Origin: Candidatus Marsarchaeota G1 archaeon BE_D
GTDB taxonomy: Archaea > Thermoproteota > Thermoprotei_A > Marsarchaeales > Marsarchaeaceae
DNA length: 43,511 nt
NCBI GenBank assembly: GCA_003019595.1
Contig: NEXD01000006.1
Coordinates: 1 to 43,511 of the forward strand
Reading direction: 5' to 3'
Below, piece by piece: positions 1 to 43,511 of the stretch (position 1 is the first letter of the stretch; each line of letters starts with the position of its first letter). The position numbers and the translations under genes are program-made. The notes beneath the pieces were generated by a model. It was not told where the DNA came from. It saw nothing but the letters and a program-made list of their open reading frames with translations, and ran no database searches.

Positions 1-1251
1 TTAGACACTTTTGGAATTGAGTACAAGTTTATGTCTGGAACGCGCGTTTACAAGTCGGGCTTGCTCAACCCCCAAATCCACGCGATACTTGTGAATGCAA
101 AAAAAGTTGGAGAAATCATTCTTGAAGTCACTGGGCAGGAAAAGTACATGCGCGTCCTTCCGTATCTACCAGTTTGCGCAAACTGTGGTAGAATCTACAC
201 CACAGAAGCTGTAAGCTACGACCCAAATACACGCTCCGTGGAATACGTGTGTGTTGGAGGGGAGATTGCTGGCAAGTGGTACGAAGGTTGTGGATTTAAA
301 GGAGAAAGAAAAATCTCTGAAGGAGAAGGAAAGCTTGTTTGGAAAAGCGAGTTTGCCGCACGCTGGGCTGCGCTCAGAATAAACTTTGAAGCATACGGAA
401 AGGAGCTCACCGACTCTGTTGCGACGAACGACAGAATATGCAGGGAAGTTCTACGCGTCGAGCCTCCGGTTCACACGCGCTACGAGCTCTTTCTCAACAA
501 ACAAGGAAAGAAGCTTTCGAAATCAGCCGGTGAGCTCATAACTCACACCGAGTGGCTGAAGTACGGCTCTCCCCAATCTCTTTTGCTTCTCATGTTCAAA
601 AGGTTTGAAGGCGCGCGTGAAGTCGGGCTTGAAGACATCCCGATTTACATGAACGAATACGACGTGTTAGAAGAGATCTACTTCGGTAAAAGAAGGTTGG
701 AAGACAAAAGCGAATTAGTGGACAAAATTTCGCTTTACCGCTACTCCAACCTACTTCGAATTCCCCCAAAGCCAACGCTTCACCCACCTTACAACCTTGT
801 GGTGTACCTTTGTAGAATTGCGCCAAAGGAAAACACCGTGGAATACGTTTTGAACAAGCTAGCCGACTACGGTTATAAACCTTTGGACGACTACGAAAGA
901 AACGACCTTTTAAAAAGGATAAACTACGCGATGAACTGGGCGCGCGACTTTGAAACGATATCCGTGGAAGTGACGCTTGACGAAGAAGAAAGGGCACTAG
1001 TAAAAAGCGTCGCGCAGCTTTTGCTCGAGCAAACCAACGAAGAAGGCTATCAGGCGGTGGTGTACCAAGTGGCAAAGCAAAAAGGCGTTGAACCAAAAAG
1101 GGTTTTCAGAGCGCTTTACAAAGCGCTTTTAGGACAAGAATCCGGCCCGCGCTTTTCGTCTTACGTGAGCGCGATGGGAAAGCAAAACGTTGTTGAACGT
1201 CTAGTAAAAGCCGCAGAGGACTCTAAAACCACCACCTCTTCTTCTTCGTAA
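1..1251 (+). CDS. lysS: Class I lysyl-tRNA synthetase, 3' part (5' end outside window)
   Basis: The reading frame is open from base 1 (LDTFGIEYKF...), so the gene starts upstream and about 416 C-terminal residues are visible. Class I LysRS charges tRNA-Lys with lysine in the cytoplasm and is normally 500-530 residues. Seen here: a CxxC...CxxxC-type metal-binding insertion (CANCGRI, then VCVGG and EGCGFKG), the class I stretch GKLVWKSEFAARWAALR, and a KMSKS-type loop (KKLSKSAG, near base 515). The C-terminal half is the helical anticodon-binding cage. The 3' end overlaps the convergent pyrD by 29 bp. Family assignment is secure; the HIGH motif lies outside the window. Confidence 0.93.
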   Translation, partial: LDTFGIEYKFMSGTRVYKSGLLNPQIHAILVNAKKVGEIILEVTGQEKYMRVLPYLPVCANCGRIYTTEAVSYDPNTRSVEYVCVGGEIAGKWYEGCGFKGERKISEGEGKLVWKSEFAARWAALRINFEAYGKELTDSVATNDRICREVLRVEPPVHTRYELFLNKQGKKLSKSAGELITHTEWLKYGSPQSLLLLMFKRFEGAREVGLEDIPIYMNEYDVLEEIYFGKRRLEDKSELVDKISLYRYSNLLRIPPKPTLHPPYNLVVYLCRIAPKENTVEYVLNKLADYGYKPLDDYERNDLLKRINYAMNWARDFETISVEVTLDEEERALVKSVAQLLLEQTNEEGYQAVVYQVAKQKGVEPKRVFRALYKALLGQESGPRFSSYVSAMGKQNVVERLVKAAEDSKTTTSSSS

Positions 1252-2146
1252 ACTCTTTGAACGAAGAGTAACCCTTTGACTCCAAGTATTCGTGAAGTTC
1301 AAGTGTAAGCTTGTGGAAGAGCGAATAACCCGAGCGCGCAAACGCCGTTCCAACCTGCACCGCATTCGCGCCCGCGAGAAAGAAGTCGAGCGCGTCTTTG
1401 AGCGTGTACACCCCGCCCACCCCGAATATCGGAGTTTCAGGAAAGTTTTTGCGTAGTTCGTAAACGCAGTAAACCGAAACTGGGTGAAGCGCTCTTCCCG
1501 AAACCCCGCCGTACATGTTGCTCAAAACTGGCGCTTCAAGCTCGCAGTCGAAAACCATTCCGCGTAGTGTGTTGGTCGCCGTAAACCCATCCGCACCTCC
1601 TTTGAGCGCAGCCCTTGCGATTTCGGTGATAGAAGAAGCGTCGGGCGGAAGCTTTACAAAAAGCGTGACGTGTTTTGCGACGTTTTTTACCGCGCGCGTC
1701 ACATCTTCCACAAGCTGTGGGTTAGAGGCTATCTCGCTTCCCGTTCCCTTTACGTGTGGACAAGAGAGATTCAGCTCAAGCGCTTTTACCCCGTTTTGCG
1801 CAATCTCGCTACATACCTTTTCATACTCTTCGACCGAAAAGCCACCCACGCTTACGACAACTCTTTGCACGTGTTTCACCTTTTTGATCTCGCTCAAAAA
1901 ATGAGAGACACCCTTTGACGGAAGCCCCACCGCGTTAATCGAATAGTGCTCGCACTCGTAGTAAACCGGTGGAGGGTAACCAACCCTTTCGCTCAAAAAA
2001 ACGCTCTTTGTGACGAGTGCGGGCACTCCGTTTTCAAGCGCTGTGTTTATCACCGAGTGCTCGTTTGCTACCAAACCAGAGGCGATTGCAAAAGGAGCGC
2101 TCAAAAAAAGCCTTCCCATTTCTTGGCTTAAATCCACCTTACTCAA
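1223..2146 (-). CDS. pyrD: Dihydroorotate dehydrogenase, class 1B catalytic subunit
   Basis: Oxidises dihydroorotate to orotate on FMN in de novo UMP synthesis; class 1B enzymes pass electrons to PyrK. The frame is open further upstream, but TTG at 2146 is preferred. It follows the pyrK stop by one base, has GAGGGAG just upstream, and gives 307 residues, the usual length. Motifs: NAVGLPSKG (71-79), ELNLSCPH (124-131, with the likely catalytic-loop Cys129), NTLRGM (192-197), GGVSGRALHP (213-222), and the FMN phosphate region GVGGV...VQVGTA (242-267). It is the last gene of the pyr operon and overlaps lysS tail to tail. Confidence 0.95.
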   Translation of the reverse strand: MSKVDLSQEMGRLFLSAPFAIASGLVANEHSVINTALENGVPALVTKSVFLSERVGYPPPVYYECEHYSINAVGLPSKGVSHFLSEIKKVKHVQRVVVSVGGFSVEEYEKVCSEIAQNGVKALELNLSCPHVKGTGSEIASNPQLVEDVTRAVKNVAKHVTLFVKLPPDASSITEIARAALKGGADGFTATNTLRGMVFDCELEAPVLSNMYGGVSGRALHPVSVYCVYELRKNFPETPIFGVGGVYTLKDALDFFLAGANAVQVGTAFARSGYSLFHKLTLELHEYLESKGYSSFKEFTKKKRWWF

Positions 2147-2147
2147 C

Positions 2148-2900
2148 TTATTCTCCCTCTGGTACTTCACGAAAAACGGGCCCATCGGTGCACAGTAGCT
2201 TACCCGTTTTTTCAAAGACGCAAAGCGTGCACGCGCCCACCGCACACCTCACATCTCTTACAAAAGAACCTTCGTATGTCACCCCAAACTGTCTTGCGAT
2301 TCTAAAACACTCTAAAAGCATTTGCTCAGGACCACAGGCGTAAAGCGCGTCAAACTTTTCCCTTTCAAGAATTGAGCGCGCAAGCTGTGTCACAAATCCC
2401 TTAAAACCGCGTGTTCCGTCGTCTGTGGACACAAAAACCCTTGCACCGCTTTCAAGCGGTTCGTCCAAAAGAAAAAGCTCATTTACGCTTTTTGCGCCAA
2501 GCAAGTACACACACTCGGTTTCGGGTAAGAGCGAAACCTGCCTTAAAAAGTTGAGAAGGGGCGGAGCGCCGCTACCGCCTGCGACAAGCAGATACTTTGT
2601 GTTCGCTTTTTTCGTGAACCCCTTTCCGTAAGGTCCCCTTACACCAACTCGCACACCCCTTTTCAGCCTAACCATCTCTGAGCTCACACCTCCGAAATCT
2701 TCCACGATGAACTTGAGCGTGTTCTTCGTTTGAAAGTAAACGCTAAGCGGAACCTCTCCCACCGAAGGCAAGTAAACCATAACGAACTGTCCAGCATCCG
2801 CAGGCGCCAAAGCGTTTTTCAGGAGTTCAAGCTCAAGGAGTGTAATAGTGGGCGTGAGCCTTGTGTTGTCCTTTACGTGGTAGTAAGAGTACCAGCTCAC
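2148..2900 (-). CDS. pyrK: Dihydroorotate dehydrogenase electron-transfer subunit (FAD, 2Fe-2S)
   Basis: Partner of the class 1B PyrD: it carries FAD and a [2Fe-2S] cluster and hands electrons to NAD+. 250 residues, ferredoxin-reductase fold. N-terminal FAD domain (about 1-98, with VRGPYGKGF), NAD-binding domain starting at VAGGSGAPP (107-115), and YACGPEQM (187-194). The C-terminal cluster ligands are Cys219, Cys224, Cys227 and Cys237, followed by TDGPVF as in bacterial PyrK. The start is GTG at 2900, overlapping the pyrI stop (GTGA). One base separates its stop from the pyrD start, as expected for a heteromeric complex. Confidence 0.93.
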   Translation of the reverse strand: MSWYSYYHVKDNTRLTPTITLLELELLKNALAPADAGQFVMVYLPSVGEVPLSVYFQTKNTLKFIVEDFGGVSSEMVRLKRGVRVGVRGPYGKGFTKKANTKYLLVAGGSGAPPLLNFLRQVSLLPETECVYLLGAKSVNELFLLDEPLESGARVFVSTDDGTRGFKGFVTQLARSILEREKFDALYACGPEQMLLECFRIARQFGVTYEGSFVRDVRCAVGACTLCVFEKTGKLLCTDGPVFREVPEGE

Positions 2901-3379
2901 AGCGAAACACCGATCAGTTGCTCCGAAATCTCGTTTTCGTCAATATCCCTTCCGCAGTATCTACAGCTGTAAACGAGAGGCTTGTGTGATCTCCTGTAAA
3001 ACGTGGTCACAAGAGGCTCTCTTTCTTTGTTTGTGATGCAACTTGAAGAAACGCACTTGAGTAGCGCGTAAACAACTTCTGGAGGAACCGCCTTTGTTTT
3101 CTGTACCACCTCATACTCGCGTATTATGTTGATCGTCGCTTGCGGAGCGATGAGCGCAAGCCTTTGCGCGGTTTGCTCCTCGATTTCAAGCCCTTCCACT
3201 TTGACCAGATCTTTTACGCCCATTTTTGAGCTCTTTACGTTCATCACGATCGCAACCCTTACACCACGCTTTTGTGGTTCGCCAAGAAGTCTTAAAACCG
3301 AAAGCGCTCGACCAGCGGGTATATGGTCCACAACGGTTCCGTTGGCTATCCTCTGAACGAGCATCGTGTCTTCGTTCAT
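2897..3379 (-). CDS. pyrI: Aspartate carbamoyltransferase regulatory chain
   Basis: Zinc-containing regulatory subunit that binds nucleotide effectors and holds PyrB trimers together. 160 residues, standard length. The N-terminal allosteric domain covers about 1-100. The C-terminal zinc domain has all four ligands: Cys109, Cys114, Cys139 and Cys142 (CVSSSC and CRYC). The ATG at 3379 overlaps the pyrB stop (ATGA), so the two subunits are probably translationally coupled. This implies end-product control of ATCase by CTP/ATP, the known role of the family. Confidence 0.95.
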   Translation of the reverse strand: MNEDTMLVQRIANGTVVDHIPAGRALSVLRLLGEPQKRGVRVAIVMNVKSSKMGVKDLVKVEGLEIEEQTAQRLALIAPQATINIIREYEVVQKTKAVPPEVVYALLKCVSSSCITNKEREPLVTTFYRRSHKPLVYSCRYCGRDIDENEISEQLIGVSL

Positions 3380-4305
3380 TGCGAATCACCCAGAATCAGG
3401 TTGAGTAGCGCCATCCTTAACGGGACGCCCCAGTGCGCTTGCTTAATGTAAGCCGCGTTGGGCGTTCGGTCCACTTCGTAAGGTAGCTCTTCGAGACGCG
3501 GAAGTGGATGTAGCACTATCGCGTGGCTTTTTTCGAGCAGGCTTTTTGTGATCACATAGCTTCCTTTTAGCCTTTTGTATTCGTCTGGGTCTGCGAACCT
3601 CTCTTTTTGAATTCTTGTGAGGTAGATCACGTCAACCTGCGATATCACCTCTTCTATGCTTGAGTGAACCTCCATAGGAAGTGAAACCTCCTTTAGACGC
3701 TGATACACTTCCTTTCTCAAAGCCAGCGCTTCTGGAGACACGAGGTGAACCATTTTCGGCTTAAACTTCGTGAGTGCGTAAAGCAGGGAAGACGCGGTTC
3801 TACTGTATTTCAAGTCTCCCACAACCGCGTAAACAAGCCCGTCTATTTGGCCTAGCGTTCTACTTACGGTGTAAAGGTCGAGCATAGCCTGAGTCGGGTG
3901 GTGCTGTGAGCCGTCTCCACCGTTTATCACGGGCTTTTCGCAAAGCTCTGCCGCAAAAAGCGCCGCGCCTTCTGAAGGATGGCGCAGCACGATTAAGTCG
4001 GCGTAACCTTCTAGCATTGAGATCGTGTCAGCGAAGCTTTCGCCCTTTAACAAAGAAGAAACGTCAGGACTTAAGTCGATCACCTTTGCGCCAAGTCTGA
4101 GTGCGGCAACCGAAAAGCTCAGCCTTGTTCTCGTGCTAGGCTCAAAGAACGCGGTGGCAACGATTTTTTCGCTCAGCGTGTTCGGAGCTTTTTCTTGTGT
4201 TACGAACTTGTCCGTCTCTTCGAAAAGAAGCTCAAGCTCTTCTCTTGAAAAGTCTAAGATGCTAATCACATCTCTTTTACTCCAAGAGGCTCTGTTTTTA
4301 GCCAT
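3376..4305 (-). CDS. pyrB: Aspartate carbamoyltransferase catalytic chain
   Basis: Condenses carbamoyl phosphate with aspartate, the committed step of pyrimidine synthesis. 309 residues. Carbamoyl-phosphate loop STRTR (57-61), KGES (87-90, where most enzymes have KGET), RHP (108-110), GGDGSQHHPTQ (129-139) and HPLPR near the C-terminus. ATG start at 4305, 40 bp inside the end of pyrE. This is the third gene of the overlapping pyr operon. Confidence 0.96.
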   Translation of the reverse strand: MAKNRASWSKRDVISILDFSREELELLFEETDKFVTQEKAPNTLSEKIVATAFFEPSTRTRLSFSVAALRLGAKVIDLSPDVSSLLKGESFADTISMLEGYADLIVLRHPSEGAALFAAELCEKPVINGGDGSQHHPTQAMLDLYTVSRTLGQIDGLVYAVVGDLKYSRTASSLLYALTKFKPKMVHLVSPEALALRKEVYQRLKEVSLPMEVHSSIEEVISQVDVIYLTRIQKERFADPDEYKRLKGSYVITKSLLEKSHAIVLHPLPRLEELPYEVDRTPNAAYIKQAHWGVPLRMALLNLILGDSQ

Positions 4306-4877
4306 GTTAAAGCCTCCTTTGCTTTGAGCTGAACGTCTCTCGGATTTTCTTGTGTGCAGAGCGAGCTCAGAATCTCTTTAAGCGTAAAAAGACGCAAGAG
4401 TTGAACGCGTTTGCTTCTTAGTAGCTCAAGCGCGCCTTGCTCGCGATCCACAATCACGAAGGCGTAGTTCACCACACAGCGAGCGCTTCTTAGCACATCC
4501 ACCGCTTTTGCAAGCGAAGAACCTGTGGTTGCAACGTCGTCCACAACTAGCACGCTTTCACCCCCTTTTAGCGCGCCTTCTACAAGCGAACGCCTTCCGT
4601 GCTCTTTGCTCTCCTCTCTCACATAAACAAGCGGCTTTGAGAGCGCGTAGGAGATCACAGAAGCCCAGGGAAGTCCTCCTGTGGCAACACCCGCCAGCGT
4701 GTCAAAATTCAGTTCGTGTAGCCTTTTTAGGGAAAGCTCGACGAGCTCGCGAAACACATCTGGGTAAGAAGGCAAAACGCGTAGGTCTAAGTAAACTGGG
4801 CTTTTTATTCCAGAGTTGAGCGTAAAGCTTCCGAAGACTATCGCGCCCTGTTGGTACAACCTTTTTGCTATCTCCAA
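4266..4877 (-). CDS. pyrE: Orotate phosphoribosyltransferase
   Basis: Adds phosphoribose from PRPP to orotate to give OMP. The frame is open far upstream through pyrF. TTG at 4877 is chosen because it gives a 203-residue protein of family length and has GGAGG ten bases upstream. The PRPP-binding signature VLVVDDVATTGS lies at 109-120, and YVREESKEHG (85-94) matches the OPRT loop containing K-x-H-G. It overlaps the pyrF stop by 10 bp and pyrB by 40 bp. It uses the PRPP supplied by a gene such as prs, found at 17.8 kb. Confidence 0.93.
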   Translation of the reverse strand: MEIAKRLYQQGAIVFGSFTLNSGIKSPVYLDLRVLPSYPDVFRELVELSLKRLHELNFDTLAGVATGGLPWASVISYALSKPLVYVREESKEHGRRSLVEGALKGGESVLVVDDVATTGSSLAKAVDVLRSARCVVNYAFVIVDREQGALELLRSKRVQLLRLFTLKEILSSLCTQENPRDVQLKAKEALTWLKTEPLGVKEM

Positions 4878-5545
4878 GAGTTTTGCGCCTCCAACTGTGC
4901 CTGCTTTTCGGGGTTTTCGGAATCCGTTATGCTTCTTCCTATGATCAAAAAATCTGCACCAGCTGAAACCGCAAGCTTTGAGTCTCCTCCTTGCGCGCCA
5001 ACGCCGGGCGAAAGAACCACGCACTCTTCTACGCTTTGCTTTGTTTTGCGTATTATGTCCGGAAAGGTTGCGGGAGCGATAAAACACTTGATGCCAGCTC
5101 TCACACACTTTTGTAAAAGCGTGTCGAACAGCGAGTTTAGCGTACTTGCGCCGGAATTGGACATAGCAACCACGCCCACGACGCCCGCACTGTGTTCGTC
5201 CGCTACGCTTTTCACTTCTTTGAGCGAATCCTCACCCACAACCGCGTGCACGATCGTCGCGCTAAAGCCAAGCTTTAAAAGCTTTTGTGTGACCAACCGA
5301 TTTGTGTGTGGAACATCGGCGAGCTTCCAGTCCGCGATAAAGGGTAGCTCTGGGAAACTTTGAATCAGCCTTTTTGTTTCTTGACACAGATTCGCAAAAG
5401 CCGGAAGTCCTAGTTTCACGCCAACGATATAGCGCTCAACGCTTTGCACAAACGAACGAGCTTGCTCTAGGTCAAACTCGCGCGATTTTATTGTGTCAAG
5501 CGCAAGGATCACGCGGCTTTTCTTTTGCTTTGAGATTTCGCTCAA
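4868..5545 (-). CDS. pyrF: Orotidine 5'-phosphate decarboxylase
   Basis: Decarboxylates OMP to UMP. The frame is open upstream to 5683, but the conserved first strand (RVILALD) suggests TTG at 5545, giving 225 residues; no strong SD is visible. Catalytic tetrad region: Asp17 (ALD) and ADWKLAD with Asp72, Lys74 and Asp77, equivalent to the DxKxxD motif. The late phosphate-binding region SPGVGAQGG and IIGRSI is present. It is the first gene of the pyr operon, about 30 bp downstream of the expected transcription start. Start codon choice is moderate; function is secure. Confidence 0.9.
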   Translation of the reverse strand: MSEISKQKKSRVILALDTIKSREFDLEQARSFVQSVERYIVGVKLGLPAFANLCQETKRLIQSFPELPFIADWKLADVPHTNRLVTQKLLKLGFSATIVHAVVGEDSLKEVKSVADEHSAGVVGVVAMSNSGASTLNSLFDTLLQKCVRAGIKCFIAPATFPDIIRKTKQSVEECVVLSPGVGAQGGDSKLAVSAGADFLIIGRSITDSENPEKQAQLEAQNSWR

Positions 5546-5598
5546 TCTTGTTTCAAAAGGACCCAAAAACTGGGACCCTCCATGAAAGCGAATCGTAC

Positions 5599-5609
5599 AA
5601 ATATAAGCG
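5599..5609 (-). promoter_or_regulatory. TATA box of the pyr operon
   Basis: On the minus strand this reads CGCTTATATTT, a good archaeal TATA box. Transcription would begin near 5577, about 30 bases before the pyrF start. Two GGGTCC direct repeats (5559-5564 and 5572-5577 on the complement) lie at the predicted transcript start. They could be an operator, but only their position suggests it. Confidence 0.5.
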
Positions 5610-5676
5610 TTTTGAGTAATCGCTAATACTCTCAAGATGAAAAAAACTCTTGGATTACTAATAATGTTGAAACCTT

Positions 5677-6342
5677 CTACCACGATTTGTCGAGCACTAT
5701 CCTCAAAATTTCTGGTAATCTTTCCAAAAAGTAGTCGGGTTTGTGAACCTCAAGCTCCTGCTTTGTGTGAAACCCGTTGACGTAAGCGGCAACTTTCAGG
5801 CCTGCGGCCTTTGCGCCGATTATATCCTCTGGTGAATCACCAATCGCTATCGTTCTCTCCTTTGGCACACCAAGTCTTTTGACCGCAAGCTCGTGCTGAA
5901 ACGGTTCGGGTTTTGGTCTTGGAACCTGTGACGCGGTGACCACCACGTCCACTATGTCAAGTAGCTTGCAGTTTTGCAAAACAGGAACTACCGAAGACTC
6001 TAGCAGAATCCTCGAAGTGACTATCGCAATCTTCACTTTTTGTCGTTTGAGTTGCTCAAGCACCTCAAGTGCGCGATCCTTTGGCTTGGTGAGCTTGTAA
6101 CCCTCAGAGTTGTAAATTTGCACGTACCTTTGGACGATTCTATCGTGTTCGCTTGAAAACTCTGGCAAAAGCGTCTTAATGATCTTGTCAAACGGATTGA
6201 TTATAAGTTTCCTTAAAGTTTCTCTTTTGATGTGAATTATCCCAAACTCCCTTAACGCTTTTTCCGCAGAGTAAACGAAAGAATCCAGGCTATCCACAAG
6301 TGTGCCATCCATGTCAAAAAGCGTGGCATCGAATCTGCGCAA
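5677..6342 (-). CDS. HAD-superfamily phosphatase (phosphoglycolate-phosphatase-like)
   Basis: 221 residues with all HAD motifs: motif I DMDGT (Asp10 nucleophile, Asp12), motif II TS (109-110), motif III lysine in RPKPEP (Lys144), and motif IV GDSPEDI (Asp169). The cap is the helical C1 type (about 15-85), as in phosphoglycolate or beta-phosphoglucomutase-like phosphatases. The substrate cannot be read from the sequence. Start is TTG at 6342. A 131-bp gap separates it from pyrF, which has its own promoter, so it is probably not part of the pyr operon proper. Confidence 0.85.
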   Translation of the reverse strand: MRRFDATLFDMDGTLVDSLDSFVYSAEKALREFGIIHIKRETLRKLIINPFDKIIKTLLPEFSSEHDRIVQRYVQIYNSEGYKLTKPKDRALEVLEQLKRQKVKIAIVTSRILLESSVVPVLQNCKLLDIVDVVVTASQVPRPKPEPFQHELAVKRLGVPKERTIAIGDSPEDIIGAKAAGLKVAAYVNGFHTKQELEVHKPDYFLERLPEILRIVLDKSW

Positions 6343-6385
6343 GTTCTCTCACGATGAGGGAAATAGATAATCTACCAAAAAGTAA

Positions 6386-6396
6386 CTTAAGTTTAA
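6386..6396 (-). promoter_or_regulatory. Probable TATA box of the HAD phosphatase gene
   Basis: Minus strand TTAAACTTAAG, about 50 bp before the TTG start, predicting a short leader of about 23 bases. It shares the 131-bp divergent intergenic region with the alba promoter. Confidence 0.4.
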
Positions 6397-6433
6397 CCCT
6401 GTGCGAAAAATCACCTCACGGATTTACGACACA

Positions 6434-6442
6434 TTTATTAAA
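6434..6442 (+). promoter_or_regulatory. Probable TATA box of alba
   Basis: TTTATTAAA lies 32-40 bp before the alba start codon, which puts transcription near 6463, at the beginning of the palindrome that overlaps the SD. Confidence 0.45.
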
Positions 6443-6460
6443 GCTTGTCACTACTATTTC

Positions 6461-6473
6461 TTGGTGACACCAA
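6461..6473 (+). promoter_or_regulatory. Perfect palindrome covering the alba ribosome binding site
   Basis: TTGGTGACACCAA is a perfect 6+1+6 inverted repeat ending at the base before the alba ATG. It contains the SD-like GGTGA (6463-6467). It could act as a DNA operator or as an RNA hairpin that hides the ribosome binding site. Confidence 0.55.
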
Positions 6474-6770
6474 ATGTCCCAGCCACAGGCGCAAATACCA
6501 GAAAACACAGTTTTGATCGGTCAAAAACCCGTGATCAATTATGTGACCGCTGCCCTCACTCAGTTTGAGCGAGGCTCAAAGGAGATAGTGCTCAAGGCGC
6601 GAGGAAAGTCGATAAGCAAGGCGGTAGACACAGCGGAAATTCTTCGAAGAAACTTTGTCAAAGACCTAGTGATCAAGCAAGTGAGAATAGGCACTGAAAA
6701 ATTCACCACGCAAGACAATCGCACAAGAAGCGTGTCGTCGATAGAAATCGTGCTCGCGCGTGGGCAGTGA
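6474..6770 (+). CDS. alba: DNA/RNA-binding chromatin protein Alba
   Basis: Small basic protein of 98 residues that coats DNA as dimers in archaeal chromatin and also binds RNA. The family signature IGQKPVINYVTAAL (15-28) includes the lysine in the Lys16/Lys17 region of Sulfolobus Alba, where Sir2/Pat-controlled acetylation occurs. GKSISKAVDTAEI (44-56) and the R-rich hairpin loop (NRTRS) follow. ATG start after the SD GGTGA. Its stop overlaps the GTG of the next gene (GTGA), so the two are co-transcribed. Confidence 0.95.
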   Translation: MSQPQAQIPENTVLIGQKPVINYVTAALTQFERGSKEIVLKARGKSISKAVDTAEILRRNFVKDLVIKQVRIGTEKFTTQDNRTRSVSSIEIVLARGQ

Positions 6771-7513
6771 AGATCTCATTATCTTTTCACTCTTACCACC
6801 CGCTTTCAGAACTCGAAGAGCTAGGCGGGTACGCGCTAAAACTAGGTTTTTCGCGTATTTGGCTTGATGATCCTCCGAGTGAGATTGACACCGTGAGCGT
6901 CGCGCAAACGCTTTTTGAGAGCTTTGGAAAAAGCGTCGCGATAGGCGCGCTGAACGCGCAAAAATGGCTTTCCAAAGCGGATTGGTTAAAGAAGCTGAAC
7001 CGAGAAATGACCATAGCCTTGGCACCTGGTAAAAAAACGCGTAGCTTTAAAGAGCTCTTTGATACGCTAATGAAACTTTACACAACAACAAAGGCGCTGG
7101 GATTTGAGACGCTTTTGGCGTGCCAAGGGCCTAGGCTTTTGGCAAAGAGCGCGCTTTTTGACGGCGTTCTACTCAATTTTTTGAACGTCGACGCGGTGAA
7201 GTGGGCGCAGAGTGTGTCCACAAACAAAAGAGTTCTTTGCACCGCCCCGAGTTTGATTTACGACGAAGCAGGTTACACCGCAAGCGACCGCCAAAAACTG
7301 ATAAACGGAGCTAGACTCGTTAGGAATGAGGCGTCGAGTTTTGTGAAAAACAGGTTTTGTGGAATTGAACACTACGCTGTTTTCTGCGACGTGAAAAGCG
7401 CTTCCAAAATGCTTGAAACGCTACGCATCATGGGAGTCGAAGAGGTTGTGCTAGCGTACCCTCAGTCGCGTAGCAAAAAGCTCATACGGGCGGCTTCCAG
7501 GCTTCTACGCTAG
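6767..7513 (+). CDS. Divergent luciferase-like (F420/flavin-type) TIM-barrel protein
   Basis: 248 residues, coupled to alba by a GTGA overlap. The pattern is that of the luciferase-like/Mer barrel: strand 1 (ISLSFHSY), GGYALKLGFSRIWLDDPP (20-37), where the family has an A..LGFD.vW..DH segment, then VAIGALNA, and FDGVLLNFLNVDAVKWA (about 131-147). It is shorter than usual (300-350 residues), and no F420-binding residues can be confirmed. Function unknown. Constant linkage to alba in relatives would be informative. The fold call is moderate and rests on motif spacing only. Confidence 0.5.
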   Translation: MKISLSFHSYHPLSELEELGGYALKLGFSRIWLDDPPSEIDTVSVAQTLFESFGKSVAIGALNAQKWLSKADWLKKLNREMTIALAPGKKTRSFKELFDTLMKLYTTTKALGFETLLACQGPRLLAKSALFDGVLLNFLNVDAVKWAQSVSTNKRVLCTAPSLIYDEAGYTASDRQKLINGARLVRNEASSFVKNRFCGIEHYAVFCDVKSASKMLETLRIMGVEEVVLAYPQSRSKKLIRAASRLLR

Positions 7514-7550
7514 TAGCAAGTGTTATATTTCACAAAATGGTGTGTGACTT

Positions 7551-8174
7551 GTGCTACGCTTTATAAAAACCGGCGTGTCAAAGGGTCCAGCCGCCACTTT
7601 TAACGAATTCGACGCTATAGAGTGCATACTGCTAGTTGGAAAAAGCGGTGAAATCGGAAGAAACAGGCTGAGCAAGTCGCTAGGTCTTGGAGGAGGAGCG
7701 ATTAGGACGCTCATCCTAAGGCTAAAGAAAGCGGGGTTTGTGAGAACCACGAGAACTGGTTGCGTTCTCACAAAAAAGGGCAAGCGTGTTTTTGAGACGC
7801 TCAGCTCAAAGCTCGTTTTTTACGCAAGTGTGAACTGCTGGGACGAAAGGCTTTCCGCATCGTGCTACGCGCTTTGCTTAAGAGGCGTGGATTTGGAGCG
7901 CGTGAAGGTCGTGGAGCTTAGGGACAAAGCGGTAAGGGCGGGCGCGCGTGGCGCGCTAATACTCGAATACAGAGCTGGCGAGCTTTTTTACGCAAAAGAG
8001 AGCGTGTCCTGCGAGGCAACACAGCCTTCAACTTTGTGGGGGTATTTAAAAAGTGTCGCAAAGCTGAGTGAGCGTGACATCGTGGTGGTTTCTTTTGCCG
8101 AAAGCGAAAGACTCGCAAGGGACGGCGCTTTTGCGGTCGCGCTTGCGCTTATCCAATTGGATGGAGCATCGTGA
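7551..8174 (+). CDS. Winged-helix DNA-binding protein (DUF4443-like)
   Basis: 207 residues. The N-terminal part (about 17-87) is a winged helix: FNEFDAIECILLVG, RNRLSKSLGLGGGAIRTLILRLKKAGFV (recognition helix), then a wing ending LTKKGKRVFETL. The C-terminal part (about 90-207) is a mixed alpha/beta domain with RDKAVRAGARGALILEY, resembling the domain that follows the HTH in archaeal DUF4443 proteins and probably a ligand sensor. GTG start at 7551. Overlaps the convergent nuclease gene by 26 bp. Probably a regulator; targets unknown. Confidence 0.65.
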   Translation: MLRFIKTGVSKGPAATFNEFDAIECILLVGKSGEIGRNRLSKSLGLGGGAIRTLILRLKKAGFVRTTRTGCVLTKKGKRVFETLSSKLVFYASVNCWDERLSASCYALCLRGVDLERVKVVELRDKAVRAGARGALILEYRAGELFYAKESVSCEATQPSTLWGYLKSVAKLSERDIVVVSFAESERLARDGAFAVALALIQLDGAS

Positions 8175-8703
8175 ACTCTTCTAAGCGATAAGGAAGCTCG
8201 AGCGCAAAATCTCGAAGCTTGTAAGACGCAACAATTGGAACACCATCTAAAACGAGCGTGCTACCGAGCGTCACGATTACAGGTAAAACGCTTTTTTTGA
8301 GACAAAGCGCAAGAAGCGAGCACCTTTGAACGTGGCTGTGCATCGCGCTAGAAAAGCTCTTGGTTTTTGTCCAGTGCTTGCAGTCAATTGCGACCGCAAA
8401 ATCTTTTTTTGTAGCTACCACATCAACTTGGCGCCTTGTTTTACCCAGCTTAAACCTGAAATCCTCATTGACGTCGTACTCCATGGTTTCGAATGCACGC
8501 GCAACAAAACGCTCAAAAGAGCGCCAGTCCAAAATGCGCGCGACACTCGAAGGGTCAGCACCCCTTTTTATCGCTTCAATTCCGAGTAAAACACGGTCTA
8601 ACACGACGCTTTTGTGTTGCAAAACCTCAACTCCTGGCGCATCGACTTCAAAGTCCACACTACCCTTTTTTAAAAGCTCTAGCAAAATGGTGAGACCTTC
8701 CAA
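8149..8703 (-). CDS. PD-(D/E)XK nuclease-fold protein (Mrr/Hjc-like core)
   Basis: 184 residues. The core contains DWRSFERFVARAFETMEY (59-76, with Glu64), RRQVDVVATKK (90-100, Asp94) and VAIDCKHW (104-111, Asp107 and Lys109), giving the E...D...DxK active site of Mrr, Hjc and RecB-family nucleases. The catalytic residues are intact, so activity on DNA or RNA is likely. The N-terminal helical region (1-58) matches no domain I recognise. TTG start at 8703, probably leaderless. Could be a repair or restriction nuclease; no methylase lies nearby. Confidence 0.75.
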   Translation of the reverse strand: MEGLTILLELLKKGSVDFEVDAPGVEVLQHKSVVLDRVLLGIEAIKRGADPSSVARILDWRSFERFVARAFETMEYDVNEDFRFKLGKTRRQVDVVATKKDFAVAIDCKHWTKTKSFSSAMHSHVQRCSLLALCLKKSVLPVIVTLGSTLVLDGVPIVASYKLRDFALELPYRLEEFTMLHPIG

Positions 8704-8726
8704 CTCAGATTTTTAGCGCGCGTCAC

Positions 8727-8756
8727 AAATTAAACCTTTTGAAAAACCTTAAGTTG
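8727..8756. promoter_or_regulatory. Back-to-back TATA boxes of the nuclease and small membrane protein genes
   Basis: Minus strand GTTTAATTT (8727-8735) sits about 27 bp before the TTG at 8703. Plus strand CTTAAGTT (8749-8756) sits about 26 bp before the ATG at 8777. Both spacings predict transcripts starting at or next to the start codon (leaderless). Confidence 0.45.
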
Positions 8757-8776
8757 AGCTTCCTCAAAAAAAGCGC

Positions 8777-8974
8777 ATGGCAAACAGGACGCTACTAGAA
8801 GTTCTTTCCGCCATCTTGCTGTTTGTTCCGTTTGGCATTGCCGTTCTTTATGCGCGAGCTCACGGAAGAACTGCGCCACCTTTCGAAGTGAATCTCGCAC
8901 TTTTTGTGATGTACGGAGTGATTGTGGTTTTTGTGTTGCTCTTAGAAAGAAAACTCGGATTGTTCAAGGATTAA
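8777..8974 (+). CDS. Small two-helix membrane protein, unknown
   Basis: 65 residues with two hydrophobic helices (about 9-27 and 38-57) joined by a basic/polar loop (ARAHGRTAPPF). No family recognised. ATG start, likely leaderless. The stop overlaps the end of the convergent acyl-CoA dehydrogenase gene by 4 bp. Its own promoter and clean ORF support a real gene. Confidence 0.6.
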   Translation: MANRTLLEVLSAILLFVPFGIAVLYARAHGRTAPPFEVNLALFVMYGVIVVFVLLLERKLGLFKD

Positions 8975-10164
8975 GCGTGCTCCTTTCCCAAAAGCTCCTT
9001 TGCGAGCAAAACTTTCATAACATTGAGCGCGCCCTCAGCACCCATTAGGTACGAAAAAGCTCCCCTCACACTTGCTTCGACAGGACCATCTTTGCTATAC
9101 CCGTATGCCCCAAACCAAGTGGCGACTTCCTTTATTGCGTCGAACGCAAAAACTGGTGCAAGCCATTTTACCGCAGACACGCTCTTTATCACTTCTGAAA
9201 GCGAAAGCTTGTTCAACTTGTAGTGCTGGTCGACAACCCAAGCCGCTTTGTAAACAAGCGCCCTTGCCGCTTCGAGCTTTGCGTAGTGTTCTGCAAGCTG
9301 AAACTGAACGCCTTGGAACTTGCTCAGCTTTTGCCCAAACACTTCCCTGTTTTTGATGTACTCTATTCCAAGCTCTAGCACTCTTTGGGCCGCGCCGATA
9401 CAAGCGGCTGAAACGAGAACCCTTGCGTGATTAAATCCTTCCATTGCATAGTAAAAGCCTTTGTTTTCCTCACCGATCAAATAATCCGCCGGTAGCTCGG
9501 CGTCCTTAAACACTATTACGCCTGTAGAAATTCCCTCTCTACCCATGTTTCTGATTAGAGACGTTGTGACACCAGGTACGTCACGAACGGGTGTGTAGAT
9601 CATGCTCATGCCTTTGTGAGCGAGCTCTGGTGCACTCTTTGCGACCAAAAGAAAACCGCCGCCGTACTTCGCCGCTTCTGCAACGCCGCTTATGTACATC
9701 TTTTCTCCGTTTATCACGTACTTGTCTCCCTTTCTTATCGCAAGCGTTTTTTCACCGGCAACGTCAGACCCTCCACCTGGTTCTGTTGACGCTATTCCAA
9801 GAAAATACTCGCCACTTGTCACACGCGGAAGCACCTGCTCTTTTGCGCTGGGTTTTCCATAGCGGTCGAATATGTAACCCCAGCCCGCTTCTAAAAGAAA
9901 GTAAACAGCGGTGGCAAGAGTGATGTCCGCCCTGCCAACTTCTTCAGCGGCGATCGTGGTGGTTATCATGTCAGCGCCCATTCCGCCATACTCTTCGCTT
10001 ATCGTCATTCCGAGTATCCCCATTCGCGCCATCTCTCGAATGGTTTCTCTTGGGATTTCCCCTTTCGAGTCGAGCTCTTTTACGCGCGGCGTTAGGTGCT
10101 TGGACAGCCCCTCTCGCAAAGAGCTTCTGAATAGCTCTTGTTCTTCGCTAAACGAGAAATCCAA
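8971..10164 (-). CDS. Acyl-CoA dehydrogenase
   Basis: Flavoenzyme that introduces the alpha-beta double bond in acyl-CoA. 397 residues, full length. Signatures: SEEYGGMGAD (56-65), ASTEPGGGSDVAG (125-137), REVFGQKLSKFQGVQFQLAE (273-292) and GAYGYSKDGPVE (352-363). The catalytic base is probably Glu377 (GAEGAL), aligned with the YEGT glutamate of other family members, though the surrounding sequence is unusual. TTG start with AAGGGG upstream. No beta-oxidation or electron-transfer-flavoprotein genes lie nearby, so chain-length specificity cannot be inferred. Confidence 0.92.
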   Translation of the reverse strand: MDFSFSEEQELFRSSLREGLSKHLTPRVKELDSKGEIPRETIREMARMGILGMTISEEYGGMGADMITTTIAAEEVGRADITLATAVYFLLEAGWGYIFDRYGKPSAKEQVLPRVTSGEYFLGIASTEPGGGSDVAGEKTLAIRKGDKYVINGEKMYISGVAEAAKYGGGFLLVAKSAPELAHKGMSMIYTPVRDVPGVTTSLIRNMGREGISTGVIVFKDAELPADYLIGEENKGFYYAMEGFNHARVLVSAACIGAAQRVLELGIEYIKNREVFGQKLSKFQGVQFQLAEHYAKLEAARALVYKAAWVVDQHYKLNKLSLSEVIKSVSAVKWLAPVFAFDAIKEVATWFGAYGYSKDGPVEASVRGAFSYLMGAEGALNVMKVLLAKELLGKEHA

Positions 10165-10214
10165 GTTAAGCCCCTTATTTCAACTCGCTTGCCCTCTTTT
10201 AGTCTTATCGAAAC

Positions 10215-10964
10215 TCAGAACTTCGCAAGCCCCCAAGCCAAAAGCGCGCTGTGTATCATCTGAGCTGCTATCGCCGCAAGAATTATCGTAAATAGCCTGC
10301 TTATCGCTTTCACGCCGTTTTGCCCTAAGAGCTTAAAGATGTACTCGGAAAAGTAAAAAGTTATGTAAACAATGAGCGTCGCTATACCACAACCCACGAG
10401 CACGTCAAGAAGAGGCGTTGACGCTTGGTTTGTGAGCACGATAAGCGCGGTCATCGTGCCAGGTCCTACGAGCAAAGGTGTGGCCAAAGGAACCACCGCG
10501 ATTTCATCTGTGTTGATAGAGCGCGTCACGTTTCCTGAGCTTAGCATGTCAAGCGCCAAAAAAAGCAGAATTATTCCTCCGCCGAACTCAAAGCTTGTGA
10601 CGTTTACTCCCAAAAGCGAAAGTAGGGGTTGTCCGAGTAGTGAAAAGAAAAAGAGCAAAGCGATCACAACCGTGGTCATGGTTTCCACCACTTTTCTTCT
10701 GCCATTTGCGTCCATCTCGCTTACGAAAACAAGAAAAATCGGAAGCGCTCCTATTGGGTCGATGATCGCGACTAGCTCAAGCACGATATAAGCTGTGTTG
10801 TAAGCGCTGAATTTCAAGAGAGTTTCAAAACCTCCGCTTGAAGCCCTGTAAACAAGCGCCACAAAGAACAAAATCGCAAAAGCCACCGAACCCCTTATCA
10901 CCTTCGATTGGTTGCTCACAAGCCATTTGCGCCACAAAACCTGTCGAGGTTGTCTATCGTTCAA
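10215..10964 (-). CDS. MarC/UPF0056 family integral membrane protein
   Basis: About 249 residues with six hydrophobic segments, including an N-terminal one. The conserved MarC region is present: ELVAIIDPIGALPIF, then PLATPLLVGPGTMTALIVL, where NPIG...P.F and P...GPG are family hallmarks. Transport substrate unknown in the family. The frame is open to TTG 10982. The TATA box at 10989-10998 predicts transcription near 10968, so TTG 10964 is used here; TTG 10937 or GTG 10919 are alternatives. Divergent from the helicase gene. Confidence 0.85.
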   Translation of the reverse strand: MNDRQPRQVLWRKWLVSNQSKVIRGSVAFAILFFVALVYRASSGGFETLLKFSAYNTAYIVLELVAIIDPIGALPIFLVFVSEMDANGRRKVVETMTTVVIALLFFFSLLGQPLLSLLGVNVTSFEFGGGIILLFLALDMLSSGNVTRSINTDEIAVVPLATPLLVGPGTMTALIVLTNQASTPLLDVLVGCGIATLIVYITFYFSEYIFKLLGQNGVKAISRLFTIILAAIAAQMIHSALLAWGLAKF

Positions 10965-10988
10965 CTCTTGTATGGAACACAAGCTTGC

Positions 10989-11028
10989 GATTTAAATCTC
11001 TCGCCCGAAACAAAGTAAGATTTAAACG
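10989..11028. promoter_or_regulatory. Divergent TATA boxes for marC-like and helicase genes
   Basis: GATTTAAATC (10989-10998), itself palindromic, is positioned for the minus-strand membrane protein gene. GATTTAAACG (11019-11028) is positioned for the plus-strand helicase, with an SD-like GGTG at 11053. Confidence 0.45.
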
Positions 11029-11067
11029 GTTCCTGCTTTACATAATAAAATAGGTGTCTGCAAAAGC

Positions 11068-12935
11068 TTGCTCGATATGTCGCACGAACTAAAAAGTTGG
11101 CAGCTTGAAGTTTCGCGCTCAGTTTTTGAAGGAAAGAATGTGCTTGTGATAGCACCCACAGGAAGTGGAAAAAGCCATCTTGCGCTTTGCCTGGCAAAGA
11201 GCTTTAAAAAAACTCTTTGGGTGCTACCCACAAAAGCGCTCACGCGAGAGTGGTTCATGAAGGCTCTTTCCACACTTCGAGAGCGGTTGCACGTCAACAT
11301 TTACACAGGTGACTACAGAAGAGAGTCCAATGTTTACGAAGGCGACTTGGTTTTTGCGACATACGAAAGCGCGGTGCTACAGCTAAGAAGAAAGGATGAG
11401 TGGTTTAAGACGCTTGAGCTTTTGGTGTTTGACGAATTTCAGTTCGTTGGAGAAGAAGAAAGAGGAGGCGTGGTTGAAGAACTGCTTATTTTGTTGAGCG
11501 AGCTCAATCCGCAAACGCAAGTTCTTGCGCTGAGCGCCACGATAGGAAACCCAGAGGAGCTTGCGGGATGGATCGCAAGGCTCTTTAGTAGACCAGTGGA
11601 AGTGCACGAAGTGCCTGAGCATGAAAGACCTGTCAAGCTAATCCAGAGCGCACACAGATTCAGAAATGAAGCGGAAAAAGAAGGTTTTTGCTCGAACTTT
11701 TCAAGTCCAACCCAACGCAACAGTTTTTGGTTTTCACTCCAAGACGCGTCGAAGCGGAGAATCTCGCAAAGTACTACCGCGCTTTTGGAGTAAAAACGGG
11801 TGTTCACCACGCAGCTCTTGACAGGCTTTCCCGAATCAGCGCGGAAGACTCTTTCAGGTCAGGGGAAATTCAGGCTCTGTTTTGCACGGCCACACTACAG
11901 TACGGTGTGAACATGCCAGCGCACTGGGTTGTGATTTACGATCCAGTTTGGAACACAAGGATGGGAGAGTTTCGAATAGACACGAACGACTTTTTGCAGA
12001 TGGCTGGAAGAGCGGGAAGACCAATAACAAATCCAATCACCGGAAAGGTTTTCACGGAAGGAAGGGTTGTTGTGCTTTCCACAGATCAAAGAGAACACAT
12101 GTACGTTCGCTCACACTTGATAAACCAAGAGCCTGAGCCTGTGATAAGCTCGTTCGAGAGAGACCTTGTGTACCGAGTTCACGGCTTTCTCCTGTACAGA
12201 AATGCGAACGAAGTGCGCAGACTTTTGCTGAAAAGCCTCGCTAGACTAAGCAAAAAGGAGCTTGTAAAGGCGTTTCGCGCGCTTGAAAGAATGGGCTTTT
12301 TGGTAGAAGGAGAGCTCAGCGAACTTGGAAAGTTTGTGGCCGAGCTGAATCTTCACCCATTTGCGGCTATGCGCTTTATCAAAGGACTAAAGTCATGGAG
12401 AAACGCGGAAGACTTTGGCAAAAGGGCGTGTCAGCTCGTTTTCGCAGAAGTCGCAAACGAAACATCTTCGTTACCGCCACACGTAAGGGAGTACAACGAC
12501 CTTCTTAAATGGAGGTTTGTGGAAAAGCCGTATCTAAACGGAACGTTGTTACTTGTCAACTACTTAGCCCCACAGACGATCAGGGACAGAGCTGCTTGGT
12601 ACATGTACTCTTTCGAAAAGCTTGCTGAGTTTACTGGCTTTAAAGAGCACGCGCTTTCGATCATGCGTGAAAGATTTGTGCTCGAAGGGTTGAGTGAGGT
12701 GGAAAGAGCAATATCAAAGCTTTCTTCTTTGCTTCAAAGCAAAGAAGCCTACATAGAAGTTGCGATAAGGGAGTTTGACAGTTCTAGTAACACAGGAAAG
12801 AGCAACTGGCTTGGTCTTGATGTTTACGTTGAAGGCGCGCCTAGAGGATGGACTGAACCTGTAAAGGTGGTCAAATTAAGCGGAAGAAGGGTTGACGCTG
12901 TACTTCCAGAAAATTCCGCTTTGCTTTCAAAGTAA
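11068..12935 (+). CDS. Ski2/Hel308-type SF2 helicase, interrupted by an apparent -1 frameshift
   Basis: Two overlapping frames together make one helicase. The first (11068-11690) has motif I APTGSGKS, motif Ia PTKALTREW, motif II DEFQ and motif III SATIGNPEELAGWI. The second (from 11688) has LVFTPRR (motif IV), the motif V region TATLQYGVNMPAH and motif VI QMAGRAGRP, then a winged-helix/ratchet-like C-terminal part. Frame 1 alone ends at 11793. Reading -1 at the T5 tract 11685-11689 (or adding one T) joins them into about 621 residues, EGFLLELFKS across the junction. Either a sequence error, a real mutation, or slippage. TTG 11068 is favoured over ATG 11077 because of the upstream GGTG. Confidence 0.82.
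12724..12747. repeat. 11-bp perfect inverted repeat inside the helicase gene
   Basis: CTTCTTTGCTT, a 2-base spacer, then AAGCAAAGAAG. It encodes part of SSLLQSKEA in the helicase C-terminal region. Confidence 0.7.
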
Positions 12936-12936
12936 C

Positions 12937-12952
12937 CGAAAAGGCTATAACT
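12937..12952 (+). promoter_or_regulatory. BRE/TATA promoter of pgk
   Basis: CCGAAAAGGCTATAACT: purine-rich BRE followed by CTATAAC, centred about 26 bp before the GTG at 12973, which predicts a leaderless mRNA. A similar string stands before nurA and before the reverse gyrase gene. Confidence 0.6.
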
Positions 12953-12972
12953 GTTTTTGAAAGCTTGAAAAC

Positions 12973-14250
12973 GTGAACGAGTTGGCGCGTTTGGAGATCC
13001 CCAAATACGTGAAAATGGACGAGTGTGGCTATAGGGAAAAAACCGTTCTTTTGAGGGTAGACTTTAACTCACCGATAGAACCAGGTAGCGGCAGGATCTT
13101 GGACATCACAAGAATAAAATCGCACGTTCCAACGATCTCTTATCTGCTCAAGCAGAATGCAAAAGTGGTTTTGCTTTCGCATCAAGGGCAAAAAGGATCT
13201 TCCGATTTCGTTTCATTAAAAGCGCACGCAGAAGTGCTAAGCGAGCTTCTTCGCGCAAACGTGAAATTTGTGGAACAAGTTTACGGTGACAAAGTGGACG
13301 AAGCTGTGCGCTCTGCCAAAAATGGGGACGTGATTCTTTTGGAAAACACGAGGTTCGTGGAAGAAGAAACAAGAGTTGTGAATAGTTATGAAGAGCACGC
13401 GAAGTGCGAACTGGTAAAGAGGCTTTCCGCTTTTTCTCACGTTTACGTGAACGACGCATTCGCTTCCTCGCACAGAAATCACGCGTCACTCGTTGGTTTT
13501 CCTTTCGTTTTGCCAGCAGTCGCGGGAAAGCTTATGACAGAAGAGCTAGAGGCTGTAAAGAGAATAGTCGAAGAGTCTTCAGGTCCAACCGCGTTTCTAC
13601 TAGGTGGAGGAAAGCTCAAAGACAGTGTGAAACTTGTGAACAACATTTTGGAAAGAGGTGTGGCCGACAAGGTCGTTCTTACTGGTCTAATCGCAAACGC
13701 GTTTCTTGTTGCAACGGGTTTCATTCGCGAAAGTGTTCTTATAAAAAAGCTTTCTGAGTACGAAAACGAGCTAAAGCTCGCAAAAAGGATTTTTTCGCGC
13801 TTTAACGAAAAAATCCTTTTACCAGTTGACGTTGCTGTTGAGCGAAATGGCGAAAGGGTGGAACTACCACTCGAAGAGCTTCGTTTTGACGATGAGCCTA
13901 TGGATGTAGGCTCTCGTACGATAACAATGATTCACGACTCCCTAAAAGGCTTTAAAACCGCTTTTCTACGCGGTCCAGCTGGAGTAGTCGAAAAAAGAGG
14001 TTTTGAAAAAGGAACCGTGGAGCTTTTAAAGCTACTGTGCGAACTTGGGATTTACACCGTGATAGGTGGAGGGCACACGAGGATAATCGCTGAACAACTC
14101 GGTTTGGTCGACAAGCTGGGTTATGCGAGCACTGGAGGTGGCGCTCTTCTTACTCTTCTCTCAGGAGAACCTCTTCCCGCGCTTCAGGCGCTGAGCTTTG
14201 CGTTTGAGAGAACCAAAGTGGCTTGTGGGGATGTGAATGGGCGAGATTAA
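12973..14250 (+). CDS. pgk: Phosphoglycerate kinase
   Basis: Interconverts 1,3-bisphosphoglycerate/ADP and 3-phosphoglycerate/ATP in glycolysis and gluconeogenesis. 425 residues, archaeal type. Signatures: LLRVDFNSPI (26-35), TRIKSHVPTISYLL, LLSHQG, LLENTRF, VNDAFASSHRNHASLVGFP, LLGGGKLKDSV, GPAGV and VIGGGHT...STGGGALL. GTG start, probably leaderless. Its last 14 bases overlap the downstream nucleotidyltransferase gene. A 15-bp perfect inverted repeat lies within the coding region (see separate entry). Confidence 0.96.
   Translation: MNELARLEIPKYVKMDECGYREKTVLLRVDFNSPIEPGSGRILDITRIKSHVPTISYLLKQNAKVVLLSHQGQKGSSDFVSLKAHAEVLSELLRANVKFVEQVYGDKVDEAVRSAKNGDVILLENTRFVEEETRVVNSYEEHAKCELVKRLSAFSHVYVNDAFASSHRNHASLVGFPFVLPAVAGKLMTEELEAVKRIVEESSGPTAFLLGGGKLKDSVKLVNNILERGVADKVVLTGLIANAFLVATGFIRESVLIKKLSEYENELKLAKRIFSRFNEKILLPVDVAVERNGERVELPLEELRFDDEPMDVGSRTITMIHDSLKGFKTAFLRGPAGVVEKRGFEKGTVELLKLLCELGIYTVIGGGHTRIIAEQLGLVDKLGYASTGGGALLTLLSGEPLPALQALSFAFERTKVACGDVNGRD
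13783..13820. repeat. 15-bp perfect inverted repeat inside pgk
   Basis: AAAAGGATTTTTTCG, an 8-base loop, then CGAAAAAATCCTTTT. It codes for KRIFSRFNEKILL in frame. The length is unusual for a coding region. Confidence 0.85.
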
Positions 14251-15277
14251 AGCGGTGATACTCGCAGGCGGACAAAGCACGAGACTAAGACCGATCACCA
14301 ACACAAGACCCAAGATGCTCGTCCCAGTGGTCAATAAGCCCATAATCGATTATGTAGTAGAAAGAGTGGAGCAAAGCGGCATAAAAGAGTGCGTTTTCAC
14401 GCTTTACTACAAAAGTGACATGCTCATCGAACACCTTTCTAAGAGTTTACCAAAAAACATGCGCGCTTGTTATGTTAGAGAAGCTCGACCGCTGGGAACC
14501 GCAGGCTCTGTGAAAAACGTGGAAGATTTGCTTGAGGACGTTTTTCTTGTGGTGAGCGGTGACATCCTTTTTGATTACGACCTTAAAACGGTGATAAAAT
14601 CGCACATCGAAAACGAAAGGGAGGCCACAATCGTTCTCACACAGGTTGAAGACGTGACGGGTTTGGGAATTGCCAATCTAAATTCGGAGTACAAAATCAC
14701 AAGCTTTGTAGAAAAGCCAGACCCTTTAAAGGTGAAAAGCCGTTTGGTGAACACCGGAATTTATGTGCTCAACAAAAGCGTTCTGAGTTTGATAGAAAAG
14801 GGTAAGAAAACCGACTTTAGCATGGACGTGTTTCCCAAGCTTGTCAAACAAAACAAGCTTTTCGGTTTTCCGCTCAAAGGCTTTTGGTCTGATATAGGCA
14901 CCTTTAAGGGGTTGCTTAAGGCGCAGTCAGAAGTGCTAAATGGAAAAACCAAAATAGCGATCAACGCGCCGAAAATCGCAGAAGGCATTTACGTGGAAAA
15001 GGGTGCACAGGTTGACGACTTAGAGCATTTGGTAGGACCAGCCTTGATCGCAAGTGAAAGCAGAGTGAACGAAGGCGTGGCGCTTCGCTCAAGCGTTTTG
15101 GGAAGAGGGTGCGAGATAAAAAGAAACTGCACCATCATTCACTCTCTTTTGATGGAAAGCACCACGGTTGAAGAAGAAAGCGAGCTTGTTGGAATAGTCA
15201 CAGGAGTGGGCTCTAGAATAACGCGCCAAAAGAGGCTTTTTGGACCCACGGGATACGCCGACTACTCTGTGGTTTAA
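14237..15277 (+). CDS. Sugar-phosphate nucleotidyltransferase with C-terminal left-handed beta-helix
   Basis: 346 residues. The N-terminal nucleotidyltransferase domain (about 4-235) has the signature LAGGQSTRLRPITNTRPKML (catalytic Arg and Lys present), GTAGSVKN, SGDILFDYD (metal Asp), FVEKPDPLK and GFWSDIGTF. The C-terminal hexapeptide-like region (about 255-330) is LVGPALIA...SSVLGRGCEI. This matches mannose-1-phosphate guanylyl- or glucose-1-phosphate thymidylyl/uridylyltransferases of archaea; the exact nucleotide and sugar are not readable. ATG start, overlapping pgk; convergent with uppS (4-bp overlap). Confidence 0.85.
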   Translation: MGEIKAVILAGGQSTRLRPITNTRPKMLVPVVNKPIIDYVVERVEQSGIKECVFTLYYKSDMLIEHLSKSLPKNMRACYVREARPLGTAGSVKNVEDLLEDVFLVVSGDILFDYDLKTVIKSHIENEREATIVLTQVEDVTGLGIANLNSEYKITSFVEKPDPLKVKSRLVNTGIYVLNKSVLSLIEKGKKTDFSMDVFPKLVKQNKLFGFPLKGFWSDIGTFKGLLKAQSEVLNGKTKIAINAPKIAEGIYVEKGAQVDDLEHLVGPALIASESRVNEGVALRSSVLGRGCEIKRNCTIIHSLLMESTTVEEESELVGIVTGVGSRITRQKRLFGPTGYADYSVV

Positions 15278-16071
15278 GACCCGAACCTTCTTTCTTTGAG
15301 TTGATACGTCCTGATTGCCCTTAAGAAGTCTATCTTTCTGAATTCAGGCCATGGAACGTCTATAAACACGAACTCAGAGTAGATCGCTTGCCAAGGCAAA
15401 AAGTCGCTCAGCCTGCTCTCCCCTCCAGTTCGAAGAATGAGGTCTGGGTCCTCAACGCCTGCAGTGTAAAGATACTTCGAAAAAAGCGTCTCGTCTATTT
15501 GCGCAATTTCGATTTTGCCCGCTTGCACTTCTTCGGTTATCTTCTTTATTGCGTCGATTATTTCTGCCCTTCCGCTATAGCCCACTGCAAGAAACAAATT
15601 GAAGTTTTTGTTGTTCGCCGTGGTCTGTTCGAGCTTTTCCACTTTTTGAAGAAGCTCTTTTGGTAAAACGCTTCTTCTTCCTATAACTTTGACCTTTACT
15701 CCCCGCTCCATAATTCTTCGGTCGTTCATAAGCTCCGTCACAGCCATGTCCACTAGAGAAATCAGGTTCTCCACTTCTTCTTTACTTCTTCTTCTGATGT
15801 TGTCAAGCGAGAGTGCGTAAACGGTCACTGTAGGAATTTTGAGCTCCCAACACCAGTCGAGCACTTCCTTTGCCTTGTTGTACCCCACTCTGTGCCCATA
15901 TGTAGGAGGATAACCGCGCCATTTCGCCCATCTTCGATTTCCATCAAGGATTATTCCTATGTGTTTAGGCTTTGCTCCGTTTGCAACGCTTTTTTCAAGC
16001 CTAATTGTGTAAAACTTGTAAACATAACTAATGATATACCCTATGCTCAGCTGTTTTAAACGCTCAAGCAA
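15274..16071 (-). CDS. uppS: cis-Prenyltransferase (polyprenyl diphosphate synthase)
   Basis: Builds long cis-polyprenyl diphosphates, precursors of the dolichol-type carriers for glycan assembly. 265 residues. Family signatures: GIILDGNRRWAKWRG (with the catalytic Asp of the DGN motif), HRVGYNKAKEVLDWCWE, VTVYALSLDN, DLILRTGGESRLSDFLPWQ and YSEFVFIDVPWPEF. Starts at TTG 16071. A TATA-like GTTTAAACG lies about 70 bp upstream on the same strand. Fits with the sugar nucleotide genes elsewhere in the window. Confidence 0.94.
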   Translation of the reverse strand: MLERLKQLSIGYIISYVYKFYTIRLEKSVANGAKPKHIGIILDGNRRWAKWRGYPPTYGHRVGYNKAKEVLDWCWELKIPTVTVYALSLDNIRRRSKEEVENLISLVDMAVTELMNDRRIMERGVKVKVIGRRSVLPKELLQKVEKLEQTTANNKNFNLFLAVGYSGRAEIIDAIKKITEEVQAGKIEIAQIDETLFSKYLYTAGVEDPDLILRTGGESRLSDFLPWQAIYSEFVFIDVPWPEFRKIDFLRAIRTYQLKERRFGS

Positions 16072-16154
16072 CTCTTTTACTCGAATGGCGGAACACCACT
16101 CACAAAGCTATCGCAAGCAAATTTTTACTACAAAACGTTTAAACCTTGTGGACA

Positions 16155-16940
16155 CTAGCTTTCTTCTTGCTCGCTGACACCAACGTCTTCGCTCTCTCCT
16201 CCTAAGAAAATTCTCTGAATCTCGGCGTGTAAATCGGCAACTCCTCTTTTGTCGAGAGCCGAAACGGGAATTGGCACGCTAAGGTTCGCAAGCTCAAGCG
16301 TGTTTTCGATAAGCCTCGACGCAAGAGCGTTCATCAAACCCTTTTTTGAAGAAAGCTCGGCGATTACACCCTCAGGTTCTTCAAACACGCTCAAAATTTT
16401 TTCCAAACGCTCCTCCTCTATCAGGTCCGCTTTGCTCAGCACGTTCACCACAGGCGTTCCAAGCCTTAGAGACACGCTTGCGGAAAGTAGCAAAAGCGAA
16501 GCAAGCCCGCTTTGCTCCTGTGTGATAACAGGGTCAAACAAGAAAACCGAAAGCTTTGGTGTCTTTACGAGTTTGTCGACAAGTAAAGGCCCAACTTCTC
16601 TAAAAGCGAAAAGCTCTAGCTGGCCAGGTGTGTCAACAAGAAGGTAGTCCGCTTGGATTTCGTTCACTTCTTTTATGATTTCCCCGAGAAACGTGACAAC
16701 AAGGTCCATCGCCGCTATTATCGCGCCGTTTGGACCGAGTGCGTCTTCTTGTAGCAGTTTGGTTATAGAAACGTAATTACGCACGTCTATGTCGGGGTTG
16801 TACGGAAGTGTGACCACGGCTGGGTCAAGATTCATGATAGCAAAAGACACGCTTCTTTCTGAAAGAAACTCAGAGTAGCTATTCACAAGTGAAGTTTTTC
16901 CGCTACCCGCCGTGCCGATGAAGAATATGGCGCCTAACAC
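16155..16940 (-). CDS. GPN-loop GTPase
   Basis: 261 residues. Walker A GTAGSGKT (9-16), the LDPA segment, the family-defining Gly-Pro-Asn insertion LGPNGAI (68-74), DTPGQ and the NVLSKADL nucleotide-specificity motif. GPN proteins form homodimers in archaea; eukaryotic relatives assemble RNA polymerase II, and the archaeal role is not settled. GTG start directly abutting the stop of the CinA-like gene, so they share a transcript. The acidic C-terminal tail (about 250-261) is specific to this protein. Confidence 0.93.
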   Translation of the reverse strand: MLGAIFFIGTAGSGKTSLVNSYSEFLSERSVSFAIMNLDPAVVTLPYNPDIDVRNYVSITKLLQEDALGPNGAIIAAMDLVVTFLGEIIKEVNEIQADYLLVDTPGQLELFAFREVGPLLVDKLVKTPKLSVFLFDPVITQEQSGLASLLLLSASVSLRLGTPVVNVLSKADLIEEERLEKILSVFEEPEGVIAELSSKKGLMNALASRLIENTLELANLSVPIPVSALDKRGVADLHAEIQRIFLGGESEDVGVSEQEES

Positions 16941-17717
16941 TTAAACAATTACCGCGCCCATCTTTATAAGCTCTGACGCAAGCTCCTTTGCCACACGTTC
17001 GCACGCGCTTTTTATTCTTGGGTCAGAGGTCACGCTGTAAACGTGAAATTCGATATAAGAGCTACCCTCGCTACTTTGTGGATGGCTCTTTATGTACAAA
17101 AAAGGATTTGCCTTGACAAGTCTTTCTACAACAGGGGCCGCAGAAGATTCGGGAACACCACGCGCTTTCACAAAGAATTCTACCATTTCACCTTTGGGCG
17201 GAAAAAGCTCATCCGCATAGAGTTTGAACATTTCTTTGAGCTCTTGAGGAACACCAGGAAAACCCACAACCAAAAAGTCTCCCTTTTTTACGGCAAAGCC
17301 CGGCGCGGTTCCAACGGGATTCCTTAAAACCTTAGAACCCCTGGGAAGCTCAGCCATCTTTTTTCTTTCTGGTGTGATTGGCAGGTTTAGTGAGGAATAC
17401 TTTTGTTCAATCATTTTGAGCGCTTCTTCGTTGATCACACAATCCAGAGATAGACCCTTTGACACGCTACGCGCGGTGATATCATCGAACGTGGGTCCAA
17501 GCCCTCCTGTGGTCACGATGATTTGCGCGCCCCTTTCGATAGCACGCTTTGTTTCGCTTGCGATTTCATCCTCGTTATCGCCTATACAAGTTATACGCGT
17601 CACACTGTACCCTCTTTTTGTGAATTCAGCGGCAAGCCACGCGGCGTTGGTGTTGACAACTTTTCCGATTAGCAATTCGTAGCCTATTGTAAGAAGCTCA
17701 ACTGGCGTTGGCATCAT
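16941..17717 (-). CDS. CinA N-terminal/MoaB-like domain protein (COG1058)
   Basis: 258 residues. The molybdopterin-binding-like fold has ELLIGKVVNTNAAWLA, GDNEDEI, TTGGLGPTFDDIT and FPGVPQELK. These match the N-terminal domain of CinA, linked in bacteria to pyridine-nucleotide metabolism (ADP-ribose/NMN salvage). The C-terminal NMN deamidase domain is absent, as usual in stand-alone archaeal forms. ATG 17717 or 17714. The next gene upstream, prs, is divergent, 88 bp away. Confidence 0.88.
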   Translation of the reverse strand: MMPTPVELLTIGYELLIGKVVNTNAAWLAAEFTKRGYSVTRITCIGDNEDEIASETKRAIERGAQIIVTTGGLGPTFDDITARSVSKGLSLDCVINEEALKMIEQKYSSLNLPITPERKKMAELPRGSKVLRNPVGTAPGFAVKKGDFLVVGFPGVPQELKEMFKLYADELFPPKGEMVEFFVKARGVPESSAAPVVERLVKANPFLYIKSHPQSSEGSSYIEFHVYSVTSDPRIKSACERVAKELASELIKMGAVIV

Positions 17718-17805
17718 GCTAAAAAGCTTTGCAAAAAATTAAGCGTTCCTAAAGCGTAAAAGAACACTTTTTTATGGGTGACAAATGTTATACGCGTGAT
17801 GCGCG

Positions 17806-18687
17806 TTGAACGATCTCGTGGTGTACGGTCCCTCTTCGCGCTGGCTTGCGTCTGAGCTTGCGCAAGAGCTAGAGTGTGACACGATGATGTTTCAAACAAA
17901 AATCTTTCCTGATGGAGAAACTTACGTGAGATTACCAGCGTCGCCTTCTTCCAAAGATGTTATTTTGCTCAACACCTTTTATCCAAACCAAGATAGAAGG
18001 ATCGTCGAAACGCTGTTGATGTGTGACGCGCTAAGAAGGTCGGGTGTGCAAAACATCACGCTTATAGTGCCTTATTTGGCTTACGCAAGACAGGACAAGG
18101 TTTTTCTTAGTGGCGAACCGATTTCTCTAGTGCCAATAGGAAGAGCGCTGAGCTGTTTGGGTGTAAACGATGTAATAGTTGTAGAGGCGCACAGCAAAGA
18201 AGCGCTAGAAGCGCTCGGGTTAAACGTGACAAACGTGGAAGTGAGAGAATCGATGCTCAAAGCGCTAGAAGCGCTCAAAATCAAGCCAGACGTGATAGTG
18301 GCGCCAGACAAAAAAGCGGAAATAAGAGCAAGCTGGCTTGCACTGAAATTAAACGCCGAACTCTTGGTGTTTGAAAAAAGTAGAGACAGACTTACTGGTC
18401 AAGTTTCGAGCCAGCCGGTGAAAGAAGTCAATGTGTCACAAAAAAGCGTTTTGATCGTGGATGACATAATTAGCACGGGCGGCTCTGTGGCAAACGCTTC
18501 AAGCTTTTTAAAGAAGGAAGGCGCGCTCGAAATACGCGCGATGTGCGTTCACGCGCTTATGGTGGGCGATGCAGAGAGCGTGCTTTTCGAAAACGGCGTG
18601 CTGGCGGTTTACGGCTCAAACACCGTTGAAACAAAGTTTTCGAAATACAGTGTGGTGGGCGAACTTAGTCGAGCGCTTAAGCGCTAA
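17806..18687 (+). CDS. prs: Ribose-phosphate pyrophosphokinase (PRPP synthetase)
   Basis: Makes PRPP from ribose 5-phosphate and ATP for nucleotide synthesis, including the PyrE step encoded at 4.3-4.9 kb. 293 residues. FPDGETYVRLP (32-42), the flexible-loop region AYARQDKVFLSGE, VVEAHSKEAL (where bacterial enzymes have DLHA) and the PRPP loop LIVDDIISTGGSV. TTG start at 17806 with GTGAT five bases upstream and a TATA-like TTTTTTATG about 40 bp upstream. Heads a likely operon with the tRNA methyltransferase and RNase Z. Confidence 0.94.
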   Translation: MNDLVVYGPSSRWLASELAQELECDTMMFQTKIFPDGETYVRLPASPSSKDVILLNTFYPNQDRRIVETLLMCDALRRSGVQNITLIVPYLAYARQDKVFLSGEPISLVPIGRALSCLGVNDVIVVEAHSKEALEALGLNVTNVEVRESMLKALEALKIKPDVIVAPDKKAEIRASWLALKLNAELLVFEKSRDRLTGQVSSQPVKEVNVSQKSVLIVDDIISTGGSVANASSFLKKEGALEIRAMCVHALMVGDAESVLFENGVLAVYGSNTVETKFSKYSVVGELSRALKR

Positions 18688-18697
18688 AGAGTTTTTT

Positions 18698-19672
18698 GTG
18701 TACATAAAACCAGCGAAAGACAGGTTGGAGCTCAACCTTTTTGAGGCAAAAACGCTTGCTGAAGTATCAGAAGGCACGGGTCCTTTTCAATTTTCGGAAG
18801 ACGTTTATTTGCTCAAATTCTCTAGCCACACTGGCGCCTCTTTGTTTATTAACAGGGTGTGCGGCTCAAAAGAAGCGGGCTTTTTTGTGGGAATTGTTGA
18901 AGAGCTCTCTGAAGCAGAGCTTGCTACACGGCTTAAAGAGTTTATCGGAAGTGCTAGTTACAAGGTTGTGTGTTCGCCTTTTGACAAAAGCTTGATTTCC
19001 AAGATCGTAGCAAGTCTTGGTGGCAAAGTTAGTGTACGCTCTCCGCAGAAAGTTATAAGACTTTTAAAAACAGAAAAGGGTTGGCTTGTCGGCGTCATTT
19101 TTACTCAAAGCGCTAGAACGAGGCTATCGTCTAACCCGCCAAAGAACTGGGCGTACTTTCATCCGGGTGTGCTAGAGCCAATTCTATCAGGAATTATGTG
19201 CAATCTAAGTGGTGTGGGCAACGATGGAATTATTCTTGACCCTTTTTGTGGTAGCGGTTCCACTCTTATAGCCGCACACGTATTAGGGATTAAGGCTGTT
19301 GGTGTAGACCTTTCAAAAAAGCAGGTTTACGGCTGTAGGCGTAACACAAAACAGCTCGAGCTGGTTTTGGGTGTGCTCAGGGCGGACGCGATGAATCTTC
19401 CCTTTAAGCGCTTCACCTTTGACGCCGCGGTTTTCGATCCACCGTACGGACGTGTGTCTTCGCTCTTTAAAAGAAAATTCGAAGAGCTAATGCACAAAAC
19501 CTTTGAAAACTTAAAAAGGGTGTTAAAGCAACACTCTTCCCTTTGTTTTCTTTATCCTGAAGGAAAGGGGGTTGAAGAGCTCATAAACGCGTGGGACTTT
19601 AAAGTGTGCTATACCTATAGAATACCAGTGCACAGAAACCTTGTTAGGGTGCTCACAGTTTGTAAGGTGTAA
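18698..19672 (+). CDS. tRNA guanine-N2 methyltransferase (Trm11/Trm-G10-like)
   Basis: 324 residues from GTG 18698, 10 bp after prs; the frame is open earlier but lies inside prs. The N-terminal half (about 1-145) is the THUMP-like RNA-binding part. The C-terminal half is a Rossmann methyltransferase: DPFCGSGSTLIAAHVLGIKA (SAM motif I), GVDLS, and motif IV DPPYG (N2-guanine methylation type). The family modifies G10 of tRNA. It lies immediately before RNase Z, another tRNA-maturation enzyme. Confidence 0.83.
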   Translation: MYIKPAKDRLELNLFEAKTLAEVSEGTGPFQFSEDVYLLKFSSHTGASLFINRVCGSKEAGFFVGIVEELSEAELATRLKEFIGSASYKVVCSPFDKSLISKIVASLGGKVSVRSPQKVIRLLKTEKGWLVGVIFTQSARTRLSSNPPKNWAYFHPGVLEPILSGIMCNLSGVGNDGIILDPFCGSGSTLIAAHVLGIKAVGVDLSKKQVYGCRRNTKQLELVLGVLRADAMNLPFKRFTFDAAVFDPPYGRVSSLFKRKFEELMHKTFENLKRVLKQHSSLCFLYPEGKGVEELINAWDFKVCYTYRIPVHRNLVRVLTVCKV

Positions 19673-19675
19673 AAC

Positions 19676-20590
19676 TTGACAAAGCTAACGCTTCACTTTA
19701 TCGGAACTGGCGCTGGTGCACCCACTCATGAAAGAGGTGCGCCTTCTTTGATGCTCATAAGAGAAGGCGAACGCTTTGTCTTCGACTGCGGTGAAGGAAC
19801 GCAAATAGCGATACGCAAATTCGGTTTGGGATTTCGAGGTCTAAAGGCGGTTTTTGTCACGCATTTACACGGTGACCATGTTCTCGGAATACCCGGTCTC
19901 GTGATGACGCTAAATCTTAATTCACATCAAGAGAGCCTAGCGGTGTTCGGACCAAAAGGCATTAAAAATTTTCTTGAGAGCGTGTTCGATTCGACCTTTT
20001 TTGAGCCAAAATTTGAGCTAAGGGTTGTTGAAATTGAGCCCACGACCGAACCCCTAGAAGTGTACAGTGGAAACAGGTTTTCGATACTTACGGTAAAAGC
20101 GGAACACACAGTGCCAAGCGTGGCGTATGCGCTGGTTGAGCACGAAAGACCAGGGGAATTCATGGTTGAAAGAGCACTTGAACTTGGGGTGCCAAAGGGG
20201 CCACTATGGGCCAAGCTACAAAGAGGACAAAGTGTGCAGGTGAACGGAAAGACCATTCACCCCTCACAGGTGTTAGGACCGCCTAGAAGAGGCAGAAAGA
20301 TCGTGTATTCTGGTGACACAAGACCTTGCGAACAGGTTCTGAAGATGGGCTATGGCGCAGATGTGTTTGTTCATGAGGCAACAATGCCAGATGATTCGAT
20401 GGAAGAAGCGGTCGCAGGAGGACACTCCACAATTTCTGAAGCGATTAGAGTTTTGAAACTGAGCGGTTGTAAAGTGGGAGTGCTCACAAATTTTGGCCAA
20501 AAAGTGCGAAAGGAGGACCTAAAAATCGTCGAAGAGTTCGGTTTCCTTGCCGCCTTTGACGGTCTTTCGCTTGATGTTCCTCTTCCCTAG
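19676..20590 (+). CDS. rnz: Ribonuclease Z (tRNA 3' endonuclease)
   Basis: Metallo-beta-lactamase-fold endonuclease that removes tRNA 3' trailers. 304 residues. Zinc ligands in THLHGDH (62-68), a further histidine in AEHTVPS, the aspartate of SGDTRP and the histidine of GHSTISEA. The exosite loop region (about 150-200, LGVPKGPLWAKLQRG) matches the short RNase Z form. TTG start three bases after the methyltransferase stop. Its 3' end overlaps the convergent UPF0201 gene by 72 bp. Confidence 0.95.
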   Translation: MTKLTLHFIGTGAGAPTHERGAPSLMLIREGERFVFDCGEGTQIAIRKFGLGFRGLKAVFVTHLHGDHVLGIPGLVMTLNLNSHQESLAVFGPKGIKNFLESVFDSTFFEPKFELRVVEIEPTTEPLEVYSGNRFSILTVKAEHTVPSVAYALVEHERPGEFMVERALELGVPKGPLWAKLQRGQSVQVNGKTIHPSQVLGPPRRGRKIVYSGDTRPCEQVLKMGYGADVFVHEATMPDDSMEEAVAGGHSTISEAIRVLKLSGCKVGVLTNFGQKVRKEDLKIVEEFGFLAAFDGLSLDVPLP

Positions 20591-21043
20591 TTCGTCGATC
20601 GGAACACCGTCTATTGTAGGAGTGGCCAGCCAGTCTATCACACTCATTGGGTTATCACACTCAACGGAAACCGATATCGAACCTAACGGAGATTCTGAAG
20701 AGTCCGAACAGAAAACAGCCCAACCGGCGTATGCCGCTTGTTTGTTGAGCTCAAACCTAAAACCTGATTCACTCAATCCGCGTAGCAAGTAGGACCTTGC
20801 GGCGTCTAGCGTCTTTTGCCTTCTCAAAGTTTGTCTGAGTTTGGCAAGCGCGTCAACGCCCTCAGCTTCTCCGAAAAGCACGCCGTATTCGTCGTTGTTC
20901 TTGGGTTGTGTGTAGTTTAAGTCCAACTTATCGAAAATCGCGTAAATAGCGCTTTTCACCTTTTCAACTTCTTCTGTGACATAAACCTTGGTCTCAACCC
21001 GGATTTTGACATTTGTGGGTGGTGCGTTCACATCATTTGTCAA
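20519..21043 (-). CDS. UPF0201 family protein (COG1325)
   Basis: 174 residues. Family pattern: an opening strand (VKIRVETKVYVTEEVEKVKSAIYAIF), LAKLRQTLRRQKTLDAARSYLLRG, FELNKQAAYAGWAVF, then SPLGSISVSVECDNPMSVIDWLATPT. Thought to be an RNA-binding, exosome-associated-like fold; no biochemical role established. TTG start overlapping the UPF0200 gene by 11 bp. In Archaeoglobus the two are fused in one protein, which supports a joint function. The acidic C-terminus falls in the overlap with RNase Z. Confidence 0.86.
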   Translation of the reverse strand: MTNDVNAPPTNVKIRVETKVYVTEEVEKVKSAIYAIFDKLDLNYTQPKNNDEYGVLFGEAEGVDALAKLRQTLRRQKTLDAARSYLLRGLSESGFRFELNKQAAYAGWAVFCSDSSESPLGSISVSVECDNPMSVIDWLATPTIDGVPIDELGKRNIKRKTVKGGKETELFDDF

Positions 21044-21605
21044 GTTCAGACGCTTCTACAAATTTTTGTATGATGTGTTCTAAAAGCTTTTTGCATTCGC
21101 TTTTGAACTCTTCTAGTGTGACACACTGGTTGACCAAGTGGTAGTCTGCGAGTGCCATGAGTGTTCCCAACCCAAAGCCTAACTCCAAAAGGTCACGCTG
21201 AAGGAAACCCTCATAGCTTTTCGGGTCGTCAAGCCTTCCCCTTCCCTTCCATCTTTGGTATCTCGTTTTAGGCGAAGCGTGAATGGAAACCAACACGCAG
21301 TTTTCAAATTTTTGCTTAAAGAAAACAAATTCGTCGTAGCTTCTAAGCCCATCGATTAGAAGCATTTTTGCGCTTGGGTCGATCATCTTAAGCGTGAGTT
21401 TTGCCACCGCTGTGGCACCTTCTTCGCGTCTTAGTTGCACGCTCAGGCTACTGAGCACACTATCCGTGGGCTCTAACCCTCTACGCAAAGCCTCGCGTCT
21501 GACCGCATCGCCCATGCTCACCACAGTAAAACCCATTTGCGCCGCGACTTCGCTCAAAACGGATTTACCAGCGCCGTGTAAGCCCGCTGAGCACACCACT
21601 AGCAC
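21033..21605 (-). CDS. UPF0200 P-loop kinase-like protein
   Basis: 190 residues. Walker A GLHGAGKS (8-15) and an NMP-kinase-like fold related to dephospho-CoA kinase: VSMGDAVRREALRRG, LLIDGLRSYDEFVFF, VSIHASPKTRYQRWKGRGRLDDPKS (LID-like). GTG start at 21605. Substrate unknown; it is universal enough in archaea to suggest a housekeeping kinase. Coupled to UPF0201 downstream; SSB lies 14 bp upstream on the same strand. Confidence 0.87.
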   Translation of the reverse strand: MLVVCSAGLHGAGKSVLSEVAAQMGFTVVSMGDAVRREALRRGLEPTDSVLSSLSVQLRREEGATAVAKLTLKMIDPSAKMLLIDGLRSYDEFVFFKQKFENCVLVSIHASPKTRYQRWKGRGRLDDPKSYEGFLQRDLLELGFGLGTLMALADYHLVNQCVTLEEFKSECKKLLEHIIQKFVEASELDK

Positions 21606-21619
21606 TTACTTGCGCACCA

Positions 21620-21916
21620 TCACATATCTTCTTTAATGAGGGTTCCGTATCTACCTACGTTTAGCTTAATTTCACCACGAAATTCAGTGGTGTAACCGTT
21701 TTTGATGGTCACCCTGTCGCCAACCTTTACGTTGTCTATCTGCTCGTCCCAAAGCGTGAGCGAAACTTCGTCTGTCTCGTCTCTGAGAATCGCGTCGGCC
21801 ACCCTGCTACGCTGACCACTTTTTAGCGTTACGTTTCTTGGTTCAGAAATGTCGATGATTTCCCCGCTCACTTCAATTCCTCGCAATCCGGCTTTTTTGA
21901 TTTCAGAGATTTTCAT
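21620..21916 (-). CDS. ssb: Single-OB-fold ssDNA-binding protein (Sulfolobus SSB type)
   Basis: 98 residues from ATG 21916 (GTG 21925 is an in-frame alternative; GAGTG lies suitably before the ATG). The OB-fold sequence follows crenarchaeal SSB: EIIDISEPRNVTLKSGQ, ADAILRDETDEVSLTLWDEQIDNVKVGD, then IKNGYTTEFRGEIKLNVGRYG. It binds single-stranded DNA. The flexible acidic tail of Sulfolobus SSB is missing (it ends KEDM). Divergent from nurA-herA, which process DNA ends. Confidence 0.85.
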   Translation of the reverse strand: MKISEIKKAGLRGIEVSGEIIDISEPRNVTLKSGQRSRVADAILRDETDEVSLTLWDEQIDNVKVGDRVTIKNGYTTEFRGEIKLNVGRYGTLIKEDM

Positions 21917-21950
21917 TTTGTGCACTCATACTTTTCACAACGCACCTCTA

Positions 21951-21985
21951 CTTAAACTCTTGCGGAATAACCGAAAAAGGTAAGA
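21951..21985. promoter_or_regulatory. Divergent promoters of ssb and nurA
   Basis: AGTTTAAG on the minus strand (21951-21958) serves ssb with a leader of about 13 bases. On the plus strand CCGAAAAAGG followed by TAAGACT (21971-21985) is centred 25-28 bp before the nurA TTG and resembles the pgk promoter, so nurA is probably leaderless. Confidence 0.45.
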
Positions 21986-22006
21986 CTGTGTGCGATCAGA
22001 TAATAA

Positions 22007-23482
22007 TTGTGGTTCGGCTTGTCCTTTGACTATGAAGTCTTGCTAAATTCGTTCAAATCGTCCACGCTTTCACTTTTTAGCTCGATAGACCGCTTTATAG
22101 AAAACGAGCTTGACACACTTTCCGAGCACATTCAATTCGATTTCAAACTTGAAGCGCTAAAGCGGCTTGACACGCCAAGTTTAACTTTCTCTGCGACTGA
22201 CGGAAGTATGAAAGTCAAAAGGTTAAGCGGCTTGTGCGCGTTGATGCTTTGCAGCACAAGCGTTTTGTACGAACTCGGAGTTGGCGCACACACGTGGCTT
22301 GAAAAATGGCCAGAGCAATTCTACTTAAAGCGCGCTTTTGTTCTTCCTTGGGTCGAAGACGAGTCAGAGAGCGAAGAGCTTGGTGCTACGCTAATGAGGT
22401 ATTTTGAGTATTACACGCTAGGTCGCTCCTTGGACAGCGCGCGCGTTGCGCTCAAAGATGGCTCGATACTCACTGATTACACGCTTTCACTCAAAAGGGC
22501 GTTGTCATTTGAAAGCTCAAGCTTAATAGGCGTTGAAACCCCGTTTGGCGCGATTGACGCTTATGACCTTTATGTCAACATGTTTCGTGTTTTGGGCTTT
22601 TTTGACAAAGAAAGCTGGCTCGCAAAAATCAGCGAAGCCGAAGAGAAACACGGTCGGGCGTTGTGTAAAGGCGTAGAGAGTGAAATTCAAACGCTTTGCG
22701 AGCGATTTCCGAGCAAGTTGAGCTTGTCTGGCAACACGCTCGTTCTAAGCGAAGAAGCGATGTTTTCAAACAAAAAAATCGAGTGGCTTCTCGATTCTTT
22801 TGAAAGGAGGCTTGAGCGAAGTGCAGAGCATCCGCTAATTTTTGAAAACAGGTTGCTCAGTCGAGTTGACGTCGAGTTGCTCACACTTTTCAAAGTTGAA
22901 CAAGTGTTTTTAAAGTCGATCAAAAAAGGAGCGCTTCTAATAGGAGTGGTCAAGGATAGCCACTCTAGCTCCTTTCTAAGGACGCTCGCGCGTACGAAGG
23001 AAATTCCTAGCATTTTATCTGACAAAATCGCGCTCAGCGTGTTTTCTTTTAAAGCGCGCCTTGATAAACCTTGGTGCACCGATGTGTACAATCCGCTACC
23101 ATACGAAGATTTTGGAAAAACGCTTGAACAAACTGGCTTTTCTTGTGCCACACCGTTTGTTCAACGCTTCTACTTTCAGCTTTTTCCTTCGTCAGAAGTT
23201 TTTGCGTGTGAAACGCTAGGCTTTGGCGCAAACGAGCTCATAAAGGCTTTGCTTTTCGTTTTGGCAAAAGAAGCTTCTTCCATGCCTGAGGCGCTTGGGT
23301 ATAACTACCCACTTTTTGAGGCGGACAAAATTTCAAAGCACGCGCTAAAGGAAATGGAGGCGCTCGTCAACTCATACGAAGTTTTGTTGCTCTCAGACAC
23401 CTCTACCTCTTCGTACGTCAATTTTTTGAAAAGCTACAGAGAAAAAAGAAGGGTGTACGAGTTTGGCAGGAAAAACTCTTGA
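22007..23482 (+). CDS. nurA: DNA end-resection nuclease NurA
   Basis: Nuclease working with HerA, Mre11 and Rad50 to resect double-strand breaks. 491 residues, longer than the usual 330-450. Catalytic region SATDGSMKVKR (63-73; Asp65 is the expected metal ligand) and ALKDGSILTDY further on, both typical of the RNase-H-like NurA fold. The identification rests on these motifs and on the 20-bp overlap with herA. TTG start, likely leaderless. Mre11 and Rad50 are not in this window. Confidence 0.87.
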   Translation: MWFGLSFDYEVLLNSFKSSTLSLFSSIDRFIENELDTLSEHIQFDFKLEALKRLDTPSLTFSATDGSMKVKRLSGLCALMLCSTSVLYELGVGAHTWLEKWPEQFYLKRAFVLPWVEDESESEELGATLMRYFEYYTLGRSLDSARVALKDGSILTDYTLSLKRALSFESSSLIGVETPFGAIDAYDLYVNMFRVLGFFDKESWLAKISEAEEKHGRALCKGVESEIQTLCERFPSKLSLSGNTLVLSEEAMFSNKKIEWLLDSFERRLERSAEHPLIFENRLLSRVDVELLTLFKVEQVFLKSIKKGALLIGVVKDSHSSSFLRTLARTKEIPSILSDKIALSVFSFKARLDKPWCTDVYNPLPYEDFGKTLEQTGFSCATPFVQRFYFQLFPSSEVFACETLGFGANELIKALLFVLAKEASSMPEALGYNYPLFEADKISKHALKEMEALVNSYEVLLLSDTSTSSYVNFLKSYREKRRVYEFGRKNS

Positions 23483-25262
23483 GAAAGCGCTGACCGATTT
23501 TGGTGGAAAGCTTTTGGGAAGGCTTGAGCGTATTGAAAGCACCACAATTGAGTTTGAGAGGTACAAGTCAACCCACAAGGTTGCGGTTTGCTCTCTTGCG
23601 TACAACAGCGACGTGATAAACAGGTTAAACGAGGGGTTGATTTTTGCCGTTCCCAATTTTAAATCCAACGAGCTCCAAAAAAGGTACACACTTTTTGAGC
23701 TCGTGGACTATTCTCCAGTTCACTTCGGTGCGTCCGCGGTTCAAGCGGACACGCTTCCAGAAATAAGAAAAGAAATTTTCGAAAAAGTGAAATCCGAGTG
23801 GTTCACTGAGTCAAAGGTGGCTTATATAAGAGTTCGCGGAAACCCGGTTGACTACGACTTGGTCGTCACAGACCAAGACTACTGGTTTGAAGAAACGTGG
23901 AGCTATCCGCTTATTGGCGGAGAAGTCATGTTTCTCACGAAAGAGTCGATGTTCAGATTTATCAACTCAAGCTTACCTGAAAACTCACCAGTTATCGGAC
24001 AATTGCTTTCTCAGGAAGGGGTGGAAGTAAGACTCGACGTTTCAAAGCTTGTGGAGCACCACTTTGGCGTGTTTGCGTACACTGGCGGAGGAAAATCCAA
24101 CCTTGTGTCGCATCTTGTAAGAACTGTTCTAAAAACTTCTCCGAGTTGTAAGGTTGTGATTTTCGACGTTGCGGGAGAATACACGGTCAACTTGGCGGAT
24201 CTTATGCTCAGCGACCAAATTTGCGGTCAACTCATTTTGGACGAAAACATTTCGGAAGCAGAGCAGCTCATGATGCGCCTCACTATGCCAAAAAGCCTTT
24301 CTTTGCAACAGAACAGGCTAAAAAGGTTTTCAGAGATTTTGCTTCTTAAAAACAGAGTTTCTTGTTTGAAAAGCTTTGAAAGAGTGAATTTGGATTCGCT
24401 AGAGCGTGTAACGTACAACGACGTAATTCAAACGATAGCCGAAAAGATTGAATATTACACAGAAAAAAGCGTCGCAGGAAAGATCGCGCTTCAAGCGATT
24501 TTGCACAAGTTACACGAGTTCATGCGCCAAAAAGGACTAGCAGCAGAAAGCTCAGTCGGTAAAGAGTTGAACGAATTTGTGGGAAGCTTGAACTCTGGTA
24601 GCTGGTCTCAGAGAGGCGTTCAAAACCTGATCGACGAGCTTAGCTTTGTTGCGCAAAGCGTATCAGTAAGCTCGAAAAAGGAAACGCCACACGAGTCGTC
24701 AGAGCACGAAATGATCCGCTCACTAAATCGCGAATCTGGTCCAAGGCTTTACGTGTTCTCCTTTACTGACGTCGCAAGACTTAGAAGGTTCACCGCTTCG
24801 GTTTGCCAAAAGGTGTTACACTCAAGGAAATCCATGTTCACAAGAACTCCAACGCTTTTGTTCGTTTTTGACGAGGCACAAGAGGTTATACCCAAAGACG
24901 CTCGGGAAGAAGACGGCACAAAGTTTTCGTCGTTTGCGGTCGAGCAGTTGCTAAGACAAGGAAGAAAATACGGAGTTGGTGGAGCGATCGCGACCCAAAG
25001 GTTGGCGTATCTTAACACCAATGTGTTGCAACAGTTACACACTTATTTTGTGGGAACGCTACCTAGACCTTACGACAGAACGACGATAAGCGATCAGTTT
25101 GCGCTTGACCCAGCGATCGTTGACCGCACGCTTAGCCTGAGAGCTGGTGAGTGGTTGCTTTCTAGTTATGGCGCAACAGGTGTGAGAAACTTGCCCATGT
25201 TTATTCGAACGCCAAACAACGAATCCGTGATAATAGAAACGCTAAAAAGCATCTCCGCCTAA
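23463..25262 (+). CDS. herA: Hexameric DNA translocase HerA
   Basis: 599 residues. The N-terminal HAS-barrel (about 1-150) docks NurA; the RecA-like ATPase follows. Walker A FAYTGGGKSN (about 203-212), FDVAGEY, Walker B FVFDEAQEV (about 467-475), the LLRQGRKYGVGGAIATQRL segment and the HTYFVGTLPR motif are present. It pumps DNA into the NurA dimer. TTG start with GGGTG eight bases upstream, 20 bp inside nurA. The central region 280-420 is the helical insertion of the family. Confidence 0.95.
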   Translation: MAGKTLEKALTDFGGKLLGRLERIESTTIEFERYKSTHKVAVCSLAYNSDVINRLNEGLIFAVPNFKSNELQKRYTLFELVDYSPVHFGASAVQADTLPEIRKEIFEKVKSEWFTESKVAYIRVRGNPVDYDLVVTDQDYWFEETWSYPLIGGEVMFLTKESMFRFINSSLPENSPVIGQLLSQEGVEVRLDVSKLVEHHFGVFAYTGGGKSNLVSHLVRTVLKTSPSCKVVIFDVAGEYTVNLADLMLSDQICGQLILDENISEAEQLMMRLTMPKSLSLQQNRLKRFSEILLLKNRVSCLKSFERVNLDSLERVTYNDVIQTIAEKIEYYTEKSVAGKIALQAILHKLHEFMRQKGLAAESSVGKELNEFVGSLNSGSWSQRGVQNLIDELSFVAQSVSVSSKKETPHESSEHEMIRSLNRESGPRLYVFSFTDVARLRRFTASVCQKVLHSRKSMFTRTPTLLFVFDEAQEVIPKDAREEDGTKFSSFAVEQLLRQGRKYGVGGAIATQRLAYLNTNVLQQLHTYFVGTLPRPYDRTTISDQFALDPAIVDRTLSLRAGEWLLSSYGATGVRNLPMFIRTPNNESVIIETLKSISA

Positions 25263-25272
25263 AAAACAGGCC

Positions 25273-25608
25273 TTGCCTTGCCCTTTTTACAAAATGGACA
25301 TGTGTTCAGCGATAAAGGATCCAAAACTCGCAAAGCTTTACACGAGCAGAAACAGGTGCATGTTTGAGTTTGAGCAGTGTGTGATCTACAATTCCAACAA
25401 AACTTTGGTATCAACGAAAAAATTAGAGGAGTTGGTCACGCCCAGCTTTGAAAGTTCGATAGAAGTGGGCTGCGAGTACTATTCACAAGGAAGTTGCTTG
25501 GTGTTAAGACGTATTCTTATGCCAACCGAAGTAGCGAGATGCTCTCAGTTTTATTCGACTTGTCCCTTAAGGCTTAAGGCGATGAGTTCAAACAACGTTC
25601 AAAGGTAA
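25273..25608 (+). CDS. Cysteine-rich protein with duplicated C-x7-C ... C-x6-C module
   Basis: 111 residues, TTG start 10 bp after herA, so probably in the nurA-herA operon. It has eight cysteines in two matching halves. Module 1: CPFYKMDMC, then RCMFEFEQC. Module 2: CEYYSQGSC, then RCSQFYSTC. Spacings C-x7-C and R-C-x6-C are identical in both; the linker within a module is 17 versus 14 residues. Each module could bind one zinc or an Fe-S cluster. No named family recognised. It may assist DNA end processing by association only. Confidence 0.75.
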   Translation: MPCPFYKMDMCSAIKDPKLAKLYTSRNRCMFEFEQCVIYNSNKTLVSTKKLEELVTPSFESSIEVGCEYYSQGSCLVLRRILMPTEVARCSQFYSTCPLRLKAMSSNNVQR

Positions 25609-25641
25609 CGCTTTTATTGGTATTCACCAAGCGGTTGTTAG

Positions 25642-26340
25642 ATGAAAGCGCTGATTCTTGCTGGCGGCTACGGAAAAAGGCTAAGGCCGTACACAGACAG
25701 CGTCCCAAAACCTTTGCTTGAAATTCTTGGAAAACCCATAATGGTTTGGCAGTTTGAATGGCTTCTTAAAAACGGAATAAACGAAATTATAGTGTGCGCG
25801 GGATATCTAAAAGAGAAGATCATCGAAAAGGTGGGCAACGGCTCAAGGTTTGGGGTTAAAGTGGGATACGCTGTCGAAGAAGAGCCGCTTGGTAAAGCGG
25901 GCGCGATCAAAAACTCCGAGCATCTTCTAAAAGGTGACAAAAGCTTTCTTGTTATAAACGGCGATGTGATAACGGATTTAGACCCAAAACCTCTTATCGA
26001 CACACTGAAAGAAGGTTTTGTGGGCGTCATCGCTGTGACACCACTTCCTTCACCTTATGGGATTGTGAAGTATGAAAGGGAAACGAAGCGTGTGCTCGCT
26101 TTTCTTGAAAAGCCACGCCTTAAAGACTACTGGATAAACGCAGGCGTTTACGCTTTCACCCAAGAAATTTTTGAATATCTACCAGAAAAAGGCGAAATTG
26201 AAGACGCAACTTTTCCTGAGCTTGCGAAAAAGGGAAAGCTTGCAGTGGTCGAATACGAAAACGTTTCGTGGATGAGCGTAGACAGTCACAAAGACTTGGA
26301 AGAAGCGGCAAAGTTGCTAGAGCGAAAGAGTGTGACATAG
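25642..26340 (+). CDS. Sugar nucleotidyltransferase (single catalytic domain)
   Basis: 232 residues, nucleotidyltransferase domain only. LAGGYGKRLRPYTDSVPKPLLEI (6-28) holds the catalytic Arg and Lys. EEPLGKAGAIKN, INGDVITDLD (metal Asp), FLEKPRLKDYWINAGVY and SVDSHKDLEEA follow. Similar to short glucose-1-phosphate thymidylyl- or mannose-1-phosphate guanylyltransferases, including MurU-like proteins; specificity unknown. ATG start; a TATA-like CTTTTATTG lies about 30 bp upstream. Confidence 0.85.
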   Translation: MKALILAGGYGKRLRPYTDSVPKPLLEILGKPIMVWQFEWLLKNGINEIIVCAGYLKEKIIEKVGNGSRFGVKVGYAVEEEPLGKAGAIKNSEHLLKGDKSFLVINGDVITDLDPKPLIDTLKEGFVGVIAVTPLPSPYGIVKYERETKRVLAFLEKPRLKDYWINAGVYAFTQEIFEYLPEKGEIEDATFPELAKKGKLAVVEYENVSWMSVDSHKDLEEAAKLLERKSVT

Positions 26341-26358
26341 CTTCAGCTCGATGCAATC

Positions 26359-26369
26359 CTTAAATATTC
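26359..26369 (+). promoter_or_regulatory. TATA box of the grpE-dnaK-dnaJ operon
   Basis: CTTAAATATTC, about 33-43 bp before the grpE TTG. Transcription would begin near 26390, at the SD GAGGGG (26390-26395). No CIRCE-type inverted repeat is visible, so control is not of the bacterial HrcA kind. Confidence 0.55.
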
Positions 26370-26401
26370 AACTTTTTATGTAGTATAGTGAGGGGTCGAT
26401 T

Positions 26402-26911
26402 TTGACAACGGATAACGCTACTCATCTCGGATCTGAGCGTTCAAATGAGGATTTGTTGAAAAAGATAGAGGAATTGAAAAAACAAAACGAAGAGTTGAGC
26501 ACTCGCTTGCTTTACTTAAGGGCTGAATACGAAAACTTGCTCAAAAGAACCGAAAAAGAGATTTCTGAAATCAAAAACGTGGCGAACGAAAGAACTGTGA
26601 AGAAGGTGATAGAGCTCAAGGAGACTGTGGAGCACGCGATACAAATGGTTAAGGAAAAAGCGGACGCTTCTGTTTTAAAAGGCTTTGAGCTTATCAGCGC
26701 AAAAATAGACGAGATCCTCAAATCTGAAGGCGTGGCGGAAGTGGAATCTGTGGGTAAAAAGTTTGACCCATACTATCACGAGGTTGTGCAGGTTGTGGAA
26801 TCAGACGAACCTGATGGAACGATCATCGAAGAGGTTAGAAAGGGTTATACTCTTAACGGTCGTGTGATTCGTCCTTCTATGGTTAAGGTTTCAAAGAAGA
26901 GAGGTGGTTGA
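26402..26911 (+). CDS. grpE: Nucleotide exchange factor GrpE
   Basis: Releases ADP from DnaK. 169 residues. Long charged N-terminal coiled coil (about 15-85, [29 protein letters not shown]) and a C-terminal beta domain with [16 protein letters not shown] and [21 protein letters not shown], the classic GrpE ending. TTG start with GAGGGG upstream. First gene of the chaperone operon; its stop is one base before the preferred dnaK start. Confidence 0.95.
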
Positions 26912-26912
26912 T

Positions 26913-28757
26913 GTGCCAGAAAAGGTTTTGGGAATAGATTTGGGAACGAGCAACTCGGCGGCAGCGGTGATCGTAAACGGTAGGCCCGTGGTGATACCGG
27001 CCGCAGAGGGAGTGACGCTATCAGGAAAGGCCTTTCCTTCAGTTGTTGCGTTCACCAGAGATGGTCAGCTACTTGTTGGAGAACCGGCAAGACGACAAGC
27101 GGTTCAGAATCCAGAAGGAACGATTATAGCGGTAAAAAGACTAATGGGCACAAACAAGAAAATCACAGTTTTTGGAAAAGAGTACACACCTCAACAGATA
27201 TCCGCGTTTATACTACAGAAAATTAAGAGAGACGCAGAAAGCTACATAGGCGAGCCCATAAAGAAGTGCGTGATAACCGTTCCCGCCCACGCTGACGACA
27301 ACTTCAGACAGGCGACCAAAGATGCAGGTGAAATCGCAGGGTTTGAAGTTCTCAGAATAATCAACGAACCAACGGCTTCTGCTATAGCGTACGGAATAGA
27401 CAAGATGGACAAGGAAATGAGAATTCTTGTGTTTGAGCTTGGTGGCGGCACGTTTGACGTCACGGTGATGGAGTTTGCCCAAGGAGTGTTTCAGGTGCTC
27501 GCCACAGATGGCGACACGAAACTTGGCGGAACGGACATGGACAACATCCTTATCGACTACATCCTCTCTGAGTTCCAAAAGAAAGAAGGAATCGACTTAA
27601 GAAAGGATCAAACAGCGATGCAAAGGATACGCGAAGCCGCTGAGAAGGCAAAGATCGAGCTTTCTAGTGTGCTCACTACAGAGATAAATCTTCCGTTTAT
27701 TGCCGCAGACGCCTCAGGCCCTAAACACCTTGTGATGACGCTCACTCGCGCAAAACTCGAAGAGCTGATCGCGCCCCTTCTTGAAAGGTGCAAGGCACCA
27801 CTATTCCGAGCGCTTCAAGATGCGAAGCTCAAACCAGAAGACATAGACAAAATAATTCTGGTTGGCGGTCCTACTCGAATGCCGCTTGTGAGAAGATTTG
27901 TGAAAGAAGTGCTCGGAAAGGAGCCAGAGCAGGGAATAGACCCGATGGAGTGTGTCGCGATAGGCGCTGCGTACCACGGCGCTTCACTTGTTGGCGAGCT
28001 TAAGCAGGACATAGTGCTTTTGGACGTCACACCGCTTTCGCTGGGCGTGGAAACTCTCGGAGGAATCTTTACCAAGATAATCGAAAGAAACACCACGATT
28101 CCTGTAAGAAAAAGCCAAATCTTTACCACGGCCGAAGACTTCCAAACTGCGGTGACCATTCACGTATTGCAAGGTGAAAGGCCGATGGCAGCGGACAACA
28201 TTTCGCTTGGCAAGTTTGTGCTAAGCGGAATTCCTCCAGCACCGCGCGGTGTGCCTCAAATCGAAGTGACGTTTGACATCGACGCGAACGGAATACTACA
28301 CGTTTCCGCAAAGGACCTTGGCACAGGAAAAGAAGCGAAAATCACGATCACAGGCTCCACAAAGCTTAGCAAGGAAGAAAAAGAAAGACTGATGAAAGAA
28401 GCGGAGATGTACGCAGAGGCAGATAGAAAGAAGAAAGAGCTCGCAGAAGCGTTGAACGAAGCCGATTCAGTGATTTACACCGCAAACAAGACTATGGAAG
28501 AACTTGGGGACAAAGTGTCAAAGGAAGACAAGGAAAAAGTGGAGACTCTGATAAAGGAGCTCAGACAAAAGATGGAAGCAAAAGAGACGCAGTCTATTAA
28601 AAGTAAGACACAAGAGCTCGTAAAACTGCTACAGAGCATAGGCGCTTCCGTTTATCAGCGCGTGTCCGCTCAGGCTTCTCAGGCTACAAACAGTAACGCC
28701 GGAGGCGCTCAAGCTGGTAAATCATACGTGGACGCAGAGTACAAAGTAAAAGATTGA
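26913..28757 (+). CDS. dnaK: Hsp70 chaperone DnaK
   Basis: ATP-driven folding chaperone. 614 residues from GTG 26913, chosen because GAGGTG (26901-26906) precedes it; in-frame GTG 26904 is possible. ATPase domain: [39 protein letters not shown]. The phosphate-2 motif reads FELGGGTFD, with Glu175 where almost all DnaKs have Asp (E. coli Asp194). Substrate domain: [38 protein letters not shown]. The C-terminal lid is helical. DnaK in a hyperthermophile probably reflects lateral acquisition in the lineage's past; base composition does not differ from neighbours. Confidence 0.96.
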
Positions 28758-29882
28758 TTGGTGGTGGGTCTGTCGACAAAAAAGGACTACTACGAAATTT
28801 TGGGCGTTAGCAGAAACGCCACAAAAGAAGAAATAAAAGCGGCGTACAGAAAGCTTGCGCTGAAATATCACCCAGATAGAAACAAGGATCCAGATGCCGC
28901 CGAAAAATTCAAGGAAATCACTGAAGCGTATGCGGTGCTTTCAGATGATGAAAAAAGAGCGCGCTATGATCAGTTTGGACATGCGGGTATAGAAGGCACG
29001 TACACACAAGAAGACATATTCCGCGGTGCAAACTTTGAGGACGTTTTTCGAGATTTTGGCTTTGAAGAGTTCTTTAGAGACTTTTTTGGTTTTGAAACGC
29101 CCTTTGGCAGACGCTGGACCGACAACACACCACAAGCCGGCTCCGATATCGTTCGTGACGTGAGCGTAAACTTGGAAGACGTAGCGCGGGGTAAGACGCT
29201 CACTCTTGAAGTCAACAGGCTCGAATACTGTCCTGAGTGCGGTGGTAACGGTGCCGCTGCTGGAAGTGGCTACACAGTTTGTCAGAGCTGCGGAGGAACT
29301 GGACAAATAAGGACTCAAAGAAGAAGTGGCGCTTGGCTTTCTGTTCAAATAATGCCTTGTCCTAAATGTGGTGGACAAGGCAGGTACATAGAAAGAGCTT
29401 GTGGAAACTGCAAAGGGCGTGGCGTTGTAAGAAGAAAGAGAACTGTGGAAATAAAGATTCCCGCTGGCATCGAAGACGGTCAGACGCTTAGATTAGTGGG
29501 GCAGGGAGATGTTGGGATAAACGGTGGCCCGCCAGGCTCGTTGTTCGTAAGAGTTCACGTAAAGCCACACCCTGTGTTTAAGCGAGAAGGAAGAGATGTG
29601 ATTTACGAGCACACGATAGGTATGGTTCAAGCCGCTCTTGGCACAACAATCAAAGTTCCAACGTTGTACGGTGAAGAGGAAATTCACATACCTCCTGGCA
29701 CACAACCCGGTGAAGTAATTAGGATACGCGGAAAGGGTCTTCCGTCAGACAAAGGCTATGGCGATCAGCTTGTTAAGATAAGAGTGAAAATACCTGAGAG
29801 GCTCAGCGAAAGACAAAAACAGCTATTACTTGAATTCGAAAAGGAAGAGCAAAAAGGAGGATTTTTTAGGTTTAGATCGTAG
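28758..29882 (+). CDS. dnaJ: Hsp40 co-chaperone DnaJ
   Basis: 374 residues with every type I DnaJ part: J domain with HPD (YHPDRNKDP), a Phe-rich linker ([21 protein letters not shown]) in place of a typical Gly-rich one, four zinc repeats ([32 protein letters not shown]), and the C-terminal beta domains ending [10 protein letters not shown]. Stimulates the DnaK ATPase and delivers clients. The start is TTG 28758 or GTG 28761/28764, directly after the dnaK stop. Confidence 0.96.
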
Positions 29883-29906
29883 CTCTTAATTCTTTTCAAC
29901 CAAATT

Positions 29907-30539
29907 TTGTATGGGCGAATAGTTACGAGGTTCACTTCAAAGGAAGTGCTAGAGCTCATTTTCGCTTGGGTTTCGCTTTCGATGGCTTTTTCCTTGAGCT
30001 TTGGTGCAAAAGGGTTACACACATTTGCGATTGCGCTTTTGATAACAGGAAGCGCGTTTGTCTTTCACGAGCTTTCGCACAAGTTTATAGCGGTGCGCTA
30101 TGGTCGAGAGGCGGAGTTCAGAGTTTGGTGGCAGGGTATAGCAGTGGCGCTGTTTATGGCAGTTCTCACTTACATTCTCTTTGGGCCTTCTGGAGTTTTC
30201 TTCTTTGCTGCGCCTGGTGCGGTTTACGTGGCTCCGCTCGTTTCCTCTTGGAGGTTTGCCGAAGCGCGTTTGATCAACTTAAAGGTCGAAGGCATGATCT
30301 CGGTCGCTGGTCCACTCAGCAACTTCGTGATGTGTGTGCTTTTTGAACCTCTTTCACGGGCAAACCTCTTTGATTTGAGTTACGTTTTTAAAGATGTTGT
30401 TTTCATAAACGTTTACCTTGGTTTGTTCAACATGCTTCCCGTAGGCCCTCTAGACGGTCGCAAAGTTTTGGCTTGGAGCAGGCTGGTTTGGGGCGTTGTT
30501 TTCTCTGCGTTTCTCGCGCTGTACGTGCTACTTGGCTGA
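29907..30539 (+). CDS. M50-family intramembrane metalloprotease (site-2 protease-like)
   Basis: 210 residues, about six membrane segments. Zinc site HELSH (54-58, HExxH) and the distal NMLPVGPLDG motif supplying the third ligand (Asp in LDG). VAGPLSNFVM matches the conserved GP(x)nf region. Cleaves transmembrane substrates in this family; no PDZ domain is present. TTG start, no SD seen. Follows dnaJ by 24 bp and could be read from the same transcript, but the CTTAATTC stretch at 29884-29891 could be its own TATA box. Confidence 0.85.
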   Translation: MYGRIVTRFTSKEVLELIFAWVSLSMAFSLSFGAKGLHTFAIALLITGSAFVFHELSHKFIAVRYGREAEFRVWWQGIAVALFMAVLTYILFGPSGVFFFAAPGAVYVAPLVSSWRFAEARLINLKVEGMISVAGPLSNFVMCVLFEPLSRANLFDLSYVFKDVVFINVYLGLFNMLPVGPLDGRKVLAWSRLVWGVVFSAFLALYVLLG

Positions 30540-30586
30540 CTCAAAAAACTTATGCGAACGCTTAGCGAATTAACACGTAGAGAAAA

Positions 30587-31918
30587 TTGGATAGCGTAGC
30601 GGTTTACGGTGTTGGCAGAGTGGGTCTTGTTCTTGCCGCGGCATGGTGCAAAGCGGGGTACAACGTTGTCGGCGTGGACGTAAACAGCGAGCTTGTGGAA
30701 AGGCTTAACTCGCTCAACCTAGAGTTTGTGGAAGAGCAAATTCTACGCGAAGTTGTCAAAGAGGGTTTGAAAGCGAAAACGCTCACGTTTACGACTGACG
30801 GACTAAGCGCTTCAAAAAACGCGACGATTCACCTAATAGCGGTGCCTACGCCGATAGACTGGCAGAGCAAAAAATTCGACTCAAGTTTTTTGGATAGTGC
30901 GGTGGAAACCATTTCGACTGGGCTAAAAAAGGGCGACACTGTGATTTTGGAAAGTAGCGTGCCACCAGGGACCACAAAAAACAGTGTAAAGCCACGTTTA
31001 GAAAGAAAAAGCGGGCTAGTTGCCGAAGAAGATTTTTACTTGGCGTTTAGTCCTGAAAGGGTTTATGTCGGAAGGGCTTATGAAGACCTGGTGAAAAGAT
31101 ATCCCAAAATCGTTGGCGGTGTTGGCCCAAAAAGCACGGAAAGGGTGGCAACGCTTTACTCAAAAATAGCGGAAAAGGGCGTAATAAGAGTGCGTGACAG
31201 CACAACCGCTGAAACCACCAAGCTTTTTGAAGGAATTTACAGAGACGTAAACATCGCGCTCGCAAACGAGCTAGCGCTTTTTTGTCAAACACTTGGCGTG
31301 AACTACTACGAAATCCAAAAAGCGGCAAACACACAACCTTACTGTCACCTGCACTCCCCTGGTCCAGGTGTGGGTGGTATGTGCATCCCGCTTTACCCGT
31401 ATTTTGTTCTTGAAGCCGCAAAAGAAATAGGCGTGCAACTTCCGCTCGTCTCTCTTGCAAGAAGCATAAACGAAAGCATGCCAAGCGTCACAGCGGATTT
31501 TGTGCTAAGCTACGCACGCTCTTTGGAGCTTAGAGAGTTGAAACTTGCGATACTCGGTGCGGCGTACAGAGGAAACACCTCTGATAGCAGAAATTCACCA
31601 GCCGTAGAGCTTGCTATAACGCTAAAGAAAAAAGGCTTTGAAAATATTCGAGTGCACGACCCCTTCGTTTTTTCCGATCGAAAACTCAAGCAGTTTGGCA
31701 TAGAGCTCACGCGTGACTTAAAACGCGCGCTAAAGGACGCAAACGTCGTGGTGGTCGCAGTGGACCACGCGGAGTATTCTTTGCTCACGCTCAAAGAAAT
31801 TAAGCGGCTGAGTGGCGCGCCAAAAACCCTTGTGGTTGACACGAAAGGTATACTCAAAGCGGAAAATGTCGACGGCGTGTTTTTCGCGGCGCTTGGTGTA
31901 GGCAAAACCAGTTCGTGA
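30587..31918 (+). CDS. Nucleotide-sugar dehydrogenase (UDP-glucose/UDP-ManNAc/GDP-Man 6-dehydrogenase family)
   Basis: Oxidises the C6 alcohol of a nucleotide sugar to a uronate with NAD+. 443 residues. GxGxxG in VYGVGRVGL (6-14), AVPTPID, SSVPPGTT, SPERVYVG, the central helix TTAETTKLFEG, and the catalytic Cys266 in GPGVGGMCIPLYPYF. The usual GGHCIP is GGMCIP here. The C-terminal UDP-binding domain begins LAILGAAYRGNTSDSRNSP. Sequence is closest in pattern to the UDP-ManNAc dehydrogenase (WecC) group. TTG start; TATA-like AAACTTATG about 35 bp upstream. Seven bases before the HAD gene. Confidence 0.9.
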   Translation: MDSVAVYGVGRVGLVLAAAWCKAGYNVVGVDVNSELVERLNSLNLEFVEEQILREVVKEGLKAKTLTFTTDGLSASKNATIHLIAVPTPIDWQSKKFDSSFLDSAVETISTGLKKGDTVILESSVPPGTTKNSVKPRLERKSGLVAEEDFYLAFSPERVYVGRAYEDLVKRYPKIVGGVGPKSTERVATLYSKIAEKGVIRVRDSTTAETTKLFEGIYRDVNIALANELALFCQTLGVNYYEIQKAANTQPYCHLHSPGPGVGGMCIPLYPYFVLEAAKEIGVQLPLVSLARSINESMPSVTADFVLSYARSLELRELKLAILGAAYRGNTSDSRNSPAVELAITLKKKGFENIRVHDPFVFSDRKLKQFGIELTRDLKRALKDANVVVVAVDHAEYSLLTLKEIKRLSGAPKTLVVDTKGILKAENVDGVFFAALGVGKTSS

Positions 31919-31924
31919 GAGGGT

Positions 31925-32719
31925 ATGAACGAGTTAGGCGCTCTGCTTATAGATATAGACGGCGTTGTGAAAAGAGGAAGCACGCTCATAGAAGGTTCAA
32001 TCGAAGCTTTCGACATCATAAAACAAAGCGGTGTTCCATTTCTTCTTATAACCAACAACTCAACAAAAACACCAGAACAGCTTTCAAAAGAGTTCGAAGA
32101 AAAAGGTCTGTCCATCGAAAAAGAGAAAATCTTTACTTCTGCAAAGGCGTTGGTTTACGCTCTTAATTCAAAAAAGGAGTACACAAAAAAAGCTTTAGAA
32201 GGCGTTCTCGCAATTGGCGAAGAAGGATTGTTGAGCGAGCTAAAACAAAGTGGTTTTAAACTTGAAACAGAATTGACACAAGGCGTTGTGGTCGTCGGGT
32301 TGGATAGCGCGTTCAACTACCAAAAACTCGTGAAAGCTATGCGCTCGATTGAGCAAGGCGCGCTGTTTTTTGCCACTAACACCGATCGCACCTATCCTAC
32401 GGAAGAAGGGAAGCTACCAGGAGCCGGTGCGCTCGTGTGTTCAGTCGTTGCTTGCACTGGGAAAAGGCCTGTGTTAGTCGGAAAACCCTCAAAAATTTTC
32501 TTTAAAGCCGCGCTATCCGCGTTAAATCTCAGAAACTCAAACATAGTGGTGATAGGCGACAGGCCTGAGACGGACATAAGGATGGCCAACAAAAACGGTT
32601 GTTCGTCGGTGCTCGTTTTGAGCGGAGTCACTACTCAAAGCGAGCTCAACAAACTACGAGAAAAGCCGAGCTTTGTCGCAAAAAACCTTTTAGAAGCGGT
32701 AAAAAAGCTAATCTATTGA
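31925..32719 (+). CDS. NagD-type HAD (class IIA) phosphatase
   Basis: 264 residues. Motif I DIDGVV (Asp10, Asp12), motif II TNNST, the alpha/beta C2A cap (about 75-185, VVVGLDSAFNYQKL, ATNTDRTYPTEEGKLPGAGAL), VGKPSKIFF with the motif III Lys, and motif IV GDRPETDI. The family includes p-nitrophenyl/phosphoglycolate and sugar phosphatases; the substrate cannot be assigned. ATG start with GAGAGGGT just upstream. Probably co-transcribed with the sugar dehydrogenase. Convergent with the small membrane gene (7-bp overlap). Confidence 0.9.
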   Translation: MNELGALLIDIDGVVKRGSTLIEGSIEAFDIIKQSGVPFLLITNNSTKTPEQLSKEFEEKGLSIEKEKIFTSAKALVYALNSKKEYTKKALEGVLAIGEEGLLSELKQSGFKLETELTQGVVVVGLDSAFNYQKLVKAMRSIEQGALFFATNTDRTYPTEEGKLPGAGALVCSVVACTGKRPVLVGKPSKIFFKAALSALNLRNSNIVVIGDRPETDIRMANKNGCSSVLVLSGVTTQSELNKLREKPSFVAKNLLEAVKKLIY

Positions 32720-32982
32720 TTGCTCTTTTCTTGCTCACCGCTTTGTTGCACGCTCGTTTCCATCGGTTTTTCTTCAGGGATAACGGGTTTTGTGCTCACC
32801 ATAACCCAGCCAAGCCAGATCGCTATTGCGGAAACGCCAACAACAAGTAGCCATACGACTATCTTAATCGCAAGCAAGGAGTACGCGTCAAACGTGGGAA
32901 CCCAAATCGCAAGCGTGAACACAACTGCGATCACCGCAAACGCGGCTAGTATAACACCCCCAACAACCCTTTCGCTTACCAT
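32713..32982 (-). CDS. Small two-helix membrane protein A, N-terminus shared with the pseudogene at 35.5 kb
   Basis: 89 residues from ATG 32982, chosen for its GGAGAG SD (32987-32992) and the TATA box at 33014-33023. The frame is open further up, but that part is transposase relic. A short charged start (MVSERV) is followed by a hydrophobic helix (7-25), a second helix (about 36-62) and a polar tail rich in Glu, Gln and Ser. The first 24 codons and the whole promoter are repeated at 35.7 kb. Function unknown. Confidence 0.7.
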   Translation of the reverse strand: MVSERVVGGVILAAFAVIAVVFTLAIWVPTFDAYSLLAIKIVVWLLVVGVSAIAIWLGWVMVSTKPVIPEEKPMETSVQQSGEQEKSNQ

Positions 32983-33033
32983 AACTCTCTCCGAAATACA
33001 CAAATGACACACACTTAAAAAGGTTTCCAACAA
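32910..33033 (-). repeat. Promoter-plus-start direct repeat, copy A (124 bp)
   Basis: Matches 35706-35828 throughout, except for one extra C here (C5 at 32957-32961 versus C4). Reading on the minus strand it holds the TATA box CCTTTTTAAG, the SD GGAGAG, the ATG and 24 codons. Its right end abuts the IS6 relic. Confidence 0.95.
33014..33023 (-). promoter_or_regulatory. TATA box of small membrane gene A
   Basis: Minus strand CCTTTTTAAG, about 35 bp before the ATG; predicts transcription near 32992, at the SD. An identical box precedes the frameshifted copy B. Confidence 0.5.
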
Positions 33034-33600
33034 GATGCGATGGTGTCCGGATAAGCATTCATATGCATCGCCCCCCACTCTGTGTACCACCATACGAATA
33101 GTTAGAGGAAGCCCACGAGCGGCGAAAAGAGTGTTGGGGTTGATGTTGTCGTAGAGCACCCTGGTCCTGTGTTTGAGGTATACGAAGACTCAACCGAGCT
33201 ACGCAACCCAAAGGTTTGGTGCACGTGTTTGTGGAAGCCCGTTCCTGCGGAGCACGGCTTCACGGCACCAGGGACCCCTATCCGTGAAGATGACCAAGCT
33301 ACCCACGTATCTTCTTTCTTTATAGGAACGAGTTTTTGTTAATGTTTGGCGGTACACCGAACCAAATAGGCTGTTTCGTATAAGTGTAAACCGCAACCCA
33401 AAGTAAATCGGTCTGCTACCGCACTTTGCAACTAGTCCACTGCGATAACTGGGTGTTCGCGTACCCACAAGTGAAAGTTGAATCTTTGCTTGACGAATTT
33501 TGCTTCATTAAGACTTTGAACCTCTGAGAGTAAAGAACTCAAGGTCTTAGTGCTTGGTTCAAAACGTTGAGAAAACCGTTATCATCTCAGCCTCAAGCTC
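33034..33600 (-). mobile_element. Decayed IS6-family transposase
   Basis: Pieces of an IS6-type DDE transposase occur in order on the minus strand but in different frames. An N-terminal SLRLR...FSQRFE piece (near 33599-33555) is interrupted by two stops. WVREHPVIAVD (33467-33435) carries the first catalytic Asp and is followed at once by TAG. TDRGPW (33285-33268) carries the second Asp. QTFGLRSSVES (33223-33191) carries the Glu region. Then VFVYLKHRTRVLYDNI and NPNTLFAARGLPLTIRM (to about 33093) follow. At least three frameshifts and several stops; not functional. The 3' end is cut off at the 124-bp repeat. This explains most of the gene-free stretch. Confidence 0.8.
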
Positions 33601-33635
33601 TTTACAAAAAATTAAATTCCTAAAAAATGTAAATA

Positions 33636-33696
33636 GGTTCTATTTTACTCACCAAAATCAAAGTCGTGAGGACACACAACTTTACTGAATAGAACC
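33636..33696. repeat. 61-bp unit bounded by 9-bp inverted repeats
   Basis: GGTTCTATT (33636-33644) and AATAGAACC (33688-33696) face each other. The sequence resembles IS6-type terminal repeats (GGTTCTGTT-like), and the outer copy lies where the upstream end of the decayed transposase element would be. The rest of 33601-33744 is AT-rich and has no gene. Confidence 0.5.
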
Positions 33697-33744
33697 GATA
33701 CCAATCCCAAAATTTATTATTGTTTTTAACGAAAAGGATGTTTA

Positions 33745-35556
33745 ATGAAAAAACCGCTGATCATTATGATTCTATTGCTTTTTTCTATTCAAATGTGTTT
33801 TTCAGAAGGTGACAGCACACAAAATGTTAAAACGGTTGATACTAATTCCACAATGTTGTTTGACGAGCAACTTGCGTTGACTTTCACCAAGAATTCAAGC
33901 ACGCTGAGCGTCAATGTGACCGCGCCGGCACAATCAGATGGCTATGGCGTGGCTTATCTGCTAAACGGATTGAGCAATAAAGGCTATTGGTATCAAGTGG
34001 GCGTAAGTTGGCAGTGGTTCGGTTTTCAAGGCTTTGCTGCTATCTTTGACGTTTGGGACCCAAACAGAAGTGCAGTTAACGCCTTTCAGGGTGGTCCAGC
34101 ACTTATTGGACTTAACGCAAACGATTTTGACACCTTTGAGCTTTCAATTCGATTTTTGAATAATAATGTCATAATGTCGGTTGTCGACTTAAACACTTCG
34201 AGTCAAGCAAGTTTGAAAGAGCGAACATTTGGCGCAAATACTTTTATAGGAAACCCTTTTTCTCCTCTTTACCATGGTTATTTTTCGGGACTTATGACTG
34301 AAATGTATCACGATAAGCCTTACTATGGCACCGAAGTTCCTGCGTACTACACGATGAATTTTTCTAATGAAAAAGTGTGGTTATGGATGGACGAATTTGA
34401 TTACACTAATGGTAGTGTTTTGTTCTTTAAGTCCACTAACATTCCCGTAACCCCCAATTATTCACTGAGTTTTAACGGTGGGTTTGAGAGCTTGGGCACT
34501 CACTCCTTTTCGACTGGTGTCACCACTTTTGTCAATGTGACTGCGCTCTTTAAATTAATAGGTTCAAGTTCGCAAAAGCCCACTTTGACACTACGCTATT
34601 TTTCATATACGCGGAACGTTTCTATTCCAAAAAGATTAACAGTGCCAAGAGGCACTCTTTGGAGCGTCCCGACATATCTTGTGAATTCTAATAACACAAG
34701 AATAATACTCGAAGGTAATTCAACAGGCGTTTTTCTTAGCTCAGAACTCTTAAACCTGAGTTACTTTGAGCAATACAGCGTGACGCTGAACATCAAATTG
34801 ATAGGAAGTGGTACGATAATTCCTGTAATTTATTTTTCAAGTTTTGGAGAAAACGTGTCACAGCCTCTTATTGGCTTGTCACAAATTTGGGTTGATTCTC
34901 ACACATATATAAAATTTTCAAAAATCACTAACGATTCTTTTGTTGAATGGGTGGCGTATCCAAATTATTATTATGTGGTAAGACCAGTCAATATCACAGT
35001 GGTTTACATAGAAGAGTTTTTCGTTTCGATCATTTCTAATATCCTCCAAGGTGGACAAGTGCAACCAAAAAGCGGCTTTTATCCGATAAACACTACAATT
35101 GAGCTATCCGCTCATCAGAATAAAGGTTGGGTCTTTGTGGCATGGTTGGGAAATGGAAGCGTGTCCTATACTGGGTCAAACCCGCAAGCAAGTGTGGTTG
35201 TGCAAAGTCCACTTTTTGAAGAGGCACTTTTTAAACCAACGCTTTCAATTTGCACCTCTAAAGGTATTAGTGTAGTCTATAATGTGAGCACAGCGACTAG
35301 TAATACCGTCACACCCGATAAATGTGTCGTGATTTTAGTCAGCGGAAAAATCACTTTGCAAGCAAAACCTGATTTCCCTTTGTACACTTTTTTGGGTTGG
35401 AACGGCTCGATAAATAGCACTAGTACTGCTATTACTCTTTATGCGACTCAACCTTTGTTTTTACAAGTAAGAGCCGGATTAAACTTATTGTTAATTACAG
35501 CTATAGTGTCATGTATTTTAATCGCTGTGATTTTTGCGTTAAAATATGCGCGTTAA
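33745..35556 (+). CDS. Large secreted, membrane-anchored surface protein
   Basis: 603 residues. Signal peptide 1-20 (MKKPLIIMILLLFSIQMCFS), a long beta-rich ectodomain with about 20 N-x-S/T sequons, a C-terminal membrane helix (about 578-599) and a basic end (KYAR). Two InlB-B-like repeats near the C-terminus: GGQVQPKSGFYPINTTIELSA...WVFVAWLGNGS, then ITLQAKPDFPLYTFLGWNGS. The N-terminal region with GYWYQVGVSWQW is weakly reminiscent of thermopsin-type proteins, but no catalytic residues can be named. ATG with AAGGATG upstream. More AT-rich and richer in Asn, Ser and Thr than its neighbours, which suggests transfer or fast evolution. Confidence 0.85.
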   Translation: MKKPLIIMILLLFSIQMCFSEGDSTQNVKTVDTNSTMLFDEQLALTFTKNSSTLSVNVTAPAQSDGYGVAYLLNGLSNKGYWYQVGVSWQWFGFQGFAAIFDVWDPNRSAVNAFQGGPALIGLNANDFDTFELSIRFLNNNVIMSVVDLNTSSQASLKERTFGANTFIGNPFSPLYHGYFSGLMTEMYHDKPYYGTEVPAYYTMNFSNEKVWLWMDEFDYTNGSVLFFKSTNIPVTPNYSLSFNGGFESLGTHSFSTGVTTFVNVTALFKLIGSSSQKPTLTLRYFSYTRNVSIPKRLTVPRGTLWSVPTYLVNSNNTRIILEGNSTGVFLSSELLNLSYFEQYSVTLNIKLIGSGTIIPVIYFSSFGENVSQPLIGLSQIWVDSHTYIKFSKITNDSFVEWVAYPNYYYVVRPVNITVVYIEEFFVSIISNILQGGQVQPKSGFYPINTTIELSAHQNKGWVFVAWLGNGSVSYTGSNPQASVVVQSPLFEEALFKPTLSICTSKGISVVYNVSTATSNTVTPDKCVVILVSGKITLQAKPDFPLYTFLGWNGSINSTSTAITLYATQPLFLQVRAGLNLLLITAIVSCILIAVIFALKYAR

Positions 35557-35777
35557 ATGAGGCAGTTGAAAGAAATCAGCTATATAGAATCCAGTACACG
35601 TGTTCGAGCAAACACACCCGCAATCCGGTGGTTCTCCCCCACCTCCGCCACCTCCCGTAATACAAGGTGTGTTACAAGGTATATTTCCAGCCATTGTAAT
35701 TGCAACAAGCGTGAACACAACTGCGATCACCGCAAACGCGGCTAGTATAACACCCCAACAACCCTTTCGCTTACCAT
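35539..35777 (-). pseudogene. Frameshifted copy B of the small membrane gene, with Gly/Cys-rich C-terminus
   Basis: From the ATG at 35777, which has the same SD and promoter as gene A, translation reaches a stop after 11 codons (MVSERVVGVLY). One C is missing from the C tract at 35753-35756. Restoring it gives the same 24-residue start as gene A, then VAITMAGNIPCNTPC, seven consecutive glycines, EPPDCGCVCSNTC and a short tail, ending at 35539. The six-cysteine, poly-Gly segment has no counterpart in gene A. It could be a true frameshift, a phase-variable tract or a sequencing slip. Overlaps the surface-protein gene by 18 bp. Confidence 0.65.
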
Positions 35778-35828
35778 AACTCTCTCCGAAATACACAAAT
35801 GACACACACTTAAAAAGGTTTCCAACAA
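35706..35828 (-). repeat. Promoter-plus-start direct repeat, copy B (123 bp)
   Basis: Partner of 32910-33033, same orientation, one base shorter in the C tract. Beyond it, 35829-35945 holds no gene, only the glmS promoter. Confidence 0.95.
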
Positions 35829-35913
35829 TAGATGGTGTACATATAACTGGCGGGTGAGCGTCGAGGCTAAGCGCGGAAATCCATTATCCAGACATCACTC
35901 AACAACAATCCAA

Positions 35914-35947
35914 ACGTTTATGTTACCGCACAACACACTTGTTGTGT
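35914..35947 (+). promoter_or_regulatory. glmS promoter and inverted repeat over the start codon
   Basis: ACGTTTATGT (35914-35923) is centred about 27 bp before the GTG, predicting a leaderless transcript. CACAACA (35930-35936) and TGTTGTG (35941-35947) form a 7-bp inverted repeat reaching into the start codon. Confidence 0.5.
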
Positions 35948-37793
35948 GTGTGGAATCGTCGGTGTTGTGCGCTTAAAACCGCAAAATGATGTCACACTTG
36001 GCAAGCTCATAAAAACTTGCTTGGAAAGACTTGAGTACAGGGGATACGACTCTGTGGGTTTTGCGGTTTTGAAAAACGGCGAACTCGTTTACCGAAAAAA
36101 GAAGGGAAAGATCGCTGACGTTTCCCCCGCTCTTAGATTCGAAGAGTTTGACGGCTCAATAGGCGTTGGACACACAAGATGGGCGACGCATGGGCCGCCA
36201 AACGATGCGAACGCGCACCCACATATGGATTGCACTCGGTCAATCGCGGTGGTGCACAACGGGATAATCGCAAACTATGCGAAACTCAAAGACGAACTCT
36301 TGGCTTTGGGCCACAAGTTTTTAAGCGAAACCGACACAGAAGTTTTTGCGCATCTGTTCGAGCAAAATATCAAAACCTCTCAAACTTGCTACGAAGCGTT
36401 CAAAAAGGCGGTGTCACAAATAACAGGCTCTTACGCGCTTGTTTGCATTTGCTTGAAAGAGCCCGAAAAAATGTTTTTCGCAAGAAAAAACACGCCGCTT
36501 GTTATAGGAGTTTCCGAAGAACAAATTTTTGTGGCAAGCGACATTCCCGCTTTTCTTGAATACACGAATCGTGTGATTGTGATAAACGACAACGAACTCG
36601 GATATGTTTCAACCGATGGAAAAATAGTGATCGAAAATCTTCTTACATCCCAAAAAGTGCAGCCTTATTCAAGGCTAAGGCTCATTCCTTGGACGGCTGA
36701 ACTTGCAAGAAAAGGTGGCTATCCGCATTACATGATAAAAGAGATACACGAACAGCCGATCGCGATAGGCGACACCGTTCGCTACAACGCAAACGATAGC
36801 GCGCTGTCGCTTGCCGCTGAGCTTGTCAACTCAGCGCGCAACTTGTTCCTAGTTGGCGCGGGAACTGCGCACTACGCGTCTCTCACAGGAAGGGATGCGC
36901 TTGCGCTCCTTGCAAGAAAACCTTCAATTCCTGTGATTTCTTCGGAGTTCTCCCTTTTTTCAAAGACCGCTACTGAAAGCGATGTAGTGCTTGCGGTAAG
37001 CCAATCGGGAGAAACTCACGACACACTAATGGCAATAAGGTCGTTCAAAGAAAAGGGTGCGAAAGTGATTTCAATTTGTAACGTCATGGAAAGCGCTATA
37101 CCAAGAGAGTCTCACATTCAGCTTTACACAAAGGCTGGTCCTGAAATAGGAGTTGCCGCTACAAAAACCTTTGTTTCACAGGTGTCACTTCTACAGCTTC
37201 TTGCTGTGCGCGTAGGTCTTCTTAACGGAAGTTTAAAGGAAACAGAGGCAAGCGAGTATATCAAGAAGCTTGACGAAATTCCTGTTTTGGTGGAGAGAAA
37301 CATAGCGCTCTCAGAAGTTCGCGCGAAAGAACTTGCTCGAATTTTCAAGAATAAGCAAAGCGCGTACTACTTAAGTAGGGGAACCGGTGTCCCTCTTGCG
37401 AAAGAGGGCGCGTTAAAGGTGAAAGAGGTGGCGTACATACACGCCGAAGCTTACGAGGCAGGCGAGTCCAAACACGGGCCGATAAGCCTTGTGAGCGAAG
37501 GATTTCCAGTGGTATTCGTGTTTTCTGACAACGAAGTTTTTGATCAAATGAGGAGCAACCTCGTTGAAATGAGGAGTCGTGGCGCGTACACCGTTGGATT
37601 AATCGGTAAAGAAAGAAAAGCCGAGTTGGCGGAGACTCTTGATTATTCGTTTGACCTCAGCGCTTCCGATTCGCTTTTGAACACGATAGCGTTTGCGCCG
37701 ACCCTTCAATTGATCGCGTACTACTTAGCGCTTGAGAGGGGCTATGACCCAGATAAGCCACGAAATCTCGCAAAGACCGTGACTGTGGAGTGA
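35946..37793 (+). CDS. glmS: Glutamine-fructose-6-phosphate aminotransferase
   Basis: Makes glucosamine 6-phosphate, first step to UDP-GlcNAc. 615 residues. GTG start gives MCGIVGVV, so the nucleophile Cys2 is exposed after Met removal. Class II glutaminase domain: RLEYRGYDSVG, GHTRWATHG, AHPHMD, HNGIIANY, SETDTEV. Two SIS domains follow: SGETHDTLMAI, TKTFVSQV and KEGALKVKEVAYIHAEAYEAGESKHGPI; C-terminus KTVTVE. Followed after 6 bp by the GlmU-like gene, a logical pathway pair. Confidence 0.97.
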   Translation: MCGIVGVVRLKPQNDVTLGKLIKTCLERLEYRGYDSVGFAVLKNGELVYRKKKGKIADVSPALRFEEFDGSIGVGHTRWATHGPPNDANAHPHMDCTRSIAVVHNGIIANYAKLKDELLALGHKFLSETDTEVFAHLFEQNIKTSQTCYEAFKKAVSQITGSYALVCICLKEPEKMFFARKNTPLVIGVSEEQIFVASDIPAFLEYTNRVIVINDNELGYVSTDGKIVIENLLTSQKVQPYSRLRLIPWTAELARKGGYPHYMIKEIHEQPIAIGDTVRYNANDSALSLAAELVNSARNLFLVGAGTAHYASLTGRDALALLARKPSIPVISSEFSLFSKTATESDVVLAVSQSGETHDTLMAIRSFKEKGAKVISICNVMESAIPRESHIQLYTKAGPEIGVAATKTFVSQVSLLQLLAVRVGLLNGSLKETEASEYIKKLDEIPVLVERNIALSEVRAKELARIFKNKQSAYYLSRGTGVPLAKEGALKVKEVAYIHAEAYEAGESKHGPISLVSEGFPVVFVFSDNEVFDQMRSNLVEMRSRGAYTVGLIGKERKAELAETLDYSFDLSASDSLLNTIAFAPTLQLIAYYLALERGYDPDKPRNLAKTVTVE

Positions 37794-37799
37794 TGTGAG

Positions 37800-39044
37800 T
37801 TGCACGATTTTGAAATAAAAGAGGCGCTTGTTCTTTGTGCTGGTAAAGGAAAAGAAATGGGGCCTCTAACAAAGGGCGTTCCCAAACACCTTTTCAGTTT
37901 GCTTGGGAAAACGGTTTTTGAAAGAATACTTGAAAACTTAAAGCTCGCTGGTATTGAGCGGGTTGCGGTGGTCGTGGCCAAGGATGACGAAAAGACGCCG
38001 CTATTTGCCCAAGAGGTGGCGCAGCGCTTAGGGATGAGCGTTGAAAGCGTTGAACAGAATGAGAAAGAGGAAGTGCTCGGAGCGGTTTTGTCCGCAAAGC
38101 GGATTATCGAAGAGTGGACGGAAAACAGAAGCTTCGTTTTGGCGTACGGTGATATAGTGGCTTCAAGCGGCTTTTATCGTTCGCTTTTGGTTAACGCTTT
38201 AGAAACGAGCTATCCCACGCTGAGCGCGGTTCTACAAAAAGACACGGAGACTTTTGGGGTGATCAAGCTTGGTAGCGACGGCTTCGTAGAGCGAATAATC
38301 GAAAAGCCAACACGTTTAGACGAAACGCTTGGGGGATACGTTCTTGCAGGCGCTTTCGTCCTCCCCACAGCTTTCTTTGAATTGGCGCTTTCGTCCGAAG
38401 ATTTTATCACTGCATTAAACGCGCTTGCGCGTTCACACAGCTTGAGCGTGGCGATTTGGAATGGCGCGTGGGCTGATTTGGGTTACCCATGGGACATTCT
38501 TAACGCGGCAAAAAGGCTACTAGAAGAGGTTAAGTCCAGTTCAATTAGTTCAAAAGCGAAGATTTCTCCCACTGCGATCATAGAGCCTCCTGTGATCATA
38601 GAAGAAGGCGCTGTCATAGACCACAACGCGGTGGTCAAAGGCCCTGTTTATATTGGAAGAAACGCATATGTGGGAACTGGCGCTTTGATTCACAGCTACG
38701 CCTCAATTGAAGAAGGGGTGACAATAGGCGCGTACTCCGAGGTGAATGGTAGCGTGCTACAGCCTTATAGCTCTATAGGAAGAGGATGTTTTGTCGGAAA
38801 TACTGTGGCTGGCTACAGAGCGATTTTTGAACCGCACGTCGTGACCCTAAACCTTCTTACTACAGAAAACGAGCCAACAAGGCTTGAACCCGTAATAAAG
38901 AACGGCAAAAGACTCACCAAAATTGGCTCAGTCGTAGGAAATCGCGCAAGGATAGGCGCGAACACGGTTTTGCAGCCGCTCGCCTTTGTGGAAAGCGGCG
39001 CTATTATTCCTCCGAACAGCGTGATACAAGGGGCTTATCGCTAA
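37800..39044 (+). CDS. GlmU-like bifunctional nucleotidyltransferase/acyltransferase with altered signature
   Basis: 414 residues. N-terminal nucleotidyltransferase fold (about 7-240) and C-terminal left-handed beta-helix of hexapeptide repeats (about 258-410: AIIEPPVIIEEGAVIDHNAVV, GPVYIGRNAYVGTGALIH). It resembles the archaeal ST0452-type enzyme with sugar-1-P uridylyltransferase and acetyltransferase activities. The catalytic signature is CAGKGKEMGPLTKGVPK: the usual GxGTR(M/L) has Glu19-Met20, so the conserved Arg is missing; Lys29 remains. TTG start with GGAGTGAT upstream, 6 bp after glmS. Domain fold is certain; activity of the first domain is in doubt. Confidence 0.83.
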   Translation: MHDFEIKEALVLCAGKGKEMGPLTKGVPKHLFSLLGKTVFERILENLKLAGIERVAVVVAKDDEKTPLFAQEVAQRLGMSVESVEQNEKEEVLGAVLSAKRIIEEWTENRSFVLAYGDIVASSGFYRSLLVNALETSYPTLSAVLQKDTETFGVIKLGSDGFVERIIEKPTRLDETLGGYVLAGAFVLPTAFFELALSSEDFITALNALARSHSLSVAIWNGAWADLGYPWDILNAAKRLLEEVKSSSISSKAKISPTAIIEPPVIIEEGAVIDHNAVVKGPVYIGRNAYVGTGALIHSYASIEEGVTIGAYSEVNGSVLQPYSSIGRGCFVGNTVAGYRAIFEPHVVTLNLLTTENEPTRLEPVIKNGKRLTKIGSVVGNRARIGANTVLQPLAFVESGAIIPPNSVIQGAYR

Positions 39045-39061
39045 CACTTCATGATGCAGGC

Positions 39062-39078
39062 CAAAAAATCTATAACTT
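39062..39078 (+). promoter_or_regulatory. BRE/TATA promoter of the reverse gyrase gene
   Basis: CAAAAAATCTATAACTT, 26-42 bp before the ATG; the same CTATAAC core as the pgk promoter. Predicts a leader of only a few bases. Confidence 0.55.
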
Positions 39079-39103
39079 TGTTCAGCGAAACTCTCAAGTT
39101 CAG

Positions 39104-42100
39104 ATGGAACTCGCACAATTTCTCTCAGCATGCCCAAACTGTAATGGCAAAATAGACGATTTTAGGTTACAGCAGGGACTTCCCTGCAAGGAATGCTTGC
39201 CCAAAATACCGGATTTTCAAAAGAATCACCCAGACTTCAGAAAGATGGTTGCAAAAGAGCTTGAAAAAAGAGGAAGGCTACTTGGGTACGCTCAACTTGT
39301 TGAGCTAGACTCTCAAACACAGGAGTTCATTTCGATTTTCCAAAAGCTCACAGGTAGCAAGCCTTGGAGCGCTCAGATAACTTGGGCGCGTCGTTCAATG
39401 AGAGGCGAAAGCTTTGCGATAATTGCTCCCACAGGTGTCGGAAAAACAACTTTTCTTTCTGTGCTTGCCACGTATTTTGCGATGAAAAACAAGCGTGTGC
39501 TAATGATCGCACCAACCGCGCTTCTTGCAAGACAAATCGCGCGCTGGGTGAAGAACAACTGCGAAAAAATGAACGTCACGCTCAACGTCGCAGAAATACA
39601 CGGTGAAGAAACCGAAAGCTCAAAGAAGGCTTCTTTAAAAATGGTCGAAGAAGGCTCAGCGAACATAGTTGTGCTAACCTCGATGGGGCTTTCAAGAATT
39701 TTTGCAAAGATTTCAAAACTGGAATTCGATGTAGCGCTGGTGGACGACGTCGACTCACTACTTAGGCGTAGCGTAAACATAGAAAGGGTACTCAACTTAC
39801 TAGGCTTTAGCTCAAGCGTTCAAGAAATCGCGGCGCAAAGCGTTCTCGCAAGGTTAAAGCTTGCCAGAGCGTTCAGGCAAGGTCTTGCGGATTCCGACGA
39901 AACCAAAACGCTTCTTGAAAGGTATCAAACGCTTAAGAGTGAAATAGAAAAATACAAGCTGTCACGCGTTAAACTTGGGCAGCTTATAGTTTCGAGCGCG
40001 ACCGCAAGGCCAAGGGGCTTAAAAGTAAAGCTGTTCAGAGAGCTTCTCGGGTTTGAAGCGGGTTCCTCGTCAGACTATCTGAGAAACATCATCGACGTGT
40101 GCGTTTATTTAGAAACCCGAACGAGTGAAAGCGTTTTAAAGAGCGCGGTCGAGTGGGTCAAAAAGCTCGGGAAAGGCGGTTTGGTGTTTGTCTCTAAGGA
40201 GTTTGGAAAATCTTTCATGGAAAAACTTGTAGAAAGATTGCGGGAAGTGGGCGTAAAAGCGTATCACACAAAGGGAGCGTTCAGGAAAAGAGTGGACGAG
40301 TTCGCAAAGGGCGATGTCGACGTTCTAATAGGCACCGCTAGCTACTACGGCAAGCTTGTGAGAGGAATAGACCTTCCAGAAAGCGTAAGATACACCGTTT
40401 TTGTTGGCGTGCCCAAATTCAAGACGAGTCTCCAAGACGAAGAGGCTTCGCCCACTGGTTTAATCAGGTTGCTTTATGCAACGGCTGACTTTATAACGAA
40501 TCCGCTTGAAAGGCAAAAGCTTTTTGAGCAAGCCACAAAGCTAAGGAAGCTCATTCAAAACCTGTCGCCTGGCGACCTTTCGCTTGTGACAAAAGCGATT
40601 CAAGAACAGACGACGCTCACAGGCTACTTGGGAAAAGTACAGGAAGAAGTGGGCGAGGGTAGAAAGCTGTTCCACATGATGCTCGCTCAACCTGGCGTTT
40701 TAAAGAAGCTCAAAGAATCTGACAGGTTGATCATCGAAGAGGAGGAAAGCGGTTTTGTTGTGCTAACACCAGACGTCAAAACTTATATCCAAGCAAGTGG
40801 CCGATCAAGCAGACTTTTGGGCGGTAAGCTCACGCTTGGCCTTTCCGTAGTTTTGGTCGACAACGAACGCGTGATGTCCGCGCTCATGAGAACGATGCAA
40901 ATCGCTTCAAGCTCGACCAAATGGTACACTCCGACACAGAACAAGCGAAAACTAAAAGAAATTTCCACCTCTGAAAGTTTGACCCTTGAAGAAGTGTTAA
41001 AAAGAATAGACGCTGATAGAACCAGAAAGCGCACAAGCCCCTCCGAAGACCTTATGAAGAGCGCGCTTTTAATAGTAGAATCGCCGAACAAAGCAAGAAC
41101 AATAGCCAACTTTTTTGGTAGGCCTGGTAGAAGGTTTTCTGAAGGAAGAACGTTTTACGAAGTGATGATCAATGGCACGCTTTTCACGATTAGCTCTACT
41201 GGCGGTCATATTGTCGACCTTCCACACAAAGCGTCTAGCAGAAACAATTACGGTGTTCCCAAAACGAACAACCACTTTGTGCCGATTTACGATTTTCTCA
41301 ACCGTTGCAACTCCTGTTCATTTCAATTCACTGGGGTGGTTGAAAAATGTCCAAACTGTGGTTCAAATAACTTGAGAAGGGCGTACGATGTTGTGCAAGC
41401 CTTGCGAAAAGCGGCTAGTGACGTCTCAAGCGTGTACGTGGCTACAGACCCAGATTCGGAAGGCGAGAAAATAGCGTGGGACATCGCTCTGCTTCTTTCG
41501 CCTTACACTAGTGAAATAAAAAGAGCAAGGTTTCACGAAATAACCCCAGAAGCTGTGTTAAAAGCGATAAATGGCGCAACGCAAATAGACGACAGACTGG
41601 TTAAGGCGCAAATCGTAAGAAGAATCGACGACCGCTGGATTGGTTACGGCCTAACGGAACTTCTCACAAAAAGCCAGAATCAGTTCTTTGAAGAAGAAAA
41701 AAGAAGACTCAGGGTTCCCGCTGGAAGAGTTCAGATTCCAGTTTTGGGTTGGATCATTCAAAAAAGCGAGCAAAACAAACTCAGCAAAGTTAGGAAATTC
41801 AGGGTTGTTGCAAAGATTTCTCTTACAGAACAGTTCAAAGTTGTGTTTAAGAAAGCGTACACTGCTATTAACGGAAACATAAAACAATACATTGAGGAAT
41901 TACGCAAATCGAAGATCTTGGTAAAGCAAATTGAGACACAGGACGTTGAGCTCAAAGCCCCTCCGCCATTCACGACCGACACAATACTTGAAGAAGCTTC
42001 GAAAAGCTTTGGCTGGTCGGTTGAAGAAATCATGCGAAGACTCCAAGACTTGTTTGAACTAGGCTTAATAACGTACCACAGGACAGACCACACTCACGTT

Positions 42101-42874
42101 TCTCAAACTGGTATCGAAATCGCAAGGGTGTACTTGGAATCCACTTGGAAAAGCGAGTGGCAAAAGCTCTTTAAGCCACGTAGCTGGGGAGAAGAAGGCG
42201 CACACGAATGCATAAGACCCACAAAACCTCTTAACGCGGATGAGCTCAAAAGGCAGATAGATCTTTTGCAAATACCTGGTGCCGAAGCTCTCGATTTTAG
42301 ACACATCAGACTTTACGACCTCATTTTCAGAAGATTCATCGCAAGTCAAATGAGCAACTGCAAAATGAGAAGGCAAAAGGCAAAACTTGTGCTTTTAGAT
42401 CTGGAAACAACACTTGAAGGTTACTCCGCGGTTCTTGAGGAAGGTTTTAACAGAGTCTATCCTCCAAGAATGGTCACTCCACTACAACCTGGTATGGAGT
42501 TTGAAGTTTTACAGGTTGAACACGTGGTTTCCTCAGAGTCACCCCTTCCAACGGAAGGAGAAGTGGTCGCATACATGAAGAAAAAGGGAATCGGAAGACC
42601 GTCAACCTACGCCTCGACGATAGAAAGGCTAAAGAAGCACGGATACGTTTTTGCGACAAAGCGAAATTCGCTCGTTGCCACAGCAAGCGGAAAAACAGTT
42701 TACGAGTTTTTGGCGCAAAAACTTGACACGCTAAAGTCGATTTTGGACGAAGAGTACACCGCTGCCTTACAAAAGAGGCTTCAGAAAGTGGAAACTGGAG
42801 AGGAAGACTATTCGAAAGTAGCGCTTGAGTGTTATAACGATTATTTAAAAATAAGATCGCTTGTAATGAATTAG
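39104..42874 (+). CDS. rgy: Reverse gyrase
   Basis: ATP-dependent positive supercoiling enzyme found in hyperthermophiles. 1256 residues. N-terminal zinc finger (Cys10, Cys13, Cys28, Cys31), SF2 helicase-like domain with APTGVGKTT, DDVDSLL, SATARPRG and QASGRSSRLLGG, then a topoisomerase IA domain from LLIVESPNKARTIANFFG (about 655). Second zinc finger CNSC...CPNCG, DPDSEGEKIAWD (acidic triad), GRVQIPVLGW, the active-site Tyr991 in GLITYHRTDHTHVS, and EGAHECIRPT. Both zinc fingers are intact and the length is normal. ATG start after a TATA box; a single-gene transcript is likely. Confidence 0.98.
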   Translation: MELAQFLSACPNCNGKIDDFRLQQGLPCKECLPKIPDFQKNHPDFRKMVAKELEKRGRLLGYAQLVELDSQTQEFISIFQKLTGSKPWSAQITWARRSMRGESFAIIAPTGVGKTTFLSVLATYFAMKNKRVLMIAPTALLARQIARWVKNNCEKMNVTLNVAEIHGEETESSKKASLKMVEEGSANIVVLTSMGLSRIFAKISKLEFDVALVDDVDSLLRRSVNIERVLNLLGFSSSVQEIAAQSVLARLKLARAFRQGLADSDETKTLLERYQTLKSEIEKYKLSRVKLGQLIVSSATARPRGLKVKLFRELLGFEAGSSSDYLRNIIDVCVYLETRTSESVLKSAVEWVKKLGKGGLVFVSKEFGKSFMEKLVERLREVGVKAYHTKGAFRKRVDEFAKGDVDVLIGTASYYGKLVRGIDLPESVRYTVFVGVPKFKTSLQDEEASPTGLIRLLYATADFITNPLERQKLFEQATKLRKLIQNLSPGDLSLVTKAIQEQTTLTGYLGKVQEEVGEGRKLFHMMLAQPGVLKKLKESDRLIIEEEESGFVVLTPDVKTYIQASGRSSRLLGGKLTLGLSVVLVDNERVMSALMRTMQIASSSTKWYTPTQNKRKLKEISTSESLTLEEVLKRIDADRTRKRTSPSEDLMKSALLIVESPNKARTIANFFGRPGRRFSEGRTFYEVMINGTLFTISSTGGHIVDLPHKASSRNNYGVPKTNNHFVPIYDFLNRCNSCSFQFTGVVEKCPNCGSNNLRRAYDVVQALRKAASDVSSVYVATDPDSEGEKIAWDIALLLSPYTSEIKRARFHEITPEAVLKAINGATQIDDRLVKAQIVRRIDDRWIGYGLTELLTKSQNQFFEEEKRRLRVPAGRVQIPVLGWIIQKSEQNKLSKVRKFRVVAKISLTEQFKVVFKKAYTAINGNIKQYIEELRKSKILVKQIETQDVELKAPPPFTTDTILEEASKSFGWSVEEIMRRLQDLFELGLITYHRTDHTHVSQTGIEIARVYLESTWKSEWQKLFKPRSWGEEGAHECIRPTKPLNADELKRQIDLLQIPGAEALDFRHIRLYDLIFRRFIASQMSNCKMRRQKAKLVLLDLETTLEGYSAVLEEGFNRVYPPRMVTPLQPGMEFEVLQVEHVVSSESPLPTEGEVVAYMKKKGIGRPSTYASTIERLKKHGYVFATKRNSLVATASGKTVYEFLAQKLDTLKSILDEEYTAALQKRLQKVETGEEDYSKVALECYNDYLKIRSLVMN

Positions 42875-43014
42875 CTTGATGTGCGAATCACGCCCAGTGC
42901 GATGATTAGGAGGACAAGCGCGGTAGGAAGCGCAAGCTCGACGCTTTTGCTTTGTTCATAAACAAAGAAAGAAACAAAGAGCACAAGCGCAACTGCAATG
43001 ATCGCAATGACCAA
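42871..43014 (-). CDS. Very small two-helix membrane protein
   Basis: 47 residues from TTG 43014: helix one VIAIIAVALVLFVSFFV, a polar turn (YEQSKSVELAL), helix two TALVLLIIALGVI, end RTSS. It starts just after the membrane gene at 43033 on the same strand. The SD-like GGTGAT (43032-43037) is better placed for an in-frame CTG at 43026 (51 residues) than for the TTG. The stop overlaps the reverse gyrase stop. No family recognised. Confidence 0.55.
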   Translation of the reverse strand: MVIAIIAVALVLFVSFFVYEQSKSVELALPTALVLLIIALGVIRTSS

Positions 43015-43032
43015 AGAAAGCTTCAGATTAAA

Positions 43033-43410
43033 TCACCCAAATGCGGGAGGAACGAAGTCAGACAGATGTTTCTTTTCGCGCGCTTTGAGAAACCTTGACC
43101 TTGAGGCAAGCGCGAGTATCACAAGCATCACGCCGAATACAACCGCGGCGATTGAGCGAAGAAGAGGGGGGTCTACTAACGAAAACGCAAAAGCGGAGCT
43201 TGCTTGAAGACCACCAAAGAGCGCGCTAAACGTGTAAACCTTCTCTTCTCCAAGAAAATCGAGCACGAAAAGCGCAAGCGACACAAGAGAGTACAAACCA
43301 AAAATTATATCAGTGAGTAGCCTACCCAATAAAACTGCCGAAAGTATTAGAGGAACAAGGTTTATCAAGAGAATGTTTCTGTGCAACCGATAAACTAGTG
43401 CTTCTGGCAT
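43033..43410 (-). CDS. Membrane protein with about four helices, unknown
   Basis: 125 residues from ATG 43410, placed 26 bp from the TATA box GTTATATTCG, so probably leaderless (GTG 43422 is in frame but too close to the box). Hydrophobic segments at about 14-35, 36-52, 60-78 and 86-103, then a basic tail (SRSRFLKAREKKH). No named family seen. Its end is next to the very small membrane gene, forming a likely two-gene unit. Confidence 0.6.
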   Translation of the reverse strand: MPEALVYRLHRNILLINLVPLILSAVLLGRLLTDIIFGLYSLVSLALFVLDFLGEEKVYTFSALFGGLQASSAFAFSLVDPPLLRSIAAVVFGVMLVILALASRSRFLKAREKKHLSDFVPPAFG

Positions 43411-43430
43411 CTTGTGACACACTTTGTTGT

Positions 43431-43440
43431 CGAATATAAC
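43431..43440 (-). promoter_or_regulatory. TATA box of the terminal membrane gene
   Basis: Minus strand GTTATATTCG, centred 26 bp upstream of the ATG at 43410. Confidence 0.5.
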
Positions 43441-43462
43441 AGTTACGTTAAGGGTTTCACTC

Positions 43463-43509
43463 TACGTAGGTATACGTAGGTACATATCATTGTACCTATC
43501 ATACGCGTA
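43463..43509. promoter_or_regulatory. Tandem and inverted repeat array, probable operator
   Basis: TACGTAGGTA occurs twice in immediate tandem (43463-43472, 43473-43482). TAGGTACA (43477-43484) and TGTACCTA (43491-43498) form a perfect inverted pair around TATCAT. A degenerate third inverted unit (ATACGCGTA) follows. The array lies 23-70 bp upstream of the TATA box at 43431-43440 and may also serve a gene beyond the window. Confidence 0.55.
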
Positions 43510-43511
43510 GA

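Follow-up and report, generated by a model that had tools for sequence, protein, structure and literature searches.

A gene start repeated on both sides of an IS6-associated block in an uncultured Marsarchaeota archaeon

In the genome of Candidatus Marsarchaeota G1 archaeon BE_D, a promoter and the first 24 codons of the small membrane protein gene P0001 are present on both sides of a segment that holds a surface-protein gene. The locus lies in a 43,511-nt stretch of contig NEXD01000006.1, referred to here as the window. We observed the anatomy of the repeat, IS6 and MITE debris around the segment, a related block in another genus, the P0001-glmS neighbourhood in relatives and a broken reading frame at one of the copies. 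Taken as a whole, the locus is probably a laterally moved, IS-associated cargo that carries a captured P0001 start, lies beside that gene, and had its two copies of the start homogenised by homologous recombination. Remains of IS6 and MITE elements are combined here with cargo that probably moved laterally and a gene start that was probably captured. For the most part, this is ordinary mobile-DNA biology in a new example.

Table 1. Features of the locus, with positions in the window
Feature	Position	Strand	Remarks
HAD-family hydrolase gene P0005, left native neighbour	31925..32719	+	Pfam PF13344/PF13242; adjoins P0001 in G003 and G005
P0001, intact 89-aa small membrane protein	32713..32982	-	first 24 codons in copy 1
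Repeat copy 1	32910..33033 (124 nt)	-	promoter, SD-like motif, codons 1-24 of P0001
Decayed IS6-family insertion sequence	33039..~33705	-	left inverted repeat GATGGTGTCCGGATAAGC at 33040-33057; transposase remnant
Surface-protein gene P0003, 603 aa	33745..35556	+	signal-like N-terminus, weak InlB B-repeat-like match, C-terminal hydrophobic helix
Short Gly/Cys-rich frame, joined to copy 2	35539..35805	-	out of frame with the unit's ATG at 35777
Repeat copy 2	35706..35828 (123 nt)	-	one base shorter, frameshifted
IS6-type MITE	35831..35899		63-bp core 35834-35896, near-matching 8-bp flanks CAACAATA / CAACAACA
glmS-type gene (glutamine-fructose-6-phosphate transaminase), right native neighbour	35946..37793	+	Pfam SIS, GATase domains; follows P0001 in G003 and G005

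The two copies of the unit are direct repeats about 2795 nt apart, both preceding minus-strand frames, and their sole difference is one C (on the plus strand, CCCCC in copy 1 and CCCC in copy 2). The original prediction had described this pair, and both the repeat and its coordinates were confirmed. Its reading of a TATA box, an SD and an ATG in both copies also agrees with what we found (TATA-like TTTTTAA, a GGAGAG SD-like motif and ATG), as does its statement that the two genes have nothing in common after codon 24, where the downstream sequences are unrelated. No other repeat family of at least 30 nt occurs in the 43.5-kb window, and a genome-wide search with the unit returned two copies (E 1e-59 and 2.6e-57) and no third. 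The repeat is therefore far beyond chance. The longest exact repeat between the copies is 76 bp.

Homologues of P0001 were found in 41 of 60 related genomes. In G003 and G005, which belong to the same family as the source archaeon and to another genus, P0001 is located between the HAD-hydrolase gene and glmS without the insert. Since these relatives have the same neighbours, the body of P0001 and copy 1 are native on one side, and copy 1 is the native start of this conserved gene, which keeps its complete promoter and frame. The orientation of P0001 is opposite to both neighbours in the window and the same as that of its neighbours in G003 and G005 (loci L065 and L066). Outward of copy 2 come the MITE and then the upstream region of glmS, so that, judged by its sequence, the outer side of copy 2 also looks like native intergenic DNA. 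Contigs of G002 and G004 that end at P0001 were considered as a sign of a repeat in those genomes, and this idea was dropped, as the sequences are without a second unit.

The base missing from copy 2 falls in the coding part of the unit. Copy 1 is translated as MVSERVVGGVILAAFAVIAVVFTL-AIWV... and opens an intact protein of 89 aa; copy 2, read from its ATG (35777), gives MVSERVVGVLY and a stop, with the frame shifted after codon 8 and ended at codon 12. The tail frame (...VILAAFAVIAVVFTL-VAITMAGNIPC...), which is convergent with P0003, is open only from GTGs upstream of the ATG (35805, 35796) or from internal starts. Thus, the proposal that one start serves two proteins holds for the DNA and fails for the protein as sequenced, because the missing base shifts the frame of copy 2. 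A protein from copy 2 would require either that the missing base be a sequencing error or that translation begin at another place.

A promoter and start in common with different continuations, an adjoining surface-protein gene, and direct repeats that could delete the segment had suggested an expression-plus-anchor cassette or an antigenic-switching locus. This reading was not borne out and appears very improbable. The proposed search for many unit copies on different tails found two in the genome and, among 10 relatives, no copy besides a diverged one in G004, which has the same short tail. Neither several cassettes with variable tails nor two products translated from the shared start are present, copy 2 being frameshifted and stopped at codon 12. 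Moreover, the surface-protein gene is on the strand opposite to the unit, has its own start and makes no use of the unit, and no site-specific recombinase or integrase gene was found in the segment between the copies. Nothing here points to gene switching. The prediction that some 2.8 kb, surface-protein gene included, would be lost if the copies recombined by a crossover is nevertheless supported by the direct repeats; the deletion would leave P0001 with a start, although, depending on the crossover point, its product could inherit the frameshift.

As had been anticipated, the segment between the copies is accessory; it contains only P0003, the short frame and the IS6 relic. A viral or plasmid source for the surface gene was considered and rejected, as no relative was found in the viral contigs or plasmid records searched; the unit was not found in the viral contigs either. 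The region between copy 1 and the surface gene is the IS6 relic rather than a structured RNA, for which Rfam gave no match at either threshold and the sequence did not fold better than its shuffled versions.

The relic aligns over its full length with a dispersed element of ~724-750 bp that has inverted repeats GATGGTGTCCGGATAAGC and 8-bp target repeats, which in other copies read CTTACGCA (L056), ATTTGCGG (L052) and AAATTTTC (L050). When a majority consensus was built from the dispersed copies, it encoded an IS6-type transposase (PF13610, E 6.9e-12, 46.1 bits with a cut-off of 27; NF033587, E 2.6e-21, with 76 bits, under the 125-bit cut-off, for a partial frame). The assignment to the IS6 family thus draws its IS6/IS240-type DDE transposase from this consensus, and its terminal inverted repeats and 8-bp target repeats from the other copies. 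The window copy itself is decayed: its left end is exact, its right end is degenerate with an approximate coordinate, and no clear matching target repeat was seen at its two ends. All translated copies of the element have broken frames. Relics of ~740 bp are dispersed over relatives and the archaeon's own genome (L050, L052, L053, L055, L056, L062), and three in the own genome lie at contig ends (C8, C11, C92), where they probably break the assembly.

On the other side of the cargo, the MITE scored 43, the best of 200 shuffles scoring 29. It has both IS ends, no transposase, and flanking repeats that agree at 7 of 8 positions, the left one overlapping the end of the unit. A family of such MITEs (62-64 bp, with IS6-type ends) was also observed in G002 and G004 (L079 4284-4346, L138, L141, L144, L150 and others); its members are shorter than the IS6 MITEs listed in a review of the family (PMC7986276).

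The locus resembles the IS6 elements, pseudo-compound transposons and translocatable units of that review in its inverted repeats, 8-bp target repeats and DDE transposase, in an element length of 700-750 bp as in archaeal clades, and in having IS6-type ends near both sides of the cargo. IS6 elements produce intramolecular and replicative rearrangements (PMC7986276). However, every copy read here is decayed, the MITE that forms the right-hand end has a core of 63 bp as compared with IS6 MITEs of 227 and 336 bp (PMC7986276), and no intact compound transposon was seen: instead of two directly oriented IS flanking the cargo, the window has one IS6 relic and one MITE.

A related block was found in Candidatus Marsarchaeota G2 archaeon ECH_B_1 (G004, contig NEXG01000005.1), which belongs to a genus other than that of the window. 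The block is 84% identical over 2.5 kb. Along with the surface gene and the short frame, it contains a portion of the IS6 relic and the unit (76%). Here the surface gene carries one in-frame stop. The short frame is open; where the window unit has its ATG, G004 has ATA, and an ATG in frame lies upstream. The surface protein is 83% identical between the window and G004, compared with ~50-65% protein identity of P0001 and its neighbours to their family relatives, which indicates that the block moved laterally. For the surface gene, dN was 0.08 and dS 0.35; constraint has therefore acted on it over some of its history at least. The G004 block is not adjacent to that genome's own P0001. The 24 codons of its unit are 79% identical to the start of P0001 in the window and 57% identical to that of G004's own P0001, and the start therefore appears to come from a P0001 like that in the window and to have travelled together with the cargo. 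Since G004 has the fusion of unit and tail too, this fusion is older than the split or spread of the block.

Behind the unit in G004, the MITE of the window did not rise above shuffles in the expected orientation, and there was a marginal match to the right end of the IS. G004 has one IS6 relic and this marginal end instead of the two directly oriented IS of a pseudo-compound transposon. The repeats labelled R give the impression of a compound element in G004; this was set aside, as they are a different IS-like repeat that is absent from the window. The G004 block is flanked by another direct repeat of ~107 bp, 83% identical (L048 6075-6180 and 9923-10027), with only two occurrences among five genomes and inverted GCTTTGTTGxATAAT ends; it looks like the remains of another ~1-kb IS. 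Because the block lies between other IS-like repeats in G004, IS6 need not have moved it. Near the block (L048 13104-13925), an open frame resembles a TnpB-type protein, by eye from its translation.

The genome of the source archaeon is a draft (195 contigs, 91% complete, 5.7% contamination) with several IS6 copies at contig ends, and an assembler could have duplicated or mis-joined one copy of the unit, as the original prediction had itself envisaged for the second. We find this highly improbable: copy 2 with its tail was found independently in G004, and copy 1 with the body of P0001 in G003 and G005, so that each junction is backed by another assembly, while exact repeats do not exceed 76 bp.

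The window copies show 0 substitutions between them and ~76-80% identity to the G004 unit. Judging from the dS of 0.35, copies left undisturbed since the split of the block should differ at many weakly constrained sites of the unit. Their identity despite the older fusion therefore indicates recent recombination between the window copies. This supports recent homogenisation, as had been suggested from the identity of coding and non-coding sequence alike. The simplest account is recent homologous recombination, either conversion or a crossover that placed the block here; the data fit either. Two copies in one genome that resemble each other more than the orthologous copy in G004 are the pattern of homogenisation by gene conversion, and mtrA in methanogens (PMC4632066) shows the same, with the difference that the homology there is a whole gene and here 124 bp of promoter and gene start.

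Conversion between archaeal duplicates can be long-lasting, mtrA being an instance on record (PMC4632066). An old in-place duplication might accordingly have been kept identical by continuous conversion, with the block arising or arriving at P0001 before the G004 copy was exported and the two starts co-evolving since. It would explain why the window copies are identical even though the fusion predates the split from the G004 block, but 124 bp is short for efficient conversion, and a recent crossover or re-insertion accounts for the same identity. We regard this history as possible, though unlikely.

In the reading that we prefer, a mobile block (IS6 relic, surface gene and short Gly/Cys frame) would carry a captured promoter and the first 24 codons of P0001, presumably taken from P0001 of the window's lineage, and would have moved between genera. 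With the block between P0001 and glmS, the P0001 start would flank it on both sides: P0001 would retain its complete start in copy 1, and copy 2, on the MITE-glmS side, would head the short frame that is broken here. The copies would then have been homogenised by recent homologous recombination, through gene conversion or through one crossover within the 124 bp of homology that placed the block here. Exactly these flanks would be expected if a circular block had recombined once, in the unit, with the native locus; conversion following an older insertion would give the same picture.

An intact gene with its start on one side and an orphan start on the other is also the geometry expected of an integrase-type element that entered the 5' end of P0001, supplied a new start and was then reduced to 2.8 kb. 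SXT integrates at the 5' end of prfC and supplies a new start; there too, the gene keeps a complete start and an orphan start remains on the far side. However, the present segment is 2.8 kb long and has no integrase, and G004 has its related block at a site unrelated to this one, with the unit internal rather than at the ends. We therefore give very little credence to such an origin. A tRNA as integration site was also considered, and the window has none.

As a worked case, the locus illustrates how homologous recombination and a captured start can combine with IS6/MITE debris into a mosaic in an uncultured archaeal lineage. It also calls for caution, as a striking promoter-plus-anchor in common can be a by-product of cargo movement and not a regulatory design. 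A bolder idea, which we consider very improbable, is that recombinase-free cargo uses a host promoter and start as a landing pad, entering and leaving by homologous recombination without breaking the gene, so that the surface gene comes and goes within the population. Should strains that have the block coexist with strains that lack it, homology-driven gain and loss of a surface protein could be tested simply at this locus.

Elsewhere in the window, the last 61 bases of the contig (43451-43511) are 93% identical to a stretch of G004 (L054 10974-11034). This is far above the usual identity between the two genomes, and the stretch is probably the end of a mobile element.
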